Source: an uncultured Bacteroidota bacterium
Lineage (GTDB): Bacteria; Bacteroidota; Bacteroidia; JABEUT01
Reading direction: 5' to 3'
NCBI GenBank assembly: GCA_903863935.1
Contig: CAIPDV010000031.1
Location: 1 to 44,346, forward strand
DNA length: 44,346 bases
Shown piece after piece: positions 1-44,346 of the stretch. The position numbers and the translations under genes were made by a program. The notes under the pieces are model-generated. The model searched no databases and was not told where the DNA came from. It saw only the letters and a list, made by a program, of their open reading frames with translations. Numbering within the stretch: the stretch's first letter is position 1; each line of letters begins with the position of its first letter.

Positions 1-1
1 A

Positions 2-721
2 TCTATTCTGGGTATAACCGACTTTACCAAGAGTTCGACTAATGCTGTCCTTTTTGCAGCTAACCTTTTAAAAAACACAGCCATTAAGCTAAAACTTCTT
101 AATGTCTATGAAACCTCCACAGAAAAAGCGACTTTATTAATATCTGTTGATGATATTCTGACACAGGATTCAGAGTCCGGCTTAAAGAAACAAACTACGG
201 AAATTACAAGTGGTTTAAAGAATATTACTCCTGCTATCTCCACTTATTCAATTTCAGGAAAATTAAAAAAGGCCATCAGCTCAATTATGCAGGCCGAAAA
301 TATAGATTTAATTGTTGCAGGAACCCCTTCTAATAAATATACCGCCAAAATATTAAACGATACACCCATTTTATTTATGGGTCAGAGCAGATATCCCGTC
401 CTGATTGTACCTGAAAAACATACAACCGCCCGGGTAAAAAACATACTTATACTAAACATGGGATCAGGCCCATCCAAAAACATGGATTCTAAAGGACTTG
501 AAGAAATTATCAATCACGACCATATTTCGAAAAAAATAATTAATCTGAATGAAAAGAAAATGGACTCCGGCTCATTACAATTAATCCATGATTCTTTATC
601 AGACAAAAAAACAGACCTTATTATCCTTAATCCGGCACCTGGAGACAGAATAGATAAAGCACTTTTAGAATACGAGGTTCGGGAGTTGTACCCAACAATT
701 GATTTACTCTTAAAGTATTGA
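2..721 (+). CDS. Universal stress protein (UspA family), 5' end cut by window edge
   Basis: The frame is open from the first bases of the window, so the gene begins to the left and only the C-terminal 239 codons are seen. The first residues (ILGITDFTKSSTNAVLFAA) match the first strand and helix of a UspA domain, with the family's Asp before the helix, followed by a LKLLNVYE strand. A second half (from about position 440, ILILNMGSG) looks like a degenerate second Usp domain, as in tandem Usp proteins of Bacteroidota. Usp proteins bind ATP or act as stress-survival factors in the cytoplasm; no strong ATP-binding G-2xG-9xG(S/T) motif is obvious, so nucleotide binding is uncertain. It ends 21 bp before a histidine kinase gene on the same strand, probably co-transcribed. 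An internal ATG at 287 is not the real start because homology continues upstream of it. Confidence 0.85.
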   Translation, partial: SILGITDFTKSSTNAVLFAANLLKNTAIKLKLLNVYETSTEKATLLISVDDILTQDSESGLKKQTTEITSGLKNITPAISTYSISGKLKKAISSIMQAENIDLIVAGTPSNKYTAKILNDTPILFMGQSRYPVLIVPEKHTTARVKNILILNMGSGPSKNMDSKGLEEIINHDHISKKIINLNEKKMDSGSLQLIHDSLSDKKTDLIILNPAPGDRIDKALLEYEVRELYPTIDLLLKY

Positions 722-742
722 AGCTAAATTATAACCATAATA

Positions 743-2398
743 ATGGAATATCCCTCATTGGATAACTCAAAAAGTTTGCTACCTTTGGCCTCTCCGGCGT
801 TAATGGATTTATTTATGTTTAGCACAAGCCAAAACAAAGAAGAGCACTTAAGTCAAGTCTATAAAGTACTTTTTGAAACTGCTGCTGAAAGCTTAGTAGT
901 TACAGATGAAAAAGGTGTTATCGTTTTGGTGAATGCCAGAACCAATGAAATGTTTGGGTATTCTGATAAAGAACTTATAGGACAAACCCTGGAAACCTTA
1001 CTCCCGGAGAAATACCGGAATATGCATGTTAAGCACCGGACGGCATATAACCATGCCCCAAAACAACGCTCTATGGGGATGGGAATGGACCTTTGGGCGA
1101 GACGAAAAGACAATTCTGAATTTCCTGTAGAAGTAAGTCTTAATTACTTCAAAACAGATGGAAAAACTTTTGTAATGGGACTGGTTACTGACATTACAGA
1201 ACGTCATAAGGCTGAGGCACAGATCAAGAAGATGAACGAGGAATTGGAAAAGCTGGTTGAAGAACGGACGAAAGAATTGGAAGAAAGCAGAAAATTATAC
1301 CAGATTGTAGCCCGGAATTTTCCGGAAGGAACTATAAATGTTTTTGATAAAAACTTAAAATACGTTTTCGCTGAAGGATCTGAATTATTCAAATACGGTA
1401 TTACCAGTGAAAAATTAGTTGGTACGGATTATGTAAGCCGGCTTCCGGTGGAGGTTAGAAAGGAAGTAAGCGAAAAACTGAAAGCCGTTTTTGAAGGCAC
1501 TAATACAACATTTGAAATTCAATTCCGCAATAACATTTATATGATAAATGTGGTTGCATTGCAGGGTAATGATGGCAAAATTGACCAGATACTGATGGTT
1601 GAACAAAACATTACCAAGAAAAAGAAAGCAGAAGAAGATATGAAGCGGGCGCTGGAAAAGGAAAAACAATTGAATGAATTAAAATCAAGGTTTGTTTCAA
1701 TGGCCAGCCATGAATTCAGAACTCCTTTAAGTACTATATTATCCTCCTCATCGCTGGTTGAAAAATATCTTAGCAAAGGCGATACGGACCATTCTACCCA
1801 GATGGAAAATACAAGCCGTCATCTAAAACGGATAAAATCTTCTGTTTGCAACCTTACAAGTATACTGAATGACTTCCTCTCCTTAGACAAACTGGAACAA
1901 GGTAAAGTTGAACTTAAACAGACAGTTTTTCATATCGATAAATTTGCCGATGAACTGGTTGAGGAAATTCAGGCTACATTAAAAAAAGGGCAAAAAATAA
2001 TACATACTCATACCGGCAAAACAGAAGTATATATTGATAAGCAAATGCTTAAAAATATACTGTACAATTTAATATCAAATGCCAGCAAATATTCTCCGGA
2101 AGACTCGGAAATAAATTTCACTAGCTGTATAGATAATTCCGGATTAAAAATATCAGTTACCGATCACGGTATGGGAATTCCGGAAAGCGATCAACCACAT
2201 CTTTTCGAACGCTTTTTCAGGGCTAAGAATGTAATAAACATACAAGGCACCGGATTAGGATTGAACATTGTGAAAAGATACAGTGACTTAATAAACGGAG
2301 AACTTACATTTATAAGTAAAGAAGGTGAAGGAACAACCTTTAACCTTTCTATTAATGCCCTCCACATTACAGAACCAGAATTTTTATCGATAAACTAA
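743..2398 (+). CDS. PAS-domain sensor histidine kinase, soluble
   Basis: This is a 551-aa hybrid-free histidine kinase. There is no membrane segment, so it senses a cytoplasmic signal. Domains in order: short N-terminal segment, PAS domain about 40-155 (LVVTDEKGVIVLVNARTNE and TDITERHKAE), coiled coil about 155-185, a second weaker PAS about 185-295 ending in VEQNITKKKKAEE, HisKA with the phospho-acceptor His323 in SMASHEFRTPLS, and HATPase_c about 425-545 with the N box (NILYNLISNASKYSP), G1 (DHGMGIP) and G2 (GTGLGLNIVKRY). No heme-binding or flavin-binding residue can be assigned to the PAS domains. Only 5 bp separate it from the receiver-Crp gene downstream, its obvious partner. The start is the ATG right after the Usp gene. 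Confidence 0.93.
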   Translation: MEYPSLDNSKSLLPLASPALMDLFMFSTSQNKEEHLSQVYKVLFETAAESLVVTDEKGVIVLVNARTNEMFGYSDKELIGQTLETLLPEKYRNMHVKHRTAYNHAPKQRSMGMGMDLWARRKDNSEFPVEVSLNYFKTDGKTFVMGLVTDITERHKAEAQIKKMNEELEKLVEERTKELEESRKLYQIVARNFPEGTINVFDKNLKYVFAEGSELFKYGITSEKLVGTDYVSRLPVEVRKEVSEKLKAVFEGTNTTFEIQFRNNIYMINVVALQGNDGKIDQILMVEQNITKKKKAEEDMKRALEKEKQLNELKSRFVSMASHEFRTPLSTILSSSSLVEKYLSKGDTDHSTQMENTSRHLKRIKSSVCNLTSILNDFLSLDKLEQGKVELKQTVFHIDKFADELVEEIQATLKKGQKIIHTHTGKTEVYIDKQMLKNILYNLISNASKYSPEDSEINFTSCIDNSGLKISVTDHGMGIPESDQPHLFERFFRAKNVINIQGTGLGLNIVKRYSDLINGELTFISKEGEGTTFNLSINALHITEPEFLSIN

Positions 2399-2403
2399 TA
2401 CCC

Positions 2404-3456
2404 ATGAAGAAAATATTGTTAATAGAAGACAACCGTGAAATGCGCGAAAACACTTCCGAAATTTTAGGACTTGACAATTATGCAGTTGTATCTGCAGAAA
2501 ATGGCAAGGCCGGTGTTGAACTTGCAAAAAAAGAAAAGCCCGATTTAATTATTTGTGACATTATGATGCCGGATCTTGATGGATACGGTGTGCTTCATAT
2601 TTTAGGTAAAGACCCGGAAACGGCAGGAATACCTTTTATATTCTTAACTGCGAAAGCTGAAAAAAGTGATATGCGCAAAGGCATGAACCTTGGGGCAGAT
2701 GATTACTTAACAAAACCATTTGATGATACCGAGCTTTTAAATGCCGTTGAGGTAAGACTAAAACGTAATGAGTTTTTCAAGAAAAATTATACTCGTGATC
2801 TTAGTGGTCTGATCTCTTTCATTAATGAAGCAAAGGAATTCAGTTTGCCCGATAAGTTGGCTTCGGAATATAAGGTTCGTACTTATAGGAAAAAGGATTC
2901 CATTTACCATGAAGGTGATACCCCAAACTATGTATATTTTGTAAATAAGGGAAAAATTAAAACCTGGAGAATAAACCTCGATGGTAAAGAATTTATTACC
3001 GGCACTTGCGAAAAAGGCGATTTTTTTGGGCATTTACCCATATTGGAAGGTGGTGTTTATAATGACTCGGCTGCCGCTATGGAAGAATGTGAACTTGCCC
3101 TTATGCCACAGAATGATTTCCTTTCATTAGTATACTCTGAACATGAAATTTCGGCAAGGTTCATTAAGATGCTTGCCAACAACATTAACGAAAATGAGAA
3201 GCGCCTATTAAGCCTTGCCTATAATTCAGTGAGAGCAAGAACCGCTAATGTTCTTCTTGAATTGTTCAAAAAGAACGGTAAAAGCCAAAACATCAAAACC
3301 TCGCGTGAAGATTTAGCAGGTATGGTGGGCACTTCAACAGAATCGCTTATTCGCACCTTGTCTGATTTTAAATCCGATAAAATGATTGACATTGACGGCA
3401 GGGAGATAATCGTTCAAAATCCACAAGGATTGGAGAAAGTAGTTAGGTTCTCCTAA
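2404..3456 (+). CDS. Response regulator with receiver, cyclic-nucleotide-type and Crp/Fnr DNA-binding domains
   Basis: This 350-aa protein starts with a receiver domain (acidic pair E8/D9, phospho-acceptor D52 in LIICDIMMPD, T/K of LTAKA and LTKPF), then a Crp/Fnr-like effector domain about 145-265 (KKDSIYHEGDTPNYVYFVNKG, GDFFGHLP) and a Crp-type winged helix about 275-345 (TSREDLAGMVGTSTESLIRTL). It lacks the N-terminal cysteine cluster of oxygen-sensing FNR, so an iron-sulfur sensor is unlikely; ligand binding in the cNMP-like domain is unproven. The inferred logic is that the PAS kinase upstream phosphorylates D52, which controls DNA binding of the Crp head. The operon ends at a strong bidirectional terminator. 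Confidence 0.92.
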   Translation: MKKILLIEDNREMRENTSEILGLDNYAVVSAENGKAGVELAKKEKPDLIICDIMMPDLDGYGVLHILGKDPETAGIPFIFLTAKAEKSDMRKGMNLGADDYLTKPFDDTELLNAVEVRLKRNEFFKKNYTRDLSGLISFINEAKEFSLPDKLASEYKVRTYRKKDSIYHEGDTPNYVYFVNKGKIKTWRINLDGKEFITGTCEKGDFFGHLPILEGGVYNDSAAAMEECELALMPQNDFLSLVYSEHEISARFIKMLANNINENEKRLLSLAYNSVRARTANVLLELFKKNGKSQNIKTSREDLAGMVGTSTESLIRTLSDFKSDKMIDIDGREIIVQNPQGLEKVVRFS

Positions 3457-3489
3457 TCTGATCCTGTTCTTTATTTCCTGCTATTTTAT

Positions 3490-3532
3490 GGAAACTAAAA
3501 AGGCGTACCGATGGCACGCCTTTTTAGTTTCC
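3490..3532. terminator. Bidirectional intrinsic terminator
   Basis: A perfect 17-bp inverted repeat (3490-3506 and 3516-3532) with a 9-nt loop lies between two convergent genes. The stem has a GC-rich tip and A/T-rich flanks, so both strands present a run of U after the hairpin core. It serves the receiver-Crp gene on the plus strand and the T9SS protein on the minus strand. Confidence 0.9.
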
Positions 3533-3548
3533 ATAACTTTATCAAATA

Positions 3549-4643
3549 TCAATGCTGAACCATAAATTTACCATGGTCAACAAGATTTCCTGAAGCATCT
3601 GTTACATTATACAGATACAATCCGTTTGCATATATACTGGTGTTAAGTGCAGCATTACCATTTTTCATTACTACCCGGTCCATTTCTCTTCCTGCAACAT
3701 CATATACAAATACATTTTCATCTGACTTAATTCCGGTCATCATGAAATTAATTTGCTTGTCGGAAGGATTAGGATAAACACTAATGTTATGTTTCAAACT
3801 TATTGGATTAATACCGGATGGTGCTGGTGCGGTAGTATCCCACCATACGTTCTTAATGGTATCAAAAGTTACACTCATGTCCTCTTCAGCTAAAATATAG
3901 CCAACACCCTTAGCATACCAGTCGTATTGATTTTTATTCGTTATAATTCTTTCGTAAAATGTCCAAACACTCAGTTCATCTAATGATACACTGTCATAGT
4001 CTGTTTCATAATGCTTTTGGCGCAACACATCGTAGGTTTGTCCGTTTGGCATTTTCATAGTTCCATAAGCATCCACTGTATCGCGGTACTGAATAGTTGT
4101 AGAGAATTTTTCGCCTGTAACAACAAGTGAAAATGTCTTCGAGAATAACTGGCTGCCCGTTGCAACACCCGCTGCAATATTATTACTGGTAGTAGTAGCC
4201 GGAAGAGCACTTTGCATAAAGGTAGGGTTCAGGTTTATTTCAATCTGAAAATTGTTACCCGCTGCCACTACAATTTCTTCTGCTCCAACTACAGTAAATT
4301 GAGAAGAACCGATATTAAAGAAATTATATCCGTTTCCTCCATAGGTTGAATCGCACAGATTAGCTGTTGGAAATACGCTGCCATATTGGGTTGTACTTGG
4401 TGCAAGGAAAGTATCAACTTTGGATTTCTGTCTTTTTAAATTTGAAAAGTCCCAAAATTGAGGACTGGAAATATTTGAGACACCTGGGTTCGGATTGGTT
4501 ACACCATCCGAATCAATTACAACCTTAAAACCAACGGATGGCAAGTCTGATTGGGTAAGTGTAATTTGAGCAGATACCTGTGGTAATGAGGCCAACAGCC
4601 CGGCTACCATTGCTACACCTGTTAGTAGAGTAAGTTTTTTCAT
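3549..4643 (-). CDS. Secreted protein of unknown function with T9SS type A sorting tail
   Basis: This is a 364-aa protein with a signal peptide (residues 1-25, cleavage VSA|Q) and a C-terminal Por-secretion tail at about 287-364 (ISVYPNPSDKQINF, VYDVAGR, NGLYLYNV, GKFMV), the type A signal recognised by the type IX secretion system. Between them is a mostly beta, Thr/Asn-rich region that I do not recognise. It is therefore exported through the outer membrane and probably anchored to the cell surface or released. It has its own promoter and is divergent from the TonB-dependent receptor, so the two may be co-regulated. Confidence 0.85.
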   Translation of the reverse strand: MKKLTLLTGVAMVAGLLASLPQVSAQITLTQSDLPSVGFKVVIDSDGVTNPNPGVSNISSPQFWDFSNLKRQKSKVDTFLAPSTTQYGSVFPTANLCDSTYGGNGYNFFNIGSSQFTVVGAEEIVVAAGNNFQIEINLNPTFMQSALPATTTSNNIAAGVATGSQLFSKTFSLVVTGEKFSTTIQYRDTVDAYGTMKMPNGQTYDVLRQKHYETDYDSVSLDELSVWTFYERIITNKNQYDWYAKGVGYILAEEDMSVTFDTIKNVWWDTTAPAPSGINPISLKHNISVYPNPSDKQINFMMTGIKSDENVFVYDVAGREMDRVVMKNGNAALNTSIYANGLYLYNVTDASGNLVDHGKFMVQH

Positions 4644-4666
4644 GATTACGTTTTTTGTTTAGGGTA

Positions 4667-4697
4667 CAAATATATACATATTATTTTCATATTGAAA
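4667..4697 (-). promoter_or_regulatory. Bacteroidota-type promoter for the T9SS type A protein
   Basis: On the minus strand a perfect TATATTTG (-7, 4674 to 4667) is preceded by TTTC (4697-4694) with a 19-nt spacer, close to the TTTG-N19-TAnnTTTG consensus. It predicts a transcript start near 4660, about 17 nt before the ATG at 4643. Confidence 0.6.
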
Positions 4698-4762
4698 TCT
4701 TAGGGTTTCCTCAAAAATAGCTGCATGAGACCATCAAATAATGGCACTGTGATCTAATGCCC

Positions 4763-4792
4763 TTTGCACTCAATTCAAAATCTATATATTTG
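4763..4792 (+). promoter_or_regulatory. Bacteroidota-type promoter for the TonB-dependent receptor
   Basis: TTTG (4763-4766) and TATATTTG (4785-4792), 18 nt apart, match both consensus boxes. The predicted transcript start near 4799 lies downstream of the upstream in-frame ATG at 4757, which decides the start codon at 4829 for the receptor gene. Confidence 0.65.
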
Positions 4793-4828
4793 TTGATATT
4801 TTATGAATTAATCAACCCCCTTCATACT

Positions 4829-7162
4829 ATGGCAAAAGCAATTACATTAAAAAAGGCAATTACGGTTTCCGGCCTTTCTGTTTTTCTATTTTTCGCATCT
4901 GTATTGAGTGCACAAACAGTTTTAAAAGGCACAATTTCCGATTCTGTTTCGGGTGAAAAACTTCCTGGGGTTATTATTTCAATTGACAGTACACACACCG
5001 CCATGTCGGACATAGATGGCCATTATACTATACAAGTTCCTGCAGGAGGCAATAAAGTAATGTTTACATTTTTAGGATATACAACCATCACCCAAAAATT
5101 CAATTCCAAAGGAGATACTGTATATATTAACCCTAAACTTCACTCCCTGGAACAAGAAATAAACCCCGTGGTTGTTACGGCCAGTATGTATGGTAAAAAT
5201 ATAGCACGGGAAAATGTTTCGATGGAGGTTTTGAAAACTAAAACCATTGAAAATACAGGAGCTACGCAGGTTGATGAAGCTATGAATAATGTTCCCGGAG
5301 TTAATGTTACCTACGACGGACAAGCCAATATACGTGGAGGAAGCGGGTGGACATATGGTGCTGGCAGCCGTGTTCTGGTGCTTATTGATGGATTACCTGA
5401 ATTAACAGCCGATGCAGGAGATGTAAAGTGGGATTTCCTTCCGATAGAACAGGTTCAGCAAGTAGAAGTTATTAAGGGTGCTTCCTCGGTTCAATACGGT
5501 TCGTCCGCATTAGATGGAGTAATTAACCTTCGCACAACAGTTCCCGGCCCTACTCCACAAACAACCATCAATGTATATGAAGGTATTTATGGAAATCCGG
5601 CCATCGACTCGGTTCCGTGGAAAGCAAGTCAGGCACCCGGATTTCAAGGATTTACCTTTATGCACTCCCATCAGTTTGGACAGTTCGATTTGATAACCAG
5701 TGGTGAGGCTTATAATGAAACCGGTTATCTGCAAGGCGAGTTCACACAAAAACTTAGAGGTGCTATTAACGCCCGTTATCGTTTCAAAAAAATTGAAGGC
5801 TTGATCATTGGCCTTAAAGTAAATGAAATGTATAACAATGAGAGTTCTTATCTCGCATGGGCGAATGATAAGAACGGAATACTTAATCCATTCTTAGGCG
5901 CAAGTACACTTGTGCCCGGCAAATATACCCGTGAGGCCATTGACCCATACATTACATATTACTTTTCCGATGGCAGTAAAATATCCCTTCAGGGAAGGTA
6001 CTTTGTTTCCGATAACCAGGACTACGGAAGTACCAACAAGGGTTCACGGGCGCAATTGCGTTATTCAGAAATGACTTATCAAAAAGCCTTTAAACATAAT
6101 TTCACATTAAATGCAGGTTTAGTGGCAAGTGGTAATGAAGTTGCAGCCGAATTATACGGTAGCCATGAAGGAACGAATTTAGCGGCCTATGCCCAGTTAG
6201 AGAAAAGAATAGGAAGGTTAATTTTAACAGGAGGAATTCGTAAGGAATCATTCAAAGAAGATTCAGTGAATGCCAGTTCGCCTTTAGTTTATAGGGCTGG
6301 TGCCAATTTCGAATTATTCAAATACACACATATACGTGCATCATATGGCGAAGGCTATCGCTTTCCATCAGTTGCCGAACGATTTATTTATACGAATGTC
6401 GGCGGTATTCGATTTGTTCCGAATCCATGGATAGAACCTGAAAAAGACTTTGGTTCAGAGATTGGTATCAATCAGGGTTTCAAAATTGGTACTTGGTACG
6501 CTTCTGCCGATGTTGCAGCTTTCCAGACTGTATTCAGTAAGCTTATTGATTTTACCTTTGGATATTACTACAACTCTGGAGCAACGGTTCCTCCGGGCAC
6601 TCAATTCTATGGGTTATACCTGGGTGCTCAATCCAGAAATGTGGAGAGTGCATTTATTAAAGGGCTTGAAGTTTCATTAAATTCTGAAGGGAAAATTTTA
6701 GGACTTCCTGTTACTTTTATTGCTGACTTCACGGCTATAAATCCTATTAATGTTGATTCATTAGGTAAAGTGAATACGCTTGAAGCAAACCAAAGTTTTA
6801 CAAGCGCACAAAAAGACTCACTTAAACAGATCACCTATCTTAACTACCGTTCATTATATACTGCCAAGGTGGGTTTTGAGGTTACCTGCCATAAATTTAC
6901 CTTCGGTGGTAATGCACGATATTCAAGCTTTCAGGTTAATATTGATAAGGACCTTGGGCTTATTGTACCTGGAATTAATGACTTCAGGGAAACACATCAT
7001 AACGGGCAAACAATCTTTGATGCTCACATAGGATATCAGGCCACCAGTGTTGTAAAGATTGCATTTATAGTCAAAAATCTGTGGAATACAGTTTATACTG
7101 ACAGACCTGGAATGCTTGACCCGCCGCGGACTTTCATGGTTCAGTCCATTATTAAGTTTTAA
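4829..7162 (+). CDS. TonB-dependent outer-membrane receptor with carboxypeptidase-regulatory-like domain
   Basis: A 777-aa outer-membrane active transporter. From the chosen ATG it has a signal peptide (about 1-28, ending LSAQ), a CarboxypepD_reg-like domain about 29-115 (LKGTISDSVSGEKLPGVIIS), a plug about 120-235 (NVPGVNVTYDGQANIRGG, RVLVLIDGLPE, VEVIKGASSVQYGSSAL, GVINLRT) and a 22-strand-type barrel ending in an aromatic-terminated strand (FMVQSIIKF). An ATG 72 nt upstream would add a hydrophobic leader before the signal peptide but lies upstream of the predicted transcript start. No SusD partner follows, so it is not a typical polysaccharide-utilisation pair; siderophore, cobalamin or other small-substrate uptake is possible. 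It meets a minus-strand gene tail-to-tail with only 6 bp between. Confidence 0.92.
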   Translation: MAKAITLKKAITVSGLSVFLFFASVLSAQTVLKGTISDSVSGEKLPGVIISIDSTHTAMSDIDGHYTIQVPAGGNKVMFTFLGYTTITQKFNSKGDTVYINPKLHSLEQEINPVVVTASMYGKNIARENVSMEVLKTKTIENTGATQVDEAMNNVPGVNVTYDGQANIRGGSGWTYGAGSRVLVLIDGLPELTADAGDVKWDFLPIEQVQQVEVIKGASSVQYGSSALDGVINLRTTVPGPTPQTTINVYEGIYGNPAIDSVPWKASQAPGFQGFTFMHSHQFGQFDLITSGEAYNETGYLQGEFTQKLRGAINARYRFKKIEGLIIGLKVNEMYNNESSYLAWANDKNGILNPFLGASTLVPGKYTREAIDPYITYYFSDGSKISLQGRYFVSDNQDYGSTNKGSRAQLRYSEMTYQKAFKHNFTLNAGLVASGNEVAAELYGSHEGTNLAAYAQLEKRIGRLILTGGIRKESFKEDSVNASSPLVYRAGANFELFKYTHIRASYGEGYRFPSVAERFIYTNVGGIRFVPNPWIEPEKDFGSEIGINQGFKIGTWYASADVAAFQTVFSKLIDFTFGYYYNSGATVPPGTQFYGLYLGAQSRNVESAFIKGLEVSLNSEGKILGLPVTFIADFTAINPINVDSLGKVNTLEANQSFTSAQKDSLKQITYLNYRSLYTAKVGFEVTCHKFTFGGNARYSSFQVNIDKDLGLIVPGINDFRETHHNGQTIFDAHIGYQATSVVKIAFIVKNLWNTVYTDRPGMLDPPRTFMVQSIIKF

Positions 7163-7168
7163 TAAAAT

Positions 7169-8053
7169 TTATTGAGCCTGCGGAGAGGAAGGCTTTTGTG
7201 CCATGATATTATAACCTATTCCCAGGGATAAGCTGAACAAACTGAAAGGCTGACTGCTGGCAGTTGTTTCGCGCCCGGCTTCCTGCGCGATTTCTCCGTT
7301 TGTATTTAATGCTGCACCAGTTACAACAAGCAGAAAAGAAGGATCAGCATGTAAATAATCGGCACTGAAAATAACACTGAACTTTCTATTGACCCAATAA
7401 CGTGCATCCAGCCCAAAATCAATAGCAAAGCCAGAAGCGGAAGTTTCACCCTGATAAAAAGCACCCATATTACCTGTTGTATTATCGGTCATATTAATAG
7501 CAATGGAAGGAACATTGGCAAACATTACTCCACCTAATATTCGAGCATCTATTGTGATGGTTTTTCCGGGATAGGTTAAATATATTCCGGTTAAAAGGGT
7601 TTTATAGGAATAGGCATTTACTTTTCCAACAAACGAATAACTGATATTGGAAAATCCAAGGCCATTGCTCAGTGAATTTAAAAAATTGCCCTGATTAATA
7701 CTGTTTGTTCCATCATCAAATTTCAAACCAATGCCACAATGAGATATGATACCCGGAAAACCGGCACTGATTGAAAAAACAGAACCTGAACCTGCTGAAC
7801 CGCTTCCCGAATAACCTCCAACAGGTGCACCAAGCCCGGCAGAAAGAGCCACATACCCATCGCGCTGATATTTAGGCATTACTACAGGCTTAGGTGTTTT
7901 TGCCTTAACCTCATCTTTTGTATCGCTATTGGAGGCTGAGGAAACTTTCGATGAATGATTGTGTTTAGCTTTATGCTTCACAGAATCCTGAGCTTGTAAA
8001 GATTGAATACTAAAAATGAAAATAAATAAGGCCGGTAAAAACTTACTATTCAT
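7169..8053 (-). CDS. Exported protein, probable small outer-membrane barrel, unknown function
   Basis: About 294 aa from the chosen ATG, with a signal peptide (MNSKFLPALFIFIFSIQSLQAQ), a short Lys/His/Ser-rich linker (about 20-55) and then a Gly/Ser-rich, alternating-hydrophobic region ending LGIGYNIMAQ, in the manner of Bacteroidota outer-membrane barrel proteins. I do not recognise the family. An ATG at 8071 would extend the frame by six residues, but a TATTTTTG box (8082 to 8075, minus strand) sits immediately upstream, so transcription should start inside that extension and the ATG at 8053 is preferred. Confidence 0.7.
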   Translation of the reverse strand: MNSKFLPALFIFIFSIQSLQAQDSVKHKAKHNHSSKVSSASNSDTKDEVKAKTPKPVVMPKYQRDGYVALSAGLGAPVGGYSGSGSAGSGSVFSISAGFPGIISHCGIGLKFDDGTNSINQGNFLNSLSNGLGFSNISYSFVGKVNAYSYKTLLTGIYLTYPGKTITIDARILGGVMFANVPSIAINMTDNTTGNMGAFYQGETSASGFAIDFGLDARYWVNRKFSVIFSADYLHADPSFLLVVTGAALNTNGEIAQEAGRETTASSQPFSLFSLSLGIGYNIMAQKPSSPQAQ

Positions 8054-8130
8054 ACAATTCTGAATTAACATTTACAAAAATAACACATTAAGTATAATAA
8101 CCATTGTAGCCTGTCTTTATTGCACACCCG

Positions 8131-8778
8131 TTATACTTTCACTTTTTGCCCAAGAAAATGTGGTGTTGCATGAAATATATAAAGATCCATCACAGCCTTG
8201 CACTTGGCAAAATATTCTCGTACGTCAGTATAAAATGAAAACTTGCGTGTTGGGCTATTCGCACTAAATGCTATGGCGTGCATTCTATAATAGTTTGCAA
8301 TAAATAAGGCGCGTTCATTGTGGCTTTCTTGGGAAATTACAGTTACACTATCCTGCCCGAATACCTCCAGGCAGCGAACCATTGAATCGAATGTCCGGAA
8401 ACCAGCATAGTCAGGCGTAATACAGGAGTCAGGTACGCCCAGCTTAACAAGTGCCACTTCCATATCTTTCGATTCATCGTAGTAGCTTAAATGATTATCT
8501 CCACTAACTATGATATGCTTTATCTTGCCCGCCTTAAACAGAGCCACCGCAGCCTCAATTCTATATTTGAAAAAAGGATTCTCTTCTCCATGCCATGATT
8601 TATTAGTACCCAATATCAAACCTACTTTACGAAACGGAATACTGTCTATATTTTTATAAACCTGCGAACGCGTTGAGGAAATAACCCAATGATTGCACCA
8701 CCAGGTCATTAAAAGCAACAATACGAATATAGCCGCACCCCACTTTACAATTTTTGATTTGATAATCCTCCTGAACAT
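8131..8778 (-). CDS. SanA/YdcF-like DUF218 family membrane protein
   Basis: 215 aa: one N-terminal membrane anchor (about 12-28) followed by a DUF218/ElyC-SanA-YdcF domain. Visible family blocks are VGLILGTNK, NPFFKYRIEAAVALFKAGK, HIIVSGDN, an acidic YDESKDM, and VTVISQESHNERALFIA. SanA in enterobacteria affects envelope barrier function (vancomycin exclusion at high temperature); the biochemical activity of the family is not settled. It lies 32 bp after the flavoprotein gene and is probably the last gene of a four-gene minus-strand operon. Confidence 0.85.
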   Translation of the reverse strand: MFRRIIKSKIVKWGAAIFVLLLLMTWWCNHWVISSTRSQVYKNIDSIPFRKVGLILGTNKSWHGEENPFFKYRIEAAVALFKAGKIKHIIVSGDNHLSYYDESKDMEVALVKLGVPDSCITPDYAGFRTFDSMVRCLEVFGQDSVTVISQESHNERALFIANYYRMHAIAFSANSPTRKFSFYTDVREYFAKCKAVMDLYIFHATPHFLGQKVKV

Positions 8779-8810
8779 TTAGTTTACTATTCTGCTAAAT
8801 TACAAATAAG

Positions 8811-10019
8811 TTAATGATTCAATTTTCCTGCAATAAATCCGGTAGTCCATGCAGCCTGAAAATTGAAGCCTCCAGTTACTCCATCCATATCCAGTACCTC
8901 GCCGGCAAAATACAGTCCGGGGCATTTTTTACTTTCCATGGTATTCATATCAACATCCGAAAGGCTCACACCACCGCAGGTAACAAACTCTTCCTTAAAT
9001 GTAGTTTTGCCTTCTACCTTATATTCGTCATTCAGCAAGGTATTCAAAAACCGATTTTGGTTTTTCTTACTCATATCCCCCAGGTTCAGTTCGGCGTGTA
9101 TTCCAAGTTTTGAAAGCAGGAATATATAAAGTCTGTTGGGCAATTTAAAAACGTTACTGTTACTTATTTTTTTCTTCGGATGAACCCGTATCTCTTCGGT
9201 TAAAATATCACGCGCCTTGTCTTCGTTCATATCTCCCAGCCAGTTAACCTGAATGGTAAATTTGTAATTTAGGTCTTTCAGAATTCTAGCCCCCCATGCA
9301 GAGAGCTTAAGAATTGCAGGCCCACTCATACCCCAATGGGTAATAAGCAAAGGCCCATCAGTTATCAATTTTGTTCCTCGAACCCTTACACTTGCATTTT
9401 CAACCGATACACCTGGCAATTCTTTAATTGCTTCGCCGGGCATGTTAAACGTGAATAATGAGGGCACCGGAAATTCAATGGAATGTCCCAGTCTTTTCAA
9501 CCATTCAAAACCCTCCTCCTTTGGAGAACCGCCACTGGCAATAATTACCTTATCAGCTATTATTGTTTTGTCACGGAGATTTAATTTGAATTTATTATTT
9601 TCTTTTTCAATACTTAGTATTGGTTGATGCATCTTTATGGTAACACCAAGTTTATCAATCTCACGGTTCAGGCAATTGATAATAGTTTGGGAGTTATCAG
9701 TGACGGGAAACATCCTTCCGTCTTCCTCAGTTTTCAACTGGACTCCCCTACTCTCATACCAGTTAACAGTATCATTGGTATTGAATTGCTCAAAAGACTT
9801 CTTCAGTTCTTTTCCCCCGCGCGGATAATATTTTGCAAGTTGAGAATTTGTAAAACAGGCATGGGTTACATTGCATCTTCCTCCACCGGAAATTTTCACT
9901 TTAGCCAGCAACTTCTCCGTCTTCTCATAAATAGTTACATTATAATCCGGGTGGTGTGTTTTGCATGATATAGCAGCAAAGAAACCTGCGGCTCCTCCGC
10001 CAATTATTACAACATCCAT
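8811..10019 (-). CDS. HI0933/YhiN-type FAD-dependent oxidoreductase
   Basis: 402 aa. The N-terminus is a Rossmann FAD-binding fold (VVIIGGGAAGFFAAI, GxGxxG at 7-12) followed by the family signature KVKISGGGRCNVTH. A C-terminal GEVLDMDGVTGGFNFQAAW block closes the FAD site. The family is called NAD(P)/FAD-dependent or aminoacetone oxidase-like; the true substrate is unknown. It is cytoplasmic and starts 4 bp after the acetyltransferase-like gene, indicating one transcript. Confidence 0.9.
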   Translation of the reverse strand: MDVVIIGGGAAGFFAAISCKTHHPDYNVTIYEKTEKLLAKVKISGGGRCNVTHACFTNSQLAKYYPRGGKELKKSFEQFNTNDTVNWYESRGVQLKTEEDGRMFPVTDNSQTIINCLNREIDKLGVTIKMHQPILSIEKENNKFKLNLRDKTIIADKVIIASGGSPKEEGFEWLKRLGHSIEFPVPSLFTFNMPGEAIKELPGVSVENASVRVRGTKLITDGPLLITHWGMSGPAILKLSAWGARILKDLNYKFTIQVNWLGDMNEDKARDILTEEIRVHPKKKISNSNVFKLPNRLYIFLLSKLGIHAELNLGDMSKKNQNRFLNTLLNDEYKVEGKTTFKEEFVTCGGVSLSDVDMNTMESKKCPGLYFAGEVLDMDGVTGGFNFQAAWTTGFIAGKLNH

Positions 10020-10023
10020 CTTA

Positions 10024-10494
10024 TTACCGTTTGTAAAGCGGAAGATTAAGTTCTTCAGCCGCTTTTTCCGCCAAGGCTTGCCCTTCAGGACTGAAGGACC
10101 AGTAATAAAGTGCTTTAACAGTATGATCCTTCATTATTTTTTTAATCGCATCAAAGCCAACCTGCGATGCAAGACCTTTGCGTCTGTACTCTTCTAACAC
10201 CGACGCCGAACATAAATAAATTGCATCATATTTCCCTCCAATTGGAGTTTCATTCAGCAGTTGTGTTTCAGAAATCTCCTTTGAAAGAAATCGTTTCATG
10301 GTCGCTTCGGTAGTCGGTATTATCAATATCCAAACAATAGGGCCATCTCCTTCATTATATTCAGACATGCAAGCAGGATGAATCTTGTTCAATTTTTCCA
10401 TTACGTCCTCATTCACATTCAATTGCTCCGGGTCATTCTTCACATCAAAGAACTCCGTGACCAATTGTATCATCCTTTCATATTTGTCAGCCAT
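10024..10494 (-). CDS. GNAT-like acetyltransferase
   Basis: 156 aa. The segment IYLCSASVLEEYRRKGLASQ has the beta4/motif A pattern of GNAT acetyltransferases (V-x-x-x-x-R-x-x-G-x-A), followed by an amphipathic helix and the strand ALYYWSFS. The N-terminal half, including an EGDGPIVWILIIPTT strand, resembles small Bacteroidota acetyltransferase-like proteins. The acceptor substrate cannot be read from the sequence. It starts 1 bp after the YCII gene and ends 4 bp before the flavoprotein. Confidence 0.7.
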   Translation of the reverse strand: MADKYERMIQLVTEFFDVKNDPEQLNVNEDVMEKLNKIHPACMSEYNEGDGPIVWILIIPTTEATMKRFLSKEISETQLLNETPIGGKYDAIYLCSASVLEEYRRKGLASQVGFDAIKKIMKDHTVKALYYWSFSPEGQALAEKAAEELNLPLYKR

Positions 10495-10495
10495 C

Positions 10496-10873
10496 TTATT
10501 TTGGATAAACGAATTCGGTTTTTTCTTCTTTTATCTTTATCGGGCGTACTTCAATGCTGGCAGTTGGCACATATTCAAACTCCGGATTTCCTTTCGCAAT
10601 GGTAATAGCATCTTCAAGGCTTTCTGCCCGAATATGATAATACCCTACTTGTATTTCATTTGCTGCATGTACAGGATTCTCCACCCAATCTCCATTTTTC
10701 TTAGAAATGGTTTTCCCTTCTCTGATTAAAGGTTGAGCTGCAATAAGCCTGTTTACTTTTTTAAGTATTCCAATATAATCTTCGCAACCTTTTACAAATG
10801 CGAGATGCTGTTCAGCGGTCATTCCTGCCTTACCATCCCCAACATTGCGGATAAGTAACATATATTCGTTCAT
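10496..10873 (-). CDS. YCII-related domain protein
   Basis: 125 aa from the chosen ATG (MNEYMLLIRN). The ferredoxin-like YCII/DGPF pattern is clear: EYMLLIRNVG at the start, AAQPLIREGKTISKKNG in the middle and a late YYHIRAESLEDAITIAKGNPEF block. YCII-like proteins are small dimeric proteins, some with dehydrogenase or hydrolase-like roles; the function here is unknown. The open frame extends 18 codons further upstream, but a TATCTTTG promoter box lies within that extension, so the shorter start is correct. First gene of the minus-strand operon to 8131. Confidence 0.8.
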   Translation of the reverse strand: MNEYMLLIRNVGDGKAGMTAEQHLAFVKGCEDYIGILKKVNRLIAAQPLIREGKTISKKNGDWVENPVHAANEIQVGYYHIRAESLEDAITIAKGNPEFEYVPTASIEVRPIKIKEEKTEFVYPK

Positions 10874-10899
10874 GTGTATTTTTTTATTTTCTAATTCTA

Positions 10900-10928
10900 C
10901 AAAGATAGAAGTATAAAGGATATTCAAC
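10900..10928 (-). promoter_or_regulatory. Bacteroidota-type promoter for the YCII operon
   Basis: On the minus strand TATCTTTG (10907 to 10900) is preceded by GTTG (10928-10925) with a 17-nt spacer. The predicted transcript start near 10893 gives a leader of about 20 nt to the ATG at 10873. Confidence 0.5.
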
Positions 10929-10969
10929 GTATTGCATTATGGATGAGAATAGCCTGCATTCAAATAAAA

Positions 10970-11000
10970 ATTCCCCTTTTCTTTAACAGAAAAGGGGAAT
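10970..11000 (-). terminator. Intrinsic terminator of the first giant adhesin gene
   Basis: A perfect 13-bp stem (10970-10982 and 10988-11000) with a 5-nt loop lies 24 bp past the stop codon. On the minus strand it is followed by a T-rich run (complement of the A-run at 10965-10969). Confidence 0.88.
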
Positions 11001-11023
11001 CGTTGAAAATTTAATTAACCGTG

Positions 11024-14000
11024 CTATTTAACCAGATTTACTTTCCCGGTATAAGAATGTTTATTACCCTGGCTATCGGTAACATTGATCAGGTAAACAT
11101 ACGTATCTTCCTGGCAAACCAGGGAGCCATTTTTAACCGTTCCGGCCCAACCGTTATTAAAATCAGTTGAGTGGAATAATTGCATTCCCCAGCGGTCGAA
11201 AATATACATTTCGAAATTCTTCATATAAGAACCTTTCGGCAAGAATACATCGTTAATACCATCACCATTCGGGCTGAATGCATCCGGAATGTAGAAGGTA
11301 AACTGAGGATTAACAACAAAGCAATTCGTTATTGTATCCTGACAGCCATGTACATCCATTACAACTAATGAGGCGCAGAATGTACCTGTGTCACTATAGG
11401 TATGTTGAGGGTTACGCTGAGCACTGTAAGCATTGCCATCACCAAAGGTCCAGTACCAGTCTGTAATTTGATATTTACCCGTACTTTGATCAGTAAACTG
11501 AACGTTAGGCGAAAGAATATTTACAGGCTGAGGTGAATATGTGAAGCTTGCATTAGGTAGTGGATACACCTGAATTAAATTAACTACCTTAAGTGTACTG
11601 CTGCAACCACTGTCTGAAGTTACGGTTAGACTTATACTATGATACCCTGTATCCTTATAGCAATAGATAGGATTTTGTGTGCTTGCACTATCATTATTAC
11701 CAAAACTCCATCCAAACTGGCTGAATCCGCCGGACGAAATTGTAGTCAGGTTCCTGAATTGAATACATAATGGAATACAACCTTTCATAACATCTGCACT
11801 AAGAGACACTACAGGAAGCGGATTAACCGTTATTGGAATGGTTAAAGTAGCCATTGCAGAACCGCATCCATCTGTCAACTCAACCGTAACTGTTGTGTTA
11901 CCCGTAGGTGTAATAGTTATGCTCCGTGAAGTACTATTGCCAGGTAACCATAGTATATTATAATTTCCATCGCCACCTGAAGGATTAGCTGTTAAACTTA
12001 TTGTTCCACCAGGACAAGTGGAGGTCTTTCCCGAAACAGTTATAACAAGTGGTGGTTCAACAATAACATTAGCAGTTGACTTGGCAGTACATCCATTGGC
12101 ATCAGTAACAGTAATTGTATATGTTGTTGTTGAAGCAGGAGAAACTTTTGCTGTAGATGAGGTTCCACCTGTTGGGGTCCAATTGTATGTGTATGGACCG
12201 GTTCCACCATTGGCAGTTGCATTTAGCGTTATTTGGGCACCTGAACAATCCGCTTGGGGTCCGCTTGCTGTAACAGTAAGTTTAGTGGGCTGTGTTAATG
12301 AAACTGTAGTAGATGCAGTACATCCATTTGCATCAGTTATGGTTACAGAATATGTACCAATCGTTAATCCATTTGCCGTAGCATTTGTATTTCCATTCGA
12401 CCACAGGTAAGCATAAGCAGGTGTTCCGCCTCCGGCTGTTACAGTTGCACTTCCATTATTGCCACCAAAACAGCTGATATTGGTAGAAGCACTAATTGTA
12501 GCCGTTAACACAGCAGGTTGAGTAATAGAGGCAGTGGTGGTAGCACTACATCCATTTCCATCGGTTACTGTTATTGTATACGTTCCAACAGAAAGCCCGG
12601 TAGCCGTAGCATTTGTATTTCCACCCGGACTCCATACATACGAATATGGTAATGTACCTCCTCCGCCTACTGCAGTAATACTGCCATTAGTTGCTCCATT
12701 ACATGTTATATTGGTAGTCGAGGTTATTGTAGCGGTTAGCAATGTAGGTTCGGTAATTATAACGGTTGCTGTTGCTGTGCATCCGTTTGCGTCAGTTACA
12801 GTTGCCGTATATGTTCCGGCAGTTAAACCTGTTCCAGTTGCACCTGTTCCACCAATAGGTGTCCAATTATATGTATATCCGGGAGTTCCGCCTCCGGCAG
12901 TTACCGTTGCACTTCCATTATTGCCGCCATTACACAAAACATTTGTTGGTATCCCCATCGATGCAGTTAATAAAGGAGGTTCAGTAATGGTAACAGTTGC
13001 TGTAGATATACAACCATTATTATCTGTAACTGATATCGTATATATTCCAGCAGACAAGCCCGTGGCAGTGGCATTTGTCTGTCCACCCGGAGTCCATAGA
13101 TAGGTATATGGCATCGTTCCACCTACTGCAGTTACTGTAGCAGTTCCACTATTGGTACCATTGCATAGGATGTTTGTACTTGCTGTAATACTGGCAGATA
13201 CCGTAGAAGGTTGGGTTACATTTACTGTAGCAGAAGCAGTACATCCATTATTATCCGTCACCGTTACAGTGTAACTATTAGCTGATAATCCAGTTGCTGT
13301 GCCATTTGTATTACCACCCGGATTCCATAGGTAAGTATATGGACCTGTTCCACCCGCCACTGTTGCAGTTGCTGTACCATTACTTAAGTTACATGTGGCT
13401 TGTGTAAAGGTTGTTGTTACTGTTAAAGCATTTGGTTGCGTAATATTAACGGTAGCTGTAGCTGTGCATCCATTATTATCAGTTACAGTAATTGTATACA
13501 CTCCTGCGGTAAGTCCTGTTGCAATGGAAGTTGTTCCGCCAGAAGGGGTCCAGTTATATCTATAGCCGGGAGAACCGCCCGCAGCTAATACAGTGGCACT
13601 TCCATCACTCGCTCCATTGCAAAGAACATTGGTTTGTCCGGTTATTGTAGCAGTTAGTAAAGGAGGATCGGTTATTGTTACACTTGCAGTGGCTGTACAA
13701 CCATTTGCATCAGTTACCGTAACAGTGTATGTTCCGGCAGTTAATCCTGTTCCGGTTGCACCGGTTCCACCATTGGGAACCCAGTTATACGCATACCCCG
13801 GAGTTCCGCCACCAGCCGCAACAGTGGCACTACCATTAGCGGCACCGTTACATAAATTATTTGTTGGTGCACCCATAGTAGCAGTTAATAGCGGAGGTTC
13901 CGTAATATTAATTGTGGCTGTAATAACACATCCATTATTATCGGTTACGGTAACCGTATAGCTTCCGGCTGATAATCCGGTTGCAGTCGCATTTGTCTGT

Positions 14001-16393
14001 CCTGAAGGATTCCATAAATAGGTATATGGAGCTGTTCCGCCAACTGCTGTAACTGTAGCTGATCCATTCGTACCGCCATTACAGAGTATATTGGTACTTG
14101 CGGTAATTGAAGCGTTCACTGCATTTGGTTGTGTTACATTCACTGTAGCAGTTGCAGTACAACCATTATTATCTGTTACTACAACCGTATAAGTACTTGC
14201 CGAAAGTCCGGTTGCTGTAGCATTCGTTTGGTTGGTAGGTGTCCATAGATATGTATAAGGTCCGGTTCCACCTGCAGGTGTTACAGTTGCAGTACCATTA
14301 CTAAGATTACAAGTTGCCTGGGTAAAACTCGTTGTAGTTGTTATTGGTGTTGGCTGAGTAATCGTAACAGAAGCGGTAGCTGTACAACCATTTGCATCGG
14401 TCACTGTAACCGTATAACTTCCGGCTGTTAATCCAGTTCCTGTTGAATTAGTTCCACCAATTGGGGTCCAATTATAGGTATATCCCGGTGTTCCGCCACC
14501 AGCCGTAACAAACGCACTTCCATTATTTCCGCCATTACATAAAACATTGGTTTGGGCAGTAATATTGGCTGTAAGAACTGGTGGTTGTGTTATAGTTACT
14601 GAAGCTGTTGCAGTACATCCGTTAGCATCCGTAACTGTAACAGTATATGTACCTGCAGTTAATCCTGTTCCAGTTGGACCAGCCCCTCCATTTGGGGTCC
14701 AGTTATAGGTATAACCGGGAGTTCCACCACCTGCATTTACCGTGGCGGTTCCATTATTTCCGCCATTACATAAAACATTTGTCTGAGCTATTATTGTTGC
14801 AGTTAAAATCGGGGGTTGAGTAATAGTTACACTTGCCGTTGCTGTACACCCGTTATTATCCGTTACAGTAATAGTATAAGTTCCCACCGAAAGCCCTGTG
14901 GCTATTGCATTTGTATTCCCCCCAGGAGTCCATAAATAAGTATAAGGAGCCGTACCACCACCCGGGGTAACCGTTGCAGTGCCGGTGTTTCCACCGTTGC
15001 AAAGCATATTTGTATTCGTAGCCGTTGCAGTTAATAACGGCGGTTGAGTAATAGTTGCTGTAGCTGTTCCACTACATCCGTTAATATCTGTTACAGTAAT
15101 TGTATATATACCCGCACAGAGTCCAGTTGCAGTCGCAGTGGTTCCTCCGGTTGGTGTCCATAAATATGTGAAAGGCGCCACGCCACCAACAATAACCGCA
15201 TTTGCGCTGCCAACACAATTACCATTACATTTTTCATTGGCTGTAACATTTGTAGTAACCGTAAGTGAAGTTGAAGTTAAATTAATTATTGCCTGAACGG
15301 TTGCACCACAAGCATCGGTAACTGTAATAGTGTATGTTCCTGCACATAAGCCAGTAATTGTTGCCGTAGTTTGGCCACCAGGAGCCCATAAATATGTATA
15401 AGGCGTACTTCCACCTGTAGGATTAGCCGTAATAGTACCGTTGCAATTTCCACAAGTTGGATTAACACTTGTAGTTGTGAGCGCAAGTGGAGCACATCCA
15501 CCAACAGGGGTAATTACTACAATACCATTTCCGGCCCTGACACCTTGAGTTTGAGTAACACCAGTTAGCGTTCCCTGCCAGTTGCTTCCGCCACCGCCGC
15601 TTCCACCAGACCACGTTCCCGGGCAACCTCCCGTGGTACAGTTAACACCTGTAGCACCAACAAGAGTACCACCGGCTCCGCCCTGACAACCGGGTGCACT
15701 ACCGGCCTGATTATTTCCGGGAGCAAATCCTCCCCATCCTCCAAAACCAAAACCACCGGCACTTCCGGCCTGTCCTCCAAATATTGAACAACCGGGACTA
15801 AGACCACCGGCACCACCTGCAACCTGACTACCACCAACACCAGGCAAACCACTGTATCCGCCGCCGCCGCCGCCGCCATAGTATCCACCGCCGCCGCCAC
15901 CACCAGCACCCGGTCCGCAACCCACCATTCTATCTCCACCGGTTCCGCCGCCGCCGCCGCCAACTACCTGTCGATCAGCCAATGTATAAGGTGGTGTACG
16001 AATATCAGAAGCTCCGCCACCACCACCGGCATCAGCAGAAGGACAACGTGGAGATGGAGCCCATTGGGCCTGGGCATCTGAAACGCCGGCATTACCTCCG
16101 CCATTGAAGCCTCCATTTGTATCTTTAGTTCCGCCACCACCAACAAAAATTTCAAGAACCTCACATGGCACAACAGTCATCGTACCCTGAACTCTTCCAC
16201 CTAATCCACCTAAATTAACACCATTGGCATTTATTTTTCCTTGAGCTCCCTGCACATCCACATTAAGTTGTGTAACACCGCATGGCACATTGTAAAACTG
16301 CACTGCTCCAGTGTAATTAAATGTAACCTGCGCGAAAACCGCGTTACAGGCTAAAAGGAGTATTGAAAATATGGCTAAATAAAATTTTTTCAT
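11024..16393 (-). CDS. Giant SprB-repeat surface protein with glycine-rich domain and T9SS type B tail
   Basis: 1789 aa, cell-surface adhesin-like. Signal peptide 1-21 (VFA|Q). A glycine-rich domain at about 25-300 has the layout of the ALK/LTK-like Gly_rich family: flanking beta strands (QLNVDVQGAQG, VLEIFVGGGG) and runs of up to seven glycines, ending GNGIVVITP. Then 14 SprB-type repeats of about 76 aa (about 300-1368; pattern LCNGG, GGTPGYTYNWTP, TGLTAGTYTVTVTDANGC), two Ig-like variants (about 1369-1524), two PKD domains (WSFGNNDSAS, WTFGDG), and a gliding-motility-type CHU_C/type B sorting tail in the last 92 residues (FTFYIPDAFSPNGDGINDVF). Such tails direct T9SS export and surface display. 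It is preceded by a small secreted protein gene 58 bp upstream and is a paralogue of the giant protein at 23962-31413. Confidence 0.92.
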   Translation of the reverse strand: MKKFYLAIFSILLLACNAVFAQVTFNYTGAVQFYNVPCGVTQLNVDVQGAQGKINANGVNLGGLGGRVQGTMTVVPCEVLEIFVGGGGTKDTNGGFNGGGNAGVSDAQAQWAPSPRCPSADAGGGGGASDIRTPPYTLADRQVVGGGGGGTGGDRMVGCGPGAGGGGGGGYYGGGGGGGYSGLPGVGGSQVAGGAGGLSPGCSIFGGQAGSAGGFGFGGWGGFAPGNNQAGSAPGCQGGAGGTLVGATGVNCTTGGCPGTWSGGSGGGGSNWQGTLTGVTQTQGVRAGNGIVVITPVGGCAPLALTTTSVNPTCGNCNGTITANPTGGSTPYTYLWAPGGQTTATITGLCAGTYTITVTDACGATVQAIINLTSTSLTVTTNVTANEKCNGNCVGSANAVIVGGVAPFTYLWTPTGGTTATATGLCAGIYTITVTDINGCSGTATATITQPPLLTATATNTNMLCNGGNTGTATVTPGGGTAPYTYLWTPGGNTNAIATGLSVGTYTITVTDNNGCTATASVTITQPPILTATIIAQTNVLCNGGNNGTATVNAGGGTPGYTYNWTPNGGAGPTGTGLTAGTYTVTVTDANGCTATASVTITQPPVLTANITAQTNVLCNGGNNGSAFVTAGGGTPGYTYNWTPIGGTNSTGTGLTAGSYTVTVTDANGCTATASVTITQPTPITTTTSFTQATCNLSNGTATVTPAGGTGPYTYLWTPTNQTNATATGLSASTYTVVVTDNNGCTATATVNVTQPNAVNASITASTNILCNGGTNGSATVTAVGGTAPYTYLWNPSGQTNATATGLSAGSYTVTVTDNNGCVITATINITEPPLLTATMGAPTNNLCNGAANGSATVAAGGGTPGYAYNWVPNGGTGATGTGLTAGTYTVTVTDANGCTATASVTITDPPLLTATITGQTNVLCNGASDGSATVLAAGGSPGYRYNWTPSGGTTSIATGLTAGVYTITVTDNNGCTATATVNITQPNALTVTTTFTQATCNLSNGTATATVAGGTGPYTYLWNPGGNTNGTATGLSANSYTVTVTDNNGCTASATVNVTQPSTVSASITASTNILCNGTNSGTATVTAVGGTMPYTYLWTPGGQTNATATGLSAGIYTISVTDNNGCISTATVTITEPPLLTASMGIPTNVLCNGGNNGSATVTAGGGTPGYTYNWTPIGGTGATGTGLTAGTYTATVTDANGCTATATVIITEPTLLTATITSTTNITCNGATNGSITAVGGGGTLPYSYVWSPGGNTNATATGLSVGTYTITVTDGNGCSATTTASITQPAVLTATISASTNISCFGGNNGSATVTAGGGTPAYAYLWSNGNTNATANGLTIGTYSVTITDANGCTASTTVSLTQPTKLTVTASGPQADCSGAQITLNATANGGTGPYTYNWTPTGGTSSTAKVSPASTTTYTITVTDANGCTAKSTANVIVEPPLVITVSGKTSTCPGGTISLTANPSGGDGNYNILWLPGNSTSRSITITPTGNTTVTVELTDGCGSAMATLTIPITVNPLPVVSLSADVMKGCIPLCIQFRNLTTISSGGFSQFGWSFGNNDSASTQNPIYCYKDTGYHSISLTVTSDSGCSSTLKVVNLIQVYPLPNASFTYSPQPVNILSPNVQFTDQSTGKYQITDWYWTFGDGNAYSAQRNPQHTYSDTGTFCASLVVMDVHGCQDTITNCFVVNPQFTFYIPDAFSPNGDGINDVFLPKGSYMKNFEMYIFDRWGMQLFHSTDFNNGWAGTVKNGSLVCQEDTYVYLINVTDSQGNKHSYTGKVNLVK
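12285..15490 (-). repeat. SprB repeat array with 918-bp higher-order period (first giant gene)
   Basis: Fourteen coding repeats of 225-231 bp. Units 6 and 10 are a variant with CNLSNG instead of CNGG; the Cys codons of these variants (14311 and 13393, minus strand) are exactly 918 bp apart. Neighbouring units repeat in the same order (4-7 resemble 8-11), so the array grew by copying four-unit blocks. Codons differ widely between units that encode the same residues. Confidence 0.85.
15858..15877 (-). repeat. Trinucleotide microsatellite coding for a glycine run
   Basis: Six uninterrupted CCG triplets plus CC on the plus strand, that is GGC codons on the coding strand, inside the glycine-rich domain of the giant protein. 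Slippage would add or remove glycines without a frameshift. Confidence 0.85.
15945..15961 (-). repeat. Second trinucleotide microsatellite coding for a glycine run
   Basis: Five CCG triplets plus CC on the plus strand, again GGC codons in the glycine-rich domain. It is 67 bp from the first run. Confidence 0.85.
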
Positions 16394-16451
16394 GGGGAAC
16401 TTTAGTTTTTCAGTGATAATTACTTTTCTGATACCTGTTTACAGTTTACAA

Positions 16452-16883
16452 TCAATGAATAATTATAAAATCAAATTTTGCTGGTATAAATTCTTTAAAA
16501 TCCTCTTTAAGAATTCCAAAGTCAGTAAGCTTAATAACCAACTGAACGGAATTACCATTGCAATCTCCGGCAACAATTGTTTGCGGTTGAATTGTAATAG
16601 AATCCTGGGCGGTAGATCGGTCCAGTTTTTTGTTATCTTTCGACATTACAAAGTCTTGCCAGCCAGCTTTAACAGCATATGCATTATGATTAGTTAACCG
16701 AATAAGAATTACATCGTTATTGTTGCAGGTTGAAATTGTGTAATACGCCTCCACCCCGTTGAAACTATTCGTTCCATCTGGAGATCCCAGATACAAACCT
16801 TGCCAATTCTCGGTAGTTTGAGCTTTTAATCCACTGAACATCACCACAAATGCCGCTAAAAGAAGGGGGTAATAAATTTTCAT
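16452..16883 (-). CDS. Small secreted protein of unknown function
   Basis: 143 aa from the chosen ATG, with a clear signal peptide (MKIYYPLLLAAFVVMFSGLKAQ). The mature part has two Cys and a beta-rich look (EAYYTISTCNNNDVILIRLT, VIKLTDFG); no family is recognised. The frame is open for 25 codons upstream but those residues are not signal-like, so the start at 16883 is chosen. It sits 58 bp upstream of the giant SprB-repeat gene on the same strand, so it may be co-expressed with that adhesin. Confidence 0.7.
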   Translation of the reverse strand: MKIYYPLLLAAFVVMFSGLKAQTTENWQGLYLGSPDGTNSFNGVEAYYTISTCNNNDVILIRLTNHNAYAVKAGWQDFVMSKDNKKLDRSTAQDSITIQPQTIVAGDCNGNSVQLVIKLTDFGILKEDFKEFIPAKFDFIIIH

Positions 16884-17144
16884 GTATTGCTCTTTTATAA
16901 TTAGTCTTTTAAAGTTTATTGACTTATTGACATCAACATAACGATGGAACAAGCCCATTATTATCCCACAAAGCTAAAAAAAAAAGAATAGATTTAATTG
17001 AATAAAATAAAAGCTGTTAAAATTCGGAAAGCAGCCCTGAAATACTGGTACTTACAAAATATAAGATAGAGTTAATAGTTGCCGTAAAATAATAAAAAGA
17101 AACTGCTCGGATCTAATATGGAAGACCTTGAATTTTTTTTAACA

Positions 17145-19196
17145 TTACCAGATCCTTACTCGCATATTTTCCGGTCTCCACATTTTATCTCCGGGTTTAA
17201 TATTAAATGTTGTAAAGAATTCCGGCATATCAGTCAATGGGCCTATAACCCTGAATTTTGCAGGGGAATGCTCATTGCTTCTAACCTGATCAGCCAAAGC
17301 TTCAGGACGTTCATTTATCATCCAAGCATACGCGTACCCCAGGAAAAAGCGTTGATCTGGGTTTAATCCGGCAACTAGCATTTTAGTTTTGTACTCATTG
17401 GTTTTTTTGAAAGCTTCGTATCCAAACATAATACCCCCAAGATCCGCAATATTTTCACCCTGAGTCAATTCACCATTAATGTGTAAACTATCGACAACAA
17501 TATAACTATTAAACTGTGCAATTATCATTTTCGTTTTAGCATAAAACTTTGAGCTGTCTTCCGGAGTCCACCAATTATGCAAGTTTCCAAACTCGTCAAA
17601 CTTGCTACCCTGGTCATCAAATCCGTGAGTCATTTCATGACCGAAGGTTGAACCACCGATTACAGAATAAAGTATTGCATCGTCGGCAAATTTCCGCTCA
17701 TAGCCCGGAACGATAATATTACAGCCCGGAACAACAATTTCATTATTCCCAGGATTGTAATATGCATTATAGGTTTGAGGCTCCATATCCCATTCGGTTC
17801 GGTCAACCGGTTTACCATATTTTGCAATCATGTAATTAAATTGCCAACGGTTTGCATTCATAACATTTTTCACATAAGACATTCTGTCTACTTTAAGTGA
17901 TGTCATATCCTTCCATTTGTCAGGATATCCCACTTTCATGATCATTGCTTTCAGCTTTTTTACTGCTTTCTCTTTTGTTACAGGGCTCATCCAGTCAAGG
18001 TTTTGTAGCCTTTCTGCATACACTGTTTTAATATCATTTCCAATTTGCAACAGTTTTTCCTTTGTTCCTTTTGGAAGATAGTCAGTAACATACACCTGAC
18101 CTATTAACTCTCCCAGAGAAGAGTTAGTTTGTGTCACAGCCCTTTTCCATCTTGGTTTTGGTTCTTTTACACCTCTCAATACCGTTGAATAAAAACTGAA
18201 GGTTTCCAGATAAGTTTTGTCATCAACATAGGTTGACAACCCATGAATATAATGGAACTTCAGATAATTTTTCCAGTCTTCCAATGGGAATGCTTTCAGG
18301 TAACCATTAAGCGCAGTAAGGAATTCAGGCTGTCCAACCACTACAGAATCGACTTTTTTTAATCCGACACCCTCCATAAATAATTGCCAGTCGAAATCAG
18401 GAGTTAAGTTTTTTAATTTCACGAAAGGCATTTTGTTATAGTTGTTTAAAGGATCCCTTGTATCTTCTCTTTTTCTGGATGTTCTGGCAATTTCTGTTTC
18501 AAGTTTCATTACATTATTAGCTGCAATTCTAGCCCTCGTTGTATCGTACCCCATTATTACAAACATATTCTTAACATGTTCTACAAATTTTTGACGGATC
18601 ATTATAGCACGTGCATCCATATCAAAATAGAAATTCCTGTTATTGAGACTCAGCCCACCCTGATCAATACGTACAACATTTTTACTGCTGATTTTGTCAT
18701 CCTGACCAACTCCAAAATCAAACAAAGGTGCGCCTGAAACAATTTGTATATATGCAGCTTCTTTTATCAACTCTTTAATGTCACTGATTTTGTCAATTCG
18801 GTCAAGGTCCGCTTTCAAATCAGATATGCCTTTCTTATTCAATGCTGCACTATCCATTGCAGTGGAATAAAAGTCGCCGATTTTTTGTTTTGCACTACCA
18901 ACTTCAGGGTTTTTAAGCTTTGCCGATGTTTGACAAAGATTAAGGATTTGAGCATTGATTGTATCTTGTATTAATTGCCATAACCCGTTTTGCTGTTCGC
19001 TGTTTGGTATTGGGTTATTTTTAAACCATCGCCCATTTGCATAAAGAAAGAAATCATCGGACACTTTTACCGTTGAATCAATATTAGCAGCAAGCGGATC
19101 AACCCAGTTTAAACTTGTTTTGTTCCCATTATTTTGCGCTAAACAAAATTGACCTAAAACTGCTATAATTACTGATAAAAATAGATATTTCTTCAT
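17145..19196 (-). CDS. Secreted M13 family (neprilysin-like) zinc metallopeptidase
   Basis: 683 aa, the usual length for bacterial M13/PepO enzymes. Signal peptide about 1-20 (CLA|Q). The catalytic centre is complete: HEMTH with zinc ligands H520 and H524 and catalytic E521, and the third ligand E581 in ENIADLGG, with D585. A NAYY block and the C-terminal MWRP are family hallmarks. M13 enzymes cleave short peptides, so a role in digesting exported or external oligopeptides in the periplasm or at the surface is inferred; no T9SS tail is present. It is divergent from a secreted M1 aminopeptidase with 108 bp between start codons. Confidence 0.95.
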   Translation of the reverse strand: MKKYLFLSVIIAVLGQFCLAQNNGNKTSLNWVDPLAANIDSTVKVSDDFFLYANGRWFKNNPIPNSEQQNGLWQLIQDTINAQILNLCQTSAKLKNPEVGSAKQKIGDFYSTAMDSAALNKKGISDLKADLDRIDKISDIKELIKEAAYIQIVSGAPLFDFGVGQDDKISSKNVVRIDQGGLSLNNRNFYFDMDARAIMIRQKFVEHVKNMFVIMGYDTTRARIAANNVMKLETEIARTSRKREDTRDPLNNYNKMPFVKLKNLTPDFDWQLFMEGVGLKKVDSVVVGQPEFLTALNGYLKAFPLEDWKNYLKFHYIHGLSTYVDDKTYLETFSFYSTVLRGVKEPKPRWKRAVTQTNSSLGELIGQVYVTDYLPKGTKEKLLQIGNDIKTVYAERLQNLDWMSPVTKEKAVKKLKAMIMKVGYPDKWKDMTSLKVDRMSYVKNVMNANRWQFNYMIAKYGKPVDRTEWDMEPQTYNAYYNPGNNEIVVPGCNIIVPGYERKFADDAILYSVIGGSTFGHEMTHGFDDQGSKFDEFGNLHNWWTPEDSSKFYAKTKMIIAQFNSYIVVDSLHINGELTQGENIADLGGIMFGYEAFKKTNEYKTKMLVAGLNPDQRFFLGYAYAWMINERPEALADQVRSNEHSPAKFRVIGPLTDMPEFFTTFNIKPGDKMWRPENMRVRIW

Positions 19197-19236
19197 GATC
19201 CTTTAATATGTGGCTGTTTAGTTTTTTAAAGAGTCG

Positions 19237-19244
19237 CAAATGTA
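19237..19244 (-). promoter_or_regulatory. Probable -7 element for the M13 peptidase gene
   Basis: TACATTTG on the minus strand matches TAnnTTTG exactly and predicts a transcript start near 19230, 34 nt before the ATG. No good -33 box is visible at the normal spacing. On the plus strand TACCTTTA (19281-19288) is a seven-of-eight match that could serve the M1 gene. Confidence 0.4.
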
Positions 19245-19304
19245 ACAATAAGTTGAAACGGTAACTATGGTATAAACATTTACCTTTACAGCAAATTTAC
19301 AGGT

Positions 19305-21758
19305 ATGAAAAAGCTATTCTTTTATGTATTACTTTCAATTCTTGGACAATCCTTTTCAATGGCACAGGTTAAAACCCGCAGCTATGTAGCAGATCCGGAA
19401 CTTTCTCCGCGTGACCATAATTTAGATTTTACAAATCTGCGGCTTAATGTTTCATTTGAACCCACCAAAGGGTTGGTTAAAGGAAAAGTAACATTAGTGT
19501 TTAACACACTCCGGCAAACTACAGATTCAATATGGTTGGATGGAATAAAAATGACAGTTAAAAAAATCACGGTAAATGGAAAGGATTCAAAATACAGAGT
19601 TGATAGTGCAGGCATTACTATTTATCCGGCAATTACACTAGGCTGGGAAACAAAAGACTCAATGGAGGTAACCTATGAATGTACACCACGAAAAGGTATT
19701 TATTTTATTGGGTGGAATGATACAAATAATATTAACCGCAAAGAAATATGGACTCAGGGTGAGGGAGTCGACAATCGCCATTGGATTCCAATGTATGATG
19801 GTTTTAATGATAAACTAATTACAGAAACAACAGTAATATTTGATAAATACTATGAAGTGTTAAGTAACGGCACAAAATTATCCGTAAAAGATAATGGGGA
19901 TGGCACTAAAACCTGGCATTATAAAATGTCGCATCCGCATGATGCTTACCTTATAATGCTTGGTATTGGTAAATATGCTATTGATGAGCGAAAATCGAAA
20001 TCGGGAGTTCCGTTGCATTTGTATTATTATCCGGAATGGAAAGACCGCGTCAATGCTACTTATAAATATAGTGCTGAAATGATAGATTTTTTTGAAAAAG
20101 AAATTGGTGTTAAATATGGGTGGGAAAGTTACTCCCAGATTCCTGTGGAAGATTTCATGTATGGTGCTATGGAAAACACGACTGCAACCATTTATGGAGA
20201 TTTTTACATGGTGGATGACAGAAGTTATCTAGACCGCTTTTATGTGGGTGTAAACGCTCATGAATTGGCGCACCAGTGGTTTGGTGATATGATTACCTGC
20301 CGCACGGGTTCCAGCATGTGGATGCATGAGAATTTTGCCACCTATTACAGTGCTCTTTTCGATAAAGAAGTATTTGGCAAAGATTACTTTGATTGGGATA
20401 GAAGGGGATTCCAAAATGCAGCAATTGATGCAAACAGTAAGGACCACTACCCTATTGCAAGCAGCATGGGAGGCGGCACACGTAATTATCCGCAGGGGGC
20501 ATTTGTTTTAAATATGCTCAAGTATGTTGTAGGCGGAAGGGAAATGTATAACAAGGCAATAAAATATTATCTCGAAAAACACAAATATGAAAATGTGGAT
20601 GCGCATGATCTGCTAATTTCTTTTGAAGAAAGTACAGGTATGTCACTCGATTGGTTTTGGGAGGAGTGGTATTTAAAAAGCGGACAACCTGAATACTCCA
20701 TCACATATTCTGAAAAAGAAAAATCAACGGACTTTACTGTTTTGCAAACACAGGAGTTGACTGAATTAACAGGCCTTTCCGCTTCACATGATGGTTCAAC
20801 CCCCGCCGGGTTATTTAAAATGCCTATCTGGTTTGAAGTGCATTATACAGATGGTACAACCGATAAAAAACAAGTTTGGATTGAAAAACAGAATCAGACG
20901 GTAAGTGTTCCAAATCCATCCGGAAAGGAAGTTGGGTTTGTTTTATTTGACCCCGATAACCAGGTAATGAAAACAGTTTCGTTCCACAAACCATTTGAAA
21001 TGTTGAAAGCCCAATCACTACATGCAGAGAATATGCTTGACAGGCTGGATGCCGTTGAGGCGATGAAAGCCATTGACTTGAATACAAAAAGAAACACCCT
21101 AATAGAAGTATTCAATAAAGAAACTTTTCAAGCAGTGAAAGTGGCTATAGTTGCCCAATTGATAAAGGATACTAATTCTTCAAGCAAAGCACTTATTAAA
21201 AGTGCTATTCATGACAGAGATGTTATGGTACGCAAATCAACTCTATCAAACATAACAATTATTCCTTCCGATTTAATTCCGGACTATGAAAAGATGCTGG
21301 GTGATTCTTCATATGATATTATTGTTAGTACACTTACATTATTGAATTCAAACAACCCGAATAAACTGCCTCAATATTTAGAAACGACAAAAGGCATTAC
21401 AGGTACACTTGGAAGAAATGTAGAAATAAAATGGCTTGAACTTTCTGCATCAAGTTCGCCTGGCATTGAAAATTCCTTTACAGCTAAATTGGTTCAATAC
21501 TCCAGTAATTCTTATGAGTTCCGTACCCGAGTGAATGCTATGCAGGCATTAAAGCGCCTCGATTATTTTAACAGCAATTTGTTAGGTAGTTTACTGGATG
21601 CTATACCAAGTTCCAATGGACGCCTTGCCGGACCCGCCACTGAAGTGCTACAATATTTTTATGGACAAGACAGATACAAAAAAACAATTTCAGATTACGT
21701 GAATTCCCACAAGTGGGAAGGTTGGCAATTGGCGGCTATTAAGAAAATCGTTAATTAA
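19305..21758 (+). CDS. Secreted M1 family zinc aminopeptidase
   Basis: 817 aa. Signal peptide about 1-20 (SMA|Q). The exopeptidase motif GAMEN is at 287-291, and the zinc site HELAH at 319-323 (catalytic E320) with the distal ligand E342 exactly 19 residues after H323, as in the family. The C-terminal part (about 560-817) is a helical repeat region resembling the HEAT-like domain of M1 enzymes. It removes N-terminal residues from peptides; with the divergent M13 endopeptidase it would form an export-linked peptide-degrading pair. Inference: supply of amino acids from proteins or clearance of exported debris. Confidence 0.95.
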   Translation: MKKLFFYVLLSILGQSFSMAQVKTRSYVADPELSPRDHNLDFTNLRLNVSFEPTKGLVKGKVTLVFNTLRQTTDSIWLDGIKMTVKKITVNGKDSKYRVDSAGITIYPAITLGWETKDSMEVTYECTPRKGIYFIGWNDTNNINRKEIWTQGEGVDNRHWIPMYDGFNDKLITETTVIFDKYYEVLSNGTKLSVKDNGDGTKTWHYKMSHPHDAYLIMLGIGKYAIDERKSKSGVPLHLYYYPEWKDRVNATYKYSAEMIDFFEKEIGVKYGWESYSQIPVEDFMYGAMENTTATIYGDFYMVDDRSYLDRFYVGVNAHELAHQWFGDMITCRTGSSMWMHENFATYYSALFDKEVFGKDYFDWDRRGFQNAAIDANSKDHYPIASSMGGGTRNYPQGAFVLNMLKYVVGGREMYNKAIKYYLEKHKYENVDAHDLLISFEESTGMSLDWFWEEWYLKSGQPEYSITYSEKEKSTDFTVLQTQELTELTGLSASHDGSTPAGLFKMPIWFEVHYTDGTTDKKQVWIEKQNQTVSVPNPSGKEVGFVLFDPDNQVMKTVSFHKPFEMLKAQSLHAENMLDRLDAVEAMKAIDLNTKRNTLIEVFNKETFQAVKVAIVAQLIKDTNSSSKALIKSAIHDRDVMVRKSTLSNITIIPSDLIPDYEKMLGDSSYDIIVSTLTLLNSNNPNKLPQYLETTKGITGTLGRNVEIKWLELSASSSPGIENSFTAKLVQYSSNSYEFRTRVNAMQALKRLDYFNSNLLGSLLDAIPSSNGRLAGPATEVLQYFYGQDRYKKTISDYVNSHKWEGWQLAAIKKIVN

Positions 21759-21775
21759 TATTTTAAATAAAAAAA

Positions 21776-21796
21776 CATCCCGCCTTTGGCGGGATG
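21776..21796. terminator. GC-rich hairpin after the M1 gene
   Basis: A perfect 9-bp stem (21776-21784 and 21788-21796) with a TTT loop, 17 bp after the stop codon. The only homopolymer flank is an A-run on its left side, so a proper U-run exists only for transcription on the minus strand. It may still end or protect the M1 transcript. Confidence 0.6.
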
Positions 21797-22073
21797 AGAA
21801 CCTTACCGAAATGTAATACAATTGATAGCTTTTTGTGTCGTTCCGAATAACCACGTTATTAATAATTCAGACGAGATTTTAAGTTATTAATGCGTTTACC
21901 ATAATTCATTGTCTGTTATGCACAGATTGAATCCATTAGAGACATGAAGGTGAAATAAACCGTATGTTATTTCGTTTGATTACAGTTGGCCTGTCCAACA
22001 TCCGCTACCTCCTTCTTGCTTATGGATTCTGGCTTATCCGCCGCAATGCACTTTCAAAAACCACCTCGGCTAA
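21797..22073. other. Intergenic stretch between M1 gene and NarL-type kinase
   Basis: Holds no recognised RNA gene. Its right part contains a 37-codon open frame listed separately. The left part (21797-21963) is AT-rich and shows no TAnnTTTG element with a partner box. Confidence 0.4.
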
Positions 22074-22077
22074 ATGA
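21964..22077 (+). CDS. Possible 37-aa membrane peptide overlapping the kinase start
   Basis: An ATG-started frame of 37 codons whose stop TGA overlaps the kinase ATG (ATGA at 22074-22077), the arrangement of translationally coupled genes. The peptide (LFRLITVGLSNIRYLLLAYG, then FWLIRR and a Lys-containing tail) could be one hydrophobic helix with positive charges at its end. No in-frame start exists further upstream because a TAG lies at 21937-21939. It could be chance or a leader peptide; conservation across relatives would decide. Confidence 0.3.
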   Translation: MLFRLITVGLSNIRYLLLAYGFWLIRRNALSKTTSAK

Positions 22078-22868
22078 ATAACATTGAAATAGTTTTAGCT
22101 GTTATTAGCATTACACTATTGATTTTACTACTTGTTGCTGGAATAATATTAGTCTTTTTTCAATCGGGCAGGGAAAGGTTAAAACAACAAATGGAACTGG
22201 CTCAAAACAAATTAAACTACGAAAAAGAATTACGTCAGGTAGAAACAGAAGTAAGTGAAGAAATAATGGGACAATTTGCGCAAGAACTTCATGATAATAT
22301 TGGTCAGCTACTAACTGCCGTACATATTCAGCTTGAAAATTTAAAAATCGATCACCCTGCTTTGAAAGACGGTTTTACGCCAATGGAAATATATCTTTCA
22401 GAAGTCACTCAGCAATTGCGCTTGCTCAGCAGAACTTTGAATAACGATTATATTGGCCATATAGGTTTAATTGGCGCAATGAATTTAGAAATAAACAGAA
22501 TTAAAGCATTGCGCCGATTTCAACTTCATTGGGAAGAACCCACAGGAATTTCAAACCTTAACAAGAACCAGGAATTAATGGTCTTTCGCATTTTTCAGGA
22601 AATTATACAAAACTGTCTTCGCCATTCTTTAGCTAAAAATGTTTATGTTACTATGGCAAATGCAAATAATTCTTTCGAGTTAGAAGTAATAGATGATGGT
22701 AAAGGATTTGATTTGGAAAATGTAATGGAATCGAATAAAGCTTCAGGGTTACGCAATATAATTAAGCGGGCAAAATGGGCCGGGCTGGAATGCATTATTC
22801 ACTCAGTTCCTGATAATGGCTGTTCTGTTACCCTGAAAAAACTAAAATTGCCCGGATTGATGACATAG
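22074..22868 (+). CDS. Membrane-anchored sensor histidine kinase (HisKA_3, NarL-partner type)
   Basis: 264 aa. One N-terminal membrane helix (about 5-29, IVLAVISITLLILLLVAGII), a coiled coil about 30-65, the HisKA_3 dimerisation domain with phospho-acceptor H73 in FAQELHDNIGQLL, and a HATPase_c domain with N box (IIQNCLRHS) and G1 (DDGKGF), followed by SGLRNIIKRAKWAG. No extracellular sensor domain exists, so the membrane helix or a partner must carry the signal. This short 'LiaS/NarX-like minimal' form is common in Bacteroidota. It is 15 bp upstream of its response regulator. Confidence 0.92.
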   Translation: MNNIEIVLAVISITLLILLLVAGIILVFFQSGRERLKQQMELAQNKLNYEKELRQVETEVSEEIMGQFAQELHDNIGQLLTAVHIQLENLKIDHPALKDGFTPMEIYLSEVTQQLRLLSRTLNNDYIGHIGLIGAMNLEINRIKALRRFQLHWEEPTGISNLNKNQELMVFRIFQEIIQNCLRHSLAKNVYVTMANANNSFELEVIDDGKGFDLENVMESNKASGLRNIIKRAKWAGLECIIHSVPDNGCSVTLKKLKLPGLMT

Positions 22869-22877
22869 TTATCTTTG
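22847..22877 (+). promoter_or_regulatory. Possible internal promoter before the LuxR-type regulator
   Basis: ATTG (22847-22850), 19-nt spacer, TATCTTTG (22870-22877). The -7 box is a perfect match and the spacing is ideal. The predicted start falls on or next to the ATG at 22884, so the transcript would be leaderless or nearly so. Confidence 0.35.
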
Positions 22878-22883
22878 TATTTT

Positions 22884-23549
22884 ATGGAAGCAAAAAAGAA
22901 CATTATTTTATTGGACGATCATATTATCATTCGAAATGGCTTAAAAGAACTGATTGAAAAATTAGGACCATTTAAAATCTCGCAACAGTTTGACAACGGG
23001 CCGGAATTTCTGGCATTTATTCCCGAAGCAAAAAATACCGACCTGATTATTATGGATGTGAATATGCCGGGAATGAATGGTGATAAAGTGATGGAACAAT
23101 TAGATACTCGAAATATTAAAATACCTGTTCTGATTTTAACTGTAAGCGAAGATGAGGGCCTTATAATAAATCTTTTCAGATTAGGTGTAAGAGGATACTT
23201 AAAGAAAAATTGCGAGGCACTTGAACTGAAAAATGCGCTTTTTGAAATATTTAAAACAGGATACTATCACAACGAATTTCTCACATTTTCATTGCGTAAT
23301 AGTGTTATTGTAAATAAAGAAAATGAACATGAAATAATTTTAAACCAAATTTCGGCCAGGGAAAGGGAGTTCTTAAAACTTGTTTGCAATGAAAAAGAAT
23401 ACACCTATGAACAAATAGCAGATTTAATGCATGTCCAACATAGGACAGTTGATGGGTACAGGGAATCTATTTTTGATAAGTTTGGAATAAAATCTAAAAC
23501 AGGACTTGTATTGTTCGTTTTGCGACATAAGTTATTCGAGCTGCTTTGA
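22884..23549 (+). CDS. NarL/FixJ-type response regulator
   Basis: 221 aa from the chosen ATG. Receiver domain with acidic residues D11/D12 and phospho-acceptor D58 (LIIMDVNMPG), T and K of the switch (ILTVSED, GYLKKN), and a LuxR-type HTH about 155-215 (ISAREREFLKLVCNEKEYTY, EQIADLMHVQHRTVDGYRE). The frame can be opened three codons earlier at a TTG, but that codon is part of a promoter-like box and ATG is more likely. It is the partner of the kinase upstream. The next gene on the same strand, 412 bp downstream, is the second giant adhesin, a plausible but unproven target. Confidence 0.92.
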   Translation: MEAKKNIILLDDHIIIRNGLKELIEKLGPFKISQQFDNGPEFLAFIPEAKNTDLIIMDVNMPGMNGDKVMEQLDTRNIKIPVLILTVSEDEGLIINLFRLGVRGYLKKNCEALELKNALFEIFKTGYYHNEFLTFSLRNSVIVNKENEHEIILNQISAREREFLKLVCNEKEYTYEQIADLMHVQHRTVDGYRESIFDKFGIKSKTGLVLFVLRHKLFELL

Positions 23550-23961
23550 TATATCTAATACAACTATTTTATTTAAATATTCACTAATCAGGTTTCACCA
23601 GAATATTAAATAAAATTTACAACCTACTGTATTCTACGTAATCAATAAGGAGCATTACAAAACACTAAAATATGACATTTTGCAGTTTTTGTTGCAAATG
23701 TCAATTTCTTTTTTAATCATTGCTATTTTATAAAACAAACAAATAACTATCTCATTGTCTTGTGCTTATATAAACCACTAAATTCAAAAACGAATATTAG
23801 ACATCTTACATTTTTTCCGTTTTAAAAGATGCATTAAAATTTTGACAAGAATGTCTTTTTAAAATGCAATATTTCAGTACATTCGACCGCTAGACCCTTA
23901 CCTCTTGAAATTTTCAACTTGCCCTGTTAGCATACCAAACCAAAAAGACTTTACCATTGAT
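23550..23961. other. AT-rich intergenic region upstream of the second giant gene
   Basis: 412 bp with the terminator of the two-component pair in its first half (separate entry). The rest must contain the promoter of the giant gene. I found no perfect TAnnTTTG with a partner box; TACCATTG at 23952-23959 is a seven-of-eight match but lies too close to the ATG. A TTG at 23905 opens the giant frame but would put 19 non-signal residues before the signal peptide. Confidence 0.5.
23673..23716 (+). terminator. Intrinsic terminator of the kinase-regulator pair
   Basis: An 11-bp inverted repeat with one bulged T (23673-23684 and 23693-23703), 8-nt loop, followed by a T-rich tract (23704-23714). It lies 124 bp after the regulator stop. 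Confidence 0.7.
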
Positions 23962-26900
23962 ATGAAATTTACTTTTTATTCTTTCTTATTCTGTGTGCTT
24001 TTTAGCCTGAATTTAAAAGCGCAAAACGGAACCAACGGAACCTCAGGTTCACAAGATCAGAACGGCAGTAAAATTAATTGGTCTATTGACCCTTTTGAAC
24101 ATGCTCTGTTCGTTGAAAATAAGGGTCAGTTCGATACAGTTGACGCCGGTGGAAAAATTTTATTCGAAGCCAAATTAGGTTCTATCAATGCATTTTTCAC
24201 AGCAAAAGGAATTCTTTACAGGCATATTGAAACCGAAAAACTGGATTTCAGTGAGGGGAAAGACCCTGACCAGAATGGAGCTCCAAAACGATTTTTCTAC
24301 TACCTGTCTGCTCAATGGGATGGAGCTAACCCGAACACCAGTATTATTGCAGATGAAGAACAAACATACTATTACACTTATCCCAACGGAACACATAACA
24401 CCTACACGGCTAATGTATTTAAGAAGATCACCTATAAAGATTTGTATCCTGGGATTGACGTAATCTATACATTTAAAAACGGCACCAGTGATTTGGAATA
24501 CACTATTGTGGTTCATCCTGGTGGAGATTTAAGTAAAGTTCACTTGAAGTACGAAAACACAAATGGAATGCAAGTGGATGCTTCGGGAAATGTTACTGTG
24601 AAAAATGATATTGGTATTTTAAAAGAAAGTGCTGCTGTTAGCTATTATCTGGAAAATCATCAACCCGTTACAGTTACCGCTCAGACTAACAATCCGGATG
24701 AATCATTTATTGCCTCTAGCTTAGATGCCACCAAAACTTTAATGATTGATCCTGCAATTGTCTGGACCACCAATCCAAACTTCACTTCCAGTTCAGGCAA
24801 CGACTATGCTTATGATCTGGATTATGATAACCTTGGAAACGTTTATGTTTACGGCGGAGGCCCCTACCCTTTCCAGTTGGTAAAACTAAATTCTGCGGGA
24901 GCCATTCAGTGGACATTTAATGCAACTACCATGAGTTCTTCCACCAATTTCTACGGTGATTTTGCAACCGATAAAAAATCTCTTGAAAACTACATAGTAG
25001 AAGGCTGGAATGCCGGTGGTGGTGCACGTGTACAAAAAATAAGCCCTACTGGTGGCTTGATTGCTACGGATCCCGGCAACTCCGGGTTTAACGAGATGTG
25101 GCGCATTGAATCTACCGTTTGCCCGCAATCATTTGTAATTTTCGGAAATGGAACTTGTTGTCCTGATCAGGCTGCTATGCTTGATACCACCATGACAACA
25201 ATAGTGCCTGCCAATATTCTAGGAGCGACAGTTACCGCAGGGTATCATGATATGGCCCTTACTGCAGCCGACCCAATGGGTGGTTCTGCCTGGACGGCCA
25301 CAACTCAATCGTTGTTATATACTGCAGTATTTAATAATTACCTTGTGAAAGTGCCGCTCCCTGCCCTTGTTCCGAATAATTATGCTGTTGCCGATGGGTA
25401 TACTTTTGCAGAAATCGGAAGTATTTTTTATAGTGCAACAACTACATTCAATGCTATGAATGGTCTCGCCTGCGGGTTAAACTGGGTATATGCATACGAT
25501 GGGCAAACATTGAAAAAATTCAACAAAGCAAGCGGTGCACTTATAACTACAGCTGCCGTATCCGGCACACCATACACTTGGGGTGGCCTTGATGTGGATT
25601 TATGCGACAATATCTATGTAGGAAATAATAACGTAATTGATATTTATAATTCAACAGCACTTACCCGCACCGGAACCTTACCTGCTTTATCAGGTGTTAT
25701 CTATGACTTGGCTGTGGCCCCTTACACTAAACAATTGGTATATGCCTGCGGACAAAACTTTGTTTCTGAAATATCACTTGGCCCACCTCCCGTATCTCCT
25801 ATCACTATCCAAAAAGGTGGTTCCACTTGCGCACCTTGTAGTGGAGTTGCTAAGGCAACGCTTATGCTTTGCGGAAATCCGGATTCAACAAATGTTACTT
25901 ATCGGTGGAGCGATGGAGAAACCACCCGTACTGCAAAAACACTATGTACCGGGGTTGACACTGTAACTATAACTATTGGATGTGATATTATTTTTAAAGA
26001 TACCGTAACCATTAAAACAACCGGTGGTGCACTCACGGTTACTACAACGGAAACCAATGCAACTTGTACTACCCTCGGAACTGCCACTGCCACAGTTACG
26101 GGAGGTTCTGCTCCTTATACGTATTTATGGAATCCTTCTGCCCAAACAACTGCAACAGCTACAGGTTTAAGTGCCGGGACCTATACCATTACAGTAACTG
26201 ATAAAAACGGTTGCCAGGGAACAGCAACGGCGACTATCACGCAACCTACTGTTGTAACAGTTACTGCCACTAACACAAATGAAAAATGTAATGGTGGTAG
26301 TACTGCAACTGCTACTGCAACTGCTACCGGAGGAACTGCTCCATACACCTATGCATGGACCCCAACCGGAGGAACAAATGCAACTGCTACCGGACTATCA
26401 GCAGGGACATACACCATAACAGTGAAAGATAAAAACGGCTGTACGGCAACTGCTAGTGTATCGATTACCCAGCCTCCTCCTATAACGGCAACTATTAGTG
26501 CATCCGCAAATATTTTATGTAATGGCGGAACAACAGGATCAGCTACTGTTACTGCCGGAGGTGGTAATGCTCCTTATACTTATTTGTGGAATCCGGGCGG
26601 AAATACAAATGCAAATGCTACTGGTCTGTCAGCTACCAGTTATACTGTAACAGTAACTGATAATAATGGTTGCACCGCAACAGCAACGGTCACTTTAACA
26701 CAACCTCCTTTATTAACTGCCACTATGGGCGTTCCCACGAATGTTTTGTGTAATGGAGGCAACAATGGTTCAGCCATGGTAACTGCTGCGGGTGGAACTC
26801 CTGCGTATACATATGCATGGGCACCTGCCGGTGGAACAAATGCAAATGGAACTGGACTTAGTGCAGGAAATTATACTGTGACTGTGACGGATCATAACGG

Positions 26901-29900
26901 GTGTACTGCTACTGCTTCCGTTACAATTACACAACCTCCACTCTTAACTGCCACTATGGGTATTCCTACCAATGTGTTATGTAATGGTGGAAGCACAGGT
27001 TCGGCAACAGTTACTGCGGCTGGTGGAACTCCTGCATATACGTATGCCTGGACTCCAGCAGGGGGAACAAATGCCAATGCGACAGGACTAAGTGCAGGCA
27101 CCTATACAGTTACAATCACTGACAAAAATGGATGTACTGCTACTTCAACTGTAACAATTACACAACCTGCGCCAATCACTCTCACTACAACAATAACTCC
27201 GGCAACGTGTGGAAATAATAATGGTTCTGCTACGGTTACAATTATTGGTGGAACTCCTGTATATACCTATTTATGGAGCCCATCTGCAAGTACAACTGCA
27301 ACTGCAACGGGATTAAGTGCAGGGACATATACTATCACAGTTACGGATAAAAATGGGTGCACACAAACTTCAACAGCAATTGTTACCTCTCCGTCAAATG
27401 TTACGGCAACTATTACAGCAAGCACTAATATATTATGTAATGGTGGCTCAACAGGCTTAGCAATAGTTACCGCTGCGGGTGGAACTGCCCCTTATACCTA
27501 TTTATGGAATCCCTCAGGACAAACTACCGCTACCGCAACCGGTTTGTCGGCATTAACCTACACTGTTACCGTTACAGATAATACCGGTTGTTCAACAACA
27601 GCCACAGTAACTTTAACCCAACCTCCTTTATTAACCGCCACAATTGGTGCTTCTACTAACGTTTTATGTAATGGCGGGAACAATGGCTCGGCTACAGTTA
27701 AGGCTGGTGGCGGAAGTCCAAACTATGCCTATACTTGGGCTCCAAATGGTGGCAACGGCGCAACTGGAACCGGAATGACAGCAGGTTCATATACGGTAAC
27801 AGTTACCGATGCTAATGGTTGTACTGCTACTGCTCCCGTTACGATAACTCAACCTCCATTACTTACAGCAACAATTGGTGCAACTACAAATGTTTTATGT
27901 AATGGTGGAAGTACGGGTTCTTCTACTGTTACAGCTGCAGGCGGAAGTCCTGTATATACCTATTCTTGGACTCCCTCCGGTGGTACTAGCACGAATGCAA
28001 CAGGATTAAGTGCCGGGACATATACAATAACAATTACTGATATTAATGGATGTACATCAACTGCCTCTGTAATAATCACGCAACCAACGGCAATAACCCT
28101 AACAACGGCAACCACTCAATCTACCTGTGGTAATAATAATGGAACTGCTACGGTTACTGCTATTGGAGGCACTCCTGCTTACACCTATTTATGGACACCT
28201 TCGGCGAGCACAACAGCAACGGCTACCGGTTTAAGTGTAGGTACATATACCATTATTGTTACAGATAATAATGGATGTACACAAACGTCAACAGCTATCG
28301 TTACATCTCCATCAAATGTAACTGCAACTATTACAGCAAGCACAAATATATTATGTAATGGAGGAACTACAGGATCTGCTACTGTAACCTCTGCTGGTGG
28401 AACTGCTCCTTACACCTATTTATGGACTCCTTCGGGCCAAACGAATACTACAGCAACGGGGTTATCCGCCGGAACTTATACTGTAACGGTAACCGACAAT
28501 ACGGGTTGTAATGTGGTTGCAACAGTAACCTTAACTGAACCTCCATTATTAACGGCGATAATGGGTGCGCCTACTAATGTTTTATGTAACGGAGGAAATA
28601 ACGGAAACGTTATGGTTACTGCCGGAGGCGGAACTCCCGGATATACATATGTATGGGCTCCGTCCGGTGGAAACACAGCAACGGGAACTGGTCTGAGTGC
28701 AGGAACCTATACTGTAACTGTTACAGATAATAATGGTTGTACCGCAACAGCATCTGTTACAATAACTGAACCAACATTATTAACTGCCACAATGGGCGTT
28801 CCAACGAATGTTTCCTGCAATGCAGGAAGCGATGGTTCTGTTACGGTGACTGCAGGTGGCGGAACTCCTGTATATACCTATGCATGGACTCCATCAGGCG
28901 GAACAAATGCTAATGCAACAGGATTAAGTGCAAATTCATACACTATTACCATAACCGACAATAATGGATGTACAGCTACCGCAACTGTAACAATAACTCA
29001 GCCCACGGCAATAACACTTACCACAACAACAACCCAATCAACATGCGGTAATAATAATGGAACCGCAACGGTTACAGCTTTAGGTGGCACTCCGGCGTAT
29101 ACTTATTTGTGGACTCCATCTGCAAATACCAATTCAACAGCCACGGGTTTAAGTGTTGGAACCTATACCATTTTAGTAACCGATAATAACGGATGTACTC
29201 AAACAACAACAGCAATTGTTTCATCTCCTTCTTCTGTTAGCGCAAGCATAACAGCCAGCACAAATATTTTGTGTAATGGCGGTGCAACAGGATCGGCAAC
29301 AGTTACCGCTACTGGCGGAACAGCACCTTACACTTATTTATGGAATCCTTCCGGCCAAACAAATGCAACAGCCACGGGATTATCAGCAGGAGCTTATACA
29401 GTAACAGTTACCGATAATAACGGCTGTAGTGTTGTAGCAAATGTGACGTTAACGGAACCACCACTTCTTACTGCCACAATGGGTATTCCTATCAATGTAT
29501 TATGTAACGGAGGAACCAATGGCTCTGCAACTATTACAGCAGGTGGCGGAACTCCAAACTATACTTATGCTTGGGCTCCAACCGGTGGAAATGGTGCAAC
29601 AGGAACCGGACTTAGTGCAGGTATATATACAGTTACGGTAACCGACGTTAATGGATGTACTGCAACTGCACCTGTTACTATTACACAACCTACCGCGCTT
29701 ACTGCTTTAATTTCAGCGACCGTAAATATTACCTGTTCCGGATTGTCTGATGGAAGTCTTGCAGTAACTGCCGCAGGCGGAACCGCTCCATATACATACG
29801 CATGGACTCCATCCGGTGGAACAGCAGCAATAGCATCTGCTTTAAGTGCCGGAACATATACCATAAACATAATTGATAACAACGGATGTACTGCATCTGC

Positions 29901-31413
29901 AGTTGGATCGATTACTCAACCTACTGCAATTAGTGTTACACTTGCTTCAACAAATGTACCTTGCTTCGGAACATCCAACGGCAGCATTATAGCATCACCT
30001 TCAGGAGGCACGGCACCTTATACCTATGCCTGGATTCCATCGGGAGGAACTACAGCTACTGCTTCTAATCTTTCAGCTGGAACTTATACTGTGACACTAA
30101 CTGATGCCAATGGGTGCTCAACAACTGCATCTGCAACGTTAACGGAACCAACTCCTCTTGTAGTTAGTGCATCGGGCCCTCAATTAGTTTGTTCAGGAAA
30201 TAAAGCAACTTTAAATGCAACTGTTTCAGGTGGAACACCAACTTATACTTATGCATGGAGCTCAGGTGGCACTTCTTCTACAACCTTTGTTAACCCCGTT
30301 AACACTACCACTTACACCGTTGTAATTACAGATGCAAATGGATGTACGGCAACAGCAACAGTTACTGTTGGAACAAATCCTCCATTGAATGTAATTATTA
30401 CGGGTGCTACATCATTCTGTCCGGGAGGCTCAACAACACTTTCTGCAACACCTGCCGGCGGAGATGGCATTTATACATTCCTATGGTTACCGGGTGGCAG
30501 CACAACCCAATCTATCACAGTAGCACCAACTTCAACAACAACCTATACTGTTGAACTTACCGATGATTGCGGCTCTAACATGGCAACTGCACAGGCAACT
30601 GTAACCATAAATCCTTTACCTGTTAGTACTTTTCAGGCTAATCCTGTTTCAGGATGCGCACCATTATGCGTTCAGTTCCGCGATATGTCAACTATTTCCA
30701 GCGGAAATATTTCAAATTGGGAATGGACCTTCGGAAACAATGATACATCCAGCGTACGCAACCCGATTTACTGTTACCCTGATACCGGAACATTTAGCGT
30801 TAGCCTGACTACAACATCCAATAATGGTTGTAGCAGTACATTGAAAATTTTAAATATGGTTACCGTTTATTCCAAACCAAATGCAAGTTTCACATATGCT
30901 CCACAACCGGTGGATATGTTAAACCCGACAGTACAATTTACATATAACGGGAACAGCAAATATCCATTAGCATATTGGGACTGGACTTTTGGTGATGGAA
31001 AAGATTCTACAAGCGGACTGATGAATCCAATTCACACCTATAGTGATACCGGAACATTCTGCGCTTCATTGGTAGTAATGGATTCTCATGGTTGCGTTGA
31101 CACTGCTACGAATTGTATTGTTGTTGGGCCTGATTTCACATTCTATATTCCTGACGCGTTCTCACCTAACGATGATGGTATTAATGACGTTTTCCTTCCA
31201 AAAGGAAACTACATAAAGGATTTCGAAATGTATATTTTTGACCGTTGGGGAATGAAACTTTTCTACTCCGGCAGTTTGAGTGACGGATGGAATGGAAAGG
31301 TTGGAAATCATTCTACCGTTTGCCAGGAAGACACCTATGTTTACCTAATAAACGTTACTGACACCAGAGGAAACAAACATTCTTATACAGGTAAAGTGAA
31401 TTTGGTCAAGTAA
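23962..31413 (+). CDS. Giant SprB-repeat surface protein with propeller-like N-terminus and T9SS type B tail
   Basis: About 2483 aa. Signal peptide (MKFTFYSFLFCVLFSLNLKA|Q). Residues about 35-270 resemble the N-terminal domain found in Bacteroidota SBBP/gliding-type proteins (FVENKGQFD, LYPGIDVIYTFKNG, LEYTIVVHPGGD). Residues about 270-600 look like a beta-propeller-type region (YDLDYDNLGNVYVYGGG, LVKLNSAG, DLCDNIYVGNN). Then 18 SprB repeats (from about 26029), two Ig-like variants, two PKD domains (WTFGNNDTSS, WTFGDGKDS) and a type B sorting tail in the last 92 residues. That tail agrees with the tail of the other giant protein at 74 of 92 positions. It is expected on the cell surface after T9SS export, with an adhesive or gliding-related role inferred from SprB. 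The true start is the ATG before the signal peptide. Confidence 0.92.
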   Translation: MKFTFYSFLFCVLFSLNLKAQNGTNGTSGSQDQNGSKINWSIDPFEHALFVENKGQFDTVDAGGKILFEAKLGSINAFFTAKGILYRHIETEKLDFSEGKDPDQNGAPKRFFYYLSAQWDGANPNTSIIADEEQTYYYTYPNGTHNTYTANVFKKITYKDLYPGIDVIYTFKNGTSDLEYTIVVHPGGDLSKVHLKYENTNGMQVDASGNVTVKNDIGILKESAAVSYYLENHQPVTVTAQTNNPDESFIASSLDATKTLMIDPAIVWTTNPNFTSSSGNDYAYDLDYDNLGNVYVYGGGPYPFQLVKLNSAGAIQWTFNATTMSSSTNFYGDFATDKKSLENYIVEGWNAGGGARVQKISPTGGLIATDPGNSGFNEMWRIESTVCPQSFVIFGNGTCCPDQAAMLDTTMTTIVPANILGATVTAGYHDMALTAADPMGGSAWTATTQSLLYTAVFNNYLVKVPLPALVPNNYAVADGYTFAEIGSIFYSATTTFNAMNGLACGLNWVYAYDGQTLKKFNKASGALITTAAVSGTPYTWGGLDVDLCDNIYVGNNNVIDIYNSTALTRTGTLPALSGVIYDLAVAPYTKQLVYACGQNFVSEISLGPPPVSPITIQKGGSTCAPCSGVAKATLMLCGNPDSTNVTYRWSDGETTRTAKTLCTGVDTVTITIGCDIIFKDTVTIKTTGGALTVTTTETNATCTTLGTATATVTGGSAPYTYLWNPSAQTTATATGLSAGTYTITVTDKNGCQGTATATITQPTVVTVTATNTNEKCNGGSTATATATATGGTAPYTYAWTPTGGTNATATGLSAGTYTITVKDKNGCTATASVSITQPPPITATISASANILCNGGTTGSATVTAGGGNAPYTYLWNPGGNTNANATGLSATSYTVTVTDNNGCTATATVTLTQPPLLTATMGVPTNVLCNGGNNGSAMVTAAGGTPAYTYAWAPAGGTNANGTGLSAGNYTVTVTDHNGCTATASVTITQPPLLTATMGIPTNVLCNGGSTGSATVTAAGGTPAYTYAWTPAGGTNANATGLSAGTYTVTITDKNGCTATSTVTITQPAPITLTTTITPATCGNNNGSATVTIIGGTPVYTYLWSPSASTTATATGLSAGTYTITVTDKNGCTQTSTAIVTSPSNVTATITASTNILCNGGSTGLAIVTAAGGTAPYTYLWNPSGQTTATATGLSALTYTVTVTDNTGCSTTATVTLTQPPLLTATIGASTNVLCNGGNNGSATVKAGGGSPNYAYTWAPNGGNGATGTGMTAGSYTVTVTDANGCTATAPVTITQPPLLTATIGATTNVLCNGGSTGSSTVTAAGGSPVYTYSWTPSGGTSTNATGLSAGTYTITITDINGCTSTASVIITQPTAITLTTATTQSTCGNNNGTATVTAIGGTPAYTYLWTPSASTTATATGLSVGTYTIIVTDNNGCTQTSTAIVTSPSNVTATITASTNILCNGGTTGSATVTSAGGTAPYTYLWTPSGQTNTTATGLSAGTYTVTVTDNTGCNVVATVTLTEPPLLTAIMGAPTNVLCNGGNNGNVMVTAGGGTPGYTYVWAPSGGNTATGTGLSAGTYTVTVTDNNGCTATASVTITEPTLLTATMGVPTNVSCNAGSDGSVTVTAGGGTPVYTYAWTPSGGTNANATGLSANSYTITITDNNGCTATATVTITQPTAITLTTTTTQSTCGNNNGTATVTALGGTPAYTYLWTPSANTNSTATGLSVGTYTILVTDNNGCTQTTTAIVSSPSSVSASITASTNILCNGGATGSATVTATGGTAPYTYLWNPSGQTNATATGLSAGAYTVTVTDNNGCSVVANVTLTEPPLLTATMGIPINVLCNGGTNGSATITAGGGTPNYTYAWAPTGGNGATGTGLSAGIYTVTVTDVNGCTATAPVTITQPTALTALISATVNITCSGLSDGSLAVTAAGGTAPYTYAWTPSGGTAAIASALSAGTYTINIIDNNGCTASAVGSITQPTAISVTLASTNVPCFGTSNGSIIASPSGGTAPYTYAWIPSGGTTATASNLSAGTYTVTLTDANGCSTTASATLTEPTPLVVSASGPQLVCSGNKATLNATVSGGTPTYTYAWSSGGTSSTTFVNPVNTTTYTVVITDANGCTATATVTVGTNPPLNVIITGATSFCPGGSTTLSATPAGGDGIYTFLWLPGGSTTQSITVAPTSTTTYTVELTDDCGSNMATAQATVTINPLPVSTFQANPVSGCAPLCVQFRDMSTISSGNISNWEWTFGNNDTSSVRNPIYCYPDTGTFSVSLTTTSNNGCSSTLKILNMVTVYSKPNASFTYAPQPVDMLNPTVQFTYNGNSKYPLAYWDWTFGDGKDSTSGLMNPIHTYSDTGTFCASLVVMDSHGCVDTATNCIVVGPDFTFYIPDAFSPNDDGINDVFLPKGNYIKDFEMYIFDRWGMKLFYSGSLSDGWNGKVGNHSTVCQEDTYVYLINVTDTRGNKHSYTGKVNLVK
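26029..30140 (+). repeat. SprB repeat array with 918-bp higher-order period (second giant gene)
   Basis: Eighteen coding repeats of 225-231 bp. Units 6, 10 and 14 carry the variant CGNNNG; their Cys codons start at 27208, 28126 and 29044, exactly 918 bp apart each time. The unit after each variant always starts with an ASTNILCNGG type, as in the first giant protein. Each SprB unit keeps two cysteines (CNGG and NGC). Synonymous codon use differs strongly between units. Confidence 0.88.
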
Positions 31414-31432
31414 AAAATCCTCCAATTTTCAG

Positions 31433-31466
31433 ATAGCCTTTCATTGATTTGAAAGGCTATTTTTTT
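31433..31466 (+). terminator. Intrinsic terminator of the second giant gene
   Basis: Perfect 11-bp stem (31433-31443 and 31450-31460), 6-nt loop, followed by a run of T to 31466. The stop codon of the convergent minus-strand gene (31441-31443) lies inside the hairpin. Confidence 0.9.
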
Positions 31467-31890
31467 CAGTTAAAAGTCCGAATAAGAATTGAGTTGTCTT
31501 TTTACTGTCAGGAAAACAGACATAGAGCGAACCCTCCTTGCCTTTAATTACCCTACAAGTATTTTCCAGAGCGAACATGAGTGGATTGTCGGATGAGAAC
31601 TCATGTTGCTCAAACCTTCTCTTTAATTTATCAGTCACTTCAACCGGGTATTCCCCAAATAGGTAATCGGAATAGCCTGCATTGGAAAAGGGGTTGCCTA
31701 CCCCAACGATATATCCCAACATCGATTGTAGGCTCCAAATTTCTCTCTTATTAGTATGTATGGTGATTAGATAACCCTCTCCGATGGTTTCTGTAGAGCA
31801 TTCACCGTATATCAAATCTTGCCTGAAGACTTTTATGCTATTGTTCTTAACGGCGTAATTCCCTTTAAAATTATTCTGTTCCATTGCCAT
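31441..31890 (-). CDS. Hypothetical protein, family not recognised
   Basis: 149 aa, no signal peptide or membrane segment, so cytoplasmic. Balanced charged composition and regular secondary-structure pattern (DKLKRRFEQHEFSSDN, LMFALENTCRVIKGKEG) suggest a real folded protein. A second ATG at 31884 is an equally good start. It stands alone, convergent to the giant gene and at the left edge of a stretch with accessory character. Its function cannot be inferred. Confidence 0.55.
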   Translation of the reverse strand: MAMEQNNFKGNYAVKNNSIKVFRQDLIYGECSTETIGEGYLITIHTNKREIWSLQSMLGYIVGVGNPFSNAGYSDYLFGEYPVEVTDKLKRRFEQHEFSSDNPLMFALENTCRVIKGKEGSLYVCFPDSKKTTQFLFGLLTEKNSLSNQ

Positions 31891-32307
31891 AGGATTTAAT
31901 TTGTTTGATTCTCTTCGTATATATCCGGTTCAGGCGTTGGTTTCCTCTTTATTTCATGTAAAATGAAGGTGCTTTCTGCGGCACCGTAAATGTACTATCG
32001 CATCACATTATATACCGGGAGAGGGGCCGGCGGTGTGTGGAAAGAAGAAAGAAAATATAGAAATTAAAAGAAAACATTTTAAACCTGTTAAAGACAGACT
32101 TTTGCATCACATAAGTAAAGCGGGTGGTTCATTCATAATTATTTAGTCGTAAGCGGCAGAATTCACACTTCTTGTGCTGCGGGATGACTAAGGACTGCTT
32201 TTGACTGCGAAGCGAGATATTTTATCGTACGGTGTGGCCGACACCCTTCCGATGTGAACCCAAACGTTAACCATAACGTTTCTTATCTTCTAAATAATTG
32301 GGGTATT
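31891..32307. other. Gene-free stretch left of the Fic gene
   Basis: 417 bp. No frame longer than about 25 codons with a start. Contains small inverted repeats at 32231-32245 (5-bp stem) and 32262-32281 (AAACGTT, 6-nt loop, AACGTTT), neither with a U-run. The sequence TTGCATCACATAAG at 32102-32115 recurs with one mismatch at 33665-33678 on the other side of the Fic gene. Confidence 0.45.
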
Positions 32308-33357
32308 TTAAAAATACGTTTTCACAGCAAACTCAAATTGATCGATAAAAATCTTCTTGAACGCGCTTATATTATTCTGCTCATAAAAAATAAGCATGGC
32401 TTTCTTGTAATCAATTGAATCAACCGTTCTGAAAGAAATGGGACAATAGTTATTATTCATCAATATCGCATTACTGACGATTCTGCCGGTTCTTTTATTA
32501 CCGTCGGCAAATGCCTGTATGTATGAGAGCAGGACTAAAACAAGCAGTGCCTTTGCAAAAATATTTTCTTGCCGGTTTACTAATGCGCACAGCCCCTTGA
32601 GAGCTTCCCTTATTTGAAATTCGTTATCCAGCGGTTTATAATTGGTTCCTGATATGCCCACCCTCCGTTTTCTGATGTTGCGGTCAATGCCCAAATCTTT
32701 TACCAGGATGCTGTGGATGTCTTCAATGCCTGCTACCGTCAACGGTTTTACATATTTTGGGTGTGCAATGATAAAATCTAGGGCTGCTTTATGGTTCAAA
32801 AGCATGGTTGCTTCGTCTTTCGTTTTTCCCGAAGCCGTTTCTTTCTCTTTTAACAATCGTTCCGTTTCCAATAAAGAATAGGTGTTCCCCTCGATTTGCG
32901 AGGACTTCCAACTCAGGTCTATGGCGAGGCGTTCCAGTTCCTTCTTGTATTCGGTTTTCGAGAGTTTAGAAATGTTTGCTTTAAATTGGGATTGGAGGTT
33001 TGTCAGATGTTTCAACTCCTCCATGGTAAAGAGGGTCGCCTTGCTTAAAGTTTCCTCTATAAGGGTATGATTAAAACCCTCGTTGATTTCTCTTTCATCG
33101 ACTTCCTTCTGAAAATACTCTTCAACATCAATGGGGCGAATGAGTTCGTAGGCCTGGCTGATCTTGTATTTGGTGCTCTTTCCCCTGCCCGAGGCAACTA
33201 CCAGGTTCCCGGCCATCAGCTGCTGTATCGTTCTTTTTATCGTGGCGTATGCAAAATCATGTCCGAGCCCGTCATGAATTTCTTTGGATGAACAAAGGGG
33301 GTTTCGCTTGATGAAATCAAGAACTAAATCGCCGTAATCTTTCTTTGGCCTTGGCAT
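32308..33357 (-). CDS. Winged-helix Fic family protein with catalytic His replaced by Gln
   Basis: 349 aa. N-terminal winged helix about 1-70 (VLDFIKRNPLCSSKEIHDGL), linker, and a Fic domain about 115-345. An inhibitory-helix motif is present before the Fic core (S152-SQI-E156-G-N, the [S/T]xxxE[G/N] pattern of class II Fic). The core motif reads QAFADGNKRTGR at 281-292: phosphate-binding DGNKRxxR is intact but the catalytic His of HxFx(D/E)GN is Gln281 (codon CAG). Fic enzymes transfer AMP or related groups from nucleotides and need that His as base, so AMPylation would be lost or changed. I recall related Fic proteins with LQAF-type cores, so this may be a subfamily trait. The winged helix and the operator-like array upstream suggest autoregulation. 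Confidence 0.9.
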   Translation of the reverse strand: MPRPKKDYGDLVLDFIKRNPLCSSKEIHDGLGHDFAYATIKRTIQQLMAGNLVVASGRGKSTKYKISQAYELIRPIDVEEYFQKEVDEREINEGFNHTLIEETLSKATLFTMEELKHLTNLQSQFKANISKLSKTEYKKELERLAIDLSWKSSQIEGNTYSLLETERLLKEKETASGKTKDEATMLLNHKAALDFIIAHPKYVKPLTVAGIEDIHSILVKDLGIDRNIRKRRVGISGTNYKPLDNEFQIREALKGLCALVNRQENIFAKALLVLVLLSYIQAFADGNKRTGRIVSNAILMNNNYCPISFRTVDSIDYKKAMLIFYEQNNISAFKKIFIDQFEFAVKTYF

Positions 33358-33371
33358 CGTTGTTTATTTGT

Positions 33372-33446
33372 AGCTCACAAATATACGAATTGTGGCTCAA
33401 ATACTACCAGTAATGAGCCGTATTTTATAGTTTATTGAGCTCAATA
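33372..33446. promoter_or_regulatory. Promoter and phased operator-like array of the Fic gene
   Basis: The -7 box TATATTTG lies on the minus strand at 33385 to 33378, predicting a start near 33371, 14 nt before the ATG. Around it are four RGCTCA half-sites: AGCTCA 33372-33377, GGCTCA 33394-33399, TGAGCC 33414-33419 and, within a perfect 14-bp palindrome at 33433-33446, TGAGCTCA 33436-33443. Successive sites are 20-22 bp apart, about two helical turns, so they face the same side of the DNA. Confidence 0.6.
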
Positions 33447-33735
33447 GTTGCTAAGGACATTTTGCATGGCGTACTTTATCAGGGTAACATTAGCGGAAGC
33501 AGGTTAAATTTTGAGCAAGGTTCTTCCATTTAACACCCGTTTTGTTCCTATTGATGCCCTCCAAAATCCTTTCTGGAAGCCTGTTTTACGCATGCTCTTG
33601 GTTTCCAAACCGTAAAAACTTTCCTGTTTCCGCTACATGGAAACACGGAACTGCTAACTTCACATTGCATCACGTAAGCCTCTATGGTAGCGGTTTTCAA
33701 GCGGATGCAAAGTGTTCAAAACAATAAATAAACAA
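33447..33735. other. Intergenic stretch between the two winged-helix genes
   Basis: Contains a long-range inverted repeat: 33491-33503 and 33623-33635 pair in 12 of 13 positions (TAGCGGAAGCAGG against CCTGTTTCCGCTA). The intervening 119 bp could form the loop of an RNA or be a decayed element. Also holds the TTGCATCACGTAAG copy at 33665-33678. Confidence 0.35.
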
Positions 33736-34413
33736 ATGAAAAATCAAAAAGTTATTGATGCCGTCCTTGAGTTTATCAAGAGCAATCCGGGCAGCAGTGT
33801 TGAAGCAATCACAGTAGGAATCAAAAGCAGCGACATCCTGGTAAGAGGTGCAATCAAAACGCTGGCAACAGACGGCGCTATCATTGCCGACCAGGACACC
33901 GGCGCTTACAGCTTTAATTCTGAAGGCAAATCAACTCAAGTGGAGGAACAAAAAGTCACACCCGCTTCCGCCGACAAGAAAGCTCAACAGAAATCAAGCA
34001 AAAAGGAGGACGACGATTTGGGCCCCAAAAATGTGAATCCCGGTGGCAGGAATAACAATCGCTATCGATTCGGGGAAGAACGCAACCTTCCGAAAGGCAG
34101 ATTGGTGCTGGCTTTAGTCAGAGCCTACGTTGATAAGAATCCGAAAGTGAGCCTGACTAAATTAAAAGAGGTATTCCACAGTGAGGAATTGCAGCCCCGT
34201 TTTGGAGTCATTGCAGAGTTGAGCATCGCAAAGGGGTTTTCCAAAAACAAGGTTGACCGGTTCTTTGTCAAAAATGCCGACGACGTAATAAAACTTGGAA
34301 ATGCTCGTATAGCGGTGTGTAACCAATGGTCGTTAGATGGGATTAATAAGCTGCTCAAGATTGTTGCCGCGCATCCAATCGGCTTCAAGGTGAAAGTTGA
34401 AGTTGCTGAGTAA
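33736..34413 (+). CDS. Winged-helix protein with unrecognised conserved-looking C-terminal domain
   Basis: 225 aa from the ATG (MKNQKVIDAVLEF); a GTG 24 nt upstream is less likely. Residues 1-62 form a winged helix (VLEFIKSNPGSSVEAITVGI, LVRGAIKTLATDGAI). A charged, low-complexity linker about 63-110 is rich in Lys, Glu, Asp and Ser. The C-terminal domain about 110-225 starts RFGEERNLPKGRLVLALVRA and contains DRFFVKNADDVIKL, then IAVCNQWSLDGINKLLK, which feels like a recurring domain in Bacteroidota but I cannot name it. The N-terminal fold resembles that of the neighbouring Fic protein. Likely DNA-binding and cytoplasmic; role unknown. It ends at a good terminator. Confidence 0.75.
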   Translation: MKNQKVIDAVLEFIKSNPGSSVEAITVGIKSSDILVRGAIKTLATDGAIIADQDTGAYSFNSEGKSTQVEEQKVTPASADKKAQQKSSKKEDDDLGPKNVNPGGRNNNRYRFGEERNLPKGRLVLALVRAYVDKNPKVSLTKLKEVFHSEELQPRFGVIAELSIAKGFSKNKVDRFFVKNADDVIKLGNARIAVCNQWSLDGINKLLKIVAAHPIGFKVKVEVAE

Positions 34414-34430
34414 TTTAATTACCATGTTGT

Positions 34431-34467
34431 GAAAGGGGCGCATTTATTGCGCCCTTTTCATTTTATT
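34431..34467 (+). terminator. Intrinsic terminator of the winged-helix gene
   Basis: A 12-bp stem with one G-U pair (34431-34442 and 34448-34459), 5-nt loop, followed by a T-rich tract. Confidence 0.85.
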
Positions 34468-34550
34468 AAAAGAACAACCGATCATAAGAAATTGTCGGTA
34501 ACCAATCGCCCAAAAAACATGGTTGCCAAAAAACAAAAACTAATATTGAA

Positions 34551-35000
34551 ATGAAAACAATCGAAGATTACTACCTCGAGAAACTTGAGTCGGATGATAG
34601 AATCAACACTTTCCTCTGGTGTTTCAGTTTGCCTAAACATCCTAAGGTTTTAATCGTAGCTGTGGCAGTTCCTATGTTGCTTTTAGCACATCTAATGAAC
34701 CCATGGGTGCCGTCGGCATTAGCCCTCTTCATCGCATGGAATGTATCAGTGGCGGCGAAAGAAAAAGAGAGGATACTCGTTAGGTGCCTTGGGCTTGAGA
34801 TGCTCTTCCAAAAAGAGATAGATGAGGGTATCGCTTGCAGTCCAGATTACATAACGAAAGAGGACAGGGAGTATATCTTGGATGACTCTATTCTAAGCAA
34901 AGAACGGTCGTTTCGGAGATTAATACGGATGTACTGGCGCGACCTTATAAGGATTGCCACCTTTTACGCAGCAACATATCTGGTCTTATTTATCTTTTAA
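34551..35000 (+). CDS. Small integral membrane protein, unknown function
   Basis: 149 aa. Two hydrophobic helices about 30-70 (VLIVAVAVPMLLLAHL, ALALFIAWNVSVAA) and one at the C-terminus about 130-149 (IATFYAATYLVLFIF), with a charged cytoplasmic-looking segment between (KEKERI, KEDREYIL). No family recognised. It follows the terminator of the winged-helix gene by about 80 bp, so it is probably transcribed separately. Confidence 0.6.
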   Translation: MKTIEDYYLEKLESDDRINTFLWCFSLPKHPKVLIVAVAVPMLLLAHLMNPWVPSALALFIAWNVSVAAKEKERILVRCLGLEMLFQKEIDEGIACSPDYITKEDREYILDDSILSKERSFRRLIRMYWRDLIRIATFYAATYLVLFIF

Positions 35001-35019
35001 ATATATTTTTCCCTCGCAC

Positions 35020-35289
35020 TTAATAGGCAGCAAGTTCGGGATAACTTCCAGGTACCGGCATTTTTAGGAACTCCACCCTATCTGTTTCATTTTCCCACGA
35101 TAAAATATCCAACAGCCTGTTGTGGGTTTTATCATAAATCACATCGATTTTTATTTCGTTCAACTTGTAGAAGAAGACTTTTTGGAATTTATTATCCTCA
35201 TATATGGCGATAAGTTTTCCCTCCCCGAATACGAGTTTATTCCGTTCAGGAGTAAAATGGTGAAATTGTGGTGGAATCTCGGTGGCATA
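35020..35289 (-). pseudogene. Remnant of a gene without a start codon
   Basis: An 89-codon open frame on the minus strand from a TGA (35292-35290) to TAA (35022-35020) with natural-looking composition (FHHFTPERNKLVFGEGKL, FFYKLNEIKIDVIYDKTHNR) but no usable start; the only Met is 15 codons before the stop. It probably is the C-terminal part of a decayed gene. The reading on the plus strand over the same bases (35122-35325) has a poorer composition and is rejected. No family recognised. Confidence 0.45.
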
Positions 35290-35457
35290 TCACCTTGTAT
35301 TTATAGGGGCTTCAGTTGGTTTTGATGGTTTGAGAGTTTACGGTTATTTCACCAAAAGAACGCAAAAAACGGAACTATTTATGGAACTATTTATTTGGAC
35401 AGAAATTGAGAAATTAAGGGTTCTGGTGATTTTATATGTTTATAAATTCGAACAGAA

Positions 35458-35497
35458 GCTTGGGAAGCCGATGCTCTAACAACTGAGCTACTTCCGC
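35458..35497 (-). tRNA. Truncated tRNA-Gly(CCC), 5' half only
   Basis: Reading the minus strand from 35497: acceptor 5' strand GCGGAAG, TA, D stem GCTC/GAGC with 8-nt loop, A26, anticodon stem TCGGC, loop TTCCCAA (anticodon CCC) and two bases of the 3' stem (GC). Homology then stops: the remaining anticodon stem, T arm and acceptor 3' strand are absent. The D loop reads AGTTGTTA where AGTTGGTA is normal, so G19 is lost. It is a 40-nt remnant, not a working tRNA, and may mark an integration or deletion boundary. Confidence 0.8.
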
Positions 35498-36028
35498 TTT
35501 TGAAGTGCAAATGTAGTATAAAACACTACTAATAAAGGGACATGGTAGATTCAGCATTACAGAAATAAATTTCCTCCATTTTTTAGCTAATCTTATATTA
35601 AAAACCTCATATTTTTCTTTATTGGCACATGGTTCAGTATTTTTACGCACATAATAGCAACAAAAAGATAGAGAAACTGAATTAGCTTCCTAACCACCAA
35701 GAAACGAAGTTAATAAAAACTCCAGATTAAGGATTAAGTTCCTTCTTTCGTTTACTACTGTTAGACTAACAGCAGGTATTAAGTATCTAAATAAGGGGCT
35801 GAAAACCACTTTTTATGCCAATGCTTCCTGTAATATCTTGAAATGACGATAAAGGTTTAAGTAATAGCACCTATGTTTCATTGACTAAAAATCACCGTTT
35901 AATAAATCGCTTCCACCATGCACAGCCAAAAACCTACCATTTAATAAATCGTGCATATTCTGATAATGAACTATTATTATCTTTGTTATTCTTATAGGAA
36001 AGTTAAGATTTAATCCCTGAAAAAAATT
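35498..36028. other. Gene-free, repeat-bearing stretch right of the tRNA remnant
   Basis: No start-bearing frame of note. It contains a 16-bp direct repeat with one mismatch, ACC(G/A)TTTAATAAATCG, at 35894-35909 and 35936-35951 (42-bp period). A perfect TATCTTTG at 35978-35985 would start transcription near 35992, just before the pseudogene at 36029. Confidence 0.5.
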
Positions 36029-36302
36029 ATGCAAAGGAAGCTGCAATGCATTTTAGTTGATCATGACCCTATAATTCACGATATTTTTAAGGATTACCTT
36101 ACCAGACAAGGATAAGAATAAAATTTTTACGCTGCTCGGCACAGCAGGAAACAAATCCTACACCGACAGCAGCACCGGTTTCGGATAGAATATTGTAAAG
36201 ATGATTGTAAAAGAACAGCGCGGCAAAATATGGTACGATTCGGATTTAGGGAAGGGAAGCACCTTCTATTTTGACTGGATGAAACAAGGATTACCTGTTT
36301 AA
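36029..36302 (+). pseudogene. Fused remnant of a response regulator and a histidine kinase
   Basis: From ATG 36029 the first 28 codons give a receiver N-terminus (QRKLQCILVDHDPIIHDIFK), ending in TAA at 36113-36115. In another frame, 36108-36302, comes the end of a kinase ATPase domain: LLGTAGNKSYTDSSTGFG, then TAG where the G2 box (GxGLxIVKxIV) should have Leu, then NIVKMIVKEQRGKIWYDSDL and GKGSTFYF. A deletion appears to have joined the two genes, with a frame change and a nonsense codon. The following 187 bp to the MerR gene show nothing coding. Confidence 0.8.
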
Positions 36303-36489
36303 TTCGTAATTTTATCTCAGTATAAAATCCCTTTGTGTTATTTCACACCTGCGGTTGTGATGAGTTAATGGCTAAAATTGATCCCATACAAACTAATTTC
36401 AATTTTTACGATAAGGGCTATGTGGTAATTACACGCCAATCATATAACTTCTTGTAATGTAAATAGGGGCAATTCGTTTAAATAAAGAG

Positions 36490-37374
36490 CTATTCCTTTG
36501 TTTGCAAAACTCGTTCTAAATCATCCAAGTTTTTTAACCACTTCGCTTTGCCAGGCAATTTAATTTTAGCAAGAATTTCAGGCTTACCAGAAATAAAAAT
36601 TTCAGACTTGGAAAAGAGCCTATTAATTTTGTTTAAGTAATCCTGGTTTTCTTCGGCTTGCTGCGTTGTAGTTACAAAAACCAATATTTTTGCAGGATGC
36701 CAGCTTTTAGATACACTCACAGCATCTTCCATCGGAACATTTTGCCCAAGGTAAATAACAGGGTTTCTGCTTGATTTAATAAGGTAATGTGCCGTTAACA
36801 AACCGATTTCATGAAATTCGCCTTCAGGCAGAAATAACATGAATTTACTTTTTGACTTATCCGGCGGCAGTTGGGAATCGATGGCAGTTATTATCTTTTG
36901 CCTTATTAAATTGGAAACAAAATGCTCCTGTGCAGGATTTATTTTCCCAATTGACCAGAATAAACCGACTTTTTCCAGTAATGGGTAGATGAGTTTTACT
37001 AAAGTATTTTTGAAGCCGATCCCAAGCAAGGAAGACGAGAATATCTTTTCAAACATTTCCTCATCCATCTCTATCATTGAAATAACAAGCCCATTTAACT
37101 TATCATCCAAAAATGAATTGGAATTGATTTCCAAGTCTTGCAAGTAGGTGTTTAGTTCTTCTATTTTAAGTTTACTGATTTTGGAAATTTTAAAACCTTT
37201 CTTAAGTAGTAAAGCAACATTCAATAGGCGCTTTAATTGTGCATCATCATAAATGCGAATATTGGTCCTGGTTCGTTTTGGGTGAAGTAATCCATAGCGA
37301 ACTTCCCAAATACGGATGGTATGGGCCTTTATTCCCGACAGTTTTTCTAATTCTTTAATAGAATAGTTACCCAA
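36490..37374 (-). CDS. MerR-type regulator with cobalamin-binding domain (CarH/LitR-like photoreceptor)
   Basis: 294 aa. MerR winged helix 1-70 (YSIKELEKLSGIKAHTIRIW, YGLLHPKRT), a helical bundle about 90-165, and a Rossmann B12-binding domain about 176-290. The light-sensing signature is complete: W140, nine residues, then E150-H151, and G185-EFH188-EIG with H188 as lower axial ligand; YLGQNVP follows. In Thermus CarH the matching residues are W131, E141-H142 and H177. The known mechanism is that AdoB12 in the dark makes a DNA-binding tetramer, and light breaks it apart and frees the promoter. It is divergent from the folE-crt operon, its probable target, and has its own -7 box TATATTTG (37415 to 37408). 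Confidence 0.92.
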   Translation of the reverse strand: MGNYSIKELEKLSGIKAHTIRIWEVRYGLLHPKRTRTNIRIYDDAQLKRLLNVALLLKKGFKISKISKLKIEELNTYLQDLEINSNSFLDDKLNGLVISMIEMDEEMFEKIFSSSLLGIGFKNTLVKLIYPLLEKVGLFWSIGKINPAQEHFVSNLIRQKIITAIDSQLPPDKSKSKFMLFLPEGEFHEIGLLTAHYLIKSSRNPVIYLGQNVPMEDAVSVSKSWHPAKILVFVTTTQQAEENQDYLNKINRLFSKSEIFISGKPEILAKIKLPGKAKWLKNLDDLERVLQTKE

Positions 37375-37407
37375 GTTATAATTTTTAGTGAATGTTTAAT
37401 GATGCGG

Positions 37408-37415
37408 CAAATATA
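37408..37415 (-). promoter_or_regulatory. -7 element of the MerR-B12 gene
   Basis: A perfect TATATTTG on the minus strand predicts a start near 37401 and a 27-nt leader. No -33 box is seen at normal spacing. A short hairpin (37465-37470 and 37478-37483, loop 7, then five T) lies further out in the divergent region; its role is unclear. Confidence 0.5.
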
Positions 37416-37570
37416 TTGAACAATTTAATATAGTTTATTTGATAACTCCAGTAGATTATTGATTGCCTGATAAGAATTCAGGCTTTTTAGAATTGAATCA
37501 TTTTAATGCTGAAAACGATACCCCTCACTTACAGGATGTTGTATCTGTATTATATTTTGTTTAATCTTTT

Positions 37571-37604
37571 ATATGTTTCTTTAAACAATATGTTTCTATA
37601 TTTG
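37571..37604 (+). promoter_or_regulatory. Promoter with direct-repeat operator candidate for the folE-crt operon
   Basis: TTTC (37576-37579), 17-nt spacer, TATATTTG (37597-37604), start near 37611 and 48-nt leader to folE. A 10-bp direct repeat ATATGTTTCT occurs at 37571-37580 and 37588-37597, covering the -33 box and touching the -7 box. A repressor bound there would block polymerase, as expected for a CarH-like regulator. Confidence 0.55.
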
Positions 37605-37658
37605 TATTCCCAAATGAAAATATGATTGTACTTCTGAACAATTGCAATCCCTTAAACG

Positions 37659-38378
37659 ATGAAAACTAAAGAAATTTCTTTGAATAACCTGATTAACGTA
37701 AATAAGATTTCCTTAAACGAATTAACTATTGAGGAAATAGGCGATGAACAAATTTCAACAGGTATAGAAACGCCGATGAAGCCAACTGCGTTTGATATGA
37801 ACGAAGAAGAAAAAATTGAGAAGATTGAATTTCATTTCAGGGAGATAATGGAAACCCTGGGCCTCGACCTGAATGATGACAGCCTGAAAGGAACACCTAT
37901 GCGGGTTGCCAAAATGTATATTAAGGAATTATACAGTGGCATCAACCCATCCAATAAACCCCAAATCACACTTTTTGAAAACAAGTACAAGTATGACCAG
38001 ATGCTTGTTGAAAAAGAGATTGCTTTCTATAGCAATTGCGAGCATCACTTTGTGCCAATTTTCGGAAAAGCCCATGTCGCCTATATTTCTTCCGGAAAAA
38101 TTATCGGGTTATCCAAACTGAACAGGATAGTAAATTATTACGCCAAACGCCCACAGGTGCAGGAAAGACTGACCGTGCAGATAGCAAAAGAATTGCAGCA
38201 ATGCCTGCAAACAGAAAATGTGGCTGTGCTTATTGATGCCAAACATTTATGTGTTGCCTCGAGAGGGATAAAGGATAACAACTCCTCAACGGTTACTTCT
38301 TATTATGGTGGCAAGTTTCAAGAAGATACTATCCGAAATGAGTTTCTTGCTTATTTGAGCTTAAAGACGAATTACTGA
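37659..38378 (+). CDS. folE: GTP cyclohydrolase I
   Basis: 239 aa. Catalyses GTP to 7,8-dihydroneopterin triphosphate, the first step of tetrahydrofolate and other pterins. The zinc site is present (C127 and H130 in SNCEHH, C198 in KHLCVASRG), and KRPQVQERLT and TPMRVAKMY are family blocks. The N-terminal 45 residues are an unusual extension; a later ATG at residue 47 could be used instead, but the promoter leaves room for the long form. It is the first gene of the carotenoid operon. A folE copy is also part of the LitR light regulon in Pseudomonas, so a light-related pterin role (for example for a photolyase or a hydroxylase) is plausible; this is inference. Confidence 0.93.
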   Translation: MKTKEISLNNLINVNKISLNELTIEEIGDEQISTGIETPMKPTAFDMNEEEKIEKIEFHFREIMETLGLDLNDDSLKGTPMRVAKMYIKELYSGINPSNKPQITLFENKYKYDQMLVEKEIAFYSNCEHHFVPIFGKAHVAYISSGKIIGLSKLNRIVNYYAKRPQVQERLTVQIAKELQQCLQTENVAVLIDAKHLCVASRGIKDNNSSTVTSYYGGKFQEDTIRNEFLAYLSLKTNY

Positions 38379-38431
38379 AACAGGATCCTGAAATAATTGC
38401 CAAAACAACCTTAAATTAATAAGTAGAATAA

Positions 38432-39925
38432 ATGTCCTGCATATCAATAATAGGAAGTGGATTCTCCGGACTTTCTGCCGCATGTTTTGCGGCAAATGCA
38501 GGGTGCGATGTGCAGGTGTTTGAAAAAAATAACATGCCAGGAGGACGAGCCGGTTATTTTAAAGAAGATAGATTTCTTTTTGAATCAGGCCCAAGCTGGT
38601 ATTGGATGCCCGATGTATTCGAGAAATTCTTTAACCAGTTTGGAAAATCGGCAAAAGACTATTACGATTTAGTGCAACTCGACCCCGGATTTCAGATTTT
38701 TTTCAAAGGAAACGATTGCCTTAAAGTACCCGCTTCATTAACAGAACTATATGATGTTTTTGAGAATATTGAGACCGGCAGCGCTGCCAGGCTTAAAAGA
38801 TTTTTAAAAGAAAGCGAACTGAAGTATAACTTGGGGATGCGTGAATTGGTTTACAAACCCGCCTATTCATGGAGAGAATTTGCATGTTATGATGTGCTCA
38901 TAGGTGTCGCAAAATCAAATGTCTTTAAATCATTAAGGAGTTATGTAAGAAGTTTCTTCAATGATGAACGCCTAATTGCTTTAATGGAATTCCCCGTGTT
39001 ATTTCTTGGTGCAATGCCTCAGCAGATTCCGGCTTTATACAGCCTGATGAATTATGCCGCATTGGATATGGGCACCTGGTATCCCATGGGTGGAATGTAT
39101 AAAGTGGTAGATGGAATGCATGAAATTGCTGCTTCTTTAGGAGTTGATTTTTATATGAACAGCGAAATAAAAAAGATAAGCATTTTAGAAGGTAAAGCGG
39201 CAAAACTTCGAACTGCTGACAGGAGTTTTAGAACTGATGCGGTTATAGCTTCTGCCGATTATCACCATGTCGAAAACAACTTACTGGATGAACAATACCG
39301 AAATTACACAGATAAATATTGGGATAAAAAGACGTTGGCGCCTTCGTGCCTGATATTCTTTGTCGGGGTAAATAAGAAAATAAAAAACCTTATTCATCAT
39401 AATCTGTTTTTCGATGCAGACTTTGAAAAACATGCCAACGCTATCTACAAAGGTGCGCAATGGCCCGATAATCCTCTATTCTATGTTTGCTGCCCATCGA
39501 AAACCGATGCCTCAGTAGCTCCGGAAGGAATGGAGAATCTTTTTATCCTTGTGCCGATTGCCCCAGGAATGGAGGACACCGAAAATAGGCGGAATAGTTA
39601 TTTTGATTCCCTGATTAAGCGAATAGAGATTCAATGCAGCGATTCCTTTGCTGATAATATTATTCTTAAAAAAAGTTACTGCATAAATGATTTTGAAAAG
39701 GATTATAATTCCTATAAAGGCAATGCTTATGGGCTTGCAAATACCTTAACTCAAACGGCATTTTTAAAACCTTCAATGCGGAATAAGAAAGTGAAAAATC
39801 TTTTTTATGCAGGACAATTAACCGTTCCGGGACCGGGTGTTCCACCAGCCATAATATCAGGGCAGATAGCAGCTGAACAAGCATTAAAATTTTGCAATAC
39901 TTTGAGTTATGAAAAGTTTATTTGA
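38432..39925 (+). CDS. crtI: Phytoene desaturase (CrtI family)
   Basis: 497 aa, the normal length for CrtI. N-terminal FAD site IGSGFSGLSAACFAANAG with E31 and the NMPGGRAG loop; C-terminal FYAGQLTVPGPGVPPAIISG closes the cofactor site. It converts phytoene to lycopene by successive desaturation at the membrane. It starts 53 bp after folE and overlaps crtB by 17 bp, typical of one operon. A diapophytoene or carotenoid-oxidase variant is possible in the family, but the crtB, crtY and crtZ neighbours favour lycopene formation. Confidence 0.95.
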   Translation: MSCISIIGSGFSGLSAACFAANAGCDVQVFEKNNMPGGRAGYFKEDRFLFESGPSWYWMPDVFEKFFNQFGKSAKDYYDLVQLDPGFQIFFKGNDCLKVPASLTELYDVFENIETGSAARLKRFLKESELKYNLGMRELVYKPAYSWREFACYDVLIGVAKSNVFKSLRSYVRSFFNDERLIALMEFPVLFLGAMPQQIPALYSLMNYAALDMGTWYPMGGMYKVVDGMHEIAASLGVDFYMNSEIKKISILEGKAAKLRTADRSFRTDAVIASADYHHVENNLLDEQYRNYTDKYWDKKTLAPSCLIFFVGVNKKIKNLIHHNLFFDADFEKHANAIYKGAQWPDNPLFYVCCPSKTDASVAPEGMENLFILVPIAPGMEDTENRRNSYFDSLIKRIEIQCSDSFADNIILKKSYCINDFEKDYNSYKGNAYGLANTLTQTAFLKPSMRNKKVKNLFYAGQLTVPGPGVPPAIISGQIAAEQALKFCNTLSYEKFI

Positions 39926-40745
39926 TGAGGTTTCACATACTTGCAGCAAAGTTACCACAAGAGCTTACAGCACGAGTTTTTCTTTAGGGATTTATTGCCT
40001 CCATCGGAAACTGCATACCCCTATTTATAGCATTTATGGTTTTGTTCGCCTGGCTGATGAAATTGTCGACTCTTTTCATCAATACGATAAACCTGCACTG
40101 CTAAAGGAGTTCAAAGATGAAACCGACAAGGCGATAGAGCGTAAAATCAGTTTAAATCCCATTTTGAACAGTTTCCAAGAGGTTGTAAATACTTATGGAA
40201 TTGAACAGGAACTTATCGACAGCTTCCTGAATAGTATGGAGCAGGATTTATATAAAAGCACGCACAACACATATTCCTATACTAAATATATTTTTGGCTC
40301 TGCGGAGGTTGTAGGCCTTATGTGTTTGAGGGTTTTCACACAAAATTCTGAGGATAACTATCAGCGGCTGAAACCTGCTGCCATGAGCCTTGGCTCGGCA
40401 TTTCAAAAAGTGAATTTTTTAAGAGACCTGAAAGCCGATTATCAAACTCTTGGCCGTGTTTATTTTCCGGATGTTGACATGAAACAGTTTTCTGATGCCG
40501 AAAAAGTAAAAATTGAAGAGGATATTGAGAACGACTTTACAGCGGCATTGCAAGGCATAAGGCAACTTCCCGATTCATGCCGGTTCGGTGTTTATGTAGC
40601 GCACGTTTATTATAAAAGCCTGTTCAATAAAATCAAATCGGTATCGCCGGAAGGAGTAATGACAGAGCGGATAAGAGTGCCTAATTATGAGAAGATTAGA
40701 ATGCTTGCCGGTTCATTCTTAAAATACAGGTTAGGTATATTATGA
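39909..40745 (+). CDS. crtB: Phytoene synthase
   Basis: 278 aa. Both Asp-rich metal-binding motifs of the squalene/phytoene synthase family are present: DEIVD at 50-54 and NFLRDLKAD with D173 and D177. YIFGSAEVVGLMCLRVF is the usual central helix. It joins two GGPP to phytoene, the first committed step. It overlaps crtI by 17 bp and the next gene by 4 bp. A GGPP synthase is not in the window. Confidence 0.95.
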   Translation: MKSLFDEVSHTCSKVTTRAYSTSFSLGIYCLHRKLHTPIYSIYGFVRLADEIVDSFHQYDKPALLKEFKDETDKAIERKISLNPILNSFQEVVNTYGIEQELIDSFLNSMEQDLYKSTHNTYSYTKYIFGSAEVVGLMCLRVFTQNSEDNYQRLKPAAMSLGSAFQKVNFLRDLKADYQTLGRVYFPDVDMKQFSDAEKVKIEEDIENDFTAALQGIRQLPDSCRFGVYVAHVYYKSLFNKIKSVSPEGVMTERIRVPNYEKIRMLAGSFLKYRLGIL

Positions 40746-41260
40746 AAAAAACCTTTGTAATTGCCTCGTTATTGTTGTTCTGTGATTTACTGAATGCACA
40801 AGTTTCACTTAAAGCACTTCAAATGTATTTCCCCGATTCTGTAAATAGCGAAAAAGCAGCAAAGTATTTTTTCAATGAAACCCAGACTATCAAAGAAAAT
40901 GCAGCTCCGGTTTTGTTAGGATATAAAGCAATGTCCTATTTTATGATGTGTAACTATAGTTCTGATCCTTTAACCAAATTAGGCTATTTCAATGAAGGCA
41001 AAAAACTCCTGGGAAATGCTATAGAAAAGGAAAGTAAAAACCCGGAACTTATTTACTTCCGTTTCTCAACGCAATTAAACACTCCTAAAATCCTTAATTA
41101 TAAAAACGAATTAAATACCGATAAGGCTTTCCTTTTAGAATATCTTGAAAATAATTCTTCTCCATCCAATTCAAATAAAACATTAAACAGTAGGATAAAG
41201 GAGATATTGATTCAATCCAAATTGTGCAGTAAGGATGAAATACATAAAATGAACGATTAG
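40742..41260 (+). CDS. Exported protein of unknown function inside the carotenoid operon
   Basis: 172 aa with a signal peptide (MKKTFVIASLLLFCDLLNAQ) and a helical, charged mature part that resembles a tetratricopeptide-like single unit (KYFFNETQTIKENAAPVLLG and YKAMSYFMM, LGYFNEGKKLLGNAIEKESK). Its ATG overlaps the crtB stop (ATGA) and it ends 2 bp before idi, so its translation is tied to the pathway genes. No enzyme motif is visible. It could act in the periplasm on carotenoid placement or simply travel with the operon. Confidence 0.75.
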   Translation: MKKTFVIASLLLFCDLLNAQVSLKALQMYFPDSVNSEKAAKYFFNETQTIKENAAPVLLGYKAMSYFMMCNYSSDPLTKLGYFNEGKKLLGNAIEKESKNPELIYFRFSTQLNTPKILNYKNELNTDKAFLLEYLENNSSPSNSNKTLNSRIKEILIQSKLCSKDEIHKMND

Positions 41261-41262
41261 AT

Positions 41263-41772
41263 ATGGAAAAAGAACATGTAATATTAGTAGATTCCCAAGA
41301 TAATGAAATAGGAGTAATGGGAAAATTGCAGGCGCATAAAGATGGCCAATTGCATCGTGCCATTTCAGTGCTTATATTTAATTCGAAGCAACAACTTTTG
41401 CTGCAAAAAAGGTCCGACATAAAATACCACTCACCGGGTTTATGGAGCAATACCTGCTGTTCTCATCCTCGCTTGCATGAGAAAAGCCATGAGGCCGCAA
41501 TAAGAAGATTAAGAGAGGAAATGGGTCTTGATTGCCAACTGGAGTTTCTTTTTAATCTGACCTATAAATTAGAGTTGGAAAACAACTTAATAGAACATGA
41601 GTTTGATTATGTGTATGTTGGTAAAAGCGATTCCTTGCCTTGCCCTGATACCAAAGAGGTAAGTGAATGGCGGTATGAAGATTTAAAAAGCATAGAAAAT
41701 GAAATACATTCAAATCCATACGCTTTTACATCCTGGTTTAAATTAATTCTAAAGCAATTTAAAACCCAATAG
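41263..41772 (+). CDS. idi: Isopentenyl-diphosphate delta-isomerase, type 1
   Basis: 169 aa Nudix-fold enzyme. The catalytic Cys is C66 in WSNTCCSHPR, and the Nudix-like helix is AAIRRLREEMGL. An EHEFDYVYVG strand carries the second catalytic acidic residue. It interconverts IPP and DMAPP, supplying the starter unit for GGPP. Its place between crtB and crtZ fits a role in raising precursor supply under the same control. Confidence 0.94.
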   Translation: MEKEHVILVDSQDNEIGVMGKLQAHKDGQLHRAISVLIFNSKQQLLLQKRSDIKYHSPGLWSNTCCSHPRLHEKSHEAAIRRLREEMGLDCQLEFLFNLTYKLELENNLIEHEFDYVYVGKSDSLPCPDTKEVSEWRYEDLKSIENEIHSNPYAFTSWFKLILKQFKTQ

Positions 41773-41780
41773 ACTTTATT

Positions 41781-42242
41781 ATGTTTCAAGCGGTAATAAC
41801 TATCAGTGTTTTTATTACAATGGAAGCCGTTACATGGCTCACCCACAAGTTTGTAATGCATGGCTTTTTATGGAATTTGCACCGCGACCATCACAAAAAA
41901 GACCATGATTCCTTTCTGGAAAGGAATGATTACTTTTTTGTAATCTTCGCCATACCTTCCATTATTTTATTCGCCATTGGAAATGCAGTTCCCCACTTAT
42001 GGTATTTGTTTTATATAGCCCTTGGAATTACCATTTATGGATTTGCTTACTTCATGGTACATGAAATTTTCATACATCAACGGTTTAAGTTCTTTACCCG
42101 AACGGATAATATTTATTTCAGAGCCCTGCGTAAGGCACATAAGGTTCATCATAAACATCTTGGGAAAGAGGATGGGGAATGCTTTGGCATGTTAATGGTG
42201 CCTTTAAAATATTTTATGGAAGCGAAAAAAAGCAGCAGATGA
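41781..42242 (+). CDS. crtZ: Beta-carotene hydroxylase
   Basis: 153 aa membrane-bound di-iron hydroxylase of the fatty acid hydroxylase superfamily. The four His boxes are in order: HKFVMH (22-27), HRDHH (34-38), HEIFIH and HKVHH. It adds 3-hydroxyl groups to beta-carotene rings, giving zeaxanthin. Four hydrophobic segments surround the His boxes. Its stop overlaps the crtY ATG (ATGA). Confidence 0.94.
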   Translation: MFQAVITISVFITMEAVTWLTHKFVMHGFLWNLHRDHHKKDHDSFLERNDYFFVIFAIPSIILFAIGNAVPHLWYLFYIALGITIYGFAYFMVHEIFIHQRFKFFTRTDNIYFRALRKAHKVHHKHLGKEDGECFGMLMVPLKYFMEAKKSSR

Positions 42243-42943
42243 ATTTAACGAATTATACGTATTTGCTTGTTGATGTTGGATGCTTTATTATTCCATTTAT
42301 TTTTTCTTATCATCCGAAAATAGAGTTTTACAAGGAAGTAAAGTTTCTAAGGTTACCCAATTTACTAACGGCGTTGCTTTTTTTGGTTTGGGATGTGCTG
42401 TTCACCCATATGGGCATTTGGGGATTTAATGGCAACTACCTGACAGGATTTAACATATTAAACTTACCAATTGAAGAAGTTCTGTTTTTCTTCCTTATCC
42501 CTTACTCCTGCATATTTACATATTGGTGCTTTACAAAGTTTGTAAAAGCATCTTATACCAAAAAAATTTTCTATCTATCTATTAAATTTTTTGCATTCTG
42601 TATTTTTGTAACAGGTTCAATTAACTTTAATAAATATTACACAGCAGTAACCTTTATCCTGTTGGCTATTCTTCTTTTTCTGCTGGCTCAACTAAAAGTC
42701 CCGTACCTAAAATCGTTCATGATGTCCTTCGGAATAATTCTCTTTCCCTTTTTTATTTCAAATGGATTACTCACAGGTAGTTTTATAGCCGAGCCTGTAG
42801 TGCATTACAATAACGCTTATAACCTTGGCATCCGTATTTTTACAATCCCGATAGAAGATGTATTTTATGCCATGTTGCTTTTACTCCTGAATGTTTCAGG
42901 ATATGAATATCTAAAAAGACAAAGGTATGTATCCATATCATAA
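42239..42943 (+). CDS. crtY: Lycopene cyclase, fused CrtYc-CrtYd type
   Basis: 234 aa from the ATG overlapping the crtZ stop. Two lycopene cyclase domains in tandem, with about seven membrane helices and the paired motifs LPIEEVLFFFLIPY (PIEE at 77-80) and IPIEDVFYAM (PIED at 204-207), the heterodimeric actinobacterial cyclase type fused in one chain as usual in Bacteroidota. It converts lycopene to beta-carotene. A longer frame opening at 42179 only reads crtZ out of frame. Confidence 0.92.
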   Translation: MNLTNYTYLLVDVGCFIIPFIFSYHPKIEFYKEVKFLRLPNLLTALLFLVWDVLFTHMGIWGFNGNYLTGFNILNLPIEEVLFFFLIPYSCIFTYWCFTKFVKASYTKKIFYLSIKFFAFCIFVTGSINFNKYYTAVTFILLAILLFLLAQLKVPYLKSFMMSFGIILFPFFISNGLLTGSFIAEPVVHYNNAYNLGIRIFTIPIEDVFYAMLLLLLNVSGYEYLKRQRYVSIS

Positions 42944-43118
42944 CAAGATAAAACAGAGAATAAAAAATAATGAATTAATCCGTTATGAATATTTGAAAAA
43001 ATATAAAAATATTTTTCCATGTTTGTTACTGCACTTTGAAACAGAACCCCGCATTCGTCCAATAAGAGAACATCGCTTTAATGAATATGAAGTGTTATTT
43101 AAAGAACTACAAAAATAA
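42927..43118 (+). CDS. Small protein of unknown function at the end of the crt operon
   Basis: 63 aa, overlapping the crtY 3' end by 17 bp. It is rich in Lys, Arg, Glu and Tyr (MYPYHNKIKQRIKNNELIRY) with a short LLLHF core and a late ETEPRIRPIREHRFNEYE. It has no signal or membrane segment. The sequence feels like a small family shared among Bacteroidota, but I cannot name it. Coupled translation with crtY is likely. Confidence 0.6.
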   Translation: MYPYHNKIKQRIKNNELIRYEYLKKYKNIFPCLLLHFETEPRIRPIREHRFNEYEVLFKELQK

Positions 43119-43199
43119 TTTTTGAAGCTTACAATAAAGTGCGATTTTATATATGAATTGATTAATGTATTTCTACCTTTCAAATAATATAATTTTATA

Positions 43200-43673
43200 A
43201 TGACCTTGAATCCTGCCTTTAAACTTTTTATTTCAATTGCTTTACCATTAATGGTCGGAGCAATTGCGGGTATTTTTACCGCGACTGCCATAGGTTCCTG
43301 GTTTGAAACCCTGCACCATCCTTCGTTCAGGCCCCCTAATTGGCTTTTTGGCCCAGTGTGGACTGTTCTATATCTCCTAATGGGCATTTCCATTTATTTA
43401 ATTTGGATTCAACAAGCAACTTCAATGAGGAAAAGAGTCATAATAATTTTCGCCATCCAATTATCCTTAAATTTCATCTGGAGTTTCTTGTTCTTTTATT
43501 TCCATGCAATAGGGTTTGCACTAGTTGAGATAATTGTTTTGTGGGTTTGTATTTTTATATTGATTTTTCAATTCCGTAAAGTGAAACCTTTGGCTGCTTA
43601 TTTAAATATCCCCTATATTATTTGGGTAACGTTTGCATTGATATTGAATGCTGGTTATTTTTGGCTTAACTAA
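43200..43673 (+). CDS. tspO: TspO/MBR family tryptophan-rich sensory protein
   Basis: 157 aa with five membrane helices and the family's conserved loop PSFRPPNWLFGPVWTVLY (41-58), a W-x-x-L/N-F-I-W-S helix and a final NAGYFWLN. TspO proteins bind porphyrins and other small molecules in the outer or inner membrane; in Rhodobacter, TspO alters carotenoid and photosynthesis gene expression. Its position just after the crt operon, 81 bp from the 63-aa gene, agrees with that. TACCTTTC at 43174-43181 is a near-match -7 element, so it may have its own start. Confidence 0.93.
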   Translation: MTLNPAFKLFISIALPLMVGAIAGIFTATAIGSWFETLHHPSFRPPNWLFGPVWTVLYLLMGISIYLIWIQQATSMRKRVIIIFAIQLSLNFIWSFLFFYFHAIGFALVEIIVLWVCIFILIFQFRKVKPLAAYLNIPYIIWVTFALILNAGYFWLN

Positions 43674-44299
43674 AAATACCCTACCTAAGTATCTGATTAA
43701 CTATTTAATGCTTTAAAAGCACCTAAGTGAAAAGTTCCGTTAAAAAGAAGCATTTATCGGAACATAGTTAGAGGAAGAAGAGTTAACGGAAGTCTTTAAG
43801 GAAGCCAAGTCGCCGGGAGGAAATTAGTTTCTCCCGATTAGCTGCTAAGCTTACATATAAAATGTAACTTTATTAAAATCTCACCGTTTTAATGATTTAA
43901 AGGAAGCAAATTGCATAATCGTCTAAATCGTTAAAGGGGCGAAACCAAAAGAAAAGTTAAATAATAAACCCTTTCAGCAAAAAGTTGGAGGGGTTTGTTA
44001 TTTCGTGATATTAGGAATGTGAAAATTTTTGAACAAGCCTTTTAAGTAAAATGAATGGAGGGAGTAATCCCCATCTCGCTCCATCACACGTTTTATAACT
44101 ACACACTTAAATGCCACTTATATAGGAGTGGATACACGATTGGACTGACCTAAAGCAAGTAAACATACCAAAGAGGTCTATGGTAAGTTTAATGCCATGC
44201 GGGATGTGATAGAATTATATAATTTTCGTAAGCATACGACCAAGTACATCTTGACAGGGGCTTAAACACATAGTACTTTTGTTGCCCAAAAAACAAGCA
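43674..44299. other. Intergenic region right of tspO
   Basis: 626 bp. Two inverted repeats without U-runs: 43734-43739 with 43758-43763, and 43814-43819 with 43831-43836. A frame from about 44150 to 44265 encodes a peptide (VYGKFNAMRDVIELYNFRKH) lacking a start; possibly a fragment, not supported further. Confidence 0.4.
44274..44281 (+). promoter_or_regulatory. -7 element of the gene at the right edge
   Basis: TACTTTTG matches TAnnTTTG exactly; CTTG at 44250-44253 lies 20 nt upstream. The predicted start near 44288 gives a leader of about 12 nt. Confidence 0.45.
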
Positions 44300-44346
44300 A
44301 TGGAAGAGCCGACAGTAACAAGACAACGATTGAGCCGATATACCTC
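44300..44346 (+). CDS. Start of a gene cut by the window edge
   Basis: ATG at 44300 opens a frame (MEEPTVTRQRLSRYT) to the end of the window. A perfect -7 box just upstream supports it as a true start. Fifteen residues are too few to identify the product. Confidence 0.5.
   Translation, partial: MEEPTVTRQRLSRYT

What the first reader, a model, noticed from the sequence alone, without database searches (positions are those of the whole stretch)
32515..32550. Fic protein lacking the catalytic histidine but keeping the nucleotide loop and inhibitory motif
The core reads QAFADGNKRTGR with Gln281 in the place of the essential His, while S152xxxE156G inhibition and DGNKRxxR are intact. Either it is a pseudo-enzyme that binds nucleotide as a ligand for its winged helix, or it uses altered chemistry. 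Only one base separates CAG from a His codon, so error must be excluded; I recall other LQAF-type Fic proteins, which argues for a real subfamily.
Basis: partly seen in the sequence, partly recalled or inferred. Interest (0 to 1): 0.6.

Follow-up and report, generated by a model that had tools for sequence, protein, structure and literature searches.

The report
Self-repressing Fic protein without catalytic histidine
A bacterial Fic protein carries glutamine in place of the histidine that normal Fic enzymes need, and this is a real, old subfamily whose members appear to switch off their own gene by binding four repeated DNA sites at its promoter; what the altered Fic domain then does is still unknown and can now be tested.

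Summary
The 349-aa ORF at 32308-33357 (-) reads SYIQ281AFADGNKRTGR, with S152xxxE156G157 intact. It is no sequencing error: Gln281 is invariant in 115 of 115 aligned relatives (mostly 61-79% identity across Bacteroidota, about 30% in Proteobacteria, plasmids and viral contigs). These form one clade (SH-aLRT 100) apart from His-type Fics. The Gln variant itself was described in silico in 2015 (clade D2, PMC4454073).

The new part is what surrounds it. Most close relatives have four half-sites (>> <<, 22 bp / about 20 bp / 22 bp, starting near -84) upstream of their own gene. At most one mismatch was needed in 38 of 85 loci, against 0 of 406 neighbouring-gene upstreams. Half-site sequence varies between loci in association with the recognition helix and wing (not phylogeny-corrected). 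A promoter -7 element often sits between sites 3 and 4. In the host genome the array occurs only at this promoter, and no neighbour gene is conserved.

So this is a solitary, mobile, probably self-repressing winged-helix/Fic module. The Fic site is altered (His to Gln, Gly to Lys) but strictly conserved, which argues against decay. Whether it senses nucleotide or does other chemistry is undecided. Autorepression 0.9; altered-chemistry effector about 0.5; ligand-sensing pseudo-enzyme about 0.3.

The parts
32308..33357 (-). Q-type winged-helix/Fic protein, 349 aa (stop included)
   Evidence: homologues
33157..33324 (-). N-terminal winged helix-turn-helix (residues 12-67); predicted recognition helix 37-49, wing strands 53-56 and 63-66
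   Evidence: Pfam Penicillinase_R sub-threshold; AlphaFold pLDDT about 90; half-site association in columns 37, 38, 41, 58-62
32887..32904 (-). S152xxxE156G157, class II inhibitory motif, invariant in the clade
   Evidence: low local confidence in both models
32461..32745 (-). Fic core, residues 205-299
   Evidence: structural match to FICD with MgATP
32482..32517 (-). Altered Fic motif Q281AFADGNKRTGR292 (His to Gln, Gly288 to Lys)
33436..33440 (-). Operator half-site 1 (GCTCA, forward)
33414..33418 (-). Operator half-site 2 (GCTCA, forward, 22 bp from site 1)
33395..33399 (-). Operator half-site 3 (TGAGC, inverted)
33373..33377 (-). Operator half-site 4 (TGAGC, inverted, 22 bp from site 3)
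33378..33385 (-). TATATTTG, Bacteroidota promoter -7 element between half-sites 3 and 4
   Evidence: TAnnTTTG between sites 3 and 4 in 47 of 81 relatives, chance 0.9%; consensus from PMC7366714

Best explanation
A single-gene, horizontally mobile module. The N-terminal winged helix binds four half-sites over the gene's own promoter and represses it (inferred from sequence, strongly supported, about 0.9 on its own). The Fic domain keeps the Mg/phosphate-binding loop (D285, N287, R289, R292) and the inhibitory Glu156. It has replaced the general base His with Gln and Gly288 with the Doc-type Lys, so it should not AMPylate by the normal mechanism. I infer that it still binds a nucleotide, perhaps inverted as in Doc, and acts as an effector with altered chemistry (phosphotransfer or Glu156-assisted hydrolysis) once released from self-repression or self-inhibition, in the manner of solitary toxin-like or defence Fics. 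The altered-chemistry step is inference, not shown.
For: Q281, D285, N287, R289, R292, E156 and S152 are invariant in 115 of 115, with clade-specific (near-)invariants Y160, K190, Y279, S308, Y325, E326 and Y348, so the pocket is selected, not decaying. One clade, SH-aLRT 100. Operator: 38/85 at 1 mismatch or fewer, against 0/406 neighbouring-gene upstreams and 0/425 Markov sequences; -7 element between sites 3 and 4 in 47/81; half-site/wHTH association, mean z 2.0 in the wHTH against 0.5 elsewhere. Operator found only at its own promoter in its genome (the other tandem or inverted-pair hits lie inside open frames). No conserved partner gene. Patchy: 16 of 395 genomes of the phylum sample. Precedent: CccR, a Fic toxin with an HTH that represses its own promoter. 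Best fold match FICD with MgATP; the solitary defence Fic model SoFic hits at E 1.1e-18. Doc-type Lys linked to inverted ATP.
Against: No biochemistry exists. In FICD, mutating this His abolishes both AMPylation and deAMPylation (PMC8373988), so His-free chemistry is unproven. The half-site/protein association is not phylogeny-corrected; the independent-pairs test had too few changes to decide. About a quarter of loci lack a clear four-site array by the strict scan. Adjacent genes show only scattered toxin or defence families.
Confidence: 0.5

Rival explanations
1. Pseudo-enzyme sensor: the Fic domain is catalytically dead but binds a nucleotide that changes Glu156 and the dimer arrangement, thereby setting DNA occupancy. 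The output is purely transcriptional, mainly its own gene and perhaps an adjacent gene.
For: All phosphate-contact residues and the inhibitory motif are kept while the general base is lost; clear own-promoter operator. CbFic2 shows that DNA binding and Fic state can be coupled.
Against: The operator occurs only at its own promoter in its genome, and in three other carrier genomes the four-site array occurs only at the Q-Fic gene. There is no conserved neighbour, so a pure regulator has no visible regulon.
Confidence: 0.3
2. Ordinary AMPylase that tolerates Gln in place of His.
For: Rest of the motif intact; Khater and Mohanty cite residual activity of a His-to-Ala Fic mutant and of a His-to-Gln mutant in another enzyme.
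Against: The Gly to Lys change accompanies Gln; the His is essential in FICD for AMPylation and deAMPylation.
Confidence: 0.08
3. Dedicated deAMPylase or phosphodiester hydrolase using Glu156 to position water.
For: Glu156 invariant; Glu234 of FICD positions the hydrolytic water.
Against: FICD deAMPylation also needs the His, proposed as general acid.
Confidence: 0.1
4. Sequencing error or decaying pseudogene.
For: One base separates CAG from a His codon.
Against: Gln in 115 of 115 aligned relatives; intact ORF and pocket.
Confidence: 0.01

Closest known systems
Fic/Doc clade D2 (Khater and Mohanty 2015, PMC4454073), motif Qx[FY]x[DE][GV]NKR
   Same: Same Gln and Lys substitutions; this protein fits the motif.
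   Different: They describe D2 as a Doc sub-clade of usually single-domain proteins, 45 sequences. Here the members have an N-terminal winged helix, a class II inhibitory motif and an own-promoter operator array.
CccR of Yersinia pseudotuberculosis (PMC9755527)
   Same: Fic plus HTH protein that represses its own promoter through inverted repeats.
   Different: CccR has the catalytic His, a C-terminal HTH and two half-sites 26 bp apart; here Gln, an N-terminal wHTH and four half-sites.
CbFic2 of Coxiella burnetii (PMC10628234)
   Same: Class II Fic with a winged HTH; DNA binding coupled to the Fic state.
   Different: Catalytic His present, C-terminal HTH, acts on histone H3.
FICD/HYPE and SoFic class II Fics
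   Same: Best fold and sequence matches; [ST]xxxEG motif N-terminal to the Fic core.
   Different: HPFxxGNGRxxR with catalytic His and Gly; no N-terminal wHTH matching this one.
Doc toxin of phage P1
   Same: Lys at position 8 of the motif (NKR), linked to inverted ATP (PMC4177925).
   Different: Doc keeps the His and is paired with the antitoxin Phd; here there is no partner gene.

Membership tests
Canonical AMPylating Fic (HxFx[DE]GNGRxxR) | Catalytic His | tested here: not met
   Gln in 115 of 115
Canonical AMPylating Fic (HxFx[DE]GNGRxxR) | F, D/E, N, R, R of the loop | tested here: met
   F283, D285, N287, R289, R292 invariant
Canonical AMPylating Fic (HxFx[DE]GNGRxxR) | Gly at position 8 | tested here: not met
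   Lys288
Canonical AMPylating Fic (HxFx[DE]GNGRxxR) | AMP transfer | not testable with these tools
   needs an enzyme assay
Class II Fic | [ST]xxxE[GN] N-terminal to the Fic core | tested here: met
   S152, E156, G157 invariant
Class II Fic | Inhibitory helix packed in the active site | tested here: inconclusive
   Residues around 150-160 have pLDDT below 50 in both models
Doc kinases | Lys at motif position 8 | tested here: met
   K288
Doc kinases | Catalytic His | tested here: not met
   Q281
Doc kinases | Operon with a Phd-type antitoxin | tested here: not met
   no conserved neighbour among 87 loci
Clade D2 of Khater and Mohanty | Qx[FY]x[DE][GV]NKR motif | tested here: met
Clade D2 of Khater and Mohanty | Position in their tree | not tested
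   their sequence set was not available
CccR-like self-repressing HTH-Fic | HTH domain | tested here: met
   N-terminal wHTH, weak Pfam match and confident model; in CccR it is C-terminal
CccR-like self-repressing HTH-Fic | Inverted repeats at own promoter | tested here: met
CccR-like self-repressing HTH-Fic | Demonstrated repression | not testable with these tools
   needs a reporter or EMSA

The most novel reading that the evidence does not exclude
An ancient, mobile, one-gene Fic module that uses His-free chemistry in a retailored pocket (Q281, K288, E156 and clade-specific Y160, K190, Y279, S308, Y325, E326), and that controls itself by co-operative binding to a four-site operator whose specificity has diversified among copies.
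Probability: 0.4. Interest if true: 0.75.

Novelty: new variant of a known kind. Interest (0 to 1): 0.52.

Why it matters
The Gln-type Fics were flagged in 2015 as possibly not dead but of unknown function, and I found no later experiment in the papers searched. This work gives them a clear architecture, a predicted regulatory circuit with exact DNA sites, and a list of clade-specific active-site residues, so both the DNA-binding and the catalytic question become directly testable. A Fic that works without its histidine, or one turned into a nucleotide-dependent repressor, would each widen what the fold is known to do.

Tried and rejected
Sequencing error: rejected. Relocated catalytic His: H189 and H215 are (nearly) invariant in the clade, but both are also usual in His-type Fics (14/19 and 13/19), so neither is a clade-specific replacement. 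Operon partner or antitoxin: none conserved. Defence-island signal: only scattered hits. Wider regulon: other tandem or inverted-pair sites in the genome lie inside open frames. Phylogeny-corrected covariation: underpowered, one to seven usable pairs. Second AlphaFold run with more diverse rows did not settle the inhibitory helix.

Full report
Observation. The minus-strand ORF 33357-32308 encodes 349 aa. The Fic motif reads Q281AFADGNKRTGR292 and the inhibitory motif S152SQIE156G157 is intact. Pfam gives Fic at residues 205-299 (E 1.4e-13) and a sub-threshold winged helix at 12-109. AlphaFold predicts the winged helix and the Fic core well (mean pLDDT 86, pTM 0.85) and Foldseek matches FICD with MgATP best (E 7.6e-9, TM 0.58).

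A real clade. Searches of species genomes returned 363 relatives of the query, of which the best 80 were fetched; with the search of related genomes, all 87 fetched homologues at 46% identity or more have Gln at 281 and the SSQIEGNTY segment, and His appears only in homologues of about 30% identity or less or in short local matches. About 30% identical proteins on proteobacterial plasmids and in viral contigs also have Gln. In an alignment of 97 close and 18 distant members every one has Gln281; F283, D285, N287, R289, R292, S152, E156 and G157 are invariant; position 288 is Lys in 96 of 97 and 18 of 18; Y160, K190, Y279, S308, Y325, E326 and Y348 are (nearly) invariant in the clade and mostly different in His-type Fics. 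The tree puts the clade on one branch with SH-aLRT 100 (a quick tree with some long outgroup branches). This is the D2 motif of Khater and Mohanty (PMC4454073), who noted the His to Gln change and called the proteins usually single-domain.

Not decay. The strict conservation of the pocket, the clade-specific residues and the spread over phyla argue for selected function. The Lys at motif position 8 is the Doc-type residue linked to inverted ATP binding (PMC4177925). In FICD the His is needed for both AMPylation and deAMPylation (PMC8373988), so normal chemistry is unlikely.

The operator. Reading the 5' regions showed repeated GCTCA/TGAGC elements. A search that did not assume the half-site sequence found a >> << array with 22, about 20 and 22 bp spacing starting near -84. 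With strict geometry, 38 of 85 Q-Fic upstreams fit with at most one mismatch, against 0 of 406 upstreams of neighbouring genes and 0 of 425 Markov sequences; allowing up to three mismatches the counts are 64, 12 and 7. The half-site differs between copies but is coherent within a locus: TATCAATCA in L014, L020, L022 and L034, TATCGCTCA in L025, L031, L060 and L151, TATCTGACA in L068 and L081, CGGTCA in L085. The strongest association with half-site type lies in columns 37, 38 and 41 of the recognition helix and 58-62 of the wing, with scattered columns elsewhere (for example 23 and 85); mean z is 2.0 for residues 12-67 and 0.5 for the rest. This is not corrected for relatedness, and an independent-pairs test had too few changes to decide. 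A TAnnTTTG element lies between sites 3 and 4 in 47 of 81 loci against 0.9% by chance, which fits repression. Several distant members also carry repeated elements upstream (L114, L118, L144-L146, L155, L159), others do not by this test.

No wider regulon, no partner. In the host genome the array occurs once, at this gene; other tandem or inverted-pair hits fall inside open frames. In three other carrier genomes the full array also occurs only at the Q-Fic gene. These searches used exact GCTCA sites and would miss degenerate or single sites. No neighbour gene recurs in more than 5 of 87 loci; adjacent genes include a few HipA, zeta-toxin and Fic genes and scattered defence models. The clade is patchy: 16 of 395 genomes of the phylum sample have a member.

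Reading. The DNA-binding half is well supported as autorepression; CccR is a demonstrated precedent for an HTH-Fic protein that represses its own promoter (PMC9755527), and CbFic2 for coupling DNA binding to the Fic state (PMC10628234). The Fic half is undecided. Because the operator appears at no other gene, I favour an effector with altered chemistry under self-repression over a pure nucleotide-sensing regulator, but only modestly. SoFic, a solitary class II Fic, is a known anti-phage protein (PMC12249575) and its profile matches this protein, which makes a defence-like role a reasonable lead, not a finding.

Noticed in passing
23905-31413 (+): 2502-aa ORF of many tandem SprB-like repeats ending in a gliding-type C-terminal domain (by eye from the translation).
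   Followed up: no
36490-40745: MerR/B12-binding regulator next to GTP cyclohydrolase I, an amine-oxidase-type protein and a squalene/phytoene synthase: looks like a B12-controlled carotenoid cluster.
   Followed up: no
L139, L140 upstream regions: Viral-contig Q-Fic genes carry what look like extended or doubled operator arrays.
   Followed up: no
window 32827-32910 (residues 150-177): The invariant inhibitory segment is the least confidently predicted part of both AlphaFold models although its flanks are well predicted.
   Followed up: partly
L002 and L003 (G000:C19:58616-59278 and G000:C121:107586-108224): Two further Fic genes in the same genome, both with His in the motif.
   Followed up: partly
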